From Bythopirellula goksoeyrii (GTDB lineage: Bacteria > Planctomycetota > Planctomycetia > Pirellulales > Lacipirellulaceae), in the NCBI RefSeq assembly GCF_008065115.1, contig NZ_CP042913.1, positions 5,467,257 to 5,531,256 on the forward strand: 64,000 bases of DNA, read 5' to 3'. The notes beneath the pieces were generated by a model. The model made no database searches. It saw nothing but the letters and a program-made list of their open reading frames with translations, and was not told the origin of the DNA. Positions 1 through 64,000 of this stretch are shown one piece after another (the first letter of the stretch is position 1; the number at the start of each line of letters is the position of its first letter). The translations under genes and the position numbers were made by a program.

Positions 1-477
1 GTTGTAATGCTCACTGGCGACAACCACGGCACAGCCGAAGCAATTGCCTCGGAAGCCGGCATCGATGAAGTCCATGCTGAGCTTTTGCCCGAGGACAAAG
101 TAGACCTCGTCGGCAAGTTAGTCGACAAATATGGCCACGTCGCGATGGTTGGTGACGGCGTGAACGACGCCCCGGCATTGGCCCGCGCGTCGCTTGGCAT
201 CGCCATGGGCGCTGCCGGCAGCGACGCCGCCATTGAGACGGCCGACATCGCCCTCTTGGCCGACAACCTCACCAAACTCCCGTGGCTGATCAAGCACTCA
301 AAAAAGACACTTGGAATTATTCACCAAAACATCGGTTGCTCACTCGCGGTCAAAGCGATCTTCATGATCCTCACGTTTGTTGGATTCGCTTCCCTGTGGG
401 CCGCCATTGCTGCGGACATGGGTGCCTCACTTTTGGTGATAGCCAATGGACTCCGTTTGCTGAGAGATCACGATTAA
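1..477 (+). CDS. Heavy-metal P1B-type ATPase, C-terminal part (truncated by the window edge)
   Basis: The reading frame is open to base 1, so the 5' part lies outside the window. About 158 residues remain. They begin in the phosphorylation/nucleotide-binding region (MLTGDN) and carry the hinge motif MVGDGVNDAPAL, then two final membrane helices. The segment with VKAIF and, further on, ADMGASLLV fits the P1B-2 (Zn/Cd/Pb, ZntA/CadA) pattern of a Lys in TM7 and Asp-x-Gly in TM8; this is inferred from family knowledge. The CPC or SPC ion-site motif that would confirm the metal is not present in the window. It would export divalent metal across the inner membrane. A TolC-like gene follows 53 bases downstream on the same strand, which suggests a metal-efflux operon. 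Confidence 0.9.
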   Translation, partial: VVMLTGDNHGTAEAIASEAGIDEVHAELLPEDKVDLVGKLVDKYGHVAMVGDGVNDAPALARASLGIAMGAAGSDAAIETADIALLADNLTKLPWLIKHSKKTLGIIHQNIGCSLAVKAIFMILTFVGFASLWAAIAADMGASLLVIANGLRLLRDHD

Positions 478-530
478 TGCATAGAAAGCACCCTACCTCA
501 GCCGAAGATTAGAAAGAGGGGGAGTCAAGG

Positions 531-1955
531 ATGGCTCGAATCAACAGAAGTTCGATATGGTTGCTGGCACTGCTGGCTGGCTGCGCGTCTGCGCCCAGCG
601 AACCGATTGTGCTACCCGCTGTTTCTACGCTCCCGACGGAAGCCACGCTGGCTGTTGAAGGGAGCCCTATCAAGCAGGTTGACTATACCGAGGACCAACC
701 CGAGGTTCAGCAACCCACCGCGCTGCTGTCAGAGACGACCCCCGAATTACTAGCCACTCCTCTTGGGGAAGAGTTCAATCAAGACGGCTTGTCAGTTGAA
801 GCAATCGAACAGCTAGCACTCGCCAACAATCCTGCGGTCGGCCTAGCGTCGGCCAAGGTCCGTGCCTTGCGAGGCAAGTATGTGCAGGCGGGGCTTCCTC
901 CTAATCCCACTGTTGGGTATTCAGCCAGTGAAATCGGCCAAGATGGCCGTGCCGGCCAACAAGGTGGTTATGCAGGTCAGGAGTTCATTACTGCCGGGAA
1001 GCTCGACAAGAACCGCGCCATCGTGGCCGCAGAAATTGATAAAGCAGAGTCTGTATTGCGCGCTACTCGACGTCGAGTCCTTACCGATGTCCGGCGTAGT
1101 TACTACCGGGCACTGGTAGCCCAACAACGCATAGAGACCGCTGATACACTGCTCCATGCTACCGGCGAAGCTGTCAAGGCATCGCAGAACCTCTTAGACG
1201 CTGAGGAGATCCCACTTGCAGGGCTCCTGCAAACGGAAGTCGAGCAGCAAAATGCCCAGATCGTACACCGCATTGCCGAGAACGAACTCACTGCCGCCTG
1301 GCAACAACTTTCTGCCGTCGTTGGCGATCTGGATCTGCCCCCCCAAAAACTCGCCGGTGATCCCAAGGTCTTGCCGAGTGAAATTGAGTGGGATGAAACC
1401 CTCTCGCGCATCACGACTTTGAGCCCCGAAATGGCAGCCGCTTTCGCCGAACTCTCACGATCTCGACGGGCGCTCACGCGTGCCTATGTCGAACCGGTTC
1501 CTGATATCAACACGCAATTCACGGTCCAGTACGACAATAGCACCGACTACACCATCGCCGGCATTCAAACCACAATTCCTTTGCCTATCTGGAACAAGAA
1601 CCAAGGTGGCATTCGACAAGCCCAGGCGGAAATCAGTGTCGCCTCGCAAAACATCGACCGCGTAGCACTGGACCTAAAAAACCGCCTCGCAACAACTTTT
1701 CGTGAATACGCCAACGCCAGAGCCCAAGCGGAAACCTATGCCAACGAGATACTACCGCGAGCTAAGCAGACGTTTGATCTCGTACAACGTGGTTACTCCC
1801 TAGGAGAAGTCGGCTACCTCGATTCGCTCACTGCGCAGAAGACTCTCATGCAGACGAATCTCGCCTACCTCGACGCCCTCGGATCGCTCTGGCAAAGCTA
1901 CATGAAAATCGATGGGTTGCTTCTTGAAGGAAGCCTTGTGCAAACCCCAGAATAA
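531..1955 (+). CDS. TolC/CzcC-family outer membrane efflux lipoprotein
   Basis: This 474-residue protein starts at an ATG preceded by a purine-rich ribosome site (GGGGGAG, about 7 bases upstream). The N terminus is a lipoprotein signal with lipobox LAGC (Cys18). A Pro/Thr/Glu-rich linker of about 75 residues leads into two outer-membrane-efflux repeats with long coiled-coil alpha-helical stretches. Such proteins form the trimeric outer membrane channel of tripartite pumps. It lies directly after a Zn/Cd-type ATPase gene, so it probably serves divalent metal export (CzcC-like), but no CzcA/CzcB partner lies beside it and the window has a second TolC gene at 8892-10484 next to CusBA. The partner pump is therefore uncertain. 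Confidence 0.85.
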   Translation: MARINRSSIWLLALLAGCASAPSEPIVLPAVSTLPTEATLAVEGSPIKQVDYTEDQPEVQQPTALLSETTPELLATPLGEEFNQDGLSVEAIEQLALANNPAVGLASAKVRALRGKYVQAGLPPNPTVGYSASEIGQDGRAGQQGGYAGQEFITAGKLDKNRAIVAAEIDKAESVLRATRRRVLTDVRRSYYRALVAQQRIETADTLLHATGEAVKASQNLLDAEEIPLAGLLQTEVEQQNAQIVHRIAENELTAAWQQLSAVVGDLDLPPQKLAGDPKVLPSEIEWDETLSRITTLSPEMAAAFAELSRSRRALTRAYVEPVPDINTQFTVQYDNSTDYTIAGIQTTIPLPIWNKNQGGIRQAQAEISVASQNIDRVALDLKNRLATTFREYANARAQAETYANEILPRAKQTFDLVQRGYSLGEVGYLDSLTAQKTLMQTNLAYLDALGSLWQSYMKIDGLLLEGSLVQTPE

Positions 1956-2011
1956 TCCCTGCTCCCCTCCAGGCGATCGCAACTAAGTCGGGTAGACAAG
2001 GATCGTGGAAC

Positions 2012-2596
2012 CTATATCCACCGACGGCAACCGAGCAGCGATGTACCCAGACCTACGACTGTGAGCAACATTGACCCAGGCTCGGGAATTACCACACCAA
2101 ATCCGCGTATTTCACCGCCTCCAAATGTTGAGGTGTGAATATTGAAGTAGGCTTTGCCTGCATCCAAACCGGCTAAGAGCGTGTTGAGGGCACTCGAAAC
2201 CGTACCCCCATTGGCCGTGATGAATGCCGCATTGTAGCTACCCGCCACGGCCATATCATAGGTGTGATCATACACTCCTGCGGTCACCCCTGAGGGAAAG
2301 CCGGTAAAGGTAGGAGTAATCGTGGCAACACCAGCATTTAATAAGCCAGGATCTGCAGTACAACAATGAATGTGGGCTGCAGTAGTCATCCCGGTCAATC
2401 CCGTGAAATCGGCTTGGACTCGCATTGTCACCAAATCTAGATCAAAGGTTACCAATGCAGAACCAGTACCAGGGGAGGCATTGGGGGGCGACTCGGCGGG
2501 CCCGCTGAGATCGAATGTATAAATCTGCTCGTGCGCAGTTGAAGTGCAAGCTAGGCATGTCAGGGCCAAAACTAAAGACAGTGTTGCTGGCTTCAT
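2012..2596 (-). CDS. CHRD-domain exported protein with PEP-CTERM signal
   Basis: This is a 194-residue secreted protein. AAGGAG lies 8 bases before the ATG. It has a signal peptide (about residues 1-21), then a CHRD domain recognised by the AAHIHCC motif and the later YFNIHTSTFGGGEIRG motif. The last 26 residues have PEP-CTERM form: IPEPGS, a hydrophobic helix and a terminal Arg pair. The CHRD domain was named from chordin; its bacterial role is unknown. PEP-CTERM tails are processed by exosortase, and none is encoded in this window. It is the last of five co-directional minus-strand genes that begin with an ECF sigma factor, so it may belong to that regulon. Confidence 0.85.
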   Translation of the reverse strand: MKPATLSLVLALTCLACTSTAHEQIYTFDLSGPAESPPNASPGTGSALVTFDLDLVTMRVQADFTGLTGMTTAAHIHCCTADPGLLNAGVATITPTFTGFPSGVTAGVYDHTYDMAVAGSYNAAFITANGGTVSSALNTLLAGLDAGKAYFNIHTSTFGGGEIRGFGVVIPEPGSMLLTVVGLGTSLLGCRRWI

Positions 2597-2710
2597 CAGG
2601 TCTTCTCCTTGTTGAAAAGTCGGGAAAATAGTCTCTCGGGGTCACTCTAGCCTTACTACTATGTCACATCGAATTGCTTTCATTGCATCAATACTTGAAA
2701 AATATCGCAA

Positions 2711-3532
2711 CTACCTCCGTCCCAACCGTCGCCGGAAAAATAGTGGCACAGCAACCAAGAAATAAATCGTTGCCGGTTCCGGCACCGCAATGACCGGCCC
2801 ACCCCCCAAAGGCAATCCGTAGTTTATTTGCCAGTCGACCAAGTCCTCCGAACCGAGCGAATCACGTGAATCTCCTCTCTGCCAGACGAGAAAATCAGCC
2901 CCGTCGACCAGACCATCATTGTTGAAATCGCCTGCAAGTGAGGAGTTGCTCAATGTGATGTTGTCGATGCCGAGATCTCCGTCCACTGGCTCTCCACCTG
3001 CACTGGGAGTACCGGAGTCATGTCGCAGCATGACTCGCAATACGTCACTCATAAGGTTCTGGTAGGTATCCGTTCCTAGCACCCGCGTGAGATCACTCTC
3101 CATGAGCGGAAACGAATAGTTTCTCCAAATTCCATCAGCTGGTACGTCGACTGCTACTGTTGAGGTCCACCGTGACGAAGTGCTGGGACTCACTCCAGGC
3201 CCAAACAACACCAGCCGCATTGAAAGCGCTGCAGAGCCGACCGCAGCCATCATGTCCGCTGTCACCATAGCTGCGTCGACGGCAGTGAAGTCTCCTGTCC
3301 AGGCCGGATTAGAATTGAAGGTGGCATAATTCTGAAATCCCGATTCAAGACGAAGAAACGCATCATCTACACCTGCTGGTCCTCCTGTAGTCTCGTAGGA
3401 AACGGAAGCTCCTCCGGTAGTCCATCCAGACAGGTCTAGCTGAAAATCATCGGTATGGAGCGTGGCAGCATGGCCCAGAGTTGGAACGCTACAGAACCAA
3501 CTGATTACCCACACGAAAGAGAATCGTTGCAC
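2711..3532 (-). CDS. Exported PEP-CTERM protein with dockerin-like Ca-binding loop
   Basis: This is an exported protein of about 273 residues. The frame is open to a TTG at 3568, 2 bases after the stop of the preceding gene. I prefer the GTG at 3532, which has AGGA 7 bases upstream and gives a compact signal peptide ending near GHAA. The middle (about 150 residues) is a beta-rich, carbohydrate-binding-like region without a family I can name. Near residue 210 is a Ca-binding loop GDFNNDGLVDGADFLVWQR followed by DWQINYG, the planctomycete dockerin-like module. The tail has VPEPAT, a hydrophobic stretch and RRRLGRR. The tight spacing implies co-translation with the sugar dehydrogenase gene upstream. 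Confidence 0.82.
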   Translation of the reverse strand: MQRFSFVWVISWFCSVPTLGHAATLHTDDFQLDLSGWTTGGASVSYETTGGPAGVDDAFLRLESGFQNYATFNSNPAWTGDFTAVDAAMVTADMMAAVGSAALSMRLVLFGPGVSPSTSSRWTSTVAVDVPADGIWRNYSFPLMESDLTRVLGTDTYQNLMSDVLRVMLRHDSGTPSAGGEPVDGDLGIDNITLSNSSLAGDFNNDGLVDGADFLVWQRGDSRDSLGSEDLVDWQINYGLPLGGGPVIAVPEPATIYFLVAVPLFFRRRLGRR

Positions 3533-3570
3533 GGCTAGGTCCTGAAATCTGCTGAAAAAACGGGGCAATT

Positions 3571-5082
3571 CTAAACTGAGCGGAGAAATCTACGCAGCGG
3601 CATGATACCGATCACCATTCCTACCAAGACAAGCGATGCCGGCTCGGGAATGGCAACAAACTTGTAAACGATTCCACCGGTCCCATTGGCCGGGGTGTTG
3701 GTGACCATCGCATAGATTTCACCATCTGCGTCTTCACCAAATCCATGAACCGTCAGCCCATCCGGCAATATTCCAGCGGCAAACTGCGGAAGCATGAATT
3801 CTTTGATTTCGCCCATCTGCAGATCGGCGTAGAATAGTCGACCATCGACCCGAGGTGGTGCATTGCGTAGTGCCAGGTCGCCGAAAATGTATTTGCCAAC
3901 CAGCTCTGGTATCGCCGTACCGCGGTAAACAAAGCCACCGGTGATCGAGATGCCGTCGCCGTGGTCGTATTGCAGTGTGCCCAGTGGACCTGAAATCGGA
4001 TCAATGAGTCCCGCTGGAATACCGGGACTATTGGCTCCTACGACCGTACCATTGGTGCGATCGAAGATGAAAGTACCTTCCTTCATCGCCCAACCATAGT
4101 TACCACCCAGAACAATGCGATTGATCTCTTCGATGTTATTCTGGCCAACGTCCGCCAGGATGAGATCACCAGTACCTCCCAAGTCGGTACGATCGAAAGA
4201 AAATCGATAGGGGTTGCGAAGTCCATAGGCATAGATTTCTGGGACTTCGCCCGGACCTTTAAAGGGATTTGTTGTTGGAATACGGTACTGACCGTTGGTG
4301 CTGACAGGATCACCGCTGCCAGCAGTCGAAGAGGGTATTAGCGGGTCAAAACGCAACACCTTTCCCAGCGGCGTAGTCAGACTTTGTGCGTTGCCTCCAG
4401 GCTCAAGATGTCCAGCACCAACATCGTCGCGGTTTCCTCCGTCGCCAGTTGAGAGGTAGAGATAGCCGTCTGGCCCAAAGGCCAGGGTCCCCCCGTTGTG
4501 GTTACCCGCGTTTTGGCCGAGAGAAATAACTTCTCTCTCTGAACTGGGATCAATTACGTTGGCATCGCCTGGGGTGACAGTCCACTCTGAAACCACCATT
4601 TTGAAGTTCTGAGCGGCAGGGTTGAGCGGGTCTGCATTGGGAGTCACATAGGTCGGTGTTGTTCCATCCGGTATGGGCTGACTGGTATAGGTATAGAGCT
4701 TGCCGAAACCCGGGCTTGCAGAATCCGAGTAGTCAGGATGAAACGCCATGCCGAGAAGTCCTCGTTCATCGTTCGCACTTGCCGGGTTGAACGGTGGCGA
4801 GACCGTACTTTGCAGGTCAAGCGCTGCTCCTGGCAGCAAACTGCCATTCTCGACGATGCGGACCAGCCCGTTCTGCTCCAGCACAAACAATCGGCTCGTA
4901 TCTCCTGGAGGGCTGGTGCCATAGAGTGGTGCAGCCAATCCGGTTGCAATCGGCTGCAGTCGAATAGCGATATCTCCCATAGTAATGGGTGGCAAGATAT
5001 GATCCGCAACAGACGGCACATTTAGTGATAAGACGACAAGTATCGGAAAAGTCTTTCCGAGGCAATTTGGCAACAAGCGCAT
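3571..5082 (-). CDS. Glucose/sorbosone dehydrogenase-like beta-propeller with PEP-CTERM
   Basis: The open frame extends to 5151, but the ATG at 5082 has a strong ribosome site (AAAGGGG, about 10 bases upstream) and begins directly at the signal peptide (MRLLPNCLGK…), giving 503 residues. The family markers of soluble PQQ-type glucose/sorbosone dehydrogenases (Yli/GSDH six-bladed propeller) are visible: LFVLEQNGLVRIVENG, NHNGGTLAFGPDGYLYLSTGD, IYAYGLRNPYRFSFD, and GNYGWAMKEG. It would oxidise sugars or other alcohols outside the cytoplasm; whether it binds PQQ or is a structural propeller is not visible. The C terminus is IPEPAS, a hydrophobic helix and LRRFLRSV (PEP-CTERM). It is 2 bases upstream of the next PEP-CTERM gene and follows the sigma/anti-sigma pair. 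Confidence 0.88.
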   Translation of the reverse strand: MRLLPNCLGKTFPILVVLSLNVPSVADHILPPITMGDIAIRLQPIATGLAAPLYGTSPPGDTSRLFVLEQNGLVRIVENGSLLPGAALDLQSTVSPPFNPASANDERGLLGMAFHPDYSDSASPGFGKLYTYTSQPIPDGTTPTYVTPNADPLNPAAQNFKMVVSEWTVTPGDANVIDPSSEREVISLGQNAGNHNGGTLAFGPDGYLYLSTGDGGNRDDVGAGHLEPGGNAQSLTTPLGKVLRFDPLIPSSTAGSGDPVSTNGQYRIPTTNPFKGPGEVPEIYAYGLRNPYRFSFDRTDLGGTGDLILADVGQNNIEEINRIVLGGNYGWAMKEGTFIFDRTNGTVVGANSPGIPAGLIDPISGPLGTLQYDHGDGISITGGFVYRGTAIPELVGKYIFGDLALRNAPPRVDGRLFYADLQMGEIKEFMLPQFAAGILPDGLTVHGFGEDADGEIYAMVTNTPANGTGGIVYKFVAIPEPASLVLVGMVIGIMPLRRFLRSV

Positions 5083-5234
5083 ATTCACGATAATCCCCTT
5101 TCGTGTCGAAGAGCTGCTTCTTGTGAATCGCCCGATACCCACTTGGGCCAATCGAAGCGAATACGGCGGGACTATTTACAAAGTGTCGCAAGCACAGCGC
5201 ATCTATTGCAGAGAGCCAAAAAAAATGGCATACG

Positions 5235-5984
5235 TTATCGTGGCGGACCGATTGCCATGTATTGCATCGCACGCGGTTCATCCAACTCAGATACTTCGTA
5301 GAATACCAGTCCCTCGCGCTCTGAGCGGAATACTTGTATCTCAGAATCTCTGGCAACCTTGGCTGCGATTTCGCTGTCCGATGCGGCTCGATCCACAAAT
5401 ACCATTACCGGCGACTCATCGACCATACAAAGCATTGCCGTGGTATCCCGGCTCAAACCACCAGGATAGGAGAGGCCTAACATTCTTGTTCCCTCGGGCA
5501 TCGGCTCGAGATGCATGTCCATTCCCTGCCGGGCAGCAAAGATGTCGGCAAAACGCTGGTCGTCGTGGCACTCGTAATAAGGGTGAAAACCATTCTGAAG
5601 CGTCTCGCGATAGATCTGGGCAAGCGGTATCGGCTTGAAAAAAGGTGCGGGTTTGCCCGCATTGAATGCCCAGAAGGTCAGTGCAATACCGATCAGCACC
5701 GCCGCTGCCGCTAATCCACCAGCAAGAAGCGGGCGTCTTGGAAGAGAACCGTGACTTTCCGCAACAGATTCATCGCTCTCAAACACCAGGGACAAGTCGT
5801 CGGGCGCAGTCACTACCGGAAACACCTTGCGAAGTGCAGCGTCGATTTTCCTCTGTGTCTCAACTTCCGCACGGCGATCGTCGTTGAGGTGTTCGAGAAT
5901 CTCCTCACGCTCTGCTTCCGGCAGCGTACCGTCAAGGAAAGCCTCGAACTGATCGTCTCGAATTGGATTGTTTTCGTTATTCAT
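5235..5984 (-). CDS. Probable transmembrane anti-sigma factor
   Basis: This 249-residue single-pass membrane protein starts 30 bases after the stop of an ECF sigma factor gene. The N-terminal cytoplasmic part (residues 1-80) contains FEAFLDGTLPEAEREEILEHL, the typical acidic helix pair of anti-sigma/zinc-finger-like regulators, but without a His-x3-Cys-x2-Cys ZAS motif. One transmembrane helix follows (about 85-107). The outer domain of about 140 residues is of unknown type (YYECHDDQRF, GLSYPGGLSRDT, MVFVD). Position and architecture imply that it holds the neighbouring sigma factor inactive until a periplasmic signal arrives. The function is inferred from context rather than from a diagnostic motif. 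Confidence 0.75.
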   Translation of the reverse strand: MNNENNPIRDDQFEAFLDGTLPEAEREEILEHLNDDRRAEVETQRKIDAALRKVFPVVTAPDDLSLVFESDESVAESHGSLPRRPLLAGGLAAAAVLIGIALTFWAFNAGKPAPFFKPIPLAQIYRETLQNGFHPYYECHDDQRFADIFAARQGMDMHLEPMPEGTRMLGLSYPGGLSRDTTAMLCMVDESPVMVFVDRAASDSEIAAKVARDSEIQVFRSEREGLVFYEVSELDEPRAMQYMAIGPPR

Positions 5985-6014
5985 TCTAGAAATAGAGCTT
6001 GAAATCTAATCAAC

Positions 6015-6605
6015 CTAGTCCTTACTTGTTAGTTGCTTTCGCAGTAATTGTCGACTCCGATGGACGTGACTCATCGCTGTCCCCTGGGGAATCTCTATGA
6101 TTTCTGCGATCTCCGCATAACTCAGTTCATGCACTGTGCGCAATAGCAAACAACAGCGTGCTTCCCCCGAAAGTTCTTGAAGGGCTGCGAGAAGGTGGTC
6201 CTCGAAACACGTCTGGTCTGCCGAGAGTTCCCCTGACCCCGGATCGACCGACTTTGCACCGCTTACATCTGGTTCATTGTCGACCAATTGGAGATTGACC
6301 GGGTCCGTTGCATAGGTGCGTCGGCGAGTGAACTTGCGCCGCTCGTTGAGTGCACATTTACGCACTGCGCTGTACATCCATGCCAGAAAACTTGCTTCTG
6401 ATTCGAATTGGGTATTCTTTGATAATGCGATACTAGCGGCAAGCTGGACAACGTCTTCTGCTCCGTCTTGGCGTCCTAAAACTCCAGCTGCAACAGCGGT
6501 GAACTGAGGAAACGTGCTCTGATAAAGCGCAGCAAGCATCGGCCCTTTCTGATGCGCAGAAAGATTCCCGGGAAATTTCATGTTTGAATCTTGCGGACTC
6601 TTCAT
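6015..6605 (-). CDS. ECF-type RNA polymerase sigma factor
   Basis: This 196-residue sigma-70-family protein has region 2 at about residues 28-92 (DGAEDVVQLAA, ASFLAWMYSAVRKCALNERRK) and region 4 at about 140-190 (LSGEARCCLLLRTVHELSYAEIAEIIEIPQGTAMSHVHRSR), a helix-turn-helix for the -35 element. There are two candidate ATGs, 6605 and 6581. TATAAT lies 8 bases before 6605, so transcription from it would make the first ATG nearly leaderless; the second start is therefore possible. The next gene is its probable anti-sigma factor. The PEP-CTERM sugar dehydrogenase, the dockerin-like protein and the CHRD protein follow on the same strand and are candidate targets. Confidence 0.9.
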   Translation of the reverse strand: MKSPQDSNMKFPGNLSAHQKGPMLAALYQSTFPQFTAVAAGVLGRQDGAEDVVQLAASIALSKNTQFESEASFLAWMYSAVRKCALNERRKFTRRRTYATDPVNLQLVDNEPDVSGAKSVDPGSGELSADQTCFEDHLLAALQELSGEARCCLLLRTVHELSYAEIAEIIEIPQGTAMSHVHRSRQLLRKQLTSKD

Positions 6606-6712
6606 TGCCGCCCATTATAATAGAATTGTCATGACACCGCGTTTTCCTTGCAGAACCGATACTTAGATCCAGACATCGGTGCGACAAGGCACCAATTCCC
6701 TTAGGACTGGCA

Positions 6713-7654
6713 ATGTCTAACAACCGTGCAAGCTTGTCTCGCGGATTTACTCTGGTGGAGTTGCTGGTTGCGATCTCGATCATTGGGGTCTTGGTAGGTC
6801 TCTTGCTACCCGCTATCCAGTCGGCACGTGAAGCAGCCCGCCGCGAAGGTTGCACCAACAATCTCAAGCAGCTTGGCCTCGCAATCCAAACCTACGAATC
6901 GAACCACCGCAAATTTCCCCCTGGTCGGGTGGGCTGCGATGATACGGGAGACCAGATCGCCATAACTGGCTGCCCACCCGGCTTGTCAGCGGAACAAAAG
7001 ACGGCAGCCAGTGGTTTTGTCGTTCTGCTACCTCAACTCGAAATGCAGGCCCTCTACGATCGGCTAGCCATCGAAGTTGGTGGTCTTTGGAACCGCAATG
7101 TGGATGATCTCCATTGGTACGCCGACCAATCGAAGTGTCTTGCCATCAAAGAACAACCTACTTTTCACCATTGCCCAAGTGACACTTCTGCCCTACTCAG
7201 TGATGTCTACGCTCCAGTACTGGCCGCCACGGGAAGCTATGCCTTCGTCCAAGGCACGTTAGGACCGGGAAAACCACCTGAACAAGTTAAGTACGACAAC
7301 GATGGCCCCTTTCTCTATGTCACCGCGCGCAAGCCAAGCCAAGTGACCGATGGGCTTTCCCAAACCATCTTTATTGGAGAAGTCATTCTGGCCGACACCT
7401 GGGAATCTTCCAACACCTGGACCTATGCACTTTCTAATGCCGATTGCCTGAGAACCACTTCGAATCGACTCAACACAACGCCGGGAGACGGCTACGTCTA
7501 CGATCGCCAAAACGGGGCTTTTGGCAGCCAACATCCTGAGGGTGCCTTATTCACGTTCGGCGACGGCCATGTCGAGTTTGTTTCTGAGACTATCGAAAAA
7601 GAGATTTATCGATCACTCTCTACGATTTCAGGCGGTGAACTTGTAGAGAGGTGA
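6713..7654 (+). CDS. DUF1559 pseudopilin-like protein
   Basis: This is a 313-residue protein with a type IV pilin-like leader: SRG then [11 protein letters not shown], with Gly before Phe as the expected prepilin peptidase site. It continues with the family hallmark LLLPAIQSAREAARREGC and NNLKQLGLA. The C-terminal part carries the H-X9-DG motif (His…GDGHVEFV) that defines the planctomycete DUF1559 family. AGGA lies about 6 bases ahead of the ATG. DUF1559 proteins occur in dozens of copies per planctomycete genome and probably form surface or pilus-like structures; individual roles are unknown. It is transcribed divergently from the ECF sigma gene at 6605, which shares a 107-base intergenic region. 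Confidence 0.92.
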   Translation: MSNNRASLSRGFTLVELLVAISIIGVLVGLLLPAIQSAREAARREGCTNNLKQLGLAIQTYESNHRKFPPGRVGCDDTGDQIAITGCPPGLSAEQKTAASGFVVLLPQLEMQALYDRLAIEVGGLWNRNVDDLHWYADQSKCLAIKEQPTFHHCPSDTSALLSDVYAPVLAATGSYAFVQGTLGPGKPPEQVKYDNDGPFLYVTARKPSQVTDGLSQTIFIGEVILADTWESSNTWTYALSNADCLRTTSNRLNTTPGDGYVYDRQNGAFGSQHPEGALFTFGDGHVEFVSETIEKEIYRSLSTISGGELVER

Positions 7655-7694
7655 TCGGAGCGATCCAGGCCCATCCGCTACTTGGAAGCACCCT

Positions 7695-8456
7695 CTATTT
7701 TCCGGCAATGTCTTCGCTCGTCTGCTGATCGCTTTCCACCTGATGACGCCGTTGCAACCAGCGGGCAACCAGCCAGCACAAAAGTGCCCAGACCAAACCG
7801 GCAATCCAACCCGCCAACACGTCTGAAGGGTAATGCACACCCAAATAAACCAGACTGATTCCTACTATTAGCGAGAGTAGCACTGCTATCGCAAGCACAT
7901 AAATCTTTAGGCTATTGCGTGGTACGCTCGCAGCCAATAGTGAGCCAAGTGTCAAATAGACCACGGCAGACAACATGGAATGCCCACTCGGAAAGCTGCT
8001 CGTAGCGACATGCGAGAGATGCGGCACGATATCTGGGCGTGGCCGACTGATGACATGCTTCAAAACAAGACTCATCAGCACGCCACTGCCGGTAGCTGCC
8101 AGCAGAAATGCCAGCATGAGGAACTTGCGGTCCAGCCAAAGGTATCCCGCCACGATAAGAATAAAAATCGTCAAAGCCCCCACGCCACCTAGCGCGGTCG
8201 CATCACGGCCCATCTCCTGCACCCAGGGGGGACCAATCTGCGTAGCAGGATCGTCAGTTTTCCGCATGGCGCGCACCATCCAAGTGTCGAATGCTTGCGT
8301 GTCTCCCTCGAGCACTTCTCCAGCGATCTCGATAAAAGCCCAAGTTCCAGCAGCGAGGGCAAGCAACAGGAGAAGCACGACCGGTTCACGCCCCCCTATC
8401 CATCCCACCAGATGCCGCAGTGGCTTTCGAAAATTAATGATCACCATAACCCTCAT
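7695..8456 (-). CDS. PAP2-family membrane phosphatase
   Basis: This integral membrane protein of about 253 residues carries the three PAP2 phosphatase motifs in order: KHVISRPRP (K-x6-RP), PSGHS, and SLVYLGVHYPSD (SR-x5-H-x3-D variant with SLVYLGVHYPSD, where the motif's Arg appears to be replaced). About six transmembrane segments are visible. Family members dephosphorylate lipid phosphates such as undecaprenyl pyrophosphate, phosphatidate or phosphatidylglycerol phosphate. The open frame begins with two TTG codons at 8462; I chose the first ATG at 8456, and another in-frame ATG lies at 8447. It converges with the DUF1559 gene. The missing Arg of motif 3 leaves catalytic competence open. Confidence 0.85.
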   Translation of the reverse strand: MRVMVIINFRKPLRHLVGWIGGREPVVLLLLLALAAGTWAFIEIAGEVLEGDTQAFDTWMVRAMRKTDDPATQIGPPWVQEMGRDATALGGVGALTIFILIVAGYLWLDRKFLMLAFLLAATGSGVLMSLVLKHVISRPRPDIVPHLSHVATSSFPSGHSMLSAVVYLTLGSLLAASVPRNSLKIYVLAIAVLLSLIVGISLVYLGVHYPSDVLAGWIAGLVWALLCWLVARWLQRRHQVESDQQTSEDIAGK

Positions 8457-8582
8457 CAACAATGAATGATCTCAAGGTGCGCTCTACCCGGGAGACAGTC
8501 AACTGCTTCCCCTTGCTCCAAGTTCGTGCCTCTTTTAATATAGCCGCTTGCGGCTTAGCCAAAATCTAGCGAGCACAAAACA

Positions 8583-8915
8583 ATGTGGATGACCCTAATC
8601 CGAGGAGTGATCGCAGGCGTCGTGGTCATCGGCGTCACCGAGCTATCGCGCAAGTTTCCCCGCGCAGGTGCCCTGCTGCTGACGCTCCCTTTGGTCAGCA
8701 TCCTCGCCTTCGTGATGGCGTGGACCAAGTATCAAGACCTCCCGACAGTCTCGCGCCTGGCCAAAGAAACACTCATCCTGGTCCCGCTAGGATTGCCGTT
8801 CTTCATCCCGCTCGCCTTTGCCGAGAAATTGAACCTCGGTTTCTGGCCCGCTTTCGGCCTGGGCACACTGCTGGCATCGATCACGATAGGATTATGGTTT
8901 TGGCTGGGTCCGTGA
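8583..8915 (+). CDS. Small membrane protein of DUF3147 type
   Basis: This is a 110-residue very hydrophobic protein with four predicted transmembrane helices. The sequence resembles DUF3147: an N-terminal helix, then a conserved LLLTLPLVSILAFVMAW segment, an LPFFIPLAFA segment and a C-terminal helix ending LWFWLGP. The family has no assigned function. There is no obvious ribosome site before the ATG. Its last 24 bases overlap the 3' end of the convergent TolC-family gene at 8892-10484. The family call comes from memory of the pattern and should be checked with a profile search. Confidence 0.7.
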   Translation: MWMTLIRGVIAGVVVIGVTELSRKFPRAGALLLTLPLVSILAFVMAWTKYQDLPTVSRLAKETLILVPLGLPFFIPLAFAEKLNLGFWPAFGLGTLLASITIGLWFWLGP

Positions 8916-10484
8916 AGAATCATCAACGATCACTTCGCAACCCACAGCACGGTGCAATTGAGCCATTGTACCAGCGAGAGTTGCCTGGACACGCACCACT
9001 TGCAGCTCGAACATCAATACTTCAGTGAATCCACTGGCAACTTCTCCAAAGTCAACCTGGCGACCGCGATATTCAGCCGAGGCGAGTTGTAAGGCGCGCT
9101 TGGCACGCGGTAAAATTCTCTGATTATAAAGCCGTACTTGTTCGTCGGCCGCAAAGGCCTGCTCACTCAAACGGCGAATCTGGCGAAAGGCATCGTCCCG
9201 TGCGTCATTAAAATCGCGACTCGAAGCTGCCACCTCAGCCGAGGCCTCGCGAATAGCGGCGTCAATTCGATCTCGCCAGATTGGCAGCGTGATTCCCACC
9301 ACGAAGTTAACATTGTCGTGACCATTGGCGACCGGCGAGAGGGCAGCAGTTTCGGTCATCGTCTGCCAACCAGCGCCCAATACCAAGTCAGGATATTTTC
9401 CCAGACAAGCCAGTTCTTGCTTCTGCCGATTCCGTGAGACGGCCCACCGAAGCTCTCGTAGTCGTGGACTACACTGCTGGGCTGCGGCAAAAAGCGCATC
9501 GAGTCGTTCGGGGACTTGAGTGATATCAATCTCTGCGGTCGGCTCGATGCCCATCATTTCAGGCTGCTGCACCAGTGCCGCAAGATCGGCCTGAGCAAGT
9601 GCCTTTTGACGGTGAAGCTCGATAATACGATTGTCCAGGTTGTCGACTTGTAATTGAGCACGGAGAATATCTTGCTGACTGCCACCAGCAGCATTTCGAG
9701 CTTCGGCAAGCTTCACCAACTCCGCAGCGATTTGAAGATTGTCTTTAGTTATCTCGATGGCACGGTCGGAAAACCACAACTCGTAGTACGCGAGCCGCAC
9801 CATTTCTTCGACTTCTAACTCCGTTTGCGCAAGTTTAGCGGCAGCGATTCGCATTTCGCGCTCTGCAATGGCACCTTTCGTCCATCGCTTTTCGGGCCAA
9901 GGGTATTTCTGGGCGAGAGAAAGTGTATTGCCGGCGCGGCCGGCGGCAGTTTGCAAGGCCTGGTCAGATATTGGATAGAAGTTATTCGAGAGCAATGGAT
10001 CTTCAAGCGACTGGGCTTGCGGCACGCGATTCGAGGCAGCAACAACTCTTGCCCGGGCAGCCCGAACTCGCGGATGGGAGGAGACAGCGATTCCTATAAA
10101 ATACTCGACGGATTGACCTTCACCGGAATTGAGCTCATCTGGGATCGGAATAGCGATGGATTCAGGAACTGGAAGTGGTTTTAATTCGTCATCACTTAAA
10201 TTTGTCGATTCATACTGAGCGAGCGTTATTGCGCTCTCGCTGGAAGGGGAAGCATTGGCGACAGGGTCCGACTTGGCCGGCACCAGCTGGCAACCGAGAA
10301 AGCCGACCAGCAGTCCAACCACCAAGAGAAGTTTGCTCGCCGCTTTTGCCTGAATAATTGATCTCACTGGACGCACGATCCCCCTCACCGCCCAGTGCCG
10401 GGTACTGAGCTGGGAATAGACCCATCTTGTAATGGTTGGCTGTGCCAACGATAATACCCCTAGGTGGTATCTCCTTTTTCCCAT
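8892..10484 (-). CDS. TolC/CusC-family outer membrane efflux protein
   Basis: This 530-residue protein has two outer-membrane-efflux repeats with long helices (for example the region around residues 225-300). It is the probable outer membrane channel for the CusBA pump encoded divergently. The ATG at 10484 has a strong ribosome site (GAGGAAAGG ending 3 bases upstream), but the hydrophobic segment with a lipobox-like GFLGC only comes at residues 51-65. A CsoR-like palindrome at 10454-10470 would lie inside this N-terminal extension. A shorter form that starts at one of the GTG codons near residues 34-41 (GAGGGG lies nearby) would have a normal signal peptide, so the start is unsettled. Confidence 0.85.
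   Translation of the reverse strand: MGKRRYHLGVLSLAQPTITRWVYSQLSTRHWAVRGIVRPVRSIIQAKAASKLLLVVGLLVGFLGCQLVPAKSDPVANASPSSESAITLAQYESTNLSDDELKPLPVPESIAIPIPDELNSGEGQSVEYFIGIAVSSHPRVRAARARVVAASNRVPQAQSLEDPLLSNNFYPISDQALQTAAGRAGNTLSLAQKYPWPEKRWTKGAIAEREMRIAAAKLAQTELEVEEMVRLAYYELWFSDRAIEITKDNLQIAAELVKLAEARNAAGGSQQDILRAQLQVDNLDNRIIELHRQKALAQADLAALVQQPEMMGIEPTAEIDITQVPERLDALFAAAQQCSPRLRELRWAVSRNRQKQELACLGKYPDLVLGAGWQTMTETAALSPVANGHDNVNFVVGITLPIWRDRIDAAIREASAEVAASSRDFNDARDDAFRQIRRLSEQAFAADEQVRLYNQRILPRAKRALQLASAEYRGRQVDFGEVASGFTEVLMFELQVVRVQATLAGTMAQLHRAVGCEVIVDDSSRTQPKP
10454..10470. promoter_or_regulatory. CsoR-like copper-responsive operator candidate
   Basis: The 17-base sequence ATACCCCTAGGTGGTAT has perfect 5-base inverted arms (ATACC/GGTAT) around a C/G-rich centre. 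This resembles operators of the CsoR/RcnR family (ATACCC…GGGTAT type). It lies at the divergent junction between the TolC gene (minus) and the Cys-rich protein-cusB-cusA genes (plus). No csoR gene is in the window. This is a pattern match by eye. Confidence 0.45.
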
Positions 10485-10496
10485 CGACCTTTCCTC

Positions 10497-10994
10497 GTGA
10501 TCAAATCCCGATCAATCCGAATCGCCGTCAATCTCTGCGTGACCGTTGCGCTCTTGCTACCCGGCAACAGTTTTGGCAATTCGCTCACTTCTCCATGTGA
10601 ATTGAATGCTAGCAGTGAAGCTAAGTGCAAAGGCTGTGGCCATTGCTCGGTGAGCTCTCCAGGCCAACGGTGCGGGTGCTGCTGCAAGAAAAAGGACACA
10701 TCCCACCAAGAGAGTGGCTGCCAGAGTTCATCTCGTTCATTGGCCGCCAAGAAAACCGACTCAGGTTCCAGTCAGGGCGTCTGTTTATGCAAGGCTGATA
10801 AACAGCCTGCGTTTCCTGCATCCCAATTTCGATCGATCTTCGAGCAAATCATCCAGCTGCGGCACTTCGCGTCAACTAGCCTCTCTGCGTCAGCAGCAGA
10901 TGCTATGCATGCTTGTACGATGGAACGGCATTGTGTTCCCACGTCTCTACTGCCGCGGGACTCTCAGCGGCTGCTCTGCGTCTGGCGCATCTGA
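10497..10994 (+). CDS. Cys-rich exported protein at the head of the copper efflux locus
   Basis: I do not recognise the family. The frame is open from a GTG at 10464; the GTG at 10497 leads straight into a signal peptide (IKSRSIRIAVNLCVTVALLLPG) and avoids overlap with the divergent gene, giving 165 residues. The protein has 15 Cys, many of them clustered: CKGCGHC, then RCGCCCKKK, GCQSS and VCLCK. The likely exported location and the position ahead of cusB and cusA suggest soft-metal binding in the periplasm, for example copper buffering; this is inference. The last 50 residues lack clusters except RHC and LLC. No good ribosome site is visible, so the start is uncertain. Confidence 0.65.
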   Translation: MIKSRSIRIAVNLCVTVALLLPGNSFGNSLTSPCELNASSEAKCKGCGHCSVSSPGQRCGCCCKKKDTSHQESGCQSSSRSLAAKKTDSGSSQGVCLCKADKQPAFPASQFRSIFEQIIQLRHFASTSLSASAADAMHACTMERHCVPTSLLPRDSQRLLCVWRI

Positions 10995-11116
10995 TGTCCT
11001 GCGCCCCCGGTGCGCGCACTCCTGACTTCTGCTAGCAGTTTGTGAAAGTGCGCGGCTGGTCTGCCTCTTGCGTTGTGCTCCGCACTTTCTGTCTAACACT
11101 CGTTCGAATCTCTTGT

Positions 11117-12772
11117 ATGGAAAAACCCGTCAAAACAACGTCGGCTATTAATCGCCTGTGGCTCTTGCGAGTCGGGCTGCAATCGCTGGCATTGCTGGCA
11201 ACGCTGCTGGTCGGCATCGTGCTGATCGGCATTGCCCAGCGAGTCGGCTGGATAGGAGCTGCCACTAGTGATTCAGTCGCTCCCGGAGGGTCTACTGCTA
11301 CGGCGACTGAGTATACTTGCCCGATGCATCCAGAGATCCGCCAGGACTCACCCGGTAAATGCCCAATTTGTGGAATGACCCTTGTGCTAGTGACGGCATC
11401 CTCATCAACTGCTGAGCGAAGTCATTCAGAAGCCCTCTCCGATACGAATGCAGACGATGCACAGTACATCTGCCCCATGATGTGTACACCGCCCCATAGC
11501 CAGCCGGGTAAATGCCCTGTGTGTGCGATGGAGCTAGTGAAAGCCAATACTGGAGGAGGTGGCGGCGAGAGGTCGGTGGCGATCGACTCCTATGCACGTC
11601 GCATTCTTGGTATCCGCACGGCCACGGCTCATTCGGGTGAAGTTTTTCGCACGATCCGCACCATCGGTGAAATTGCTTACGACGAAGAGCGGGTCGCCAC
11701 CATTGCTGCCTATGTCGATGGCCGACTCGAAGAAATGTTTGCCGAGTACGTTGGGGTGCAGGTCGCCAAGGGAGACAATCTTGCCGTGCTTTACAGTCCA
11801 CAGCTTTATTCTGCTCAAGTGGAATATCTGACCAGCCGCCAAACGCCCGCTCTGAATTCACTCACGGGTGATACTGATCGACTGAGTGAAGTGGCGGAAG
11901 ACAATCTCTCCGAATTCGGGATGTCTCAGACACAGATTGAGGCGCTCCGCTCTACTGGAAAAGCGCAGAAACGACTGCCGATAGCCTCGCCTATTGGTGG
12001 GACGGTAATCGAGAAGCATAAGATTGAGGGTGACTACGTTAAGACAGGTGAACCCATCTATCGGGTAGCCGACCTCACGACCGTCTGGTTGATGCTCGAA
12101 CTTTATCCCAACGATGCCGCAGCACTTCGCTTCGGTCAGCAGGTAGAAGCCGAGGTCCAGTCACTTCCCGGTGAAGTATACACCGGTCGCATCGCATTCA
12201 TCGACCCGATGGTCGACTCAACAACTCGCACAGTCAACGTGCGTGTCGAAATGACGAACTTCGACGGTCGCCTGAAACCCGGAGACTACGCTACTGCGAC
12301 AATCCGTGTGCCGGCCATTACCCGCGATAAAGTCTATGACCCGGCTCTGGCAGGAAAATGGATCAGCCCGATGCATCCGCAGATTATCCGTAGCGAGCCT
12401 GGTCAATGTCCTATTTGTGATATGGCTCTGGTCCCGACCAGCGAATTGGGATACGTCGACCAACCTCTACCCGATCAAGAAGTTATCAGCGTACCCAGAA
12501 ATGCTGTTCTTATGGCAGGAGACAATTCGGTCGTTTACGTTGAAACCGAACCAGGAGTGTTTGAAATTCGAGAGGTGACACTCGGTGCACTAACCGATAC
12601 ACAAGCCGTAATTCTGGATGGAATCAAAAATGGCGAAACTGTGGCTACCGATGGCAACTTCCTCATCGACTCGCAGATGCAATTAGGAGGCAAGCCATCG
12701 CTATTCGATCCGGGAAGAAGCAACAAGAAGGATGCCTCGTCGCCAAAGCCGGAGTCAAAGCATGCTCACTAA
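11117..12772 (+). CDS. cusB: CusB-type periplasmic adaptor with three metal-binding (CPMHP) domains
   Basis: This is a HlyD/CusB-family adaptor of a heavy-metal RND pump. The frame extends to a GTG at 11042, but the ATG at 11117 starts just before the transmembrane anchor (about residues 16-42) and gives 551 residues. Two heavy-metal-binding domains sit at about 66-90 (CPMHPEI…CPICGM) and 120-145 (CPMMC…CPVCAM), ahead of the barrel-sandwich and coiled-coil adaptor region (TIRTIGEIAYDEERV). A third at about 415-440 reads SPMHP…CPICDM, with Ser for the first Cys. The adaptor bridges CusA to the outer membrane channel and passes metal on. The last 11 bases overlap cusA, which implies translational coupling. 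Confidence 0.93.
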   Translation: MEKPVKTTSAINRLWLLRVGLQSLALLATLLVGIVLIGIAQRVGWIGAATSDSVAPGGSTATATEYTCPMHPEIRQDSPGKCPICGMTLVLVTASSSTAERSHSEALSDTNADDAQYICPMMCTPPHSQPGKCPVCAMELVKANTGGGGGERSVAIDSYARRILGIRTATAHSGEVFRTIRTIGEIAYDEERVATIAAYVDGRLEEMFAEYVGVQVAKGDNLAVLYSPQLYSAQVEYLTSRQTPALNSLTGDTDRLSEVAEDNLSEFGMSQTQIEALRSTGKAQKRLPIASPIGGTVIEKHKIEGDYVKTGEPIYRVADLTTVWLMLELYPNDAAALRFGQQVEAEVQSLPGEVYTGRIAFIDPMVDSTTRTVNVRVEMTNFDGRLKPGDYATATIRVPAITRDKVYDPALAGKWISPMHPQIIRSEPGQCPICDMALVPTSELGYVDQPLPDQEVISVPRNAVLMAGDNSVVYVETEPGVFEIREVTLGALTDTQAVILDGIKNGETVATDGNFLIDSQMQLGGKPSLFDPGRSNKKDASSPKPESKHAH

Positions 12773-15700
12773 GTTGGTGCAGTTTTGTGTGAAAGAAGCC
12801 GCTTTGGTTGTGCTGCTGGCGATAGGGCTTGGCATCTACGGTTGGTATTGCTTTCAAAGCGTACCGATAGACGCCATTCCCAACATCGGCGAAAACCAAG
12901 TCATCGTCTTAACTCCCTGGCCAGGTCGGTCGCCTAAGGATATCGAGGACCAGGTCACTTATCCACTGAGTGTGTCGCTACTCGCCGTTCCCGGTGCTGA
13001 AAGCGTACGTGGTAAGAGCATGTTTGGCTACTCATTCGTGCAGGTCACGTTCAAGGATAACGTCGATTTCTATTGGGCTCGGAGCAGAGTTTCTGAGCAA
13101 CTTGGCTCGGCGTCAGAGCAGTTGCCGGAGGGAGTGACACCGCAACTCGGCCCGGATGCTACAGGACTCGGTCAGATTTTTTACTACGTCCTAGTCCCTC
13201 CGGATGAGGGCAAGAATTTGGCCGAATTGCGTTCCATTCAAGACTTCGTCGTTAAGTATGAATTGCAAGCCGTCGAGGGGGTCAGCGAAGTTGCCTCGAT
13301 TGGCGGCTACGTTCGGCAATATCAGATTGAAGTGGACCCCGATAAACTGCGGTTCCACAACCTACCACTCGACCAGGTAATGAAGGCAGTCAAGGGTTCT
13401 AATGTAGATGTCGGAGCGAAGACAATTGAATCCACCGGCATGGAATTCATTGTCCGCGGCAAGGGTTTTCTGGGAAGCGGTGGAGACACAACCAAGGCAA
13501 TTCGCGACATCGAAGAGACGGTCATCAGCGAAAGCGAAGGCGTACCCCTGCGGATCAAAGACATAGCCCGGGTTCAACTCGGCCCCGATTTCCGCCGTGG
13601 TGCCATTGACTACAATGGTGCCGAGGCAGTCGGCGGCGTTGTTGTGATGCGGTATGGAGAAAACCCGCGCGCTGTTATCGACCGCATCAAAGAACGCATC
13701 CAGGAAATCACTCCCTCGCTCGACGGTGTGACAATCAAAGCGGTTTACGACCGTACGGGTCTGATCGATGAGACCGTCGGCACACTTACGGCAGCACTCA
13801 GAGAAGAAATCGTCATCACTGCGGTCGTGATCTTACTATTTCTCCTGCATATCCGTAGCAGTTTTATCGTGGCGGCCACGCTCCCCATGGCAGTACTCTT
13901 ATCGTTTGTTGCCATGAAGACGTTCGATGTCGACGCCAATATCATGTCGCTCGCTGGGATCGCCATCGCGATTGGCACAATGGTAGATATGGGGATCATT
14001 GTTTCTGAGAACATTTATCAGCATTTGGCTGATTGGGAAAAAGAGGGAGCACCAGGGGGCAATGAGCGGAGAAGCACACTAATTGCAGAAGCTGCTGCAG
14101 AAGTTGCCCCCGCTGTGGTCACAGCCGTTTCGACTACCATCGTCAGCTTCTTGCCAGTGTTCTTTCTCACAGGTCGAGATTTCAAACTTTTCAGCCCACT
14201 GGCGTGGACGAAGACATTCGCTATCACTTCTGCACTGGTCGTAGCAATCACGCTCGTACCCGCCCTTTGTCGCTTGATGCTTCGTAGTGCGAATTGGCCT
14301 GGCAAGTTGAGCGCGCTTTCTACTATTCTCGGTGGAGTATTTGCCGGAATACTCACGTTCTTTCTCTGGGCGGATTCGATTCAGTCCATCTACCGTGTAT
14401 CTCCATTGCTTTCTACTCTCACATCAGTATTACTCGGCGCGGTCGCTGGTTGGCTTTTCTCCCGCGAGAGAGTGCGTCCTATCGAAGATAGCTTCATAAG
14501 TCGCTCAATTGTGCGAGCCTATGTCCCCACATTGAGTCTCTTCTTGCGCCACAAGGTCGCTTTCCTGTTGTTGCCATTTTCCATTGTCATCGTTGGACTC
14601 GGTGGATGGTTCGGGTTGTCAACCGTATTGAAACCTGCCGAGCGATTTGTCGAAATGCTTGGCATGAAACCGAATGACTTACCCGGCTATGTCCACGTGA
14701 AACACACATTCACGGGACTAGAAACGGACGACTGGATTGCACTGGACGAAGGAAGCTGGTTCTACATGCCAACACTCTATCCAGCAGCCAGTTTTAGCCA
14801 AGCCATGCAGGTCTTGCAGGCGCAGGATGTTTTGATTCATCAGATACCTGAGGTGCAGGATGTGCTTGGTAAAATTGGCCGCGTCGAATCGGCACTCGAC
14901 CCCGCACCAGCGGCAATGGTCGAAACCTATGTGATGCTCAAGCCGCGCGACGAGTGGCGCGAAGGGGTTACCCAACGCGATGTGTGGGACGAAATCAATG
15001 CCGTTGCCACCCTACCGGGAGTAACCCCCGCCAGTCCCCTCCAACCAATCGAAGGTCGCGTCGTCATGCTGCAAAGTGGCATCAAGGCCCCGATGGCAAT
15101 ACGTATTTACGGCGACAAACTGAGTGAACTGGCCGATGCAGCTCTTTCGGTCGCTGCACATCTTAAGGAATCACCCTATGTCAATGCAGCGACCGTGAAT
15201 CCTGACATTGTGCTGGGCAAACCATACGTTGAGTTCACCGTAAACCGCGAAGCGGCCGCTCGCTATGGCATGACTGTGCAAATGGTAAATGAGGTGGTCG
15301 AAACTGCACTCGGCGGTATGAATCTGATTAAGACGGTCGAAGGTCGCGAGCGCTATCCAGTTCGTCTTCGCTATAGGCGCGACTTGCGAGAGCGGATCGA
15401 TCAACTAGCTCGACTCCCCATCGTAACGCACAGCGGAGCCGTTGTGCCGCTTGAAGAACTGACTAACTTAGAGACTACATGGGGCCCTGGCGCAATCAAC
15501 AGCGAAAACGCTCGACTAGTGGCCCATGTGGCTTTCGCCTCTAGCGGTGTGACTGGCGATCTGGAATCTGTCTCAGCAATTGAGAAATCACTCCGCGAGT
15601 CACAAGCATTGCCTGCAGATGATCCCCAGCAATTGGATCTTCCTGCTGGCTACTCACTCGAAGCTGTGGGGAGTTTTACCAATCAAATCGAAGCGAATCG

Positions 15701-16277
15701 TCGACTCTTGTGGCTCGTACCGCTAGTGGTACTGATCAATCTGCTGATTATTTATTTGCAGTTCCGCCACTGGCCGATCACTCTGGCGGTGTTCACAGGA
15801 ATTCCTGTATCGTTCGCCGGTGGGATGATATTGCTTGCCATCTATGGCACGGAGATGAACACCGCTGTTTGGGTCGGCTTCATCGCCCTATTTGGCATTG
15901 CGGTCGACGATGGGGTGGTGATCGCCACGTATTTGGATCAAGTCTTCACTCGATTGAAGTTAAAAAGCGTAGAGGACATTCGCTACGCCACCATCGAAGC
16001 CGGTAAGCGACGGATTCGACCTTGCCTGATGACCACAGCCACGACAGTGCTGGCACTATTACCAATACTCATGTCAGCAGGCCGCGGAGCGGACGTAGCA
16101 CGCGCAATGGCCATTCCGGTATTTGGTGGGATGGTGACAGAGCTCATCACGCTATTCGTAGTTCCTGTTGTCTTTTGTGGCTACAAAGAATTCAAAATGC
16201 GAATGGGTCTAGCCGACCGACACTGGGAAGGAATCGAATCCGCGGGAACATCTTCAGATCTATTACCAGCCACTTGA
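12762..16277 (+). CDS. cusA: CusA-type Cu(I)/Ag(I) RND efflux pump
   Basis: The ATG at 12762 has GGAG 7 bases upstream and overlaps the cusB end, giving 1171 residues; the frame is open from 12732. The N terminus (DAIPNIGENQVIV, WPGRSPKDIEDQVTYPL) and TM4 (IAIAIGTMVDMGIIVSENIY) place it in the heavy-metal RND group. Met669 (YMP), Met719 (MVET) and Met769 (MLQSGIK) align with the three Met residues of E. coli CusA (573, 623, 672) that carry Cu(I)/Ag(I), so monovalent metal is likely. It drives proton-coupled export from the periplasm. It is about 125 residues longer than E. coli CusA: an insert of about 70 residues with two extra hydrophobic helices follows the first membrane half, and another of about 30 precedes Met669. 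Confidence 0.94.
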   Translation: MLTKLVQFCVKEAALVVLLAIGLGIYGWYCFQSVPIDAIPNIGENQVIVLTPWPGRSPKDIEDQVTYPLSVSLLAVPGAESVRGKSMFGYSFVQVTFKDNVDFYWARSRVSEQLGSASEQLPEGVTPQLGPDATGLGQIFYYVLVPPDEGKNLAELRSIQDFVVKYELQAVEGVSEVASIGGYVRQYQIEVDPDKLRFHNLPLDQVMKAVKGSNVDVGAKTIESTGMEFIVRGKGFLGSGGDTTKAIRDIEETVISESEGVPLRIKDIARVQLGPDFRRGAIDYNGAEAVGGVVVMRYGENPRAVIDRIKERIQEITPSLDGVTIKAVYDRTGLIDETVGTLTAALREEIVITAVVILLFLLHIRSSFIVAATLPMAVLLSFVAMKTFDVDANIMSLAGIAIAIGTMVDMGIIVSENIYQHLADWEKEGAPGGNERRSTLIAEAAAEVAPAVVTAVSTTIVSFLPVFFLTGRDFKLFSPLAWTKTFAITSALVVAITLVPALCRLMLRSANWPGKLSALSTILGGVFAGILTFFLWADSIQSIYRVSPLLSTLTSVLLGAVAGWLFSRERVRPIEDSFISRSIVRAYVPTLSLFLRHKVAFLLLPFSIVIVGLGGWFGLSTVLKPAERFVEMLGMKPNDLPGYVHVKHTFTGLETDDWIALDEGSWFYMPTLYPAASFSQAMQVLQAQDVLIHQIPEVQDVLGKIGRVESALDPAPAAMVETYVMLKPRDEWREGVTQRDVWDEINAVATLPGVTPASPLQPIEGRVVMLQSGIKAPMAIRIYGDKLSELADAALSVAAHLKESPYVNAATVNPDIVLGKPYVEFTVNREAAARYGMTVQMVNEVVETALGGMNLIKTVEGRERYPVRLRYRRDLRERIDQLARLPIVTHSGAVVPLEELTNLETTWGPGAINSENARLVAHVAFASSGVTGDLESVSAIEKSLRESQALPADDPQQLDLPAGYSLEAVGSFTNQIEANRRLLWLVPLVVLINLLIIYLQFRHWPITLAVFTGIPVSFAGGMILLAIYGTEMNTAVWVGFIALFGIAVDDGVVIATYLDQVFTRLKLKSVEDIRYATIEAGKRRIRPCLMTTATTVLALLPILMSAGRGADVARAMAIPVFGGMVTELITLFVVPVVFCGYKEFKMRMGLADRHWEGIESAGTSSDLLPAT

Positions 16278-16316
16278 TTTGAGAGCTTTTTGCTTTTTTA
16301 AGAAAGGATGTTTGAA

Positions 16317-17204
16317 ATGATATTTCGAAATTTAGCTATGATAGTAGCCGTCTTGGTGATCACACTGCCCAAAGCAATCGCTCAAAGCGATCAAGGTGCT
16401 CAGGCGGTGCACAAGTCTACTCAAACGGCTACGTCCACAAAGGGCTCACACGGGGGCATGCTGCAAAAGGTTGATACACGACAAATAGAAACAGTTATCG
16501 AAGCAGGTGAGTTGAGGGTATTTGTCTACGACCAGCAAGGCAAACCAATTGATCTAACCACGGCAAGAGGACTTGCGACATTGCAAAAACAGGGCAGCTC
16601 AAAAAAGTATCGCTACGATTTGTTTCCCGATATACTTAAGGACAAGTCTGCAACATCTCTAACCGCAACAGCAGATCTTACTCAATATACTGGCCAACAA
16701 GTTGAACTTTCCATTCAATTAGACGGCCTGCAGGAACAATCGCGTCGTCCGCTGACATTCAAATCTGACGTACTCGTTCCCATGACCGAAGCACGGCAGA
16801 TTGCAGCAGCTATCGAGGCTCAAGGGGTATGCCCCGTGAGCGGAGGCCAGCTTGGTTCGATGGGTAGTCCAATAGCGGTCACAATTGGCGACCAAACGGT
16901 TTATGTTTGCTGCGTGGGCTGTGTTGACGCAGTGAAAGAGAATCCTGAAAAATACCTGACACCCAAACCACCCTTTGCTATCTCTCCCATAACCGATGAG
17001 GATACAACTGCAATTGCTGACCAAGAGCTCTGTCCCGTTATGGACGAGCCACTTGGCGGAATGGGAGTACCCTATAAGACCGTGGTCGAAGGACGGGTGG
17101 TATATCTCTGTTGTCCCGGTTGTGCCAAGAAGTTACATGCCAACGCCGCGCTCTACCTTGGCAAGCTAGCAGACCAAGGGGTCATTCCCCCGCTCGCTCG
17201 TTAA
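16317..17204 (+). CDS. Exported protein with two TRASH/YHS-like metal-binding sites
   Basis: There are two ATGs, 16308 and 16317. The second is chosen because AAAGGA lies 8 bases before it, giving 295 residues. A signal peptide (about 1-23) is followed by a His-containing linker and a domain of about 100 residues (AGELRVFVYDQQGKPIDL), reminiscent of periplasmic metal-locus accessory domains. Two tandem modules follow at about 171-202 (CPVSGGQLGSMG … VYVCCVGC) and 238-270 (CPVMDEPLGGMG … VYLCCPGCAKK), each with one Cys, a gap and a CCxxC. Such TRASH/YHS-like folds bind Cu or other soft metals. It lies 39 bases after cusA, so it is probably part of the same efflux operon. Its exact function is unknown. 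Confidence 0.75.
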   Translation: MIFRNLAMIVAVLVITLPKAIAQSDQGAQAVHKSTQTATSTKGSHGGMLQKVDTRQIETVIEAGELRVFVYDQQGKPIDLTTARGLATLQKQGSSKKYRYDLFPDILKDKSATSLTATADLTQYTGQQVELSIQLDGLQEQSRRPLTFKSDVLVPMTEARQIAAAIEAQGVCPVSGGQLGSMGSPIAVTIGDQTVYVCCVGCVDAVKENPEKYLTPKPPFAISPITDEDTTAIADQELCPVMDEPLGGMGVPYKTVVEGRVVYLCCPGCAKKLHANAALYLGKLADQGVIPPLAR

Positions 17205-17439
17205 TCGTGAGGCAGGTATGCAGCCTGTCACTAGGATTCGGCAATGTGACAGCCTATAGACTTTCTGATCGGCATCACAGCTGCTTTCCCTCATCCGAAG
17301 AATGCCGCATGTGCTTTACAGTGGATCGAATTCCTGTGATATTCGGAAGTGCAATGAAGTCTCGCTCAACGTACGAGACCAATTCAATTACCTGGGAGTG
17401 TTCCGTTTATCGACAACATCAACGAAGAAGGACTATGAC

Positions 17440-18879
17440 ATGAAGGGTTCAATCTCGCTGGCAGCTGTTCTGTTGTTCACGAATGTCGGCTTGGCAGCCG
17501 AGCAAGCACTTGTATGGCCTCAATTTCGTGGGCCGAATGGTTCGGGCATCGCCGACGAGCAAAAACCGCCCATCGATATCGGGCCCGAGAAAAATGTGAA
17601 GTGGAAGGTCGACGTGCCAAGCGGGCTTTCGTCTCCCATAGTCGCGGGTGACAAGCTCATTTTGACTGCCTTTGAAGATGACAAGCTCTACACAATCGCC
17701 TTCAGTCGCGCGGACGGCAGCGAAGCTTGGCGTGCCGAAGCGCCAGCGAAAGAAATTGAACCGTATTACAAGGAAGCAGGCAGCCCGGCCGCTTCCACCT
17801 GCGCGACCGACGGCGAGCGGATCGTCTCCTACTTCGGTTCCTGTGGGTTGTTTTGCTATAATCTGGCGGGTAAAGAACTCTGGAGATATGAAATGCCGGC
17901 GGCGACGGTCGCTGGAAATTTTGGCAGCGGCGTGTCGCCCATTCTCTCTGACGGCAAAGTGATCCTCGTTCGTGATGAAATGAGCGATGCAAAGATCATC
18001 GCACTCGACGCCGAATCAGGAGACCTCCTCTGGGAGAAACCAAGGAAATCAGCTGCCTCGTACTGCTCGCCTGTCGTCTGGGACACTCCCCAGGGAAAAC
18101 AGGTCGCGGCAGCTGGCCATGGGCGGATGGTCGGCTACGACATGAAGTCCGGCACCGAAAAATGGTTCGTGGTCGGCCTCCCCTCGGGATGCTGCCCTTC
18201 GCCGGTGACGGCCGAAGGAAAGTTGTTCTTTGCCGGTTGGTCGCCGGGTGGACCGGACGACAAGGAATTCCAGATGCCTCCCTTCGATGGCTTGTTAGCG
18301 CATATGGATAAGGACGAGAACGGATCCCTTTCGCGAGAAGAGGTTGAGAACACGGAGATGGCAAGTTTCTTCGACGTGCAGGATGAAAACAATGACAACA
18401 AGATCACTCGAGACGAGTGGGACGCGATGCTCAAGTTCATGGCCGAGGGAAAGAACATCGCCTTCGCACTCAAGCCTGGGGGAACTGGAGATGTGACGAA
18501 ATCTGAAATGATTTGGGAAGCCAACAAAGGCCTGCCTTACATTCCATCGGCCATCGTCTACCGTGAGCAGTATGTCATGATCAAAGATGGCGGAATCGTC
18601 ACCGCCTATGATGCTGAGTCTGGCGACCAGCTTTACATGAAACGTGCTGCCGCATCGGGGACTTATTATGCTTCGCCGGTTGCCGCTAATGGGAACATCT
18701 ATATTACTTCTCTCGACGAAGGGATCGTAACTGTCCTGAAAGCTGGCACTGAGAGTCCAGAGGTGGTCGTCGAAAATCCTGCCCTCGGTGAGAAGGTCTC
18801 GGCCACCCCCGCGATCGCGGATGACACACTCTACATTCGAACTGCGGAGCACTTGTATGCATTTGCGGAAGACGAGTAA
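17440..18879 (+). CDS. Exported PQQ-like beta-propeller protein with an inserted EF-hand pair
   Basis: The open frame starts at 17302, but the ATG at 17440 has AAGGA 7 bases upstream and begins the signal peptide (MKGSISLAAVLLFTNVGLA), giving 479 residues. The body is a PQQ-like (BamB-type) beta-propeller: WPQFRGPNGSG, LIALDAESGDLLW-type repeats (IIALDAESGDLLWEK, VTAYDAESGDQLY). At about residues 284-325 two EF-hand loops interrupt the propeller: DKDENGSLSREE and DENNDNKITRDE. Such proteins are common in planctomycetes and are usually annotated as PQQ-binding-like; catalysis is unproven. The 235-base gap upstream separates it from the copper locus, so I do not assume a link. Confidence 0.85.
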   Translation: MKGSISLAAVLLFTNVGLAAEQALVWPQFRGPNGSGIADEQKPPIDIGPEKNVKWKVDVPSGLSSPIVAGDKLILTAFEDDKLYTIAFSRADGSEAWRAEAPAKEIEPYYKEAGSPAASTCATDGERIVSYFGSCGLFCYNLAGKELWRYEMPAATVAGNFGSGVSPILSDGKVILVRDEMSDAKIIALDAESGDLLWEKPRKSAASYCSPVVWDTPQGKQVAAAGHGRMVGYDMKSGTEKWFVVGLPSGCCPSPVTAEGKLFFAGWSPGGPDDKEFQMPPFDGLLAHMDKDENGSLSREEVENTEMASFFDVQDENNDNKITRDEWDAMLKFMAEGKNIAFALKPGGTGDVTKSEMIWEANKGLPYIPSAIVYREQYVMIKDGGIVTAYDAESGDQLYMKRAAASGTYYASPVAANGNIYITSLDEGIVTVLKAGTESPEVVVENPALGEKVSATPAIADDTLYIRTAEHLYAFAEDE

Positions 18880-18907
18880 AAGCTTCTTCCCGCGAATCGG
18901 TAGCCAA

Positions 18908-19627
18908 ATGGATCAACCTGTCGGATTCTCAATCGCTGATTGGACGCCCCCTCCGCATCCGTCACATGAAGTGCTCGAAGGCAGATTCTGTCGACTGGAA
19001 CCGCTCAATATTGATCGCCATGCCGAGGAACTTCACACGGCTAATGCGCTCGATGTGGAGGGGCACAGTTGGACCTATTTGCCGTATGGTCCTTTTACTT
19101 CATTGGCCGATTATCGAACGTGGCTCGCAGACTGTTGCCTGTCAACGGATCCTCAGTTTTACTCGATCGTTCATCATGCTTCCGGACAAGCTGCAGGAGT
19201 GGCGAGCTATCTGCGAATCTTTCCCAGCAGTGGATCGATCGAAGTCGGTCACATTCATTACTCGAACTCATTAATGAAAACAATTGCCGGCACCGAGGCA
19301 ATGGTTTTGATGATGATGAAGGCATTCGAACTCGGCTATCGGCGATACGAATGGAAATGCGATGCGCTCAACTTAGGTTCTCGCGCTGCTGCCGAGCGCC
19401 TTGGGTTATCTTTTGAAGGCGTATTCCGCCAAGCAGCGGTCTACAAAGGAAGGAATCGCGACACCGCTTGGTATGCTGCTACGGATCGGGATTGGCCAGC
19501 GCTGAAGTGTGCATTTGAAGAATGGCTCGATCCTGCAAATTTCGACAGTGCTGGCCGTCAACGAATGAGTCTCTCACAGTTGACACGTCCTCTACTCTTT
19601 CGCAGCGACTTTGATCGGAGAGTTTAA
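18908..19627 (+). CDS. GNAT-family N-acetyltransferase (RimJ/RimL-like)
   Basis: The frame is open from 18788, overlapping the upstream gene; the ATG at 18908 (MDQPVGFSIADWTPPP) is the sensible start and gives 239 residues. The pattern is that of the COG1670 group: LEGRFCRLEPLNIDRHAEELH at the N terminus, a central ASYLRIFPSSGSIEVGHIHYS strand pair, and the acetyl-CoA region AFELGYRRYEWKCDALNLGSRAAAERLGLSFEG. It would transfer an acetyl group from acetyl-CoA to an amine, either a protein N terminus or a small molecule; the substrate cannot be read. It starts 28 bases after the propeller gene and converges with the ABC gene. Confidence 0.88.
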   Translation: MDQPVGFSIADWTPPPHPSHEVLEGRFCRLEPLNIDRHAEELHTANALDVEGHSWTYLPYGPFTSLADYRTWLADCCLSTDPQFYSIVHHASGQAAGVASYLRIFPSSGSIEVGHIHYSNSLMKTIAGTEAMVLMMMKAFELGYRRYEWKCDALNLGSRAAAERLGLSFEGVFRQAAVYKGRNRDTAWYAATDRDWPALKCAFEEWLDPANFDSAGRQRMSLSQLTRPLLFRSDFDRRV

Positions 19628-19654
19628 ATACTTCAGCAACTGACCTACGTTTTG

Positions 19655-20485
19655 TCACGTAGCTTTTCCACCCGATAGTAGCCCTTCCCATATCTCCGGC
19701 GTAACCGACCAGGTCCAACGCTCTCCAATTCGAGAAACTTCGACCGCACAACCAAACGCCTTGCTCACAGGTTCATTGGTGAGCAGCTCGTTGGGACTTC
19801 CACTCCCGACAATCTTGCCTTCGCGCATCAGTAGCACATCGGTTGCAGTAGGAAGCACTTCCTCGATATGGTGAGTGACCACTAGCAAGGTCATGTCGGG
19901 TCTCGCCGAGTGCATTTTCCACACGGTGGCGAGCAAGGTTTCTCGCGAGAGTAGATCCAACCCAGCACACGCTTCGTCCAGGATCAACATCTCTGGGCGG
20001 CCAACCATCGCCCGGGCGAGCAAGATTCGTCGCTGTTCGCCCGTCGAGAGGGTTTGGAAGTTTTGGTTGTCTTTCTCAAACAACCCCACCTCATGCATCG
20101 CTTTTCGTGCGATCTCAACTTGCGTCCTAGTAGGCCTATCAAAGTAAATCGTCAAGGTTCCAAAAAACCCTGTCAGCACAACATCCAAGGCAGTCATGTT
20201 AGCATCTAAGAGCGCCACGGCACTCGGATCGACAATTCCCAGCCGTCTTCTTAGCGAATGAACGTCGACGCTTCCGAGTTCACAGCCGAGCGTGGCCACA
20301 CTTCCTTCAGAGGGCCACAGGTATCCGGTAATGAGCCTGAGCAGCGTCGTCTTTCCACAGCCATTGGGCCCGAGAATCACTGCCATCGCTCCGCGATTAA
20401 TGCTCCAGTTCACATCGCGCAGTATTTCTACTTTCGTCGTGCGGAACGACACGTCCTTGAATTCGATCGCCTTATCTTGACTCAT
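19655..20485 (-). CDS. ABC transporter ATP-binding protein
   Basis: This is a 276-residue stand-alone nucleotide-binding domain. Walker A is GPNGCGKTT at about 39-47, the signature is LSTGEQ, Walker B is MLILDEAC, and the switch His is in VVTHHIEEV. The signature departs from LSGGQ. The sequence resembles the ModF/YlmA group of single-domain ABC ATPases more than importers, which would fit a lack of any permease gene next to it; this is inference. The C-terminal 40 residues after the ABC core have no motif I recognise. It converges with the GNAT gene, and the gap between the two stops is 27 bases. Confidence 0.88.
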   Translation of the reverse strand: MSQDKAIEFKDVSFRTTKVEILRDVNWSINRGAMAVILGPNGCGKTTLLRLITGYLWPSEGSVATLGCELGSVDVHSLRRRLGIVDPSAVALLDANMTALDVVLTGFFGTLTIYFDRPTRTQVEIARKAMHEVGLFEKDNQNFQTLSTGEQRRILLARAMVGRPEMLILDEACAGLDLLSRETLLATVWKMHSARPDMTLLVVTHHIEEVLPTATDVLLMREGKIVGSGSPNELLTNEPVSKAFGCAVEVSRIGERWTWSVTPEIWEGLLSGGKAT

Positions 20486-20811
20486 AGGTCTCTCAATTGC
20501 TTAGTCGCCTGGACAATCCTCGATGAATGCATTCTATCGACGATAGCATGCTGGCAAGAGGGGCTTCGTCCTGGATCGCAGCCCAAGGGAGGCCGGAAAC
20601 AAAGCACGGCCCTCAACTCCCGGTGCGCTGCCAGCCTCAAAGGAAACTCACCCCCGCCGATGATCCAGAAAGGGACTTGCGTTTGCTTGCGAAAGAAGAG
20701 GACAATCAGGGTATGCCAGAGAGTGATTCCGAAAGGTAATCCTGAAGGCCGGAACGAGTTCCCCTGCTGGACCTCACTCCACTCGTATCGACCTGCAATA
20801 AGGAGTATGTC
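20486..20811. other. Gap of 326 bases between divergent ABC and DUF1559 genes
   Basis: I see no firm gene here. A small plus-strand frame (ATG 20527 to stop 20739, 70 codons) ends in a charged stretch (LTPADDPERDLRLLAKEEDN) that looks protein-like, but I know no homologue and its ribosome site is poor. The last 15 bases before the next gene hold AAGGAG, its ribosome site. The gap must also contain promoters for both flanking genes; none stands out. Confidence 0.4.
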
Positions 20812-21870
20812 ATGCGCCGTCCAACCGCTTTTACACTCGTTGAACTCTTGGTCGTGATTGCAATTATTGCCCTCTTGCTGCAACTCTTAATGCCAGCTGT
20901 CCAAGCCTCGCGAGAAGCGGCGAGACGACACCAGTGTGCCAATCAACTTCGTCAATTGGCGATTGCTACTCAGTTGCATCTGGATACGCACAAGTTTTTC
21001 CCCAGTGGGGGATGGTCGGCAGGTTATATTGCCGACCCGCACCGCGGCTATGGAAAGTCGCAGCCCGGCGGCTGGCCGTTTAGTCTACTGGAGTTTATGG
21101 AAGAGGTGAATCTCCGCTCGACGACGGACCGACTCGAGGATACTCCTTTGGGTCCAGGCCTGGTGCGACTCTATCAGAGCGCACCGTCCATTTTTTACTG
21201 CCCCAGTCGCCGATCGGCTCAAGCCTATCCCATAAAGCGCACAGGTAACGGAGAGTGGAGCTTGAATGTGGCCCAGGGTGTCCTGCAACTGCCAGGGGTA
21301 ACCAAAATCGACTACGCGGCAAACAGCGGCGATGCCAGGTATCACGCTGGGGTATCTTTCTCTCACGAACCCGAGATGTGGATCCCTTCCAGCTACGCCG
21401 CTTTGAATGGCAGCGAACCCCAGTGGTCCAACACCGAAGACCCGAACTCACCCTTATGGCAGACGGGCATTTCTTACTACCGTAGCGAAGTCTACCTAGC
21501 CCAGGTGGAGGATGGATTAAGCCGCACCTATCTCTACGGTGAAAAATACCTGGCGCCAAATCTCTACGTAGATGTGAACATTACCAACGGTGTCGACCAC
21601 ATGGGGGACAACCAATCGGCCTGGGCAGGCTACGAGTGGGACAACCATCGCGTCGCTTGGAACCCGAACACGGCTTGGCCAGAAAAGAGCTATCAGCCTA
21701 GTCAAGATGGAACGGGAAGCAACTTCTCGAACATTTTCGCCTTCGGCAGCGCCCACCCAAAATCTCTCAACATGAGTTACTGCGATGGCTCGGTCCGCAC
21801 GGTGAGTTACGACATCGACCGCGACGTGCATCGCTTTCAAGCCAACCGGTTGGATGGCCAAGTGTATTGA
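20812..21870 (+). CDS. DUF1559 pseudopilin-like protein
   Basis: This 352-residue protein begins with a pilin-type leader in which Ala precedes the Phe (MRRPTA then [11 protein letters not shown]). It continues with [26 protein letters not shown] and the C-terminal H-X9-DG motif ([13 protein letters not shown]), diagnostic of DUF1559. AAGGAG lies 6 bases before the ATG, so the start is secure. Between these ends the sequence is Trp- and Asn-rich with PSRR and FGSAHP motifs typical of the family. The probable location is the cell envelope after prepilin-peptidase processing. It is a single-gene unit between the ABC and narK genes. Confidence 0.92.
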
Positions 21871-22008
21871 GGTGCAACGCCCTCTCCGTAGCGACTGTCA
21901 GCAGTTTGCCAGTCAACGTGAGAATCAAGTTTTCCAAATTGGCGTCGCTGCAATCGCATCGCAGAGCAATTATCAAATCAAGAAATCAGTCGCTTAGGCG
22001 TTCTTGAC

Positions 22009-23385
22009 TCAGGCATTGAATACCGGTTCCAACTCTCCAACCGGTTCGGGGCGGGTGGTGCGAGGAAGACACTTCACAGCGTCATTGTATTCTTCTCTGG
22101 CGGCTGACTCTGCGACTTCATCAAATTGTACCGCGAATGCCAAGAACGCGACTGTCGTAACTAATCCCCCCAAGATCAACAGTGCGGTCGGCCATTCTAG
22201 CGAGCCCTTGAACAGGAATCCTGCGGCGACAGCACCTGCGTTGCCGCCGGCACCGACGATGCCTGCGACTGCCCCAAGTGCTTTCTTATTGACGAAAGGA
22301 ACCACCGAGAAGGTGGCCCCTTCACTCATCTGCACAAACAGGCTAAACACGACCAGTGCCGGCAAGGCAACTGCAAGTGCGGTCATCTGAGAGAAAAACA
22401 TCAGGGCAATCCCTTCGCAAAAGAGCGCGAAGAACAGCCAAGTCACACGACCTCGCAATCCCCATTTCGATCCGAACAGATCGCCCGACGCACCACCCAA
22501 GGTCCGCGCAAAGAGATTCATCAGACCAAACGAAGCTGCCATCATGCCGGCTGTTGCCAGTCCGAGATCAAAGTAATCGATAAAGTAGAGAGCAGCGATG
22601 TTGTTGAGCGTCAACTCAATGCCAAAACAGGCACCGTAGATTACGAATAGGGCCCAGACCCGGTGGTCACGGCAAGCAGCCCAAAATTCGCCGTTGGCTT
22701 TCTTCGTCGAAGGAAGTTTGCCAGCTGCTCGTAACTCTTTGAAGCTCCCTTCGGGAGTGTCCTGGGTAAAGCAGTAGTAGGCAATTCCCGTGAGGCAACA
22801 GACAACTCCTGCCACGACCATCGACAATCGCCAACCCATGGCGCTGCTGAAACCCATCGTAGTGACAAACAGCCCAAACAGAAGCGGCATGACGAACTGG
22901 GTAACTCCTCCTCCCAGATTGCCCCAACCGGCCGACGTTGCGTTTGCCGTGCCAACGATATTCGGGGCAAACATGACCGAGGTATGATATTGCGTGATGA
23001 CGAACGACGCACCGATGACTCCAATCAAGAGCCGAAAAATCAGAAATGTTTGAAAATCATGGGCCAGACCAATCCCCATGACTGGTAACGAACCCAAAAC
23101 TAGAAGCCACGTGTAAGCCAAACGTGGTCCGATTCGATCACACAACCAGCCGATGGCCAGCCGTGCAAAGATCGTAATCGTCACCGAAGCGATGATCGAC
23201 CAACCCACCTGCTCCTTGGTGAGCGATAACTCTTCACGCACCACGGCCATGAGAGGTGCGATCCCAAACCAGGCGAAGAAGCAGAGGAAGAACGCAAACC
23301 AGGACATATGAAACGCCCTGATTTGCGGCATGTTGAGATTAAAGAAATTGCTCCACAATGAGGTGGTTTTGTTCTTGATATCCAT
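22009..23385 (-). CDS. narK: Nitrate/nitrite transporter of the NNP/MFS family
   Basis: This is a 458-residue protein with twelve predicted transmembrane helices. It carries the NNP nitrate-signature Gly-rich motifs: SAGWGNLGGGVTQ in the first half and AGIVGAGGNAGAV in the second. The Arg in ARLAIGWLCDRIGPR and the Arg in LFARTLGGASGD correspond to the two substrate-binding Arg residues of NarK/NrtP. It probably imports nitrate (possibly with nitrite antiport) for the nitrate reductase encoded divergently 548 bases away. The hydrophilic C terminus (about 30 residues) has no known motif. The symbol denotes the family; NasA or NrtP would serve equally. Confidence 0.9.
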   Translation of the reverse strand: MDIKNKTTSLWSNFFNLNMPQIRAFHMSWFAFFLCFFAWFGIAPLMAVVREELSLTKEQVGWSIIASVTITIFARLAIGWLCDRIGPRLAYTWLLVLGSLPVMGIGLAHDFQTFLIFRLLIGVIGASFVITQYHTSVMFAPNIVGTANATSAGWGNLGGGVTQFVMPLLFGLFVTTMGFSSAMGWRLSMVVAGVVCCLTGIAYYCFTQDTPEGSFKELRAAGKLPSTKKANGEFWAACRDHRVWALFVIYGACFGIELTLNNIAALYFIDYFDLGLATAGMMAASFGLMNLFARTLGGASGDLFGSKWGLRGRVTWLFFALFCEGIALMFFSQMTALAVALPALVVFSLFVQMSEGATFSVVPFVNKKALGAVAGIVGAGGNAGAVAAGFLFKGSLEWPTALLILGGLVTTVAFLAFAVQFDEVAESAAREEYNDAVKCLPRTTRPEPVGELEPVFNA

Positions 23386-23652
23386 TCAGGTACTCAATTG
23401 TTCTCGACGCGCGCAGGTTCACCACAAACGCTATTGCGCTCAGGATTGACGAACGATCAAAGATGGCAGACCTAGCTAAGCAAGGTCTGTGACGGCGGTT
23501 CGGTGGGTATCGTTGGTAGCTAGTTACACAACTCTCTTAGAGGGTTTGAAAAATCGGATTCCGCCTATGAATCGTTAAAAAGCAAATGCCATGCCGAGAC
23601 CCCCATTGGTCGACCGAACAATCTATCTCAACACGAGATGAGAAGGTATTTC

Positions 23653-23714
23653 TCGCAGAGGCGCAGAGGCACGGAGAAATCCAACTACTGCTCTACTCTT
23701 TTGCGCCTCTGCGA
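23653..23714. repeat. Interspersed-type inverted repeat (CGCAGAGGCGCA family)
   Basis: Perfect 13-base arms TCGCAGAGGCGCA (23653-23665) and TGCGCCTCTGCGA (23702-23714) flank a 36-base spacer that includes a second partial AGAGGCAC copy. The core GCAGAGGCGCAGAG is of a kind I recall as dispersed in many bacterial genomes. It could form a hairpin in either transcript or DNA. Confidence 0.7.
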
Positions 23715-23847
23715 AAGGTCAATTCACAGTAGCAACATTAGTGCGCACACTTTGCCCAGATGGCGGGCATTTCCAATGTAACTTGCTTCACATAGAGTCG
23801 ATTCTCCCGGCGAAAATACTGACTGAAACGCAACGCAGTGTGCAAAT

Positions 23848-23863
23848 GGCGCGCAACTTGCTC
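23848..23863 (+). promoter_or_regulatory. Sigma-54 (RpoN) -24/-12 promoter candidate for the nitrate reductase operon
   Basis: TGGCGCGCAACTTGCT matches the consensus TGGCACG-N4-TTGCW at all but one of the defined positions, with the required 10 bases between the GG (23849-23850) and GC (23861-23862) doublets. Transcription would begin near 23874, about 60 bases before the ATG at 23934. It fits NtrC-type nitrogen control. This was matched by eye. Confidence 0.7.
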
Positions 23864-23933
23864 ACAGCTAGATCAGTGGGCGGTGCGCCCCCATTTTGCA
23901 CTTAGTTGAACTTAAATATGAAAAGCACTTTGA

Positions 23934-25637
23934 ATGGCGGCTGTCGCAGAATCTCCCACCTCGCGTACCAATGGATTTTTGGTCAACGCTCTGTTGGACG
24001 AACAGCAACGTACGACGGTTGTCGAGCGTTTCTCTCAGCGTCACTCTACCGCTACCGAGCCGCTCCTTGCTGGGCACTATCAAGATCTTATTCCCCTGTC
24101 GAAGCCGAAACCTGGGGAACAATACGCCTTCGAGGTTGACCTCGATGCCTGCTCAGGCTGCAAAGCCTGTGTGGTTGCCTGTCATAACCTCAATGGCTTG
24201 GACGAATCCGAACAATGGCGCAAAGTAGGATTGTTGCACGGCGGCAGCGAGCAACTCCCCGTTTTGCAGCACATCACCACGGCTTGCCACCATTGTGTCG
24301 ATCCCGCCTGTCTTTCCGGCTGCCCCGTCATGGCCTACGACAAGGATCCGGAAACGGGAATCGTCCGCCACTTGGACGATCAATGCATTGGCTGCCAGTA
24401 TTGCATCTTCATGTGTCCCTACGATGTGCCGCACTACAACCCCGGGCGAGGCATCGTCCGCAAGTGTGACATGTGTCACGACCGCCTGGCTGTCGGCGAA
24501 GCGCCCGCCTGCGTACAGTCGTGTCCCAACGGAGCCATTCGGATTCGCACAGTTTCTACCGAGTCCGTAATTGCTGAGAGCGAATCCAATCAATTCTTGC
24601 CAACGGCGCCCGAACCTGGGATTACCCTCCCCACAACGTCCTACAAATCAAGTAAACCGTTGCCCCGCAACCTACTTCCTGCCGACTACTATTCTGCCAA
24701 TCGGCAACATAGTCATTTGGCGCTGGTATTCATGTTGGTTCTGACACAACTCTCGGTGGGCGCCTTTATCGTTGGACAAGTGCTCGTTTCCGGCCCGTGG
24801 GCAGATCAACTCATGCTGACGGCGATTCGCCCGGCTTATGCGATTGCGGGACTAGTCGTCGGTCTCCTAGGCATGAATGCCGCGGTGTTTCACTTGGGCC
24901 GCCCCTTGTATGCATTTCGCGCTTTGCTAGGTTTACGTACTTCTTGGCTAAGCCGCGAAATTCTTGCCTTCGGTGTGTTCGCCGCTGCTGCGCTCGCATA
25001 CGCCGCCGCGGTTTGGTTTGCGGGAGATCACCCCGGTCTGGTTCCCTGGGCCGATCGCTTAGGACTGGCAACCGCCATCACCGGAGCGGTTGGGGTCCTG
25101 TGCTCGGTAATGATCTATGTCAAAACGCAGCGGCCATTCTGGACTGGCTCGCGTACCGGCAGCAAATTCCTGCTGACCTGCCTCGTATTGGGGCTGCCAA
25201 TCGCGTTATTAGTCTCGTTGGTCGCTTGTGTCTGGAACCAGCAGCTTACCGCCCACTCGATCATGCAAAACTATGGCCAGTCCCTGTGCAAGGCGCTCAT
25301 GATAGTGGTTGCCATGAAGCTCCTTTTCGAGACAGCAGTCTTAGCTCGATTAAAACAACGCCAGTTCACTCCCCTCAAACGCACGGCCCTCCTGCTCACG
25401 GGTGAACTGAGCATGACCAATATGCTGCGGTATTTCTTTGGCATCATGGGGGGGTTGCTTCTGCCGCTGGTCTTGCTCTCCCACAAGGCGACCACCGTGG
25501 GAGAGGGTGCCTATCAACCTCTCTTCATGGGGTTCATAGTTATCCTGATTGCAGGGTTACTTTTGATCGGCGAACTGCTCGAACGCTACCTGTTTTTCGC
25601 CGCTTCGGTCGCACCAAAAATGCCGGGGGCACCATGA
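23934..25637 (+). CDS. DmsB-DmsC fusion: four-cluster ferredoxin subunit joined to a membrane quinol-oxidising anchor
   Basis: This is a 567-residue fusion. Residues about 70-210 have four Cys quartets of DmsB type: [35 protein letters not shown] and CDMCHDR…CVQSC, enough for four [4Fe-4S] clusters. After a linker (about 215-260), residues 265-560 form about eight transmembrane helices of the DmsC/YnfH anchor family ([14 protein letters not shown]). Known DmsC proteins oxidise menaquinol. Here the product probably passes electrons from quinol to the molybdopterin subunit encoded next, whose ATG overlaps this stop (ATGA). No Tat signal is seen, so the Fe-S part would face the cytoplasm. The start lacks a clear ribosome site. 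Confidence 0.88.
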
Positions 25638-27856
25638 TCACCACATCACCCACGGCTGGCAACTCCTTACTACGTCAGTGGCAAGGCCCTTTGACCGAAG
25701 AGCTACTACGCGCACCAGGAAACTTCGGCCTCGGTCAGGTCCCTTCCTCCAAGCAGCCCGATGCGACCACGACGATGGTTTGTGGGTATTGTTCCACGGG
25801 CTGTGGCCTGAACATCCATCTCAAAAATGGCGAGGCAGTTAATCTCACACCAACGGTCGACTACAGCGTCAATGCAGGGATGGCCTGCCCCAAGGGTTGG
25901 GAGGCACTCTCTGTGCTCGACTGCCCAGACCGCGGCACGATGCCACTCCTGCGAGACGACCAAGGTCGCCGTGTGCCGGTGAAATGGGATATAGCGGTGC
26001 GCGCATTTTGCGATTCTTTTAAGAAGATCCAAGAACGCCACGGTAAACACTCCGTCGCATTTCTCAGCACGGGGCAGATACCCACTGAAGAAATGGCCTA
26101 CCTGGGTAGCCTCGCCAAGTTCGGCATGGGCATGCTCCATGGCGATGGAAACACGCGCCAGTGTATGGCCACCTCGGTTGTCGCCTATAAGCAAGCCTTC
26201 GGATTCGACGCACCGCCTTACACCTATCAGGATTTCGAAGAGTCAGATGTTATCGTCCTGGTGGGGTCGAACCTCTGCATCGCCCATCCGATCATGTGGC
26301 AGCGCGTCTGCCGCAATCCGCACGAGCCTGAGATCATTGTCCTCGATCCTCGTACCACTGAAACCGCCGCTGCTGCCACGCAGCACCTGGCACTCAAACC
26401 GAAGTCCGATCTTGCCCTACTGTATGGCCTGGCTCACATTCTCATTGCTGAAGGTTGGATAAATGACAAATTCATTAGCCAGCACACCGAGGGCTATGTC
26501 GATTTCCGCCGTCATGTAGAAAGTTTCACTCCTGAATATGTCGAACAAGTCAGCGGCATCTCAAAGGAACGCCTCCATTACGCTGCCCGCACAATTCACA
26601 GAGGCAAGCGAGTGAGCTTCTGGTGGACCATGGGTGTCAACCAAAGTTACCAGGGGGTCCGCACAGCCCAGGCAATCATCAATCTGGCGCTAATCACCGG
26701 CAACATCGGTCGCCCCGGCACAGGTGCCAACTCGATCACCGGCCAATGCAATGCCATGGGTTCGCGGCTGTTCAGCAATACGACCAACTTGCTCGGAGGC
26801 CATGACTACCAGAATGCAGCCCATCGCCAGAAAGTGGCTGGCGTACTCGACATCGACGAGAGTCACATACCCACGGAGAACAGTTGGGCCTACGACCGGA
26901 TCATCGAAGGAATACTGCGTGATGAGATCAAGGGTCTATGGGTTATTTGCACTAACCCTGTTCATTCATGGATCAACCAGAACACCTGTCGGGAGATTCT
27001 CGAACGACTCGATTATCTCGTCGTGCAGGACATGTATCACTCGACTGAAACGGCTCTTGAAGCCGATCTGTATATCCCAGCGGCTGGCTGGGGTGAAAAG
27101 GAAGGGACGTTCATCAACTCAGAACGTCGAATCGGAGTTATCAAGAAGGTAGCGAAAGCGCCAGGGCAGGCGCTCTCCGATTTTTCCATCTTTCGACTCG
27201 TCTCACACTACTGGGGCTGCGAAGAAATGTTCTCACGCTGGCAGCAGCCCGAAGATGTCTTCCAGACCATGAAGGAGCTTTCTCGGGATCAACCGTGCGA
27301 TATCACCGGCATCGAAGATTACCGCATGCTCGATGACCGTGGTGGCATTCAATGGCCTTATCCCGAGGGCTGTCAAGACGAGCAAAGCGAGCGGCGCTTG
27401 TTCGCTGACGGCCAGTTCTACCATCCCGATGGTCGTGCCAAAATGCTCTTCGAAGACCCCAGCGAAATGCCAGAACCACCCAATCCCCGCTATCCCTATC
27501 TGCTGCTAACGGGCCGAGGAAGCGCATCGCAATGGCATACTCAGACACGCACTTCCAAGTCCAGTGTTCTGCGAGGGCTCTATCCACTTTCACCCTACGT
27601 CGAGATCAATCCCCAAGATGCCCGCAACGAAGAGATACGCCCTGATTCCCTGGTTACAATCACTTCGCAGCGTGGAAGCATCCAAGCCAAAGCCTTCGTA
27701 ACTCCCACAATTCAAGCTGGTCAGGTCTTTATTCCCATGCACTACGAAACAACCAACCAACTTACCCACGCCCATTTTGACCCCTATTCCCGGCAACCTT
27801 CTTATAAGAACTGCGCCGTAAGAATATCCCCGGCTCATGTACCCGTGATCGGCTAG
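25634..27856 (+). CDS. Molybdopterin assimilatory-type nitrate reductase, catalytic subunit
   Basis: This is a 740-residue member of the DMSO reductase/NapA-NasA superfamily. Residues about 45-85 have the N-terminal [4Fe-4S] motif [14 protein letters not shown] … MACPKG. It continues with [47 protein letters not shown], and the molybdopterin-binding C-terminal domain ([10 protein letters not shown]…QWHTQTRT, …[25 protein letters not shown]). No Tat leader is present, so it is cytoplasmic. The family and the narK and nirB neighbours indicate reduction of nitrate to nitrite for assimilation. The partner subunit is the DmsBC fusion, not a ferredoxin or NADH reductase. The start overlaps the upstream stop by 4 bases. 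Confidence 0.9.
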
Positions 27857-27862
27857 TTATCT

Positions 27863-27920
27863 GTCATCCCGAGGTACTCCGAGGGATCTGGCCAGATTTC
27901 TCGGAGTATCTCGAAATGAC
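27863..27920. repeat. Near-perfect 58-base palindrome (REP-like, possible terminator)
   Basis: The 29-base arms (27863-27891 and 27892-27920) match at 24 positions. The outer ends are GTCAT/ATGAC and the core is TACTCCGAG/CTCGGAGTA. Three of the five mismatches become G-U pairs in a plus-strand transcript. It starts 6 bases after the nitrate reductase stop and ends 42 bases before nirB. There is no T-run, so the effect may be mRNA stability or attenuation. It looks like a dispersed repeat of the GTCATCCCGAGG type. Confidence 0.75.
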
Positions 27921-27962
27921 AAACAAACGACACTCTTAACAGAAAACTCTCACTCAAAAACC

Positions 27963-30900
27963 ATGAACACTTCCCCACAAACAGTCGTCGTCATTGGCAA
28001 TGGTATGGTCGGTCACCGGTTTGTCGAGAAACTGGTCGAGTTTGATACTCTCGAACAATACAAGATCGTCACATTCTGCGAAGAGCCACGCGCTGCCTAC
28101 GACCGCGTCGGTCTGACTTCGTTCTTTGCCCACCGCGATGCCGAGCAACTCATGCTCGCCCGACTGGATTGGTATCGAGAAAATGGTGTCGAATTGCACA
28201 TTGGCGATCGGGCCTGCACAATCGATCGCGATAAAAAGCTCGTGCGATCTGAGGCTGGCGTAGAAATTACCTACGACCACATCGTAATGGCGACGGGCTC
28301 GTATCCCTTCGTGCCTCCTGTTGAAGGCTTCAAACTCCGTGGCGTGTTCGTGTATCGCACGATTGAAGATCTGGAGCGGATTATCGAATTCGGCAAGAAG
28401 TCCAAGCGTTGCGCCGTCATCGGCGGCGGACTACTGGGCTTGGAAGCAGCCAAAGCCGCTTATGACTTGGGACTAGAAACCCACGTAATCGAGTTTGCCC
28501 CGCGACTCATGCCACGGCAGATCGACGATCATGGCTCACAGATTCTCGTCAAACGCATCGAAGAAATGGGAGTCCGTGTCCACCTGAACAAGGGCACCAA
28601 AGTGGTCCTCGGCAACGGCCAAGTTGAGAAAATGGTATTCAACAACGACGAGGAGTTGGATGTCGACATGATTATCGTCTCCTGCGGAGTCCGTCCTCGC
28701 GATGACCTGGCTCGCGAAAGCGGACTGGAATTGGGGGAACGCGGAGGGGTTCTGGTGAACGATGCTTTGCAGACTTCCGATCCCGATATCTATGCCGTTG
28801 GAGAAGTCGCCCAACACAGTGGCATGGTCTATGGCTTGGTCGCACCTGGCTACGAAATGGCCGAAATCCTGGCGATGAATCTCACCGGGAGTGAAGCTCG
28901 GTTCACAGGTGCTGATCTCTCGACCAAGCTAAAACTCATGGGCGTCGATGTCGCCAGCTTCGGCCAAAACGAACTCCCCGCGGATCAGGCGACCCCTTTG
29001 GTGTACGAAGACCCCATCGGCGGTGTCTACAAGAAGTTACTGTTTGATCCGGCAGGTAAGAATCTGCTGGGTGGCATCCTGGTGGGCGATGCCTCCGATT
29101 ATGGCACTCTGTCGATCCTCGCCAAGAGTGGTGATCCACTCCCCTGTCAGCCGGGTGATCTGCTAGGAGGTTCTGGCGGTGGTGCAGCGGCAGCGCTCGG
29201 TGGAGCGGATGCCATGTCCGACGATGCCCAAATCTGCTCCTGCAATAATGTTACCAAAGGTGCCATTTGCGCAGCCATCACCGAAGGAGGTCTCACTTCA
29301 CTCACAGACCTGAAATCCTGTACCAAAGCCGGCACCGGTTGCGGAGGATGTATGCCACTGGTTGCCGATGTCTTCAAAGCGCAACTAGAAAAGTCCGGAG
29401 TCGAGGTAAACAACAACCTCTGTGAACACTTTGCTTATTCACGACAGGAACTCTTTGGCATCGTCAAAGTCAAAGAAATCAAGACCTTCGCAGAACTAAT
29501 CACGTCCTACGGCAGCGGCAACGGCTGTGAGATTTGCAAACCGGCCGTTGGGTCGATTCTTGCTTCCCTTTGGAACGACACGATCATCAATGCCGATCAC
29601 CAAACCCTCCAAGACACGAACGACCGCTTCCTGGCTAACATGCAGCGCGGGGGGCTGTATTCGGTCGTACCTCGAGTTCCCGGCGGCGAGATCACGCCTG
29701 ACAAGTTGATTGTTATCGGCAACGTCGCTAAGAAGTATGGCCTCTACACAAAAATCACTGGTGGACAACGCATAGATCTCTTCGGTGCACAGCTCCACCA
29801 ACTCCCCGACATCTGGGAAGAGCTGATCGATGCAGGGTTCGAGAGCGGCCACGCCTACGGTAAGGCCGTGCGAACCGTCAAGAGTTGCGTTGGTACCTCC
29901 TGGTGCCGCTACGGAGTTCAAGACAGCGTCCGCTTTGCGATTGAGGTGGAAAAGCGCTACCGCGGAATTCGAGCACCTCACAAAATCAAGTTCGCCGTTT
30001 CCGGCTGCGTCCGCGAGTGTGCTGAGGCCCAGTGCAAAGACGTCGGCCTCATTGCCACTGAGAATGGCTACAACCTCTATGTCTGCGGCAACGGCGGTGC
30101 AAAACCACGTCACGCTGATCTATTTGCCACCGACATTGATGAACAGACCGCCCTCAAATATATCGACCGCTTTCTGATGTACTACATCTACACTGCCGAC
30201 AAACTTATGCGTACTGCTACATGGGTCGAGCAACTCGACGGCGGTCTCGACCACGTCAAGGATGTCGTGATTCACGACAAGCTTGGCCTTTGTGACGAAC
30301 TAGAAGAGCGGATGCAACATCTGGTTGATACGTATCAATGTGAATGGAAAGCTGTCGTCGATGACCCCGAAAAACGCAAACTCTATCGCCAGTTCATCAA
30401 TACCGAGGAACATGAGCGAGACATCGAGTTCGTCGACGAGCGAGGTCAGCAACGCCCCGTCTATTGGCCCAAGGATGGCGATCTCGTGCAGATTCAATCG
30501 TCTCCAGTAAAGCACGAAGCCAACGGCACATCCAAGCGACCTCCCGCACCCAAGCCGGAGTGGATCGAAGTGGGCAACGTCGCCGACTTTCCCCGCGACG
30601 GCGGCGCCGCCATCAAATATGGCGACGTGCAAATCGCCGTGTTCAACTTCAGCAGCCGCGGCGAGTGGTACGCCTGCCAAAACATGTGCCCCCACAAGAA
30701 TGCCTTCGTACTTTCCAGAGGCATCCTCGGTAGTGTGGGTGAAGAACCCAAAGTCGCTTGCCCCTTGCACAAGAAACCATTCTCCCTCAAGAGCGGAGAG
30801 AGCCTCTCCGGCGAAGATTTCTCGGTAAAGGTGTTCCCTATCAAAGTCGAAGCAGGGAAGGTCCTGGTCGAATTGCCACCCAAACAGCAACTCGATGCCC

Positions 30901-30995
30901 TGCTGGCGACCCGCCTCCACATCATCGGCGAAGAACTGGATGCTTGCTCGGCATGTACTGGCCACAAAGAGGAAGAAATCACCCAAAGCGTGTGA
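27963..30995 (+). CDS. nirB: NirB-NirD fusion: assimilatory nitrite reductase with C-terminal Rieske domain
   Basis: This is a 1010-residue fusion. Residues about 1-400 form an FAD/NAD(P)H oxidoreductase (VVVIGNGMVGHRFVEKL; CAVIGGGLLGLEAAKAAYDLG). A BFD-like [2Fe-2S] region follows near 420 (CSCNNVTKGAIC … CTKAGTGCGGC). The sulfite/nitrite reductase part (about 545-830) has the siroheme-[4Fe-4S] Cys ligands SCVGTSWCRYG and SGCVRECAEAQC. The last 140 residues form a NirD/Rieske domain with CPHK and CPLHKKPF, so the cluster ligands are kept, unlike in E. coli NirD. The reaction is nitrite + 6 electrons from NAD(P)H to ammonium. NirB (about 840) and NirD (about 110) are usually separate. It follows the nitrate reductase gene by 106 bases. 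Confidence 0.94.
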   Translation: MNTSPQTVVVIGNGMVGHRFVEKLVEFDTLEQYKIVTFCEEPRAAYDRVGLTSFFAHRDAEQLMLARLDWYRENGVELHIGDRACTIDRDKKLVRSEAGVEITYDHIVMATGSYPFVPPVEGFKLRGVFVYRTIEDLERIIEFGKKSKRCAVIGGGLLGLEAAKAAYDLGLETHVIEFAPRLMPRQIDDHGSQILVKRIEEMGVRVHLNKGTKVVLGNGQVEKMVFNNDEELDVDMIIVSCGVRPRDDLARESGLELGERGGVLVNDALQTSDPDIYAVGEVAQHSGMVYGLVAPGYEMAEILAMNLTGSEARFTGADLSTKLKLMGVDVASFGQNELPADQATPLVYEDPIGGVYKKLLFDPAGKNLLGGILVGDASDYGTLSILAKSGDPLPCQPGDLLGGSGGGAAAALGGADAMSDDAQICSCNNVTKGAICAAITEGGLTSLTDLKSCTKAGTGCGGCMPLVADVFKAQLEKSGVEVNNNLCEHFAYSRQELFGIVKVKEIKTFAELITSYGSGNGCEICKPAVGSILASLWNDTIINADHQTLQDTNDRFLANMQRGGLYSVVPRVPGGEITPDKLIVIGNVAKKYGLYTKITGGQRIDLFGAQLHQLPDIWEELIDAGFESGHAYGKAVRTVKSCVGTSWCRYGVQDSVRFAIEVEKRYRGIRAPHKIKFAVSGCVRECAEAQCKDVGLIATENGYNLYVCGNGGAKPRHADLFATDIDEQTALKYIDRFLMYYIYTADKLMRTATWVEQLDGGLDHVKDVVIHDKLGLCDELEERMQHLVDTYQCEWKAVVDDPEKRKLYRQFINTEEHERDIEFVDERGQQRPVYWPKDGDLVQIQSSPVKHEANGTSKRPPAPKPEWIEVGNVADFPRDGGAAIKYGDVQIAVFNFSSRGEWYACQNMCPHKNAFVLSRGILGSVGEEPKVACPLHKKPFSLKSGESLSGEDFSVKVFPIKVEAGKVLVELPPKQQLDALLATRLHIIGEELDACSACTGHKEEEITQSV

Positions 30996-31088
30996 CCCCG
31001 TTTAGCCGTACCCCGAAGGGAAACGAGTTTCAGCTCCACCGCCAGTCCGCCATTCCGCTAGTCCGCCACAGCGTCGCCCGCCGCTCGG

Positions 31089-32765
31089 CTACTTCGTCTC
31101 GCTTGCCGTTGGAATCAAGCTCTCTGGCTGGTCCAGAAAGAGATAGTGCCCATGGTCTGCCGTGACGATGACGACAGACTCCTGCCAATTGCTGTTTTGC
31201 TCGACCCAATGGGTGACGGTTCTCACAGCCTCGTCGCCACTGAAGACGGCCCCAATAGAATTGTCGAGGTTGTCATCGTGATTGGCCCAATCAACGTCGC
31301 CTGCTTCGACCATCAACCAGAAACCCTTCGGGTTTGTTGAAAGCACGGTAATTGCCGCTTGCGTCATTTCAGCAAGAGTGGGATTCTCGTCCAGGTCGGC
31401 GGGCGAATAGCATTCGGCCTCGGCTATACCAGGGGCACACTGATAGTCGCCGTTTGCAGTGGCAAAGGGAAGATGCCCTTTGTGGGCGCCGTAGAATCCA
31501 AGCAGCCGTTTGTTTGTGGTAGCGGCCTGCTCAGCAGCCGCCTGGAGAGCGTCGCTACCATTGACCCCTGCGGTCCGCTCGGATATTAGATATTTTCCTT
31601 CATTCTGGCTATCAATCGCCTCCAGGTCGGCGTCGGTCAGATAGATACTGCCAGGCTCGAAATTAGAGCCTTGTGGACGATTTGTCTTAGCAGTCACTCC
31701 GTAGCCACCGCCGATCAAGACATCCAATCCCGGCAATGGCTGATCGGGATGCGCTACCGAGGGAAGGCCGAGAAGGTCCCGTGTTAGATCTTGATAGTCA
31801 TTCCTTGAAACATTGTGAGCATAAGCAGCAGCCGGAGTAGCATGGCTGATCGGGACACTGCTGACGGCACCCACAGAATAACCATCAAGCTGCGCCTGAA
31901 AGGCGACCGTAGGCAGCTTGTGCCCTGTCGGGTCGATGTTGATCGAGCCATTGAAGGTTTTGATACCGGTACACATACTCGTCGCGGAACTTGCGGAATC
32001 GGTGTAGGCATGGCGGACAATATCCTCGTCGTTTTCGGTGATCGCATAGCTGCTATCACTCCCTGGAGTCCAAGGGTTCGGACCACCGCGTTCGACATTG
32101 TATCCTCCTCCCAATGTGCCATTCGGGTTCTTGACTGTTTGTAGATCGACGTCGACCTCCGTGCCTGTGTTATGGGGACTCGTTACCATGTAGCCGAATT
32201 GGCTAGTCCCGTCGGCAGAGACGTCTTGAAAATGAAGCCCCCGCCCGCGGCCGGAATCATAGCCAATGCGGCAGGACTTGTAGATCGCGGCAGCACGGGT
32301 AGTTTCCCAATCCATGCCATCAAAGATGATCAGAAAAAGATACTTCCGCCCCGCAGCGAGAGCCGCTTGCTGCAACCTAGCGATGTCCGTCTGATCGCAG
32401 TACTCGGCAGCGGGATTGAGCGTCTCGATGGGTTCACCGTCATAGAGTTTCTTGAGTCGAGTCGAATCGCGATAAACACTATTCTTGCCCAGGTAGCTAT
32501 TGAGATCGATTCCGGGTCCCGCACCAGCAGTTCCAAAGGTGTAGATGGGAATCAAGCGATTCGAATGTGTGGCCCAACCCTTGTAATTTTCTGTATCAAC
32601 ACCCCAGTGGGCAACGACAGATCGCTTCGAGAGAATCGCGCCTGACTGCAGGTCATGGATAACATCCTTGGGTTTCTCACTCTCTTCAAACTCCACAGCA
32701 CTGCAATGGTCACAACCAGCAAACAAGACGCCCACAAGGACAGACCAGCGTACACAACTTTTCAT
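31089..32765 (-). CDS. PhoA-family alkaline phosphatase, probable lipoprotein
   Basis: This is a 558-residue exported enzyme. The N terminus is a lipoprotein signal with FAGC (Cys18). The catalytic region is TDSASSATSMCTG, matching the alkaline phosphatase signature D-S-A-x-x-A-T with the Ser nucleophile. Metal-site motifs include IIFDGMDWETTRAA, VEAGDVDWANHDDN and VIVTADHGHYLF. It hydrolyses phosphomonoesters in the periplasm or at the cell surface. It is downstream of the sulfatase on the same strand with a gap of 136 bases. At its 3' end it converges with nirB. No Pho box could be identified with confidence. Confidence 0.9.
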   Translation of the reverse strand: MKSCVRWSVLVGVLFAGCDHCSAVEFEESEKPKDVIHDLQSGAILSKRSVVAHWGVDTENYKGWATHSNRLIPIYTFGTAGAGPGIDLNSYLGKNSVYRDSTRLKKLYDGEPIETLNPAAEYCDQTDIARLQQAALAAGRKYLFLIIFDGMDWETTRAAAIYKSCRIGYDSGRGRGLHFQDVSADGTSQFGYMVTSPHNTGTEVDVDLQTVKNPNGTLGGGYNVERGGPNPWTPGSDSSYAITENDEDIVRHAYTDSASSATSMCTGIKTFNGSINIDPTGHKLPTVAFQAQLDGYSVGAVSSVPISHATPAAAYAHNVSRNDYQDLTRDLLGLPSVAHPDQPLPGLDVLIGGGYGVTAKTNRPQGSNFEPGSIYLTDADLEAIDSQNEGKYLISERTAGVNGSDALQAAAEQAATTNKRLLGFYGAHKGHLPFATANGDYQCAPGIAEAECYSPADLDENPTLAEMTQAAITVLSTNPKGFWLMVEAGDVDWANHDDNLDNSIGAVFSGDEAVRTVTHWVEQNSNWQESVVIVTADHGHYLFLDQPESLIPTASETK

Positions 32766-32901
32766 TCTGCAAATTTTCCCAGCAATCCTACGAAACTCTT
32801 ACATATTTCTACTACGTTCTGTACGCCTGCCGAATCGTTCTCAATGTATTGTACTCCCCCATACTTATCTGTTCAATCAATCTCACTCCGTAGACCGCTG
32901 C

Positions 32902-34530
32902 TCATTCTCGCTTCTTGACTTCGATCTTCTCCTCAGGCAGCGGCCCCGCTAGCGGCGGTGTTTCAAAATATTTGCCATCGTCGATCAGGCGTGGATCGCC
33001 TGTCTCACGTAATTCGGTCAATAGCCGTTCCCGGAGATTATCCACTACTAATGCGTAGTCTGGGTCGGCCGCTACATTGTGCATCTGGTCTGGATCCTTC
33101 TTGAGGTCGAACAACTCTTCTCGTGGCCGTTTTCCATAAGCATTATCGAAGTATCGCTTCCATTGGGAATCGCTGCGATGCTCCACGAGCCAGGCCTTGG
33201 TTGGACCCGCATCCTCATCGGCCAGCGTGATATGCGTATTCTCACGAATTGCTTCCTCTGTAGCAGGATTGCTTCCCTCCAGACCGGTAGGATCGCCGAG
33301 AGGATACCGCTCCGGATGAAAATTGATAATGAACAAGTAGTCGGCTGTGCGTATGGCGCGCTGCGGATATGGCAGATAGCCCGCGCGGGCACTTGCGACG
33401 TGTCGCTCACGACCCATAAACACCGCATCGCGGGCCGGGTCCACTTGGCCCGATCGTTCAGAAGCGAGTACCGGCCAAAGGCTGCGAGCTGTCATCACTT
33501 CAGGAACCGACACCTCCGCCGCTTCAAGAATCGTCGGCGCCAGATCAGGCAGACAAACAAAGTCGTCTACAACCCGACCGCCATGAACCCTTGGTCCGGC
33601 GATCGCTAGTGCGACTTGGGTCCCAAAGTCGTAGAGATTGCATTTTCCATGTGGGAAACCAGGAGGCCCATGATCGCCGCTGGCAATGATGAGCGTGTTT
33701 TCATATTTGCCAGACTGTTTTAATTCGTCTAACAGTACTCCCATCTCGGCATCAAATGCTTGGACCTCTCCCAGATAATCCGCTATATCCTCTCTGACTT
33801 CAGGCACGTCGGGGAGAAACGGAGGTAGTTTTCCTTTGAGAGAATCGGGGTCGATCCCCCATAACACTTTTCCCGAGCCTCGCTCCCACTTACGATGGAC
33901 ATTCGTGGGACCAAACCAATAACAGAACGGCTGGTCGTCCTTGTTATCAGCAAGAAAACTCCGGAAGTTTTCTCGGACCTCATCCAGAAGTGCTTGTTTC
34001 GCTTCGTCTACCGACTTTCCGGAGGCCGAAAGCTCGGTAACATTCTGAGAAAACTGATTGATGCGTCCACCTGTCTCCTCATAGGCATACATTTGTTCTC
34101 CGAAGGGGGCATCACGAGGAGTCCCGGGGCTCCAGACCTTCCAACTCTTTCCAAGGTGGTATCCGCTATCTCTTAGCAACAGGGGCCAACTGGGAATTTC
34201 TGGGTCCCACACAGCTCCCCGCAGAATCGCACCGCGTCCGGTCCGCCAAAAATGTTGGCCCGATAGCAAAGAACTTCGGCACGGAGTGCAAGAGGGTGCA
34301 TTCACAAAAGCCTGGAGAAACAGTACGCCCTCACGTGCAATGCGGTCGAAATTGGGCGTACTCACCGCATCGCTTATCCCCTTTTCCTTCTCCAACTCCG
34401 CGTAGAAACTCGCTTGCCTCCCCCAATCATCGGCAAAGAGGAATAGAACGTTCGGGCGATTGGCTGCCAGCAAGCTTTGAGGCAGAAACAATGCAAGACT
34501 TAACCAAGTTGACTTTAGCAGCGCGGACAT
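32902..34530 (-). CDS. Formylglycine-dependent sulfatase (heparan N-sulfatase-like)
   Basis: This is a 542-residue exported sulfatase with a signal peptide (about 1-23) followed by RPNVLFLFADDWG, whose Asp pair (34-35) binds calcium. The sulfatase signature C81-T-P-C-R85-SSLLSG has the Cys that is converted to formylglycine. Further metal and substrate residues lie in SGDHGPP and GKCNLYDFGTQV. The sequence is closest in feel to the sulfamidase (SGSH) group, which acts on N-sulfated glucosamine, but the substrate class cannot be fixed by eye. Planctomycetes use many sulfatases on algal polysaccharides. It lies between the FecR gene and the alkaline phosphatase gene. Confidence 0.92.
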   Translation of the reverse strand: MSALLKSTWLSLALFLPQSLLAANRPNVLFLFADDWGRQASFYAELEKEKGISDAVSTPNFDRIAREGVLFLQAFVNAPSCTPCRSSLLSGQHFWRTGRGAILRGAVWDPEIPSWPLLLRDSGYHLGKSWKVWSPGTPRDAPFGEQMYAYEETGGRINQFSQNVTELSASGKSVDEAKQALLDEVRENFRSFLADNKDDQPFCYWFGPTNVHRKWERGSGKVLWGIDPDSLKGKLPPFLPDVPEVREDIADYLGEVQAFDAEMGVLLDELKQSGKYENTLIIASGDHGPPGFPHGKCNLYDFGTQVALAIAGPRVHGGRVVDDFVCLPDLAPTILEAAEVSVPEVMTARSLWPVLASERSGQVDPARDAVFMGRERHVASARAGYLPYPQRAIRTADYLFIINFHPERYPLGDPTGLEGSNPATEEAIRENTHITLADEDAGPTKAWLVEHRSDSQWKRYFDNAYGKRPREELFDLKKDPDQMHNVAADPDYALVVDNLRERLLTELRETGDPRLIDDGKYFETPPLAGPLPEEKIEVKKRE

Positions 34531-34768
34531 CGGTTGCTTAGAGATGGATTCGAGTTGATACGAGTGAATTTTCTACTAATACCAATATCACTCAACATCG
34601 AGATCCTAACGCAACACCTTCCCAGTGCAAAGGAAAATAATGATATTTCTCTGCGAGAGACCGTCAGCACCTCCGCAGACAAAAGTCGTTTTCCCAGACA
34701 CTTCGGAGAAAATGACGAAATCACCAAAATACTGCACCGACGTCGTTTTCAAGACTCGTTCAATCCCA

Positions 34769-36229
34769 CTAGTTTAGAATCGAATGATCCTTCGCTGAAA
34801 CAGACGTGACATCCAATGGCGTTGCAGCGATTCCATACATGGCACGTGCTTGCCTTTCTTCCCCCATGATACCCAGCACAACTGGAGTTGTGTCGTCACA
34901 CCGTCGCTGCCAAACCGAGAATATGTTGTCGATGCTATTACCAGCACCCACGGCGTTTTGATACACCGGCAGATCGGGCCGCAAGGCTTTATCACGCGCA
35001 GGCCAGGGACCTTCATCCAGGCCAATGTTCTCTCCTGTGTCTTCAAACTGGTCAGTGAGCCACTTGGGTGGAGGTACACGATCATCAAAAAAAACATATA
35101 GATTTGCAGGCTGTGAAAGCGATACAGTCATCTGAAAATATTCCATATAACGATAGTCGTTAAACGTCTTGACGAAATCTGCTCCTCGCAGAAAACTTGG
35201 CAGTCCTCGTTCGTCGATACCATTCCATTGGTGGGGATCGTCGACATAAGCAAAAACATCTTCGTCCAGGCCGTGATAGGAAATCTGGTAACAAAAATAA
35301 TCTAATCCGTCCGCTGGAGGGATATTGTCCCGAACCTCTTGAATGACATTGACGCCTGAGCTGGGGTAGTCAGAAGTCCACCAACCTCCTTTTTGATCTC
35401 GGCCAACTTGCATGATGCGTTGCATTGTGCCTTGTCGACTGACGCGAGCAGCTTGTCCTTGCACTAAGCGAGTAGGGTCTATTTTGTTGCTGATATGGTC
35501 AGCTAAGTCCACCTTACCGTCGAACACGACCACGTCCGTAAAGCCATCCTCACGAATTGCTACACCGAACTCGGTGCCCTGATCAATTACGTCGATCACG
35601 GGGGTCTTGATCGTGAAGCCCTTCAACTCATGGGGAACACGAGCCGTTGCCTGGCCGCTATCAAGATGCACCAACATGTCCGACTCAACCATCATTGAGA
35701 CGGCACCGATCACATGTACGATTGGCCCCGAGCGAAACTGCATGGTGAAATCTCCACCTTCGGTTCGCAATCGACCCGGTACTACGAGATCGCCCTGCTT
35801 GAGGGCCGTTGATCCGTCCTTCCAAGAAACACTATCACTATCAACAATCTCTGCAACGGCACGTTCTTGCCAATTCGATTGCGGACGCGTCTGCCAGAAA
35901 ACGAATCCCCCTCCAATCAAGAGTACTGCCGCAATGGCCCACGTCGTAAAACGGCGCAACCCATCCACAGATTCGGAACGGCTCTCGGCGGTCAATGCCG
36001 AACTTCCTTTCTCTACAGTCTGAGCCTTGTCCAAGGATGATAAATCGCGAGTGATGTCTTCTCGTTGCCAGAGCAGCAGGCTGTGGACGAAGACCTCGCT
36101 AGCTAGCCCCTTAATTAATTCAGGATGCTCGTCGAGGATCGCGGCAAATTCCTGTCGCTGCTTGTCGGTACACGAACCATCCAAAACAAAATCAATCAAT
36201 TCGTGAATACGTTTTTCCGGCGCGGTCAT
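34769..36229 (-). CDS. FecR-domain transmembrane anti-sigma regulator
   Basis: The frame is open to 36265; the ATG at 36229 has a strong GGAGGAAAG ribosome site and overlaps the sigma stop by 4 bases (ATGA), so it is the start, giving 486 residues. The cytoplasmic N terminus (about 1-92) has the pattern of planctomycete anti-sigma domains (FVLDGSCTDKQRQEFAAILDEHPEL). One transmembrane helix lies at about 93-112. The FecR domain follows (FTIKTPVIDVIDQGTEFGVAI, GKVDL, QGQAARV). The C-terminal 200 residues are an extra domain (YQISYHGLDEDVFAYVDDP, VSLSQPANLYVFFDDRVPPPKW) of unknown type, perhaps a carbohydrate-sensing module. It should control the ECF factor encoded with it. Confidence 0.87.
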   Translation of the reverse strand: MTAPEKRIHELIDFVLDGSCTDKQRQEFAAILDEHPELIKGLASEVFVHSLLLWQREDITRDLSSLDKAQTVEKGSSALTAESRSESVDGLRRFTTWAIAAVLLIGGGFVFWQTRPQSNWQERAVAEIVDSDSVSWKDGSTALKQGDLVVPGRLRTEGGDFTMQFRSGPIVHVIGAVSMMVESDMLVHLDSGQATARVPHELKGFTIKTPVIDVIDQGTEFGVAIREDGFTDVVVFDGKVDLADHISNKIDPTRLVQGQAARVSRQGTMQRIMQVGRDQKGGWWTSDYPSSGVNVIQEVRDNIPPADGLDYFCYQISYHGLDEDVFAYVDDPHQWNGIDERGLPSFLRGADFVKTFNDYRYMEYFQMTVSLSQPANLYVFFDDRVPPPKWLTDQFEDTGENIGLDEGPWPARDKALRPDLPVYQNAVGAGNSIDNIFSVWQRRCDDTTPVVLGIMGEERQARAMYGIAATPLDVTSVSAKDHSILN

Positions 36230-36774
36230 GCTCTTTCCTCCGCTGCCAGGGTGACATCGATGCAACGTGCGAGACTTGCGCGAATTCGGTGCAACTGGGA
36301 GGCCACGTTGTGGGCTGACTCGCCCAGCCTGGCTGCAAGCATTTTGACCGAGGTTCTAGCGTCATAGCGCTCGTCAATCAGATACCGCTGCCGCTCGTTG
36401 AGCTTCTTCAAACAATTCTGCAAAGCAGCCATTCGCGTGTCCGCCTCTTCAGCCAGCCGTGAACATTCTTCTTCGATGCGTGCCATGGCAGCTTCGCTGA
36501 AAAGCAACCTGGATCGCGACTGACTCTTGCGAAACGCCATCACTCGCTGGCGTGCAAAAGAAAATGCCCACGGTAGAAAGGGGCGACCAAAATCGTATTC
36601 GCCAATCTTAGCCCAAAGGTCAATATTCGTGTCCTGCAAGACATCCGCTGCGGCTGCGTCCCCAAGCATTAGCGTACAAATGTATGCATGGAGCTTGCGC
36701 TGATGCGATGTGAGCAGATCCACAAAGCGGGACGCTCTTTCAGGGCTTAAGGGGGGAGTGTCGTCTGAATTCAC
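36226..36774 (-). CDS. ECF-type RNA polymerase sigma factor
   Basis: This sigma-70-family protein has about 182 residues if it starts at the GTG at 36774; the open frame runs to a TTG at 36813. Region 2 is seen as ADVLQDTNIDLWAKIGEYDFGRPFLPWAFSFARQRVMAFRK, which resembles the Rhodopirellula-type ECF group, and region 4 as LNERQRYLIDERYDARTSVKMLAARLGESAHNVASQLHRIRASL. It would direct RNA polymerase to a small regulon. Translation is coupled with the FecR gene through an ATGA overlap. Divergent from it, after 338 bases containing an 11-base inverted repeat, lie two PEP-CTERM genes that are candidate targets. Confidence 0.88.
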   Translation of the reverse strand: MNSDDTPPLSPERASRFVDLLTSHQRKLHAYICTLMLGDAAAADVLQDTNIDLWAKIGEYDFGRPFLPWAFSFARQRVMAFRKSQSRSRLLFSEAAMARIEEECSRLAEEADTRMAALQNCLKKLNERQRYLIDERYDARTSVKMLAARLGESAHNVASQLHRIRASLARCIDVTLAAEERA

Positions 36775-36870
36775 GGTTTTCTCATGGTAAATGGGATCTC
36801 GACCAGGAAGCAACCGACATCTGCCACGATATGGTACACATCAGCACTAGGATTCAGCCAATGATCACAG

Positions 36871-36905
36871 AATATCGCAAAAATTAAGAAAAAGTTTGCG
36901 ATATT
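36871..36905. promoter_or_regulatory. Perfect 11-base inverted repeat in the divergent intergenic region
   Basis: AATATCGCAAA (36871-36881) and TTTGCGATATT (36895-36905) are separated by a 13-base A-rich spacer. It lies about 97 bases upstream of the sigma gene start and 208 bases upstream of the PEP-CTERM gene at 37113. It could be an operator or a hairpin; no regulator is known. The rest of the 338-base gap shows no other clear signal. Confidence 0.55.
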
Positions 36906-37112
36906 TTACTTTCATCCGCTGAATCTTCACGGAGATGGAAGTGCGAGGAACGATTCCGACAATCTACAGAAGAGCACAAATCGTGACAGTTTTGCGGAAA
37001 TCAGAACGTAGCTGTCCCGCAGTCTCTGGTAATAATTGATCAATTGGAGTGGTGCCGCTGCATTTGAGGTGGCACGTATCGGTTTTTTCACACTTTTCTG
37101 GAGTTGCTTCTA

Positions 37113-37829
37113 ATGAAGATGAAATTGACTGAAATTACACGAGTTTCCTGGGGAGTCCTGATGGCTTTGAGTTTTGTACTCCTAAGCGGGTCAAATCTTC
37201 GGGCAGAAGTTCAGTCGGACTTTGATCCGGGAGGGACTTATTTTGGTGGTACCGAGGGTTGGTTCAATTACGGTGGTTCCTTAGGCCCCAATCCTCCTAC
37301 AACTACGACTCCAACCGGTGGTACGACTTTATGGATGGAGGTTCAACCTCAGCAGTACTACGGGAAGATGACAAGCCAGAGTTGGGCGACTCCCGATATT
37401 ACAGTATCCGATTGGAACTCGCATACCAATCTTGAGTTCGATGTGATTGTCAATAGTTCGTGGATTCCCAGTGCTTCAACAAACGTTGAAGTAGAATTTC
37501 AAGTCGGAGGCGGTTCTGCCGGCGAAGTGAATCAGTATGCCAATCCCACAATCGATACTTCGCTAAAGGACACAATTCAGCACGTGTCAATTCCTCTTGC
37601 AAGCATGCAGCCTTTTGATCCTACCGCCACTTACTGGAACCTCTCAATCAACTTGTATCCCGGCTATGCCTATGAGTGGGACTCTGCGAACCCGAATGCG
37701 GTTCCTTACGATGCCCGCTACTACATCGACAACGTCGAGTGGACTGGTGTAGTTCCCGAACCTACTTCATTGCTCCTACTCGGTTCATGCAGTCTTTTGC
37801 TGATCGGCTCGCGCCGGAAGCGTTGCTAA
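37113..37829 (+). CDS. Exported PEP-CTERM protein
   Basis: The ATG at 37113 has GGAG 9 bases upstream and is preferred over the TTG at 37104, giving 238 residues. It has a signal peptide (about 1-30, ending SNLRA), then a beta-rich body with many Gly, Trp, Tyr and Asn residues (WFNYGGSLGPNPP, TLWMEVQPQQYYGK, VEVEFQVGGGSAGEVNQY) reminiscent of carbohydrate-binding jelly-rolls, but I cannot assign a family. The tail VPEPTSLLLLGSCSLLLIGSRRKRC is a full PEP-CTERM signal. It has no dockerin-like loop. It is first of a series of plus-strand exported genes leading to the glycoside hydrolases. Confidence 0.8.
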   Translation: MKMKLTEITRVSWGVLMALSFVLLSGSNLRAEVQSDFDPGGTYFGGTEGWFNYGGSLGPNPPTTTTPTGGTTLWMEVQPQQYYGKMTSQSWATPDITVSDWNSHTNLEFDVIVNSSWIPSASTNVEVEFQVGGGSAGEVNQYANPTIDTSLKDTIQHVSIPLASMQPFDPTATYWNLSINLYPGYAYEWDSANPNAVPYDARYYIDNVEWTGVVPEPTSLLLLGSCSLLLIGSRRKRC

Positions 37830-37926
37830 CACTACTTACGAAACAAAATTTTATCCCAACAATACGCTGTCGCTGAACGTTTTTGTACTCGTCGACAGCG
37901 GGAAATACTTCTCTAAGGAGTCTCTC

Positions 37927-38862
37927 ATGAGGTGCTCAGGTACTATCTTCAGTTTGATCACATTGGCAGCGCTGTTGCAGTGCCAAACCGCGCAGGCTCA
38001 AGTCGTCTTGCAAGATTTTGAAGGACCCTTGCCCGGACCTCAGGAGTATCCTGGTGGGTGGAGTTTCTCCGGCGGTGGTGCAGATCCAACTCCGATGCCA
38101 ATCATGCAAACTCAGATCAGTGATCAGGTTGCTGCCGCAGGTATCCAAAGCTTCCAGCTTGACATTGATGGAACGCCACATGCTGGCACTTGGGGATGGT
38201 ACGGAGGTTTTGGCGGATTTTTTGGCTTCTATGGTCCTGGCTTCGGTTTTGCCGCAGGACAAGCGGGTGCTGGTAATCCTGCCAACTACGAATTCTCTTT
38301 TGACATCATGGTCCAGGGAAACACTACGGATACACCTGTCGGTGGCTCGGTATCAACCTACGATCCAGATTTAAACGATGATGAAGATCCCGAAGGAGAT
38401 GATGGGGCCAATACTTGGAGTTCGGAATTCACAGTGACTCCTCTCACCAACGGAATTTGGAACCATGTGGTTTGGCAACTCGATAGCGGGACGCCTCCCA
38501 CTTCTGATGCTGCTGTTCCTACACCGTACTTTGATGATGAAACAAACATTTCATTCCAACTCTTCTTCAATAATGGCGGGTTTGACATCGACAGTGGGAA
38601 TATTATCAACTTCGACAACATCCAGCTGGAATTCATTCCTCCGACCATCGTTGCCGGTGACTTCGACGAAGATGGCGACGTAGACGGTAACGACTTCCTG
38701 GTCTGGCAGCGTGATCAGAACGTCGGTAGCCTGAGCGACTGGCAAGACAACTACAATGCTCCCGCGTCGACTGTGAATATAGCGTCTGTACCTGAGCCAG
38801 CGAGTCTCTTGCTTGCTCTCTCCGCAGCGCTGTTCGCAGGATTCCGCCGCAGGCGATCCTAG
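37927..38862 (+). CDS. Exported PEP-CTERM protein with dockerin-like loop
   Basis: AAGGAG lies 8 bases before the ATG. The 311-residue protein has a signal peptide (about 1-24), a beta-rich body with a Gly/Phe-rich stretch ([15 protein letters not shown]) and an Asp/Glu-rich loop ([15 protein letters not shown]), and then the Ca-binding dockerin-like element [19 protein letters not shown] with DWQDNYN (about 251-280). It ends with [15 protein letters not shown] and FRRRRS. The body may be a carbohydrate-binding domain, but this is only a guess from composition and from the GH5/GH44 genes downstream. It is 97 bases from the previous PEP-CTERM gene. Confidence 0.82.
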
Positions 38863-38915
38863 TAATCTGCGTCAATGGTTGCCCTGCACAATCACAAACC
38901 TATGGAGAAAAGAGA

Positions 38916-40007
38916 GTGCGAAAAGCGTTTACCCTAGTAGAGCTCTTGGTGGTGATTGCCATTATTGGAGTATTGGTCGCACTATTGCTCCCCGCCATCC
39001 AGGCGGCGCGTGAGGCAGCGCGCCGCTCTCAATGCAAAAACAATCTAAAGAACATCGGATTGTCGATGCTGAACTACGAATCTTCTCACCGAGAGTTTCC
39101 TACGGGTGGCGCGAGTTATGGAGATCGCATCGAATGCTACGCTGTGAATGGAAAGGCCTGGGTGGGCAAGAAACAAGGCTTAAGTTGGGCTTACCAGATT
39201 CTCCCTTATTTGGAGCAAGGGGCATTGCACGACATTGGCGATACCGATCTCGTTCAAAGTACTCCTGTGTCGCTCTATAATTGCCCATCACGTCGCGGAC
39301 CTACACTGCACGATAGCTTTTGGGGACCGAGTTATTTGATGGATTACGCTGGTGCTCAACCGGCAACACTCGGGCAGAGCACCGCACCAGCCATGTACAT
39401 CGCCACCCGGGACTTCGAGAATTGCAGACGGGTGGAAAGAGCTTTTTGGAGCCCCAACGGAGGTGGGTACTCCTGGGGCAGAGATTTCGGTGTGTTTGAC
39501 GGCGTGATTGTTCGCTCTCCCTGGAAACGTGATGGAGTCGACCCTGCCACCTGTGGACCCAACCCAGCCCCAGGGGCATTCCTAAATGGTGTACCTAATC
39601 CCACAAGAATTGCTCAGATAACGGATGGCACTTCTAATACGCTGATGATCGGCGAGAAATACGTCTACCAGAAAGACTATGACGGGCATGGTAATGATCC
39701 GTCCGATGATCGAGGATGGCTCGACGGCTGGGACCCGGACACGATGCGATGCACGATGGCCCAGCCACTAAGCGATGCGGTATGGCGGAAGCTTTGTGCA
39801 CCAGATAATCCTTCAGACCAAAGTGATTACTTCAACCAGACGTACATGTTTGGCTCAGCCCATCCGGCAGGCTTCAATTGCGTGTTTGCCGACGGGTCGG
39901 TTCACTCGATTAGCTATGACGTGCCCATCGATGTGCTGAACAGCTTGGGTACTAAAGGTGGTGAAGCGGGACAATACGAAGTACTCGACCTCACCGGGCT
40001 CAACTGA
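38916..40007 (+). CDS. DUF1559 pseudopilin-like protein
   Basis: This 363-residue protein starts at a GTG with GGAG 8 bases upstream. It has a very short leader (VRKA) and then [20 protein letters not shown], with Ala at the prepilin peptidase site, followed by [25 protein letters not shown]. The C-terminal H-X9-DG motif is [13 protein letters not shown]. This is the most canonical of the three DUF1559 proteins here. It lies 53 bases after a PEP-CTERM gene and may be co-transcribed with it, so DUF1559 and PEP-CTERM products may be part of the same surface system. That is inference from order only. Confidence 0.93.
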
Positions 40008-40331
40008 CCAAAAGTCCTTCCGTTGATTTTCGGGCGGCTGAATCAAATCTACTTGAATCCAAATACTCGCACTGCGGCATTGTCGTACTTACCTTTGTGA
40101 TCAGAAAGCCTCTACGCCATGCCGACTTCTGTCCGCAGAAGAGTTTTAGTCTTTACCTGCTCGATTTTGATCGTTGACTCCCTCGTACGCATACATCTCG
40201 GCGATCGTGAACGTCGATGCGGCACACGAGCGCTCGATCATGTCGGCCATGGGGCTCGGGCAGCACACCTTGCCGCACTACAACGCGATCAGTCATTCAC
40301 TCGTCGACGACAGACTTGAAGAGGTTCAGAG
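40008..40331. other. Gap of 324 bases before the GH5 gene, with a possible short coupled frame
   Basis: No firm gene is seen. A 42-codon frame from the GTG at 40207 to a TGA at 40333-40335 overlaps the GH5 start codon (ATGA). It encodes ERSIMSAMGLGQHTLPHYN and looks protein-like, but I know no homologue. It might be a leader peptide or the decayed end of another gene. Confidence 0.35.
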
Positions 40332-41693
40332 ATGACCAAGAAATTGAATGCTCTGGTGATTGCCATCGCTTGCCTGCTGATGCTGCCTGCGGGCGCGTTC
40401 GCGCAACTACCTTCGCCGACGTATGGGTGGAATTTGGGTAATACATTGGAGCCGCCTTGCGGCGAAGGTTGCTGGGCCCCAGCGGCAACCCAGGCGATGA
40501 TCAACGCGGTCGCCGACGCCGGGTTCAACACCATCCGCATTCCCGTGGCGTGGGACAGTCATGCCAACCAATCGGCGCCATACACGATCAACGCCTCCTG
40601 GTTGAATCGAGTCAAACAGGTGGTGGACTGGTCTCTTGCCGCGGATCTGACCGTGGTGGTCAATACTCACTGGGATGGTGGTTGGCTGGAAAATAACATT
40701 GGAAACTCTGTAAATCCAACGATCAACGCGAAGATGAATTCCTACTGGACTCAGATCGCCAACACCTTTGACAGCTACGATGATCGGTTGTTGTTTGCTG
40801 CCGCGAATGAACCGAATGTCGACACTGCCGCTGAGATGTCCACGTTGACGGCTTACTACCAGACCTTTGTCAATGCGGTTCGCGGCACGGGCGGCAACAA
40901 CACGTCTCGCTGGTTGGTGGTCCAGGGACCGAACACGGATATCAACCTGACCTACTCGCTGATGAACACGTTGCCGAACGACCCGACCGAAGACCGCTTG
41001 GCCGTGGAAGTTCACTATTACGACCCCTGGCAGTTTGCCGGACTGGGGGAAGATGCAAATTGGGGCGACATGTTCTACTTTTGGGGAGACGATTACGAAT
41101 CTTCTACGCTGCCTTCACGCAACGCGACCCACAGTGGGGAAGCCCATCTGGCAGCACAACTACAAAAAATGAACACCAAGTTCGTCAGCCAGGGAATACC
41201 TGTGATCCTGGGTGAGTTCGGTGCCATGAATCGCACGGGAAATCCAGAGCTGACCGGCGACAACCTGGATCTGCATCTTGCCTCAAGAGAGTATTATCAT
41301 CAGCTGTTTGTCGATACGGCCAACAGCTTGGGAATCGCACCCTTCTACTGGGACAATGGTTGGACTGGCGCCAACGGGTCTGGGATTTTCGACCGCAATT
41401 CCACTACGGTCTTCGACCAGGACACAGTGACCGCAGTGACCGGTGGCGCCAACCAACCCGGCGACTTTGACGCCGATGGCGATGTCGATGGCCACGATTT
41501 TTTAGCTTGGCAAAGAAACCCCAGCGTTGGCGACCTAGCCGATTGGCAAGCGATTTATGGAGATAGTTCCCTTGCGGCGAGTACGGCTGTGCCCGAACCG
41601 TCGATTTGGGAGATGATTGCACTCGCCATGTTGGTGGGTAGTCTCGCATCGGCCCAACGGTCAGCTTCGACGCGGAGAGAGCCCGCAAATTAA
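40332..41693 (+). CDS. GH5 endoglucanase with dockerin-like and PEP-CTERM tail
   Basis: This is a 453-residue secreted glycoside hydrolase. A signal peptide (about 1-24, AFA) precedes a GH5 catalytic barrel: YGWNLGNTLEPP, GFNTIRIPVAWDSH, TVVVNTHWDGGW. The acid/base is Glu160 in ANEPN and the nucleophile is Glu295 in ILGEFGA. GH5 enzymes of this type cleave beta-1,4-glucan or related mannan/xyloglucan. Residues about 375-410 hold the Ca loop GDFDADGDVDGHDFLAWQR with DWQAIYG, and the end is VPEPSIWEMIALAMLV plus a basic tail, a PEP-CTERM variant. The enzyme is probably anchored or displayed at the surface. A GH44 gene follows 18 bases downstream. Confidence 0.92.
   Translation: MTKKLNALVIAIACLLMLPAGAFAQLPSPTYGWNLGNTLEPPCGEGCWAPAATQAMINAVADAGFNTIRIPVAWDSHANQSAPYTINASWLNRVKQVVDWSLAADLTVVVNTHWDGGWLENNIGNSVNPTINAKMNSYWTQIANTFDSYDDRLLFAAANEPNVDTAAEMSTLTAYYQTFVNAVRGTGGNNTSRWLVVQGPNTDINLTYSLMNTLPNDPTEDRLAVEVHYYDPWQFAGLGEDANWGDMFYFWGDDYESSTLPSRNATHSGEAHLAAQLQKMNTKFVSQGIPVILGEFGAMNRTGNPELTGDNLDLHLASREYYHQLFVDTANSLGIAPFYWDNGWTGANGSGIFDRNSTTVFDQDTVTAVTGGANQPGDFDADGDVDGHDFLAWQRNPSVGDLADWQAIYGDSSLAASTAVPEPSIWEMIALAMLVGSLASAQRSASTRREPAN
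41487..41538 (+). repeat. 52-base segment identical to 43485-43536
   Basis: The DNA for the dockerin-like loop DGHDFLAWQRNPSVGDL of the GH5 gene is identical over 52 bases with the corresponding segment of the GH44 gene, whereas sequence just outside has drifted. This indicates recent gene conversion or domain shuffling. Confidence 0.9.
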
Positions 41694-41711
41694 CATCATT
41701 TGACCAGAAAG

Positions 41712-43712
41712 ATGGCAATGTGGAATTTATGTTGTTTTGGTTCGGCGATCGCCGCAATTCTGAGCTCGCTAGTTGGCGCCTCGATGGCGCTGGCGATCAT
41801 CCCCGATGATCCCGGCCCGGCCCAGGTGCAGTTCACTATCAACGCCTCACAAAATGTAAAGGCTATCTCGCCCTGGATCTACGGAACGAATTTCGGCACG
41901 GTCCCGAACGCAATGTCCAACCGCATAGGTGGAAATCGGTTGACCGGTTATAACTGGGAAAACAATGCGTCGAACGCCGGGGGGGACTGGTATCATCACA
42001 GTGACTTCGGCATGGCAACTGGACCCAATGATCCTCCGGGATACGCCTTCCGCAGCGCGATCCAAAACGCTACAGATGGAGAGGCCGTGCTCGTCACGGT
42101 CCCCATGGCCGGCTACGTGGCAGCTGACGGCAATGGTACCGTCGACGAAACGGAGATCGCTCCTTCGCCGCGTTGGAAGGAAGTGGTTCCACAAAAGTCG
42201 ACGATCTACCCTGGCTCTTCGCTCTCAACTAGCCCGAATAAGTCTGACGGCTACGTATTTACCGATGAGCTGGCTAATTGGGTCGAGGATTATAAAGCCC
42301 CCAATCAACCCGTCTTTTACAGTCTCGACAATGAAATAGGCCTGTGGGGAGAGACGCTGCCTCCCGGATGGCAATCGGGCGCCGAGCCAAGACCTTGGGA
42401 AAACCCACCGGTGCCAGCGGTCCCACCCACCTCTGGTGGTCGAACCCATCCGACGATTCATCCGTTTAATCCTTCATTTGCTGAATTGCGTGACAAAACG
42501 ATCGCTCACGCCGGCGCAATCAAGGACGTGAATCCCAACGCGATCGTGTTCGGTGGCGTCGGCTACGGTTGGACCGATTTCACGAACTTATCAGACGCCC
42601 CGGATGCTGTCACTAATCCTTCGCACCCCGCAGGTGATGAGACGGGCGAGATGCACTACCACGAGTGGCTGCTGCAGCAAGTGCACGATGCGGAAGTCGC
42701 CCAAGGCCGAAAGCTAATGGACGTTCTGGATCTGCATTGGTACACAGAAGTTTATGCAGACGGACAGCGCATTACGGGGGATGTCACGACACGAGCCGCC
42801 GTGGCTGCTCGTGTCCAGGCGACTCGCTCGTTGTGGGACCCGACTTACGTCGAAGACAGTTGGATCAGTCAGTGGGGCACCTGGGAGGGCAATCCGGGAA
42901 ATAATGGACCAATTAAGCTGCTCCCGCGCGTCCAGCGTGACATCGACGATTTCAATCCCGGCACCAAGATTGCCATCACCGAATACAACTATGGCGGCAA
43001 CAACCATATCTCCGGCGCGATCGCCCAAGCCGACGCGCTGGGAATTTTTGGACGCGAAGGCGTCTTCGCGGCCAATGTCTGGGGAGGTGGGACCTACATC
43101 AACGGCGCGTTCGATATGTACCTTAATTACGATGGAGCAGGTGGCACTTTCGGTAGTACCTCGATCGAAGCCGAAACTTCGAGCATCGCCGAGTCGGCCG
43201 TGTATGCAAGCATTGATGAGAGCGATCCGAACCGGTTGCTCGTTGTCGCAATTAACCGCACGGGTGAAGAGATAACGACAGGTATCTCGGTGGCCCACGA
43301 TCAGATTTTCGATCTCGCCGAAGTGTACCAACTCACCGGCTCGAGCCCAAACCCGCAAAGGGTGGCCGACATCGATATCGACTTGCTCAACGCCTTCCAA
43401 TACACGATGCCAGCCTACAGCGTCACCACACTTGTCTTACACGCAACTAACCTCCAAGGTGATTTCGATGACGACGGTGATGTTGATGGCCACGATTTTT
43501 TAGCTTGGCAAAGAAACCCCAGCGTTGGCGACCTAGTCGACTGGCAAAATGGATACGGCGACATCTCTCAGATTTCGGCCACAGTAAGTGTCCCCGAGCC
43601 AACTACTGCTGGGTTGGTTGCCGGGCTTCTGATATTGTTTGGAATGGGTCGAACGAACGAACAAATGCGATTTACTTTGATTCATAGTTTTAGACGGCAT
43701 CGGGAAAGTTAG
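41712..43712 (+). CDS. GH44 endoglucanase/xyloglucanase with dockerin-like and PEP-CTERM tail
   Basis: The frame is open from a TTG at 41700; the ATG at 41712 gives 666 residues with a signal peptide (about 1-29). The catalytic domain matches GH44: ISPWIYGTNFG, RIGGNRLTGYNWENNASNAG, acid/base Glu208 in FYSLDNE and nucleophile Glu424 in AITEYNYGG. GH44 enzymes cut beta-1,4-glucan and xyloglucan. A beta-sandwich domain typical of GH44 (about 475-575) precedes the Ca loop GDFDDDGDVDGHDFLAWQR and VPEPTTAGLVAGLLILFGM. The basic terminal residues are unusually far from the hydrophobic stretch (extension NEQMRFTLIHSFRRHRES). It is in an operon-like row with GH5 upstream and GH2 downstream. Confidence 0.92.
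   Translation: MAMWNLCCFGSAIAAILSSLVGASMALAIIPDDPGPAQVQFTINASQNVKAISPWIYGTNFGTVPNAMSNRIGGNRLTGYNWENNASNAGGDWYHHSDFGMATGPNDPPGYAFRSAIQNATDGEAVLVTVPMAGYVAADGNGTVDETEIAPSPRWKEVVPQKSTIYPGSSLSTSPNKSDGYVFTDELANWVEDYKAPNQPVFYSLDNEIGLWGETLPPGWQSGAEPRPWENPPVPAVPPTSGGRTHPTIHPFNPSFAELRDKTIAHAGAIKDVNPNAIVFGGVGYGWTDFTNLSDAPDAVTNPSHPAGDETGEMHYHEWLLQQVHDAEVAQGRKLMDVLDLHWYTEVYADGQRITGDVTTRAAVAARVQATRSLWDPTYVEDSWISQWGTWEGNPGNNGPIKLLPRVQRDIDDFNPGTKIAITEYNYGGNNHISGAIAQADALGIFGREGVFAANVWGGGTYINGAFDMYLNYDGAGGTFGSTSIEAETSSIAESAVYASIDESDPNRLLVVAINRTGEEITTGISVAHDQIFDLAEVYQLTGSSPNPQRVADIDIDLLNAFQYTMPAYSVTTLVLHATNLQGDFDDDGDVDGHDFLAWQRNPSVGDLVDWQNGYGDISQISATVSVPEPTTAGLVAGLLILFGMGRTNEQMRFTLIHSFRRHRES
43485..43536 (+). 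repeat. 52-base segment identical to 41487-41538
   Basis: This is the second copy of the identical dockerin-loop segment, in the GH44 gene. It is read in the same frame as in the GH5 gene. Confidence 0.9.
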
Positions 43713-43715
43713 TAA

Positions 43716-46619
43716 ATGATTCGAATGGGTAGAAAACAAGGCATGATTACGGCTTTTGCAAAACATTCCTGGCAAATCTGCTGTGCGCGCGACAGAAATA
43801 TGACGCTCGCATTGACCGTTGCGATGATGTGTCTTGGCACCCTTTTGGCGAATGCTGACGAAGGCACACAGTCGATCCGTTTCACCAAAGATTGGCGATT
43901 CACCAAAGGCGACCCTGCCGCAGCCGAAACGGTTGACTTCGACGACTCCAAGTGGAACACAGTTCGGCTGCCGCATGACTGGGCGATCGCCGGTCCCTTT
44001 AACCCAGACGAAGACGGCTATGCCGGCAAATTACCCTGGAAGGGGGTCGGTTGGTATCGAAAGGAGTTTACCCTCGACTGGCCTGCAGGCTCGCGCATCT
44101 ATCTTGATTTCGACGGCGTGATGGCCTTCCCCCAGGTTTACATTAACGGTCAACTCGCCGGGAAGTGGGACTACGGCTACACCTCCTTCCGAGTGGATGC
44201 CACCGACTATGTGAATCTCTCGGGCAAGAACGTTATAGCTGTGCGTGCTGACACAACCAATCACGGCACGCGCTGGTATCCCGGTGCGGGCATCTACCGC
44301 AAGGTGATGCTGGAAATACGAGAGCCCATTCACATTGCCCCGTGGGGTGTCTGCATCACCACTCCGAAGGTGACCGACGATTCTGCCACGATCGATATCG
44401 CTGTGCAGGTTGAAAACCATAAACCAGCAGAAGTTTCCAGCAAAGTAACTTTCACACTCATTGATGCATCAGGAAATGACGTCGCCTCTGCCAGCATGGA
44501 TGGGACAATCGCTCCGGGGGACTCTGAGTTCAAACAGACTCTCACGATTGCCGACCCCCAGCGGTGGGACGTCGACCATCCCCACTTGTACAGACTTACA
44601 AGCGAATTGATCGTTGACGGCAAACTAGCTGACTCGCAAGCGACTTCCTTGGGTATTCGCACAATCGAGTTTACGGCCGACGACGGTTTTCATCTTAACG
44701 GACGGCGAGTTCAATTGCAGGGTGTCAACCTTCACCACGACCTGGGGCCACTCGGGGCCGCTTTCTCTACCAGAGCTGCGGAGCGGCAGCTACAAATCAT
44801 GAAAAGCATGGGCGTCAATGCGCTCCGCACTAGCCACAATCCACCCGCGCCCGAGGTGCTGGATCTATGCGATTCGATGGGCATCCTCGTCTGGGACGAA
44901 TGTTTTGACAAATGGGATCGAACTGCCGACCGCATTCACGGCAAGCCATCACTTCAGGAACACGGCGAGCGCCACTTGCGGAGTATGGTTTTGCGCGATC
45001 GCAACCATCCGTCAATCATTGTTTGGTCCATCGGTAATGAAATCCCCGATAATGAAGAAGGGGTAACACCAGAGCGAGTCAAGCTGATGGCAGAGATCGT
45101 GCGCAAATACGACACCTCACGACCAACGACGATTGGCACATGCTTCCCGCATCAAGTGGCTCAAGGGGTCTACGATAGTCTCGACGTGGTAGGCTGGAAC
45201 TATCTTCGGCGCTATGCGAATCATCGCAAGTTATTGACCGAAAAACCAATTCTCTATAGCGAGTCTGCTTCGACCCTGAGCTCCCGAGGATTCTACGCTC
45301 TGCCATTGGCCTACACGAAGACCGACTACAACCCTGGACTGCAAGTTAGCTCCTATGACCTGAATGCAGCGGCGTGGTCCGACATTCCCGAGGTCGAATT
45401 TGATCTAATGAAAAAGGACCCCTTCGTGGCAGGTGAGTTTGTCTGGACAGGTTTTGACTATCTCGGTGAACCGACCCCTTATAGCCATGAAGCCAAGAGC
45501 TCGTACTTCGGAATAGTAGACTTGTGTGGCATCCCCAAAGACCGTTATTGGTTGTATCGCAGTTATTGGAACCCTGAGGAATTGACGGTTCATATCACTC
45601 CTCACTGGAATTGGCCTGACCACGTCGGCGCAAAAGTACCGGTATTTGTCTACACTAATGGGGATTCGGCAGAACTATTTCTTAATGGCCAATCGCTCGG
45701 TCGACAGGAAAAAGGGGTACGTTCCGACCGTCAAGCCAATCTGGCAGTCGGAAAGCAGTTTTCGGCCAGTTCCACACGACCAAGTTTCGAAGCCGACCTG
45801 GCAGGCGACGACGACATGGATAGTAAGTGGTCCGCTGAGAACGACTCGCCAGTACAGTGGCTCCAAGTGGATCTTGGCAAGAGCGAGTCTATTAAGTGTA
45901 TCGTGATTGAATTTGAAAAGGAAGCCAAGTGGTATGGCTATGAGTTGCAGGTTTCTCCCGACATGATTCACTGGGAAACCGTAGCGAGAAAACCTGTCAG
46001 CGATTTCCCTCAATGGGGCGGATCGACAGCCTCAATCCACAAGACAGACATCCAAGCTCGCTATGCTCGAATAGAGTTTGATAGCTTGAGCGATGGCAAT
46101 CACGCGAGCATCAGCGAATTTGCGGTCTATCCCGACACCGCGCAATCCATGTACTACGATTCAACTTATGATTATCGTCTGCGCTGGAATGATGTGACTT
46201 ACGAACCGGGCGAACTTAAAGTAGTCGCATACAAAGACGGCAAGCAACTCGGCACGGCCCGAATTAAAACTGCCGGCGAGCCGGCGAAGATCCGCCTCAC
46301 TCCCGACCGCACAAGACTTGATGCGACAGGTGACGATTTATGCTATGTGCTGGTAGAAGCACTGGATAAAGACGGAGTGCTTTGCCCCTTGGCCGAAAAT
46401 CAAATCCGCTTCCAAGTCGAAGGACCAGCAGATATCGCAGCAGTCGGCAATGGCAATCCCATGTCGCAAGAACTGTTCCAAACCAATTCACGGCGGCTAT
46501 TCTACGGCAAAGCGATGCTCATCGTCCGAGCCAACGAGGGGCATCCAGGACAAATCACTGTAACTGCCGACGCAGATGATCTCGAAGCAACGAGCATATC
46601 TATTTCGTCGAACGAATGA
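43716..46619 (+). CDS. GH2 beta-galactosidase-like enzyme with inserted F5/8C (discoidin) domain
   Basis: This is a secreted GH2 protein of up to 967 residues. The first ATG lies 3 bases after the GH44 stop; the signal peptide proper begins at the ATG at 43800 (MTLALTVAMMCLGTLLANA), so the real start may be there. The domains are an N-terminal sugar-binding domain (WNTVRLPHDWAIAGPF), the immunoglobulin-like domain, and a barrel with acid/base Glu442 (SIGNE) and nucleophile Glu574 (AGEFVWTGFDYLGE). An F5/8-type C domain (about 675-810; NLAVGKQFSASSTRPSF, RYARIEFDSL) interrupts the C-terminal beta domains. The function is removal of terminal beta-linked galactose or a related sugar. Unlike its neighbours, it has no dockerin or PEP-CTERM tail. 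Confidence 0.9.
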   Translation: MIRMGRKQGMITAFAKHSWQICCARDRNMTLALTVAMMCLGTLLANADEGTQSIRFTKDWRFTKGDPAAAETVDFDDSKWNTVRLPHDWAIAGPFNPDEDGYAGKLPWKGVGWYRKEFTLDWPAGSRIYLDFDGVMAFPQVYINGQLAGKWDYGYTSFRVDATDYVNLSGKNVIAVRADTTNHGTRWYPGAGIYRKVMLEIREPIHIAPWGVCITTPKVTDDSATIDIAVQVENHKPAEVSSKVTFTLIDASGNDVASASMDGTIAPGDSEFKQTLTIADPQRWDVDHPHLYRLTSELIVDGKLADSQATSLGIRTIEFTADDGFHLNGRRVQLQGVNLHHDLGPLGAAFSTRAAERQLQIMKSMGVNALRTSHNPPAPEVLDLCDSMGILVWDECFDKWDRTADRIHGKPSLQEHGERHLRSMVLRDRNHPSIIVWSIGNEIPDNEEGVTPERVKLMAEIVRKYDTSRPTTIGTCFPHQVAQGVYDSLDVVGWNYLRRYANHRKLLTEKPILYSESASTLSSRGFYALPLAYTKTDYNPGLQVSSYDLNAAAWSDIPEVEFDLMKKDPFVAGEFVWTGFDYLGEPTPYSHEAKSSYFGIVDLCGIPKDRYWLYRSYWNPEELTVHITPHWNWPDHVGAKVPVFVYTNGDSAELFLNGQSLGRQEKGVRSDRQANLAVGKQFSASSTRPSFEADLAGDDDMDSKWSAENDSPVQWLQVDLGKSESIKCIVIEFEKEAKWYGYELQVSPDMIHWETVARKPVSDFPQWGGSTASIHKTDIQARYARIEFDSLSDGNHASISEFAVYPDTAQSMYYDSTYDYRLRWNDVTYEPGELKVVAYKDGKQLGTARIKTAGEPAKIRLTPDRTRLDATGDDLCYVLVEALDKDGVLCPLAENQIRFQVEGPADIAAVGNGNPMSQELFQTNSRRLFYGKAMLIVRANEGHPGQITVTADADDLEATSISISSNE

Positions 46620-46638
46620 CGCTTACCGCTCTCTGTGT

Positions 46639-48351
46639 TTAAGCAACCGCTTTCCGGCTACTCCGCATCAATTGGACAACAAGTACCAGGCCGATATACG
46701 CAGCCGCGAAGCCCAGCCCCGTGTATCCCCCCTTCTTCATGATGGCCGAGAGTCCCGCGCCGGTCGCCGCCAAGGCGGCAATGCTCATCAACACATTCCA
46801 CACTACTCGTCGCACACCAGTGGGACGTTCTTTGCCCAATAGTGTTTCTTGATTCATCATTAGATAGAACGTGACATAAGCAATAGGCAGCAGCATCGCT
46901 CCGAAGACACCAGCCACCACAGTCAACCAAGCCTTGGCGTTTCCCTGCCAAATAAGAGGCCAGAACGCACCGTTGGCAGATAGCAAACACCCGAGCCGGA
47001 AGATCCAGCCGCGCGGCGGTATGTTGAACACTTCGCACACGACGAAACCAGATATTAACATCATCAACGAAATTGACGATAGCGTCATTCCGACCACGCC
47101 GATGCCGAATACGATATTCGAGAAGAATCGACCTCCTTCTCCTTTGTCATTGGCAAACAGTTGCTGGAGAGAATTGGCCAGATCGTACGTATCGCGTTTC
47201 ACTAGCACGGCAGCTAACTCGGTCTCCGCGAGTGATGGCTCGCCGGAAAAATCATATTGCCCCGCTTTCCCAGCAGCCTCCCTTTCTCCCAAAATCGTCT
47301 GGTAGTCTTTTTGCAAACGAGGCGGAACCTGCACTTCGCCGTTGCTCACAATACATCCGGCTGGCAGCTTGGCGTGAAACTGAGTTGCTGCCGCAATCAC
47401 GACGCAGCCTGTGACCAGTACGAAAGGAATAAACATGCCGGTGGACAAATCAAAGATTGTGAGTCCTCGGAAGTCCTTATCCCACCCACGTCCGAGCAAC
47501 GTGTAGGGTAGCAGAAACGTCATATTGATCCCGACCGCAGCCGCACCTGCACTTAGCATCACATCGCGCTGCTGGCTTACGATCGAATCGCTCCAGTAAG
47601 CCCGCGCCGCAGGATCAGAAATTGCATTGAGCAGTGAATCAAAGGTACTGGAAGGATGGAAGAGGTGGTTGAATTTTGGGATAAACCCCGAAAAGACTGC
47701 CCCCCAATCGACCCCATCGCCTACCATCGACATCCTGATGACCACCCCAAAGAAGCACAACACGATCCCAGCTACCACACTCTTGAGCACTGTCTCATAG
47801 ATCTTCACACCCACGCTACCGCTCCCGTAACTCCAGGTAACGAGAGTACACAGCACAAGTATCGCGATGGAGACCAACCACTTGCCTGCTTCGGTGGATT
47901 CGGTGCCGGCAGACAAGATGCCGTCTCCGAGGAAAATACCAGGAAATAGATTCTGCTCACAAACGGCGAAGCACAAAGAGTATTGCGGCATCGACCAAAC
48001 CAAATTGGCCATCAATGAGGCCAACAGCCACGACCAACCCAGCACGGGGTTGATATGCGAGTTGATGGCACGGAAGGGTCGTTCGCCAGTCGAAAGGGTA
48101 ACGTAGCCAATCGCACTCAGCATGATTACGCCCAGGATCATGGCGAAGGGCTGCACCCAAATCATGCTCACACCGGCCAAGATCCCCAGATATAAGCTGC
48201 TACCCATGGAGCCGCCGCCAAGGGTCATAGCACTCTGCATCCACCCTGGCCCCGAGAGTTTGGTGTAGGCCAGAAACTTCGCCAATCCCCCCTTGGCTTG
48301 CCCATCGAGAATTACTTGCCGATCAGCTTCTAACTGCAGGTCTTCCGACAT
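46639..48351 (-). CDS. Nramp-like membrane transporter lacking canonical metal motifs
   Basis: This is a 570-residue protein with eleven or more predicted transmembrane helices. It resembles the Nramp fold in helix layout and in the start GPGWMQSAMTLGGGSMGSSLYLG, but the DPGN metal motif of TM1 is replaced by LGGGSMGS, and TM6 reads AVGINMTFLLPY where Nramp has MPHN. A hydrophilic loop of about 80 residues (residues about 340-420) lies between helices 7 and 8. Nramp-related proteins without DPGN are known as Mg transporters (NRMTs) or have unknown substrates. The cargo therefore cannot be called. It converges with the GH2 gene, 19 bases apart. Confidence 0.75.
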   Translation of the reverse strand: MSEDLQLEADRQVILDGQAKGGLAKFLAYTKLSGPGWMQSAMTLGGGSMGSSLYLGILAGVSMIWVQPFAMILGVIMLSAIGYVTLSTGERPFRAINSHINPVLGWSWLLASLMANLVWSMPQYSLCFAVCEQNLFPGIFLGDGILSAGTESTEAGKWLVSIAILVLCTLVTWSYGSGSVGVKIYETVLKSVVAGIVLCFFGVVIRMSMVGDGVDWGAVFSGFIPKFNHLFHPSSTFDSLLNAISDPAARAYWSDSIVSQQRDVMLSAGAAAVGINMTFLLPYTLLGRGWDKDFRGLTIFDLSTGMFIPFVLVTGCVVIAAATQFHAKLPAGCIVSNGEVQVPPRLQKDYQTILGEREAAGKAGQYDFSGEPSLAETELAAVLVKRDTYDLANSLQQLFANDKGEGGRFFSNIVFGIGVVGMTLSSISLMMLISGFVVCEVFNIPPRGWIFRLGCLLSANGAFWPLIWQGNAKAWLTVVAGVFGAMLLPIAYVTFYLMMNQETLLGKERPTGVRRVVWNVLMSIAALAATGAGLSAIMKKGGYTGLGFAAAYIGLVLVVQLMRSSRKAVA

Positions 48352-48537
48352 ATAAAAATCCGGTTTCTTAGTTGAGACAAGTGATCACTCAAGAAAAGGT
48401 GCAAATTCCATAAACTTGGGTATTTATGGTAACGATTTTGGCGATTCGAGGTAAGTTCCGAAAATAGAAATAGAACTACCGATTTTCACCCGTTGAGGGT
48501 GCTGCGGACGTTGGCACCGCGGAGCGCGGCTCCAAGC

Positions 48538-49587
48538 TTACGGTACTAAGCTTCCCTGGCACCCAGAGCCGGCACCCGCCGTGCAACCGAAGCAGTGCCT
48601 CCCCGTAACGATTTGCCGTTTTGCAAGTTCAGCAATATCGAGATCAAAAATGCTTTGCGCAGCTTTAGCGACCAACGGCAGTTCCAGCATCTGGTTGAAA
48701 TCACAGTCGTACAGTCTTCCCTGCCAATCAACCGACAGCATCGAGCGGCACATCACTCCCTCTACCGCCCGGGGATTGAACGACTCGACCAGCTTCTGCA
48801 TGTAGCTCTGGTATTGTCCCGACTGCAACAGATCGTCAAGAAACCGGCTGATGGGGAGATTGGTTATTGTGTAGAGCTTGGTGAACTCTATGCCGTACTG
48901 CTTACGTAGTTCACGGCGATAGTCTGCTTCAAGTTGAGCCTGAGACGGCGGCAGTGAAGGTCCGACGGGATTGTAAACCAATATCAAGGACAATGGGCTG
49001 TTGGGCTGACCATAGCCCAGTTCGTTCAGCCGCCGCAGGGCTTGAATCGATTTTTGAAAGACACCATCCCCACGCTGGCTGTCGCAATTCTCCTCGGTAT
49101 AGCATGGCAATGAGGCGACGACCTCAACTTGATGGTGCGCCAAGAACTCCGGCAGACTTTCATAGCCCGGAGCAACCAGGATCGTGAGATTGCAGCGATC
49201 AATCACATGCCGACCCAACTGCCGAGCTTGTTCGACTATCCAATTGAAATTGGAGTTCATCTCAGGCGCACCACCTGTGATGTCGAGCGTACCGATGTCG
49301 CTTTCTCTCAACACTCGAATCACGGCTTCGGCAGTCTTCCGAGACATGCTCTCGCGGCGATCGGGCCCCGCATCGACATGACAATGTCGACAGGTCTGGT
49401 TGCAGAGCTTGCCAACGTTGACTTGCAGTACGTCAATACCATTCGCCTCGAGAGGCTCAAGTTCATTCTCAGCCAGAGTAGCAGCAAATGTTGGCAATGC
49501 ATGTTCGTCCTGCGACTCCAAAATCGCGATCTGCTCCGAAGCCTCCGCCAGCGGGCTGTGTTGTCGTAAGAGTGAAAGTTGAATAAT
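48538..49587 (-). CDS. arsS: Arsenosugar-biosynthesis-type radical SAM protein ArsS
   Basis: The open frame extends to a TTG at 49692, but GGAG at 49598-49595 lies exactly 7 bases before an ATT codon at 49587-49585, which I take as a possible rare start; this gives 349 residues and leaves room for divergent promoters. The radical SAM motif is CNQTCRHCHVDAG (CxxxCxxC), preceded by LQVNVGKLC. Next comes LDITGGAPEMNSNF, and the C-terminal domain has GVMCRSMLSVDWQGRLYDCDFNQML and HCFGCTAGAGSGCQG, all typical of ArsS. ArsS is thought to join a 5'-deoxyadenosyl group to dimethylarsenite. It is transcribed divergently from two glycosyltransferase genes of the matching families. Confidence 0.88.
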   Translation of the reverse strand: MIQLSLLRQHSPLAEASEQIAILESQDEHALPTFAATLAENELEPLEANGIDVLQVNVGKLCNQTCRHCHVDAGPDRRESMSRKTAEAVIRVLRESDIGTLDITGGAPEMNSNFNWIVEQARQLGRHVIDRCNLTILVAPGYESLPEFLAHHQVEVVASLPCYTEENCDSQRGDGVFQKSIQALRRLNELGYGQPNSPLSLILVYNPVGPSLPPSQAQLEADYRRELRKQYGIEFTKLYTITNLPISRFLDDLLQSGQYQSYMQKLVESFNPRAVEGVMCRSMLSVDWQGRLYDCDFNQMLELPLVAKAAQSIFDLDIAELAKRQIVTGRHCFGCTAGAGSGCQGSLVP

Positions 49588-49734
49588 GGTAGGACTCCTC
49601 AAATCTTGCCTGTTGCCAGTGGTTGGCGATTGCTGGATCTTTCCTCCGCTCCGGACGCGTGAGATAGTGTAAGATGCAATTCTTAGCTCCAACTCTTGAA
49701 GCGACTTCCAGTTGGTTAGTTTTTGCCATCAACT

Positions 49735-50511
49735 ATGCATCGAAGCCTATCAGAATCTGATTCTGACACACTCTCGCAAACGGCGAAAGCTCCCCATGAT
49801 AAACTGAGCGAACTTGGACGCGTATCGGTAGTTATTCCCGTAGGACCAGGAGACAGCTCTTGGCGAACTCTACTAGGCTACTTATCCCAACTACCTAGTG
49901 AAGCGGAAGTGTGGCTCGTTGGCACCAAAGCCGAACCCTCCGATTTTACTTCTTTGACTAGTGAACTCGGCTTCAGTTGCAATATCGAATGGTTCTGTAC
50001 CTCGGTGGGTCGCGCCCATCAGATGAATACCGGCGCGCAACTATCCAAGAAGGATTTCCTCTGGTTTCTCCATGCCGATAGCCAGTTCGACAACGTCGTA
50101 CTGACTGCCTTGAATACTTCGCTTACGACATCTCCCGAGGCGGTCCACTTTTTCGATCTGCAATTTCAGCACGACGGACCCTCGATGGCACGCCTCAATG
50201 CCTGGGGAGTCTGGCTGCGGTCTCACATCTTGAAACTTCCCTTCGGAGACCAGGGACTGTGTATGAGCCGTGATACGTTTGATCAACTGGGTCGATTCCC
50301 CGAAGACGCGTCCTACGGAGAAGACCACCTGCTCGTTTGGCAGGCCCACCGGCATCGAATCACCCTGCGGGCAGTAAGCGCAACTCTTTCGACCAGTGCC
50401 CGCAAGTATCGATCGCAGGGTTGGCTCAAGACTACTTCGATTCATCTTTGGCGAACTTGGGCGCAGGCATTTCCCGAATTCATCGCTCTGTTGCGGAGTC
50501 GAATGCGATGA
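49735..50511 (+). CDS. TIGR04283-type glycosyltransferase (arsenosugar-associated)
   Basis: The frame is open from a TTG at 49723; the ATG at 49735 gives 258 residues. It is a GT-A-type family 2 glycosyltransferase: VSVVIPVGPGDSSW at the start, GRAHQMNTGAQLSKKDFLWFLHADS (the DxD-like HADS site) and LPFGDQGLCMSRDTFDQLGRFPEDASYGEDHLLVW. These features match the TIGR04283 family found in arsenosugar gene sets. It would transfer a sugar in the cytoplasm; no membrane segment is present. Its stop overlaps the next ATG (ATGA), so the two transferases are coupled. Confidence 0.88.
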   Translation: MHRSLSESDSDTLSQTAKAPHDKLSELGRVSVVIPVGPGDSSWRTLLGYLSQLPSEAEVWLVGTKAEPSDFTSLTSELGFSCNIEWFCTSVGRAHQMNTGAQLSKKDFLWFLHADSQFDNVVLTALNTSLTTSPEAVHFFDLQFQHDGPSMARLNAWGVWLRSHILKLPFGDQGLCMSRDTFDQLGRFPEDASYGEDHLLVWQAHRHRITLRAVSATLSTSARKYRSQGWLKTTSIHLWRTWAQAFPEFIALLRSRMR

Positions 50512-51221
50512 GTAGACAATCTGCCGCCGTTGCTGTGTTTGTCAAAACTCCAAGGCTTTCACCCATCAAGACGCGACTGGCCGCTGACATCGGGTTGGAA
50601 CGAAGTGCAGAGTTTTACCACTTGTCAGTGACATGCATCGCGGCAACTGTCGCTGCGGTCGCCAAGTCTACGGGCGCCACTCCCTACTGGGCAGTGGCAG
50701 AGGAAGCAGGACTCGACGATCCACTTTGGCAGCAATTCCCCTGTGTCTCTCAAGGCGAGGGGGACTTGGGAGATCGGCTGCACAAAGTTTTTGACGAGTT
50801 GATTCTACAGCACACCGCAGTCGTTCTCATTGGGGCCGATTCTCCGCAACTGACTCCGACCATTCTGAAACATGCGATTCAATTTCTGATCGATCCACAT
50901 GACCACTTCAATTATGTTTTGGGTCGCACCCATGATGGGGGTTTTTATCTATTTGGCTCAAATGCCCAGATTCAACAGGAGGCCTGGTCTACGATTCCCT
51001 ACAGCACGGTAAACACTGCCGAATCTCTAGCTGCGAACCTTCTCCCTTCGGGTAACATTAGAGAACTTGCTCGACTTACCGACGTCGACGTGGTGGAGGA
51101 TTTGGCAATCCTGAGAAATGAATTGCTCACGGTCTCCGCACAAGTTCCTGAGCAGATTTGCCTGCTTGAGTGGCTAGAGCAGACAATTGGCGATCTGCAA
51201 GGCAATTCTGACGTGCAATAA
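50508..51221 (+). CDS. TIGR04282-type glycosyltransferase/nucleotidyltransferase-like protein (arsenosugar-associated)
   Basis: The frame is open from 50337 inside the upstream gene; the ATG at 50508 overlaps the previous stop and gives 237 residues. The start AVFVKTPRLSPIKTRLAADIG and the core VVLIGADSPQLTP, VLGRTHDGGFYLFG are hallmarks of the TIGR04282 (DUF2064, CofC/MobA-like) family, which accompanies TIGR04283 and ArsS in arsenosugar-type clusters. The probable role is sugar or nucleotidyl transfer in the same pathway; biochemical data are scarce. No arsM (arsenite methyltransferase) lies within the window, so the pathway is incomplete here. Confidence 0.88.
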   Translation: MSRQSAAVAVFVKTPRLSPIKTRLAADIGLERSAEFYHLSVTCIAATVAAVAKSTGATPYWAVAEEAGLDDPLWQQFPCVSQGEGDLGDRLHKVFDELILQHTAVVLIGADSPQLTPTILKHAIQFLIDPHDHFNYVLGRTHDGGFYLFGSNAQIQQEAWSTIPYSTVNTAESLAANLLPSGNIRELARLTDVDVVEDLAILRNELLTVSAQVPEQICLLEWLEQTIGDLQGNSDVQ

Positions 51222-51408
51222 TTACCTGCCGAAATGATTGATTCTGGCTCAGCGAATGTTCATAATCACAAGTGGGCTGAGCAATTAATCCTCTTATTCT
51301 CTTCATCCACTTCTCGAAACAACTTGAGGGACCTGCTTTGAACGTGTTGTCAGCATAACGAATCGTGCTGCTCTCTACTCCTTCTCCCAATCGAGAGAGG
51401 CAACCATT

Positions 51409-54400
51409 ATGACTACCCGTCACACTACCAACTTTCTATTCCAATCCATGACGAGCGCGATGCTCTGGTGCTTTACCCTCGCCTCGCTTCCGTGTGCCTC
51501 GGCGATCGACTACAACTGGCAAGCCCTCTTCGTGCCTCCCAATCCGAATCCTTTCTACGACGGCAACTGGTCTTCTGTCGGGAATTGGGACCATGGCACT
51601 TTCATCCCTAGCACGGCCAACGACTCTGCCATCATTGGTCTCTCGGGTGTACCTGACTATGTGGTAACGCTTGACCTCGACACGCACATTGGAACTTTTG
51701 CACTTGATTCCGAGGATGCCACGTTCGATGCCGTGAGCAGGGTGTTTCGCGTCGATGGCATGAGCAATTTCAACAAAGGCATCGCCAATTGGGACAACAG
51801 TCAGGTATTGGACAGTGGCGCGGGAACACTGACTCAAAGCAAGCCAGCGACAATGAATGTCACTCGCACAGTGCTGATCGACACTGCTAATATCGATCTG
51901 CGGGGGACAGTTAACGTTCTGGCTGACGATTCCAACACGGCGCTCACCGTTACCCATGGGCTATCAAATCGTGGCTTGATCGATATCTCCACCGTTTCCA
52001 CTAGCAGCTCTACGCTGAGTATTCCAAATGGAACCTTGGTCAACGACATTGTTGGAGGCATGAGCGGTGAACTGCGATTCAGTGGCGCTGGCACTGGGCA
52101 GCGACAGTTCAACGGCAGCCTGGACAACTCTCAATTCGTCCAAGTGCTGGCCGACACGGTCTTCGGCACAAATGGTTCGACCGTCACCAACACGGGCTCG
52201 TTCTTTGTGGCTCCCGATACCACGCTCACGATGACGGCTGGGAATCAGATCTTCAATCAAGATGCCGGAGAGCTTGTGGTCCAGGGCACGTTTAATCCCA
52301 GTTCCGCTACATTCAATTTCAACGGCGGCAATGTGGCTGACAATGCCAATACCAACCCGATTACTCTGACTAATTCTTCACTCAAGATTGGCCCCAGTGC
52401 TGGCTCAGGAAAGTTCATACTTCATAACACCAGCAGCTACAGTGGAAACTTGAAGGCAGTCCAATTCCTTACCATCCAAGGCACCACCGCCAGCACGTCT
52501 GTGACGGCCGCCACGGGCTTCACCAACAACAGTACCCTCACCATTGAGACCACCGGTGGCGGGGTAACACAGCTAGCGATCACCAGCGGAACTCTAACCA
52601 ATCAGGCTGCCGGCATCATCAATTTCGATGGCTCTACAAGTATGCGCAGGTTCCAAGGCGATCTCGATAACCTGGGGACCGTCAATGTGAATGGCGATAC
52701 AGACTTCAATCGCAATGGCGACACCTTCACCAACATGAACGCTTTCAACGTTGCCACCGACGCAACGCTCCTGATGCAGATTGGAAATCAAACATTCAAT
52801 CAGGATGCCGGCACGCTGGATATCCAGGGCACCTTCAATCCCAGTTCTGCCACCTTCAACTTCAATGGTGGCGACGTCACAGGGAACTCGATGGTGCTCA
52901 CCAATTCAACGCTGAACATCGCACCTACTGCCGGCAGTGGGTCTTTTGTACTTCGCAATACCAGCAACTTCAGTGGGAATCTGCAACCAGGGCAAACAGT
53001 GAGTGTTCAAGGAACCGCTAGCAGCACATCTGTCACGGCCGCCACGGGGTTCACTAACAATAGTACCCTCACCATCGAGACTACCGGTGGCGGGGCGACA
53101 CAGTTGGCGATTACCAGCGGAACTCTGACCAATCAGACAGCCGGCATCATCAACTTCGAAGGCCCTGCAAGTATACGCAGGTTCCAAGGCGATCTCGATA
53201 ACCGTGGGACCGTCAATGTGAATGGCGATACGGATTTCAATCGCAATGGCGACACCTTCACCAACATGAACGCTTTCAATGTTGCCGCTGGCGCCACGCT
53301 CACCGTGGCAACCGGCAACCAAATCTTTAACCAAGACGCAGGTACACTCGACGTGCAAGGGACATTCAATCCCAGCTCTGCCACCTTCAACTTCAATGGT
53401 GGCGACGTCACAGGGAACTCGATGGTGCTCACCAACTCAACGCTGAACATCGCACCTACCGCTGGCAGTGGTTCGTTTGTACTTCGCAACACCAGCAACT
53501 TCAGTGGTGACCTACAACCGGGACAGCTGCTCACCATTCAAGGCACTGCTAGCAGCACGGCTGTCACGGCCGCCACGGGTTTCACTAACAATAGTACCCT
53601 CACCATCGAGACCACCGGTGGCGGGTCGACACAGTTGGCGATCACCAGTGGAACTCTAACCAATCAGGCTGCTGGCATCATCAACTTTGATGGCTCTGCA
53701 AGTATACTCAGGTTCCAGGGCGATCTCGACAACCTGGGGACCGTCAATGTGAATGGCGATACGGATTTCAATCGTAATGGCGACACCTTTACCAATATGA
53801 ACGCCTTCAACGTTGCCATCTACGCAACGCTCTCGATGCAGATTGGAAATCAAACATTCAATCAGGATGCCGGCACACTGAATATCCAGGGCACCTTCAA
53901 TCCCAGTTCTGTCACCTTCAACTTCAATGGTGGCGACGTCACAGGGAACTCGATGGTGCTCACCAACTCAACGCTGAACATCGCACCTACCGCTGGCAGT
54001 GGGTCTTTTCTACTTCGCAACACCAGCAACTTTAGTGGTGACCTACAACCGGGACAGCTGCTCACCATTCAAGGAACCGCTAGCAGCACGGCTGTCACGG
54101 CCGCTACGGGTTTCACTAACAACAGCACCCTCACCATTGAAACCACCGGTGGCGGGGTAACACAGCTAGCGATCACCAGCGGAACTCTGACCAATCAGGC
54201 TGCCGGCATCATCAACTTCGATGGCTCTGCAAGTGTTCGTCGGTTCCAAGGCGATCTCGATAACCTGGGGACCGTCAATGTGAATGGCGATACGGATTTC
54301 AATCGCAATGGGGATACCTTTACCAATATGAACGCCTTCAACGTTGCCGCTGGCGCAACGCTCTCGATGCAGATTGGAAATCAAACATTCAATCAGGATG

Positions 54401-55617
54401 CTGGCACGCTGGATATCCAGGGCACCTTCAATCCCAGTTCTGCCACCTTCAACTTCAATGGTGGCGACGTCACAGGGAACTCGATGGTGCTCACCAACTC
54501 AACGCTGAACATCGCACCTACCGCTGGCAGTGGGTCTTTTCTACTTCGCAACACCAGCAACTTTAGTGGTGACCTACAACCGGGACAGCTGCTCACCATT
54601 CAAGGAACCGCTAGCAGCACGGCTGTCACGGCCGCTACGGGTTTCACTAACAACAGCACCCTCACCATTGAGACCACTGGTGGCGGTAGTTCGCTGCTCA
54701 CTCTCTCAGGAGGTGTTCTGACGAATCAATCGGGCGGGACACTTACCTTCGGGGGCACAGGTACTGGAATCCGCGAGCTTCGTGGCGGACTCGACAACCG
54801 TGGAGAGATTGAAGTTGACGTCGATGCGAGAATCGGCGCCACCGGTCAGACGCATCTTAATTCGGGTGAATTCAACTTGTCGGCAACGGCGATGATAGTG
54901 GGCGACTCGTTCACCAATGAACCCGGCGGTGTGATTCAAGGCAATGGCGAGTTGAACGTCGTAGCGACGACATTTCTCAACAGCGGAGACATCGCTCCGG
55001 GAGATTCGGCTGGTACTCTAACCATTACAGGGGATGCCCCTTTTGATGCGACCGGTTCGCTTTCGATTGAGTTGAATGGTCTTGCTGCAGGATCCGAGCA
55101 TGACCAACTCATCGTGACCGGTATGGCCTCCCTGTCAGGAACTTTGAATCTTGCTCTCCTCGGATTCACTCCTGCCGCCGGGAACACGTTTACGATTCTC
55201 ACAGCTGGCACCCGGACAGGCACCTTCGACTCGGTCAACGGCAATCCGGGCGGAGGCCTTTTCTATGATGTGCAATATTTGGCAGATCAAGTCGTGGTCG
55301 AGTTAGTCTCCGCACTCCCCGGCGATTTCGACTTTGATGGCGACATCGATGGCTATGATTTTATCATCTGGCAGCGCGGCGATTCACCGAATCCACTCAG
55401 CCCAAGTGACCTCGCCGCGTGGCACGCAAGCTATGGCACGTCACTAGTTGTGGCATCAACTGCGGTGCCTGAACCCTCAACTTGGATCGTTCTTTTGATG
55501 GGCACCTCGACACTGCAGTTGCGCCGCAAGATCGTGTGTCCGTCACTCAACAAGCAAACTAGCCGGAGGCAAGCCTGCCTCCGGGATTCCTCCCGGACCG
55601 CGTGGCGGTCCGGCTAG
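51409..55617 (+). CDS. Giant repeat-containing surface protein with dockerin-like and PEP-CTERM regions
   Basis: GAGAGAGG lies 8 bases before the ATG. The 1402-residue protein has a signal peptide (about 1-33), an opening region (WSSVGNWDHGTFIPSTANDSAIIG) typical of planctomycete autotransporter-like beta-helices, then 177-residue repeats. Each repeat has FQGDLDNLGTVNVNGDTDF, GTFNPSSATFNFNGGDVTG, and TAATGFTNNSTLTIETTGG. Near residue 1300 is the Ca loop GDFDFDGDIDGYDFIIWQR; VPEPSTWIVLLMGTST is the PEP-CTERM core with LRRK. The frame then continues for 28 residues through a double-hairpin repeat before the stop. It is very rich in Asn, Thr, Gly and Ser with almost no Cys, so it is probably an adhesin or S-layer-like protein. 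Confidence 0.88.
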   Translation: MTTRHTTNFLFQSMTSAMLWCFTLASLPCASAIDYNWQALFVPPNPNPFYDGNWSSVGNWDHGTFIPSTANDSAIIGLSGVPDYVVTLDLDTHIGTFALDSEDATFDAVSRVFRVDGMSNFNKGIANWDNSQVLDSGAGTLTQSKPATMNVTRTVLIDTANIDLRGTVNVLADDSNTALTVTHGLSNRGLIDISTVSTSSSTLSIPNGTLVNDIVGGMSGELRFSGAGTGQRQFNGSLDNSQFVQVLADTVFGTNGSTVTNTGSFFVAPDTTLTMTAGNQIFNQDAGELVVQGTFNPSSATFNFNGGNVADNANTNPITLTNSSLKIGPSAGSGKFILHNTSSYSGNLKAVQFLTIQGTTASTSVTAATGFTNNSTLTIETTGGGVTQLAITSGTLTNQAAGIINFDGSTSMRRFQGDLDNLGTVNVNGDTDFNRNGDTFTNMNAFNVATDATLLMQIGNQTFNQDAGTLDIQGTFNPSSATFNFNGGDVTGNSMVLTNSTLNIAPTAGSGSFVLRNTSNFSGNLQPGQTVSVQGTASSTSVTAATGFTNNSTLTIETTGGGATQLAITSGTLTNQTAGIINFEGPASIRRFQGDLDNRGTVNVNGDTDFNRNGDTFTNMNAFNVAAGATLTVATGNQIFNQDAGTLDVQGTFNPSSATFNFNGGDVTGNSMVLTNSTLNIAPTAGSGSFVLRNTSNFSGDLQPGQLLTIQGTASSTAVTAATGFTNNSTLTIETTGGGSTQLAITSGTLTNQAAGIINFDGSASILRFQGDLDNLGTVNVNGDTDFNRNGDTFTNMNAFNVAIYATLSMQIGNQTFNQDAGTLNIQGTFNPSSVTFNFNGGDVTGNSMVLTNSTLNIAPTAGSGSFLLRNTSNFSGDLQPGQLLTIQGTASSTAVTAATGFTNNSTLTIETTGGGVTQLAITSGTLTNQAAGIINFDGSASVRRFQGDLDNLGTVNVNGDTDFNRNGDTFTNMNAFNVAAGATLSMQIGNQTFNQDAGTLDIQGTFNPSSATFNFNGGDVTGNSMVLTNSTLNIAPTAGSGSFLLRNTSNFSGDLQPGQLLTIQGTASSTAVTAATGFTNNSTLTIETTGGGSSLLTLSGGVLTNQSGGTLTFGGTGTGIRELRGGLDNRGEIEVDVDARIGATGQTHLNSGEFNLSATAMIVGDSFTNEPGGVIQGNGELNVVATTFLNSGDIAPGDSAGTLTITGDAPFDATGSLSIELNGLAAGSEHDQLIVTGMASLSGTLNLALLGFTPAAGNTFTILTAGTRTGTFDSVNGNPGGGLFYDVQYLADQVVVELVSALPGDFDFDGDIDGYDFIIWQRGDSPNPLSPSDLAAWHASYGTSLVVASTAVPEPSTWIVLLMGTSTLQLRRKIVCPSLNKQTSRRQACLRDSSRTAWRSG
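52027..54714 (+). repeat. Tandem repeat array, period 531 bases (177 residues)
   Basis: The phrase ACTCT(A/G)ACCAATCAG recurs at 52591, 53122, 53653 and 54184, exactly 531 bases apart. There are four full units (52591-53121, 53122-53652, 53653-54183, 54184-54714), a diverged first unit before 52591 and a partial one after 54714. The last two units are almost identical, which implies recent amplification in frame. This is a coding repeat, not CRISPR. Confidence 0.95.
55563..55613. repeat. Double-hairpin repeat at the 3' end of the giant gene (possible bidirectional terminator)
   Basis: Stem 1 is CCGGAGGCA (55563-55571) with TGCCTCCGG (55576-55584). Stem 2 is CCGGACCGC (55593-55601) with GCGGTCCGG (55605-55613). 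Both are perfect 9-base stems with 4- and 3-base loops. They lie inside the reading frame, directly before its stop and 17 bases before the convergent gene's stop. The paired GC-rich hairpins look like a dispersed REP-type element. Confidence 0.8.
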
Positions 55618-55629
55618 GTAGTTCTGCGC

Positions 55630-57144
55630 TCACCGCGTCCATCCCAGCCATGTTTCCATGAGCCACTTCACCAGTGGTGTCAGTCGCGTTTTGTTGTACT
55701 GATCTCCCAACCTGCGAATCGCTTCGGTTTGGGTCGGATACGGATGAATCGTGCTGCCGATTTTCTTCAGCCCCACGTCGGCAGTCATCGCTAGCGTGAT
55801 CTCTGCGATTAGTTCGCCAGCATGTTGAGCGACAATCGTCGCGCCAACGATCTTATCTGTGCCCCGTTTGACGTGCACTTTCGCAAAACCCGCTTCCTCA
55901 CTTTCCAGAATTGCGCGATCCACATCTTGCAAGGGTTGCACGAACGTATCCACTTCGATGCCCTTGGCTCGCGCATCCTTTTCAGACATGCCGACATGGG
56001 CAACTTCCGGCGAAGTATAGGTACACCAGGGAATCGTGAGCTTCGATTGTTTCGCTCGCCCCATAAAAAGTGCATTCTGGATTACGATCCGGGCCATGAA
56101 ATCCGCCGCATGAGTGAACTTGTATTTCGAGCAAATGTCTCCTGCCGCATAAATCCGCGGATTGGAAGTTTGTAGATAGTCGTTGACCTGGACCCCTTTC
56201 TCGTTGTAGTCCACGCCTACTGCATCCAGGTTGAGATCTTCCACATTCGGCTTGCGACCCACTGCCACGAGCAGTTGGTCGAGTCGTTCGTCGTATGATT
56301 TAGCATGCGAATCAACCGTGAGGCGCGGCTTACCCTGCTCAGCCTTTATCTCCAACTTCTTACCACAGCAGAGGAGTGTCACCTTGTCATTGACCAGTGC
56401 CTGCTGGACGATCTCTGCCGCATCGCGATCTTCCTGGGGAAGAATTCCATGCTCGGCTTCAACGAGAAACACTTGCGACCCAAGCCGGGCAAAGGCTTGA
56501 GCCATTTCACACCCGATCGGCCCGGCACCGATAATGCCCAATCGCCTGGGCAACTCGGTGAGTGAGAACAGCGATTCGTTTGTGAGATAGTCAACCGAAT
56601 CGAGCCCGGCAATCGGCGGTGCCGCCGCCCGGGCACCCGTGGCAATGACAGCCCGTTTGAATAAAAGTTTCTGGCCATCAACTTCTAATGTGCTGGAATC
56701 GACGAACCGACCTTGTCCAAAATACACATCCACGCCAAGTTCTTGAAACCGTCTCGCGGAATCGTTTGGACTTATTTTTGCTCGCAATCGCCGCATCCTC
56801 TCCATAACGGCGGCAAAATCGATCTTGTCCGTCGTGGCACTTATTCCGAACTCGCCGGCAGAACATACGGCTGCCGCTGCCCTCGCAGCAGCGATGATAG
56901 CCTTGGAGGGAACACACCCCACGTTGAGGCAATCTCCTCCCATCAGGCCGCGCTCGATCAATGCAACCTTGGCTCCCAAACCCGCCGCCCCTGCCGCTGT
57001 GACAAGCCCCGCCGTACCCGCTCCGATCACGACGAGATTGTAGCGACCCGCTGGAGTCGGATTCTGCCACTGAGAAGGATGGACGTTCGACTCCAATTCA
57101 TCATTGAAAGGGCCATCAGGTTTTAGAATGGATTCGTAGGTCAT
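55630..57144 (-). CDS. Mercuric-reductase-like FAD disulfide oxidoreductase
   Basis: This is a 504-residue class I pyridine nucleotide-disulfide oxidoreductase. The FAD site is LVVIGAGTAGLVTAAGAAGLGA; the redox-active disulfide is GGDCLNVGCVPSK; the NAD(P) site is LGIIGAGPIGCEMAQAFARLG; the second FAD motif is IYAAGDIC; the C-terminal dimer interface has HPYPTQTEA. True MerA has a vicinal Cys pair at the C terminus for Hg(II) binding; here the protein ends KWLMETWLGWTR, so mercury reduction is unlikely. It resembles the group found beside TVP38/TMEM64 genes, as here (146 bases upstream). The electron acceptor is unknown. Confidence 0.9.
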   Translation of the reverse strand: MTYESILKPDGPFNDELESNVHPSQWQNPTPAGRYNLVVIGAGTAGLVTAAGAAGLGAKVALIERGLMGGDCLNVGCVPSKAIIAAARAAAAVCSAGEFGISATTDKIDFAAVMERMRRLRAKISPNDSARRFQELGVDVYFGQGRFVDSSTLEVDGQKLLFKRAVIATGARAAAPPIAGLDSVDYLTNESLFSLTELPRRLGIIGAGPIGCEMAQAFARLGSQVFLVEAEHGILPQEDRDAAEIVQQALVNDKVTLLCCGKKLEIKAEQGKPRLTVDSHAKSYDERLDQLLVAVGRKPNVEDLNLDAVGVDYNEKGVQVNDYLQTSNPRIYAAGDICSKYKFTHAADFMARIVIQNALFMGRAKQSKLTIPWCTYTSPEVAHVGMSEKDARAKGIEVDTFVQPLQDVDRAILESEEAGFAKVHVKRGTDKIVGATIVAQHAGELIAEITLAMTADVGLKKIGSTIHPYPTQTEAIRRLGDQYNKTRLTPLVKWLMETWLGWTR

Positions 57145-57202
57145 GTGGAGTTCTATGCGTTAAGGTTCTGTGATGCATTCCATCAAAAAGGCAAGGAATA
57201 GG

Positions 57203-57302
57203 CCGCGGAGAAACGCGGATCTAACGTATCGACGCGGATTAGAAGGAAACCCTACATTCCCCTCCGCGTAAATCCGCTTGATCCGTGTTCATCAGCGTTT
57301 CA
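57203..57302. repeat. Repeat-like intergenic sequence (ACGCGGAT/ATCCGCGT type)
   Basis: Two direct copies of ACGCGGAT lie at 57213-57220 and 57232-57239. The stem ACGCGGA (57232-57238) / TCCGCGT (57263-57269) has a 24-base loop, followed by imperfect repeats AATCCGCTTGATCCGTG. It looks like a degenerate member of a dispersed repeat; there is no evidence for a gene. Confidence 0.5.
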
Positions 57303-58047
57303 TTTCTTTCCCCTCAGTATCGACCGATGGGACTTTGCCAAAATACCGCAGGATCCACCGTACGACCAACGGAAAGACACCCAAGAGTACAAACGCGGTA
57401 CCCAAACGTGTTAATTGTGTTCCTGAAAAAGCAGCACCGACACCTTCTTCCGCGAGCTTTTGCAGGGAGGGGACACTCGACCCGGCATAAACATAGACGC
57501 ATGTCCCCGCTAACATCCCCAGTTGGCTCACCCACCAATAGGTCCAAGTCTTGAGGGGCGTCAGACCCATCACCGCATTGATGACGAAAAATGGAACTGC
57601 CGGGATTAACCGTAGGGTAAACAGATAAAAAGCCCCGTCGCGCTCAAGCATCTTATTGAACTTCTCAAGTCGCTCACCAAAACGACTTTGAACCGCATCG
57701 CGAAATAGATATCGACTCAACAGGAACGCGATCGTCGCTCCCGTGGTCGACGCAAAACTCACGAGTACTACGCCTCGCCAAAACCCGAAGAACCACCCAA
57801 CAAAGAGCGTCAACACGGTCGCTCCTGGCAAGGACAAGCCGGTAACTCCCGCGTAGACGGCGAATGCAACGAAATACGAAAAAATAGGATTGTGTTCTTG
57901 AAAGTCTCGGAGCCGGGCTTCCTGCTCGGCCATCGCCTCCAGTGTCAACACATCCCGCAAAAGAAAATAGCCAACGCCGATCGCCCCTGCCAATGTGAGG
58001 AAGAGAACGAGTTTGAGTCGTGACTTCGGTCCGTTAGTATCCGGCAT
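57292..58047 (-). CDS. TVP38/TMEM64 (VTT-domain) membrane protein
   Basis: The frame is open to 58137 within the hydroxylase gene; the ATG at 58047 lies 1 base after that gene's stop and gives 251 residues. About five or six hydrophobic helices carry the VTT/SNARE-associated signature: SLPGATVLTLFVGWFFGFWRGVVLVSFASTTGATIAFLLSRYLFRD, then LRLIPAVPFFVINAVMGLTPLKTWTYWWVSQLGMLAGTCVYVYAG. In the DedA/VTT superfamily such proteins transport lipids or support the proton motive force. Gene pairs with mercuric-reductase-like flavoproteins are widespread, and the flavoprotein gene follows here on the same strand. The substrate is unknown. Confidence 0.88.
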   Translation of the reverse strand: MPDTNGPKSRLKLVLFLTLAGAIGVGYFLLRDVLTLEAMAEQEARLRDFQEHNPIFSYFVAFAVYAGVTGLSLPGATVLTLFVGWFFGFWRGVVLVSFASTTGATIAFLLSRYLFRDAVQSRFGERLEKFNKMLERDGAFYLFTLRLIPAVPFFVINAVMGLTPLKTWTYWWVSQLGMLAGTCVYVYAGSSVPSLQKLAEEGVGAAFSGTQLTRLGTAFVLLGVFPLVVRWILRYFGKVPSVDTEGKEMKR

Positions 58048-58048
58048 G

Positions 58049-58882
58049 CTATTCTTGTGGTTCTTCAGAAGTTGGGGAGGGATCCGTAGTAAACGGCAAC
58101 GCCAACATCCAGTGCAACCTTTCAGCCTGTTGCTCATCGCGAATCTGCTTCAAGCCTATGGTCATACCCAAGTGTCCGTCTTGCGGTTGAGCACGATAAG
58201 TGCGAAAGAGCCGGTCCCACCACGGAAGATTAAAACCATAGTTGCTATTCGTCTCCCGCTCGCGCCAGGAATGATGTACTCGATGCATATCGGGGGTAAC
58301 GACTAGCCAGCGCAACACGGCATCGATACCCAACGCAAGTTGAACATTACTATGATTGAACATCGAGGTCGCATTCAAGAGTACTTCGAATGCAACAACA
58401 GCTACCGGCGGCGCACCCAGCAGGACAATCGCTACAGCCTTGATTCCCAAGGAGAGAAAGATCTCTATCGTGTGAAAACGCAGACCGGTGGTAACGTCTA
58501 TGTCTAGATCGGCGTGATGGACTAAATGAAACCTCCACAAGAATGGCACCAAGTGAAACAAGACATGTTGCCAATAGATGACCAAATCTAGCAGGATGAC
58601 GGAGACAAGCACTGCAAGCCAGTAGGGCGTCTCAAGCCAATGAAAGAGCCCCCAATCCTTGGATTGAGCCAGATAGGTGACACCGACTAATCCCATCGGT
58701 ACAAGAAATCTCAGCGAGAGAGTATTGAGAACTACCAGCCCCAGATTGCTTCCCCAACGGGGAGTCTTCGACGTGCTTAAGGAGCGACGCGGAGCCAATA
58801 GCTCCCATAGTGTCATCACAGCAAACACGGCAACAAATGAACCCAAGCGAATGGCGGCCGCAGATTCAATCTGGGTTGTCAT
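58049..58882 (-). CDS. Sterol desaturase/fatty acid hydroxylase family membrane di-iron enzyme
   Basis: This is a 277-residue integral membrane protein with the eight-His cluster of the family: HVLFH, then RFHLVHHADLD, and MHRVHHSW, which bind two irons. Hydrophobic helices lie before the first box (about residues 8-100) and between boxes two and three. It uses O2 to hydroxylate or desaturate a lipid substrate such as a fatty acyl chain or hopanoid/sterol; which cannot be told. The C-terminal 40 residues are Pro/Thr/Glu-rich. It is followed 1 base later by the TVP38 gene, and the two are probably co-translated. Confidence 0.9.
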   Translation of the reverse strand: MTTQIESAAAIRLGSFVAVFAVMTLWELLAPRRSLSTSKTPRWGSNLGLVVLNTLSLRFLVPMGLVGVTYLAQSKDWGLFHWLETPYWLAVLVSVILLDLVIYWQHVLFHLVPFLWRFHLVHHADLDIDVTTGLRFHTIEIFLSLGIKAVAIVLLGAPPVAVVAFEVLLNATSMFNHSNVQLALGIDAVLRWLVVTPDMHRVHHSWRERETNSNYGFNLPWWDRLFRTYRAQPQDGHLGMTIGLKQIRDEQQAERLHWMLALPFTTDPSPTSEEPQE

Positions 58883-58899
58883 ATTGGTTGCAACTAGAT

Positions 58900-60291
58900 T
58901 TACTTCGAGACAGAAGATATTGCGTTCTCCGTCGCGTCCGCTTCGGAAGGCCCAGAAACATCGATGACCCAGTGCCCGATGAGCGAATGTCGTTCGTAGG
59001 AGAGCAAGTACAAGTGTATCAGATTGGGATCGGTCTCGTCGCGATGAATCACCGGCCCATCAATCGCAAAGCTATGGTGGTCGATCCAGCGATCCTGTTC
59101 GTCCAGCAGCAGGCTGAAATATCCCGTCTTACTGGGAGGATCTTCCGTGAGAGCCGTATAGTCCTGATAGAAAGGCGGCACGCCGATACCCATTGGCATA
59201 TACAGACCCTTGGGGTAGTCATCCGTCGATAGCTGAGGTATCGACTCGATATCGATCCCACCGACCAGAAAACGCACCTTGCCAGGATGCTTACTACTGG
59301 AGAACATTAGTTCCAATTCGTCGCGCAGTTCATCCGAGGCCGGAGTGCGGACTTTGCGCAACACAGCTCTCTCGAACTTTTCCAATCTTTGGTATTCATT
59401 TTCCCAAGGATGGTCGACCGAGTAACGCCCCGGCGGAATGAAGCTGGCATACCGAACCTCTTGAGGTTTGTAGAAATCACCCCAGGTGCGAATGTTCTCA
59501 GCCACGGTTGTCCGACGTTTGCGTACCTGCTCTCCTGCAATCATTAGCGGTTCATCAGGATCGAACTTGGCCAATGGCACCCATTCTTGCTCCACCTCGC
59601 GGAGTGTATCCAAGTGCATTGCCATCCCGGCAGGATCAAACCAATGCTCCAGATAGTACCAGTGCTTCGAATACGCAAGTCCCGTGTTGTGTTCGAAGAT
59701 CTCTTTGTAGAGTCCCAGGGGAAAAGTGAACCATCCCTGATAATACATTTTCTTCTGGCCATCTTGCTCGACGGTTAGAATCAACTCCCAGAGCCCTGCA
59801 TTAAGACAGTTCTTTGCCAATGCGACCGAATAGAGATTCTCAACTTCCCAGCCATTGCCGCCGCTCACTTCCACATGCCCGTCTTCAGGCCCGCCGAAAT
59901 AAACCTGCTGGCGATTCCATTCTCGATCGGTCAGCGCAATCCGCTCCAGACCTGGGTCCTCTTTGGTCCACTCAGGCAAGCTGGGAGTCATTAGACTTAC
60001 GTCGACGTCTTTGACGATGACTTTCGCTACCTGGTCGTGTAGCGGCTCAAAGACGAAGTCGAAATGCGTGTCATCCTTGCGAACCAGTTTGAGGCGCCTT
60101 CCCTGATACTCGGTGAGCCATTCGCTACGCCCAGCCGGATCCTCGGGATACTCAGCATTGGTAAACTCCGTGACGGGCACGTCCATTACCTCCGCCACTT
60201 GGTAGCGATAGTAGGTACGAACTACGATCGCAATCATCACCACTACTACCAGAATCGCGAGGGCCAAAAACAATCGCTTGAATGTAAACAT
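58900..60291 (-). CDS. Unknown membrane-anchored extracytoplasmic protein
   Basis: I do not recognise the family. This 463-residue protein has one N-terminal transmembrane helix (about 7-26) and a hydrophilic remainder with no Cys-based site, rich in Trp, Tyr, Asp and Glu (HWYYLEHWFDPAGMAMHLDTL, WENEYQRLEKFERAVL). Several stretches suggest a beta-sandwich of 130-150 residues repeated twice (PEDGHVEVSGGNGWEVENLYSVA; DEQDRWIDHHSFAIDGPVIH). It is anchored on the inner membrane facing the periplasm. It precedes the hydroxylase gene by 17 bases, which suggests a lipid-related operon with hydroxylase, TVP38 protein and flavoprotein, but this is context only. Confidence 0.7.
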   Translation of the reverse strand: MFTFKRLFLALAILVVVVMIAIVVRTYYRYQVAEVMDVPVTEFTNAEYPEDPAGRSEWLTEYQGRRLKLVRKDDTHFDFVFEPLHDQVAKVIVKDVDVSLMTPSLPEWTKEDPGLERIALTDREWNRQQVYFGGPEDGHVEVSGGNGWEVENLYSVALAKNCLNAGLWELILTVEQDGQKKMYYQGWFTFPLGLYKEIFEHNTGLAYSKHWYYLEHWFDPAGMAMHLDTLREVEQEWVPLAKFDPDEPLMIAGEQVRKRRTTVAENIRTWGDFYKPQEVRYASFIPPGRYSVDHPWENEYQRLEKFERAVLRKVRTPASDELRDELELMFSSSKHPGKVRFLVGGIDIESIPQLSTDDYPKGLYMPMGIGVPPFYQDYTALTEDPPSKTGYFSLLLDEQDRWIDHHSFAIDGPVIHRDETDPNLIHLYLLSYERHSLIGHWVIDVSGPSEADATENAISSVSK

Positions 60292-60461
60292 AATAGTGCG
60301 CTCCGATATCTCATTCAGTGCCTGGCTGAATCTTAGCGCTCGACCTATGCAGAGAAAGAAGTTCTCCGAATCTTCTCAGGTGGCATCCAGGCAACCTGCA
60401 ACCTACAACAAATCAAGTAAATGTTAAAGATGAAGCAGACGAAATGCCTGCTATCTGGTTG

Positions 60462-61076
60462 TCATTCCACGATAGCCTGATTGACCGTATCGATATCTTG
60501 TACCACCGCTGCATCCTCAACGGTCACGCGGAGACATCGTTCGGGGTATTGATTCCAGAATCCTCGCAATCCGTCGGGACATTCAGCGGCAAGCAACTCG
60601 CGAATCAGCGGGGCGGGCAGCAATACCGGATGCCCCCCCTGCCCTTGATACTCTGGCATCACAGCTTTGGTGGGTTGCTCGGTCGCGATGGCCAGCAATA
60701 ACATGAGAGTCGCTGGTGAAACATGGGGGTGATCACCCAGCTGTAGAAGTACGCTGGCCTTTCCATCAATGTTCTGTGCTGCATGTAGACCCACTTGGAG
60801 TGAGTGAAACATGGGCGCGTCGGCATCCGCAAGCACGGGTTGAAACTCGCGGTCACCCAACACGGCGGTTACTTCCTCGGCCCGATGACCCACCACAATG
60901 ATCATCTTCCGACATACAGCAGCGACTGAATCAAACGCCGCCGCCACGAGGGGTTTTTCGCCTGACGCAGTGGTTACGAGATGCAATTGCTTGCGACCGC
61001 CCATCCGCCTGCCGCGGCCCGCTGCGAGCAACACACCAATCGGTTGATTGCTCACCACGTCACTTTGCTCGACCAT
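60462..61076 (-). CDS. MocA-like molybdenum cofactor nucleotidyltransferase
   Basis: The frame is open to 61124; the ATG at 61076 (MVEQSDVVSNQPIG) lies inside the 3' end of the molybdoenzyme gene (17-base overlap) and gives 204 residues. The MobA/MocA signature is VLLAAGRGRRMGGRKQL, with the metal-binding LQLGDHPHVSP and the product-binding GQGGHPVLLP. MocA adds CMP to molybdopterin for the xanthine dehydrogenase family, and the overlap with such an enzyme gene supports that role; use of GTP (MobA-like) cannot be excluded. It is the last gene of its minus-strand pair; the next gene begins 170 bases downstream. Confidence 0.85.
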   Translation of the reverse strand: MVEQSDVVSNQPIGVLLAAGRGRRMGGRKQLHLVTTASGEKPLVAAAFDSVAAVCRKMIIVVGHRAEEVTAVLGDREFQPVLADADAPMFHSLQVGLHAAQNIDGKASVLLQLGDHPHVSPATLMLLLAIATEQPTKAVMPEYQGQGGHPVLLPAPLIRELLAAECPDGLRGFWNQYPERCLRVTVEDAAVVQDIDTVNQAIVE

Positions 61077-63798
61077 TGCGCATCGCTTGTGGCTTGGTGA
61101 TGGCCAGCGCCGCTGGGGAATCACTCATCGGCAGGCTGCGCCGTACGACGCCGTCATATTTATAAAGCGCCCCCGCGATGGCCGGAGCTGTCGGCACGAG
61201 GCCAATCTCTCCCACGCCGCGAGCACCAAACGGGCACTCCGGATCGGGCTCTTCGACGAAAATCAACTCCATCTCTGGCATCTGGTGGCTCCGCAGCACA
61301 CCACAGTCGTTCATTTTCTTGGCTTGGATAACACCCCCATCGCTCTGGAAATCCTCCGTCAACGCATAGCCGATTCCCATGTGCAGCGAGCCGTACATCT
61401 GCCCTTCGAGTTGCACGGGGTTCAGCACCCGCCCCACATCGTGAGCAGCAACCATTTTTGCCAAGCGTCCGTTCTCATCGAGAATCGCAACTTGCGTAGC
61501 AAACCCATAGGTAAGATGGGTCTTCGGACCGCCCGGTTTGTCGACGTGGTAACCGAGCTTGCTGGTGTAATCGCAAACCCACTCTCCCTGATACACCTGG
61601 CCAACAAGTTGCGAAAGCGTCTTGCCGCCGTCGAGCGCGTTCTTGAGCATCTCACCTGCCGCGGCAATTGAATTGCCAGCCAGCACGGTGGCGCGACTGG
61701 CTGTTGTTTGTCCGCAATCAAGTTGCAAGGTTGTATCGGTGGAAACCGTAAAATACTCTGGTGGGAGCCCCGTTGCTTCCACCGCGAATTGGATGCACAG
61801 AGTAAATAACCCCTGCCCCATTTCAGTGAAACCCGTGCGGATATGGATCGTTCCTTCATCCTCGACCGTTAGTGCCGCGCGACCAATATCCGGCATGCCG
61901 TTGCCGATGCCGACATTCTTGATACCGCAAGCGATCCCCGCGTAGGGGGCACTCTTGTAGATCTCGCGCACTGCTTCGAGCGTTTTTCGCAGGCCAAATG
62001 GCTTGTCGAGAATCTGGCCCGTCGCAAATGCTTCACCAGGTTCGAGAATATTGCGATCTCGCATATCGTAGGCATCGATGCCAACCTTCTCGGCGAGCCG
62101 GTCGAGCAATCCTTCGATCGCAAACGCCGCCTGATTTGCACCAAACCCTCGCATCGCGCCACAGGGAGGGTTGTTCGTGTAGACGGCCAGTGACTCCATG
62201 TCGACTGCCGGCACACGGTAGGGACCGGTACAATGGCCACCGGCCCGTTCGAGAACCTTGGCACCGACCGACGCATAGGCCCCCTTGTCGCCGATAATCC
62301 GCGCCTGCACGGCAGTGATGTGCCCCTCGGAATCGCAACCGACCTTGTAATCCAATTCAATCGGATGCCGCTTGGGATGAATCCGAAAACTTTCAGGACG
62401 CGTAAGTGTCAACTTCACGGGGCGACCTACCAACCATGCCATCAATGCCGTCTGGGCTTGAATCGACATGTCTTCCTTGCCCCCAAACGCGCCACCGTTG
62501 CTCACGAGTTCAACTTGTACGCGTGACGGATCAATCCCCAGCACAGAAGAAATCTGACGCTGATCGTCAAACACTCCTTGGCCCTGAGTGTAAACAAACA
62601 GTGAGCGAGCCGGGTCGTCCTCGACCCCGGTCGGGGCGCCATTCGGGGAGCCAGTCGGGGCGGGGGACCGCCCGGCTCGCTCATCGGTGGGGATCACCAA
62701 ACACGCTTCCGGCTCGAGGAATAAATGTTCAATTCGCTGGGTGACGTAAGAGTCCTCAATAATAAACGCCGAGTTTCGGAACCCCTCCTCGATATCTCCC
62801 CGCTTGAGCGACGATTTACTCAGCAAGTTCGACTCTAAATGAGGATGCACTCGTGGAGCATCTGGCTCAAGTGCCGCGCGGGGACTTGTTACCGGCTCGA
62901 GAACTTCGTATTCGATGTCAATCAATTCCGCAGCACGGCGCGCTAATCGTTGATTCTCCGCAACCACTCCTGCAATCACATCTCCCGTGCACCGAGTCAC
63001 ATCACCTATGCCGACAAAGACGGGCCAATCTTTGGCAATGAGACCTACCAAGGGATCGCCCGGCACATCGGCAGCAGTTACCACGCGATGGACGCCAGCA
63101 AGGTCAAGCGCGCGACTGGCATCAATGGACAGGATCTTGGCACGGGGATGATCGGTCAGCCGCACCGCTCCGTAGAGCATGTCTGGCACAGTCATGTCGT
63201 CGATAAACTTGCGATCCCCTAACACGGCGTCGTGACCCGTAAAGCGCGGCAGGTTGGTCCCCACCTTGCCCGATAAATCCGCCGCCGTCGGCTCGGGTAG
63301 TTTTTCACCACGGCGAAGCTTGGCATATTGCTCGATGCTATCGACGATCTGGGTATAGCCCGTACAGCGACAGAGGTGTGGCTTAAGAGCCGTGGCGATT
63401 TCTTCTCGCGATGGTTCGGGATTCTTGTCGCATAAACCCACACCCCGCATGGCCATACCGGGAATACAGAATCCACACTGCACACCGCCGCATTGCACAA
63501 AGGAATCGGCTATCTGCTGGCGGTGTTGCTCGTCGAGTCCTTCGAGCGTGGTGATCGATTTGCCAGCAGCCTTAACGGGTTTGATGGCGCATGATAGCAC
63601 CGGCTTGTCGTCCATCAGAATCGTGCAGCAACCACATTGTGCCTGGGGTTGGCAGCCATTCTTGGGAGAGGTGATCCCCAGATAGTCGCGCAGCACATCC
63701 AACAGGGTCAGCTCATCATCCGCAGGAAGCTGAACTTCGACGTCGGCCCCATTGACCTGACAAGCGAGCGTGAGAGAGTTTTCGGTGACAGTAGCCAC
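61060..63798 (-). CDS. Xanthine dehydrogenase/aldehyde oxidoreductase family molybdoenzyme with fused [2Fe-2S] domains
   Basis: The GTG start has GGAGG 9 bases upstream. The 912-residue protein has two N-terminal [2Fe-2S] domains (NGCQPQAQCGCCTILMD; GGVQCGFCIPGM … HLCRCTGY) and then the molybdopterin domains (about 185-905) without an FAD domain. This is the layout of Desulfovibrio aldehyde oxidoreductase (MOP) and of the selenium-type xanthine dehydrogenases. Conserved parts include QGQGVFDDQRQ, GAMRGFGANQAAF, GQTTASRATVLAGNS and the catalytic Glu in RGVGEIGLVP. The substrate may be a purine or an aldehyde. Residues about 373-399 (ERAGRSPAPTGSPNGAPTG…) are an insertion made by an 82-base palindromic element. 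Confidence 0.92.
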   Translation of the reverse strand: MATVTENSLTLACQVNGADVEVQLPADDELTLLDVLRDYLGITSPKNGCQPQAQCGCCTILMDDKPVLSCAIKPVKAAGKSITTLEGLDEQHRQQIADSFVQCGGVQCGFCIPGMAMRGVGLCDKNPEPSREEIATALKPHLCRCTGYTQIVDSIEQYAKLRRGEKLPEPTAADLSGKVGTNLPRFTGHDAVLGDRKFIDDMTVPDMLYGAVRLTDHPRAKILSIDASRALDLAGVHRVVTAADVPGDPLVGLIAKDWPVFVGIGDVTRCTGDVIAGVVAENQRLARRAAELIDIEYEVLEPVTSPRAALEPDAPRVHPHLESNLLSKSSLKRGDIEEGFRNSAFIIEDSYVTQRIEHLFLEPEACLVIPTDERAGRSPAPTGSPNGAPTGVEDDPARSLFVYTQGQGVFDDQRQISSVLGIDPSRVQVELVSNGGAFGGKEDMSIQAQTALMAWLVGRPVKLTLTRPESFRIHPKRHPIELDYKVGCDSEGHITAVQARIIGDKGAYASVGAKVLERAGGHCTGPYRVPAVDMESLAVYTNNPPCGAMRGFGANQAAFAIEGLLDRLAEKVGIDAYDMRDRNILEPGEAFATGQILDKPFGLRKTLEAVREIYKSAPYAGIACGIKNVGIGNGMPDIGRAALTVEDEGTIHIRTGFTEMGQGLFTLCIQFAVEATGLPPEYFTVSTDTTLQLDCGQTTASRATVLAGNSIAAAGEMLKNALDGGKTLSQLVGQVYQGEWVCDYTSKLGYHVDKPGGPKTHLTYGFATQVAILDENGRLAKMVAAHDVGRVLNPVQLEGQMYGSLHMGIGYALTEDFQSDGGVIQAKKMNDCGVLRSHQMPEMELIFVEEPDPECPFGARGVGEIGLVPTAPAIAGALYKYDGVVRRSLPMSDSPAALAITKPQAMRNGRAK
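62602..62683. mobile_element. In-frame 82-base palindromic element inside the molybdoenzyme gene
   Basis: Arms TGAGCGAGCCGGGTCGTCC (62602-62620) and GGACCGCCCGGCTCGCTCA (62665-62683) match at 17 of 19 positions. The loop holds three 12-base imperfect direct repeats (GTCGGGGCGCCA, TTCGGGGAGCCA, GTCGGGGCGGGG) that encode APTG/SPNG/APTG on the minus strand. It adds about 27 residues without a frameshift. No transposase is near, so it resembles REP or the Rickettsia palindromic elements. Confidence 0.75.
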
Positions 63799-64000
63799 GA
63801 GTGTTGGCCTCCCTAATGAGTGAATACGATGGTCGTGTGAATGTGGAAAACCGCTTGGCAGTTTCCGCCTTCAGCCAACCAAGTTTGGGATCGCAGTGGC
63901 CAACTCTTGCCCGGCCAGCTGCCGGACTATCCTTCCACTAGCTCTAGTTTGCCATAGAACCCGTCGCTAGACAAGCAGAATGTGGTTGTTCCGCATAGAC
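63799..64000. other. Upstream region of the molybdoenzyme gene, to the window edge
   Basis: Only the ribosome site GGAGG of the minus-strand gene (63812-63808 region) stands out. No gene, promoter or repeat could be supported in the remaining 190 bases. Confidence 0.4.

Follow-up and report, generated by a model that had tools for sequence, protein, structure and literature searches.

Why does a conserved enzyme gene read straight through an 82-bp palindrome, and what kind of DNA is this stretch? The question arises at positions 62602–62683 of the window (the whole 64,000-nt stretch of DNA analysed here), where an earlier note had described a palindromic element inserted in frame in a molybdoenzyme gene.

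The 82-bp element and the enzyme loop that it encodes

Reading of the window sequence confirmed the palindrome at this position with the arms ascribed to it, 19 outer bases of which 17 pair, as well as the three internal 12-base direct repeats, which stand in tandem mid-element at 62627, 62639 and 62651. An automatic repeat finder returned 28-nt arms that were 82% complementary, and it detected only two of the three 12-mers. The GC content was 78% for the element, compared with 57% for the host gene and 54% for the window. The fold of the element beat 200 of 200 dinucleotide shuffles as DNA (z −3.8), and as RNA it likewise beat 200 of 200 shuffles (z −5.4). The element is read in frame as residues 373–399 of a 912-aa ORF, with the sequence ERAGRSPAPTGSPNGAPTGVEDDPARS. 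The features are listed in Table 1.

Table 1. Features of the element and its host gene (positions within the window)
Feature	Position	Strand	Content or basis
Host gene: 912-aa protein of the xanthine-dehydrogenase/aldehyde-oxidoreductase family (2Fe-2S and molybdopterin domains), intact frame	61060..63798	-	ORF, Pfam, TIGR03311, closest structure 1sij
Very probable inverted doublet of REP hairpins (REPIN), heads outward	62602..62683	.	Codes for residues 373–399 of the enzyme
REP unit A, AGCGAGCCGGGTCGTCCTCGACCCCG: the head GCGAGC is unpaired, and the stem that follows has a 4-nt loop and a single bulged C	62604..62629	+	Genome copies and stem covariation
REP unit B, AGCGAGCCGGGCGGTCCCCCGCCCCGAC: 28-nt identity to the REPs flanking the RAYT-like gene	62654..62681	-	100% matches at G000:C1:6358161-6358188 and 6358793-6358820
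Three 12-nt tandem repeats, protein APTG SPNG APTG, overlapping the tails of both units	62627..62662	.	Sequence

The host gene is the last complete gene in the window, and Pfam domains of its protein lie on both sides of the insert. The protein scored 935 bits against TIGR03311 (Se-dependent xanthine dehydrogenase), above the equivalog cut-off of 830.45; judged by this score, the gene is a TIGR03311 xanthine dehydrogenase. The adjoining minus-strand ORF at 60462–61124 begins with an N terminus containing the motif LAAGRGRRMGGRKQL, which we take to be like that of a MobA/MocA-type nucleotidyltransferase.

The insert lies in a loop of variable length. Between the EPEAC and QGQG motifs, the window protein has 37 residues, compared with 26 in the nearest relative, G004 (whose enzyme is 92% identical to the window protein), and 16 in G010; the median was 13 (range 12–35) in the 67 of 83 homologues in which the loop could be parsed, the other 16 being unparsable. 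The earlier note had proposed an alignment with homologues, and this showed the insert in none of the five orthologues aligned, all of which have a different loop sequence, with shorter loops in all 67 parsed homologues. When the protein was aligned with the solved structure 1sij, the inserted residues fell opposite a gap. The claim of 27 extra residues therefore stood in part: 27 residues are encoded by the element, and the number that is extra is only approximate, since it depends on which of these loop lengths is taken for comparison. As a separate observation, the loop contains simple repeats in three homologues (for example GGGGACGGGGGACAGGGGACGG, GGATGGCGGATGGCGGAT and GGGACTGAGGGACTGAGGGA in L100 of G024, L143 and L166), and the G010 homologue (L101/L129) has one in-frame stop, TAG, which may reflect a broken gene, an error in sequencing or recoding.

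The enzyme was modelled with AlphaFold from 22 sequences (pLDDT 87, pTM 0.90), and a Foldseek search found 1sij to be closest to the model. Residues 376–395 had pLDDT values below 50 and lay between strands 365–371 and 399–404; residues 373–399 are thus predicted to form a disordered turn. Comparison of the host gene with that of G004 gave a dN of 0.049 and a dS of 1.70 (near saturation), indicating purifying selection on the gene taken as a whole; these figures do not date the insertion. The enzyme is probably still functional, with a longer loop that is predicted to be disordered.

No empty site was found: at the insert position G004 carries a different stretch of 18 residues. We considered whether this stretch might be a decayed copy of the element and dropped the idea, as the similarity was not significant (scores as high were reached in 314 of 2000 dinucleotide shuffles and 404 of 2000 codon shuffles). 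Since the G004 stretch differs and has no significant similarity to the element, insertion and replacement look alike at this site.

A dispersed hairpin family and its RAYT-like gene

A genome search for copies, also proposed in the earlier note, found 38 copies of the 26-mer of unit A within 3 mismatches in the single-contig 6.47-Mb genome, both in genes and between them, and none of the reversed pattern. A degenerate 25-mer had 46 copies within 2 mismatches in this genome. At the same threshold it was present in 19 of 59 genomes (own included), namely in 19 of the 36 that belong to the own family and in none of the 23 from other families of the order; the reversed 25-mer had no match across the 59 genomes. 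The 45 own-genome units at the loci read, which leave aside some further matches to the degenerate 25-mer, occupied 33 places, comprising 12 inverted doublets (partner within 110 bp) and 21 singles. Ten of the 12 doublets have their heads outward, as in the window, and the two with heads inward are both at the transposase gene described below. In the other doublets inspected, the spacers differed in appearance, by eye, from the 12-nt repeats of the window element.

Twenty-eight distinct REP variants, chosen for diversity, were aligned without gaps. They share a stem of 7 bp, with a loop of 4 nt and a single bulged base, paired in 94.9% of cells; two-sided changes occurred at five of the seven pairs, and the covariation score was reached by 0 of 500 shuffles. 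As the variants were chosen for diversity, these figures describe distinct types and not copies. The compensatory changes support the stem. The unpaired end reads GCGAGC, with G1, A4 and G5 invariant. A search of Rfam returned only two sub-threshold microRNA matches, which we judged to be due to chance.

Both of the observations that the earlier note would have counted against its reading, an ordinary conserved loop elsewhere and an element present only once, were looked for, and neither was found. Its central claim, an in-frame palindromic element in a conserved molybdoenzyme gene, is upheld by the dispersed copies, the homologues without the element, the conserved flanks, the intact frame and the predicted disordered loop.

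In the own genome, two REP doublets about 570 bp apart (G000:C1:6358127-6358820) enclose a RAYT-like gene, G000:C1:6358210-6358689, an ORF with the motifs DHVH, WWA and YIARQ. Its protein scored 17 bits against Pfam Y1_Tnp, below the cut-off of 23, so that the gene was located by reading between the two doublets. The right arm of the window element is identical at 28 of 28 bases to these doublets, which are oriented opposite to the window doublet. The G023 orthologue is likewise enclosed by REPs. Orthologues of at least 52% identity were found in 8 of 59 genomes, own included, and REPs of the window family lay on both sides of the gene in five of the eight, again with the own genome counted. 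In one further genome (L308) REPs were found on one side, the other being cut by the contig end, and at L304 (cut by a contig end) and L307 no REP was found near the orthologue in the stretch examined. REPs occurred without an orthologue of at least 52% identity in 12 genomes, some of which are incomplete drafts, and five of these (G017, G018, G019, G030 and G033) had matches at 21–29% only; in G035 the RAYT-like gene was found, and REPs at the threshold were not. Across genomes, the number of REPs is not tied one to one to the presence of a RAYT.

Genes recognized by Pfam as Y1_Tnp were also considered as the linked transposase and rejected: none of the 15 own-genome matches (14 above the Pfam cut-off) had adjoining REPs of the window family, nor did 30 loci out of 47 Y1_Tnp matches in seven relatives, except for two 6-mismatch matches that we took as chance. 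Apart from the window family, we noted hairpins of a second family, GGCGAGCCGTAAGCGTTAGCGCCCGGAG; nearly identical inverted doublets of these flank another RAYT-like gene, with a YVLYKQ motif, on either side (L092, 1307–2047, near G000:C1:5233182-5233379).

Because copies are dispersed, the stem is supported and a RAYT-like gene is flanked on both sides by the same hairpins, we consider the window element to be, very probably, two facing copies of the 26-nt hairpin, that is, a REPIN (an inverted doublet of REP hairpins) read in frame.

Other genes with the repeat in frame and the frame that is read

A second in-frame doublet in the own genome lies in a conserved gene (L033/L331) with matches in 58 of 59 genomes. 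The loop concerned had 20–52 residues in 28 of 29 other parsable loci; by eye, the G004 copy (L356) carries an apparent decayed single REP, and the G024 copy carries a doublet in the opposite orientation. A single REP is in frame in mnmA of the own genome. At the corresponding loop of G004 mnmA (L362), where the own genome has this family-1 REP, we observed a different palindrome, GGCGAGCCCGCTTCGGCGGGC, with the same GGCGAGCC head. The REPs in the MOSC and PrsW genes of the own genome are at the N termini and may precede the true start. Clear in-frame cases thus numbered 3 among the 33 own-genome places, on scanning ORFs of at least 200 aa.

The picture in G024, a draft genome, was different from that in G023. 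We read 24 G024 loci (L222, L391, L398, L405 and L411–L430) in list order from its 50 matches, nearly all mismatch-free, leaving aside two that were already covered, the RAYT locus and the second gene (in frame). At 21 of the 24, the REP was in frame in a Pfam-supported ORF; no such ORF was found at L413, L419 and L423. A Pfam domain extended across the REP or lay on both sides of it in 16 of the 21, with gene names beyond the Pfam family names being our own reading: helicase, ManC, UvrA, DnaE, DinG-like helicase, prolyl oligopeptidase, aminotransferase, ValRS, IF-2B family, PutA, YggS-like, DnaG, MoaA, YjeF_N, cysteine desulfurase and M56. The other five (L398, L416, L418, L422 and L430) had a domain on one side only. 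Among 30 G023 loci, only L296 (phosphomannomutase) was clear, and four were N-terminal. These counts indicate that the genic share of REP copies varies greatly between genomes.

By eye, the same loop or linker carried REPs in different genomes in three cases: the PutA linker (L400 and L421, in different frames), an AMP-binding enzyme (L418 and L448) and an M56 peptidase (L429 and L431). Such recurrence suggests repeated independent insertion at tolerant sites. At L407 (about 1030–1110), we also noted repeats that derive from REPs and stand in tandem, GGDAPARSGGDAPARSGGDAPAR, within a long ORF whose similarity to DUF748 was below the cut-off.

Open ORFs contain the REP unit in each of its six phases. 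One frame, which reads RAGxSxxP (GGxDAPAR on the other strand), was preferred, being found in 11 of 12 genes with an internal REP in a first sample, 16 of 26 in a second, and 12 of 20 in G024 alone. The binomial tails against one third, a null that presumes insertion without phase bias, were 5e-5, 0.003 and 0.013, respectively. The first sample had suggested a single obligatory frame for intragenic copies; this was abandoned on the second sample for a preference, for which selection against harmful frames or a phase bias of insertion is as good an explanation as a function of the insert.

For the first sample, 62 of 63 ORFs of at least 200 aa spanning a REP were scanned with Pfam, the remaining one being the window gene, which was scanned separately. 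For the second, 30 of 76 REP-spanning ORFs were scanned, namely the longest at 30 of the 47 loci with such an ORF; this sample was partly unblinded, as the G024 loci were all scanned and the others were partly chosen after their translations had been seen. Six N-terminal cases (L036, L047, L280, L285, L286 and L288), whose REP may precede the start codon, were excluded before the frames were counted; of the six, L036 and L285 use the preferred frame. The same was done with ORFs, such as L407, for which Pfam gave no family above the cut-off. L222 was left out of the second sample as already counted, and L401 as a duplicate of L224. L033 (the second gene) was retained on homology without a Pfam family, and L209, in another frame, was retained as a counter-example.

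Origin of the insert and comparison with known systems

By analogy with studied TnpA-REP systems, we hold it highly likely that a non-autonomous REPIN linked to a RAYT landed in frame in a tolerant loop. It would be the passenger of a small HUH (Y1) transposase of the RAYT/TnpA-REP type, encoded elsewhere in the genome. The transposase would cut single-stranded DNA at the hairpin foot, the doublet would move via a single-stranded intermediate, and one copy would have landed in the variable turn of the xanthine dehydrogenase gene; cutting, movement and landing are all steps that we infer from those systems. The insert would have survived because its length kept the frame, the frame is free of stops, the residues are mostly small and flexible, and the turn tolerates changes in length.

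A classical MITE, with terminal inverted repeats around a short spacer and moved in trans by a DDE transposase, would also present outer arms as inverted repeats, and these measured 28–31 bp in five doublets, with varying spacers. However, at 21 of the 33 own-genome places only one unit is present, without a partner, every unit is a covarying hairpin by itself, and units stand on both sides of a Y1-type gene in 5 genomes; we regard a MITE as unlikely. The loop might instead be a non-mobile, low-complexity Ala/Pro/Gly loop, the palindrome being a by-product of codon use in a GC-rich stretch; its variable length across the family and the simple-repeat loops of some homologues fit this. Such a loop would not recur as the same 25–26-mers dozens of times within and between unrelated genes, with none of the reversed pattern, nor would its arm share 28 identical nt with the REPs beside the RAYT-like gene, and we regard its probability as close to negligible.

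It seems improbable, too, that the insert was retained for a function, either as an mRNA hairpin that tunes translation or as a flexible loop that makes a new enzyme contact. The strong RNA fold (z −5.4) and the favoured frame (11/12 in the first sample and 12/20 at further G024 loci, with one third expected) are in its favour, but the frame preference has the two other explanations given above, the REPs lie in unrelated genes, close relatives differ in the loop, and none of the five orthologues aligned shows the insert.

Beyond this locus, we see an even balance for and against a wider proposal built on the landed REPIN. In Lacipirellulaceae, RAYT-linked REPs would be largely protein-coding passengers and, in at least one genome (G024), would lie mostly in frame in core genes, giving the flexible peptides (E/Q)RAG(A/S)S(P/T)P and GG(E/G)DAPAR with one frame favoured, repeatedly at the same variable loops. 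If so, a short mobile element would continually feed variation into protein loops instead of being an extragenic repeat. A concrete question becomes open to test: do transposon-borne short hairpins regularly give rise to new bacterial protein loops, and does the preferred frame reflect the chemistry of insertion or selection? For annotators and structural biologists there is also a caution, since an unusual loop rich in Ala, Pro and Gly in one of these proteins may be an insertion.

As in REP/REPIN and RAYT systems, the repeat of the window family is an imperfect hairpin (20–40 nt), a stem-loop palindrome with a conserved head that stays unpaired at one of its ends. Its copies are dispersed, some of them form inverted doublets, and hairpins of the same family flank a RAYT-like gene of the Y1 HUH type. 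It differs from them in its head, GCGAG(C) and not GTAG/CGTC, in having a modest number of copies (tens), and in that one relative's copies are mostly intragenic in the sampled loci. With GCGAGC as the unpaired end in the 28-variant alignment, it falls outside the GTAG and CGTC super-families as defined in PMC3733652.

Class 3 TnpA-Y1 genes are described (PMC6006769) mainly from Planctomycetes, Acidobacteria and Proteobacteria, with CnGA as the foot of the flanking hairpins. By eye, the linked gene resembles this class in phylum, in xHVH (here DHVH), in W[TA] (here WWA) and in its flanking hairpins. It differs in Y-x-x-R-Q (YIARQ/YVLRQ), one residue shorter than the published YV[VI][AENY]EQ, and the foot GCGAG is similar but not identical to CnGA.

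The earlier note knew in-frame palindromic insertions mainly from Rickettsia. They are known more widely: PMC3733652 reports intragenic GTAG and CGTC REPs within ORFs of Opitutus terrae, Thauera, Xanthomonas and others, and PMC6006769 reports REPs inserted in tnpA-REP genes without a frame break. According to the former, more than half of intragenic REP inserts are dimers or groups coding for 20–30 amino acids, replication and repair genes are among the targets, most REPs are intergenic, and several REP families were placed in the planctomycete Rhodopirellula baltica. The window family is like these intragenic REPs in being often dimeric and in frame in known genes, with 20–30 residues and replication and repair targets; it differs in hosts and foot sequences, and REPs there are mostly intergenic. 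The comparison with RPE, made at the level of description (partly after PMC3733652), holds for a palindromic, dispersed element in frame in genes; the lineage is another, and the window element is better described as a REP doublet linked to a RAYT-like gene than as an RPE.

Since in-frame intragenic REPs are already reported (PMC3733652, PMC6006769), the window case is of a known kind. The window REP family, its linked gene and the G024 pattern were not found in the open-licence literature, taken without two parts of PMC3733652 that might include a planctomycete family, its consensus figures and its supplementary lists. Apparently new are a REP family whose foot is neither GTAG nor CGTC and the pattern in G024, where a Pfam-supported ORF reads through the REP in frame at 21 of 24 sampled loci (at 16 of these with domains that span the REP or flank it on both sides), together with the frame preference. 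REPs were named as extragenic; here a family linked to a RAYT-like gene is read in frame in coding sequence, and the sampled copies of one relative lie mostly in coding sequence, including that of DNA polymerase III alpha, UvrA, primase and valyl-tRNA synthetase.
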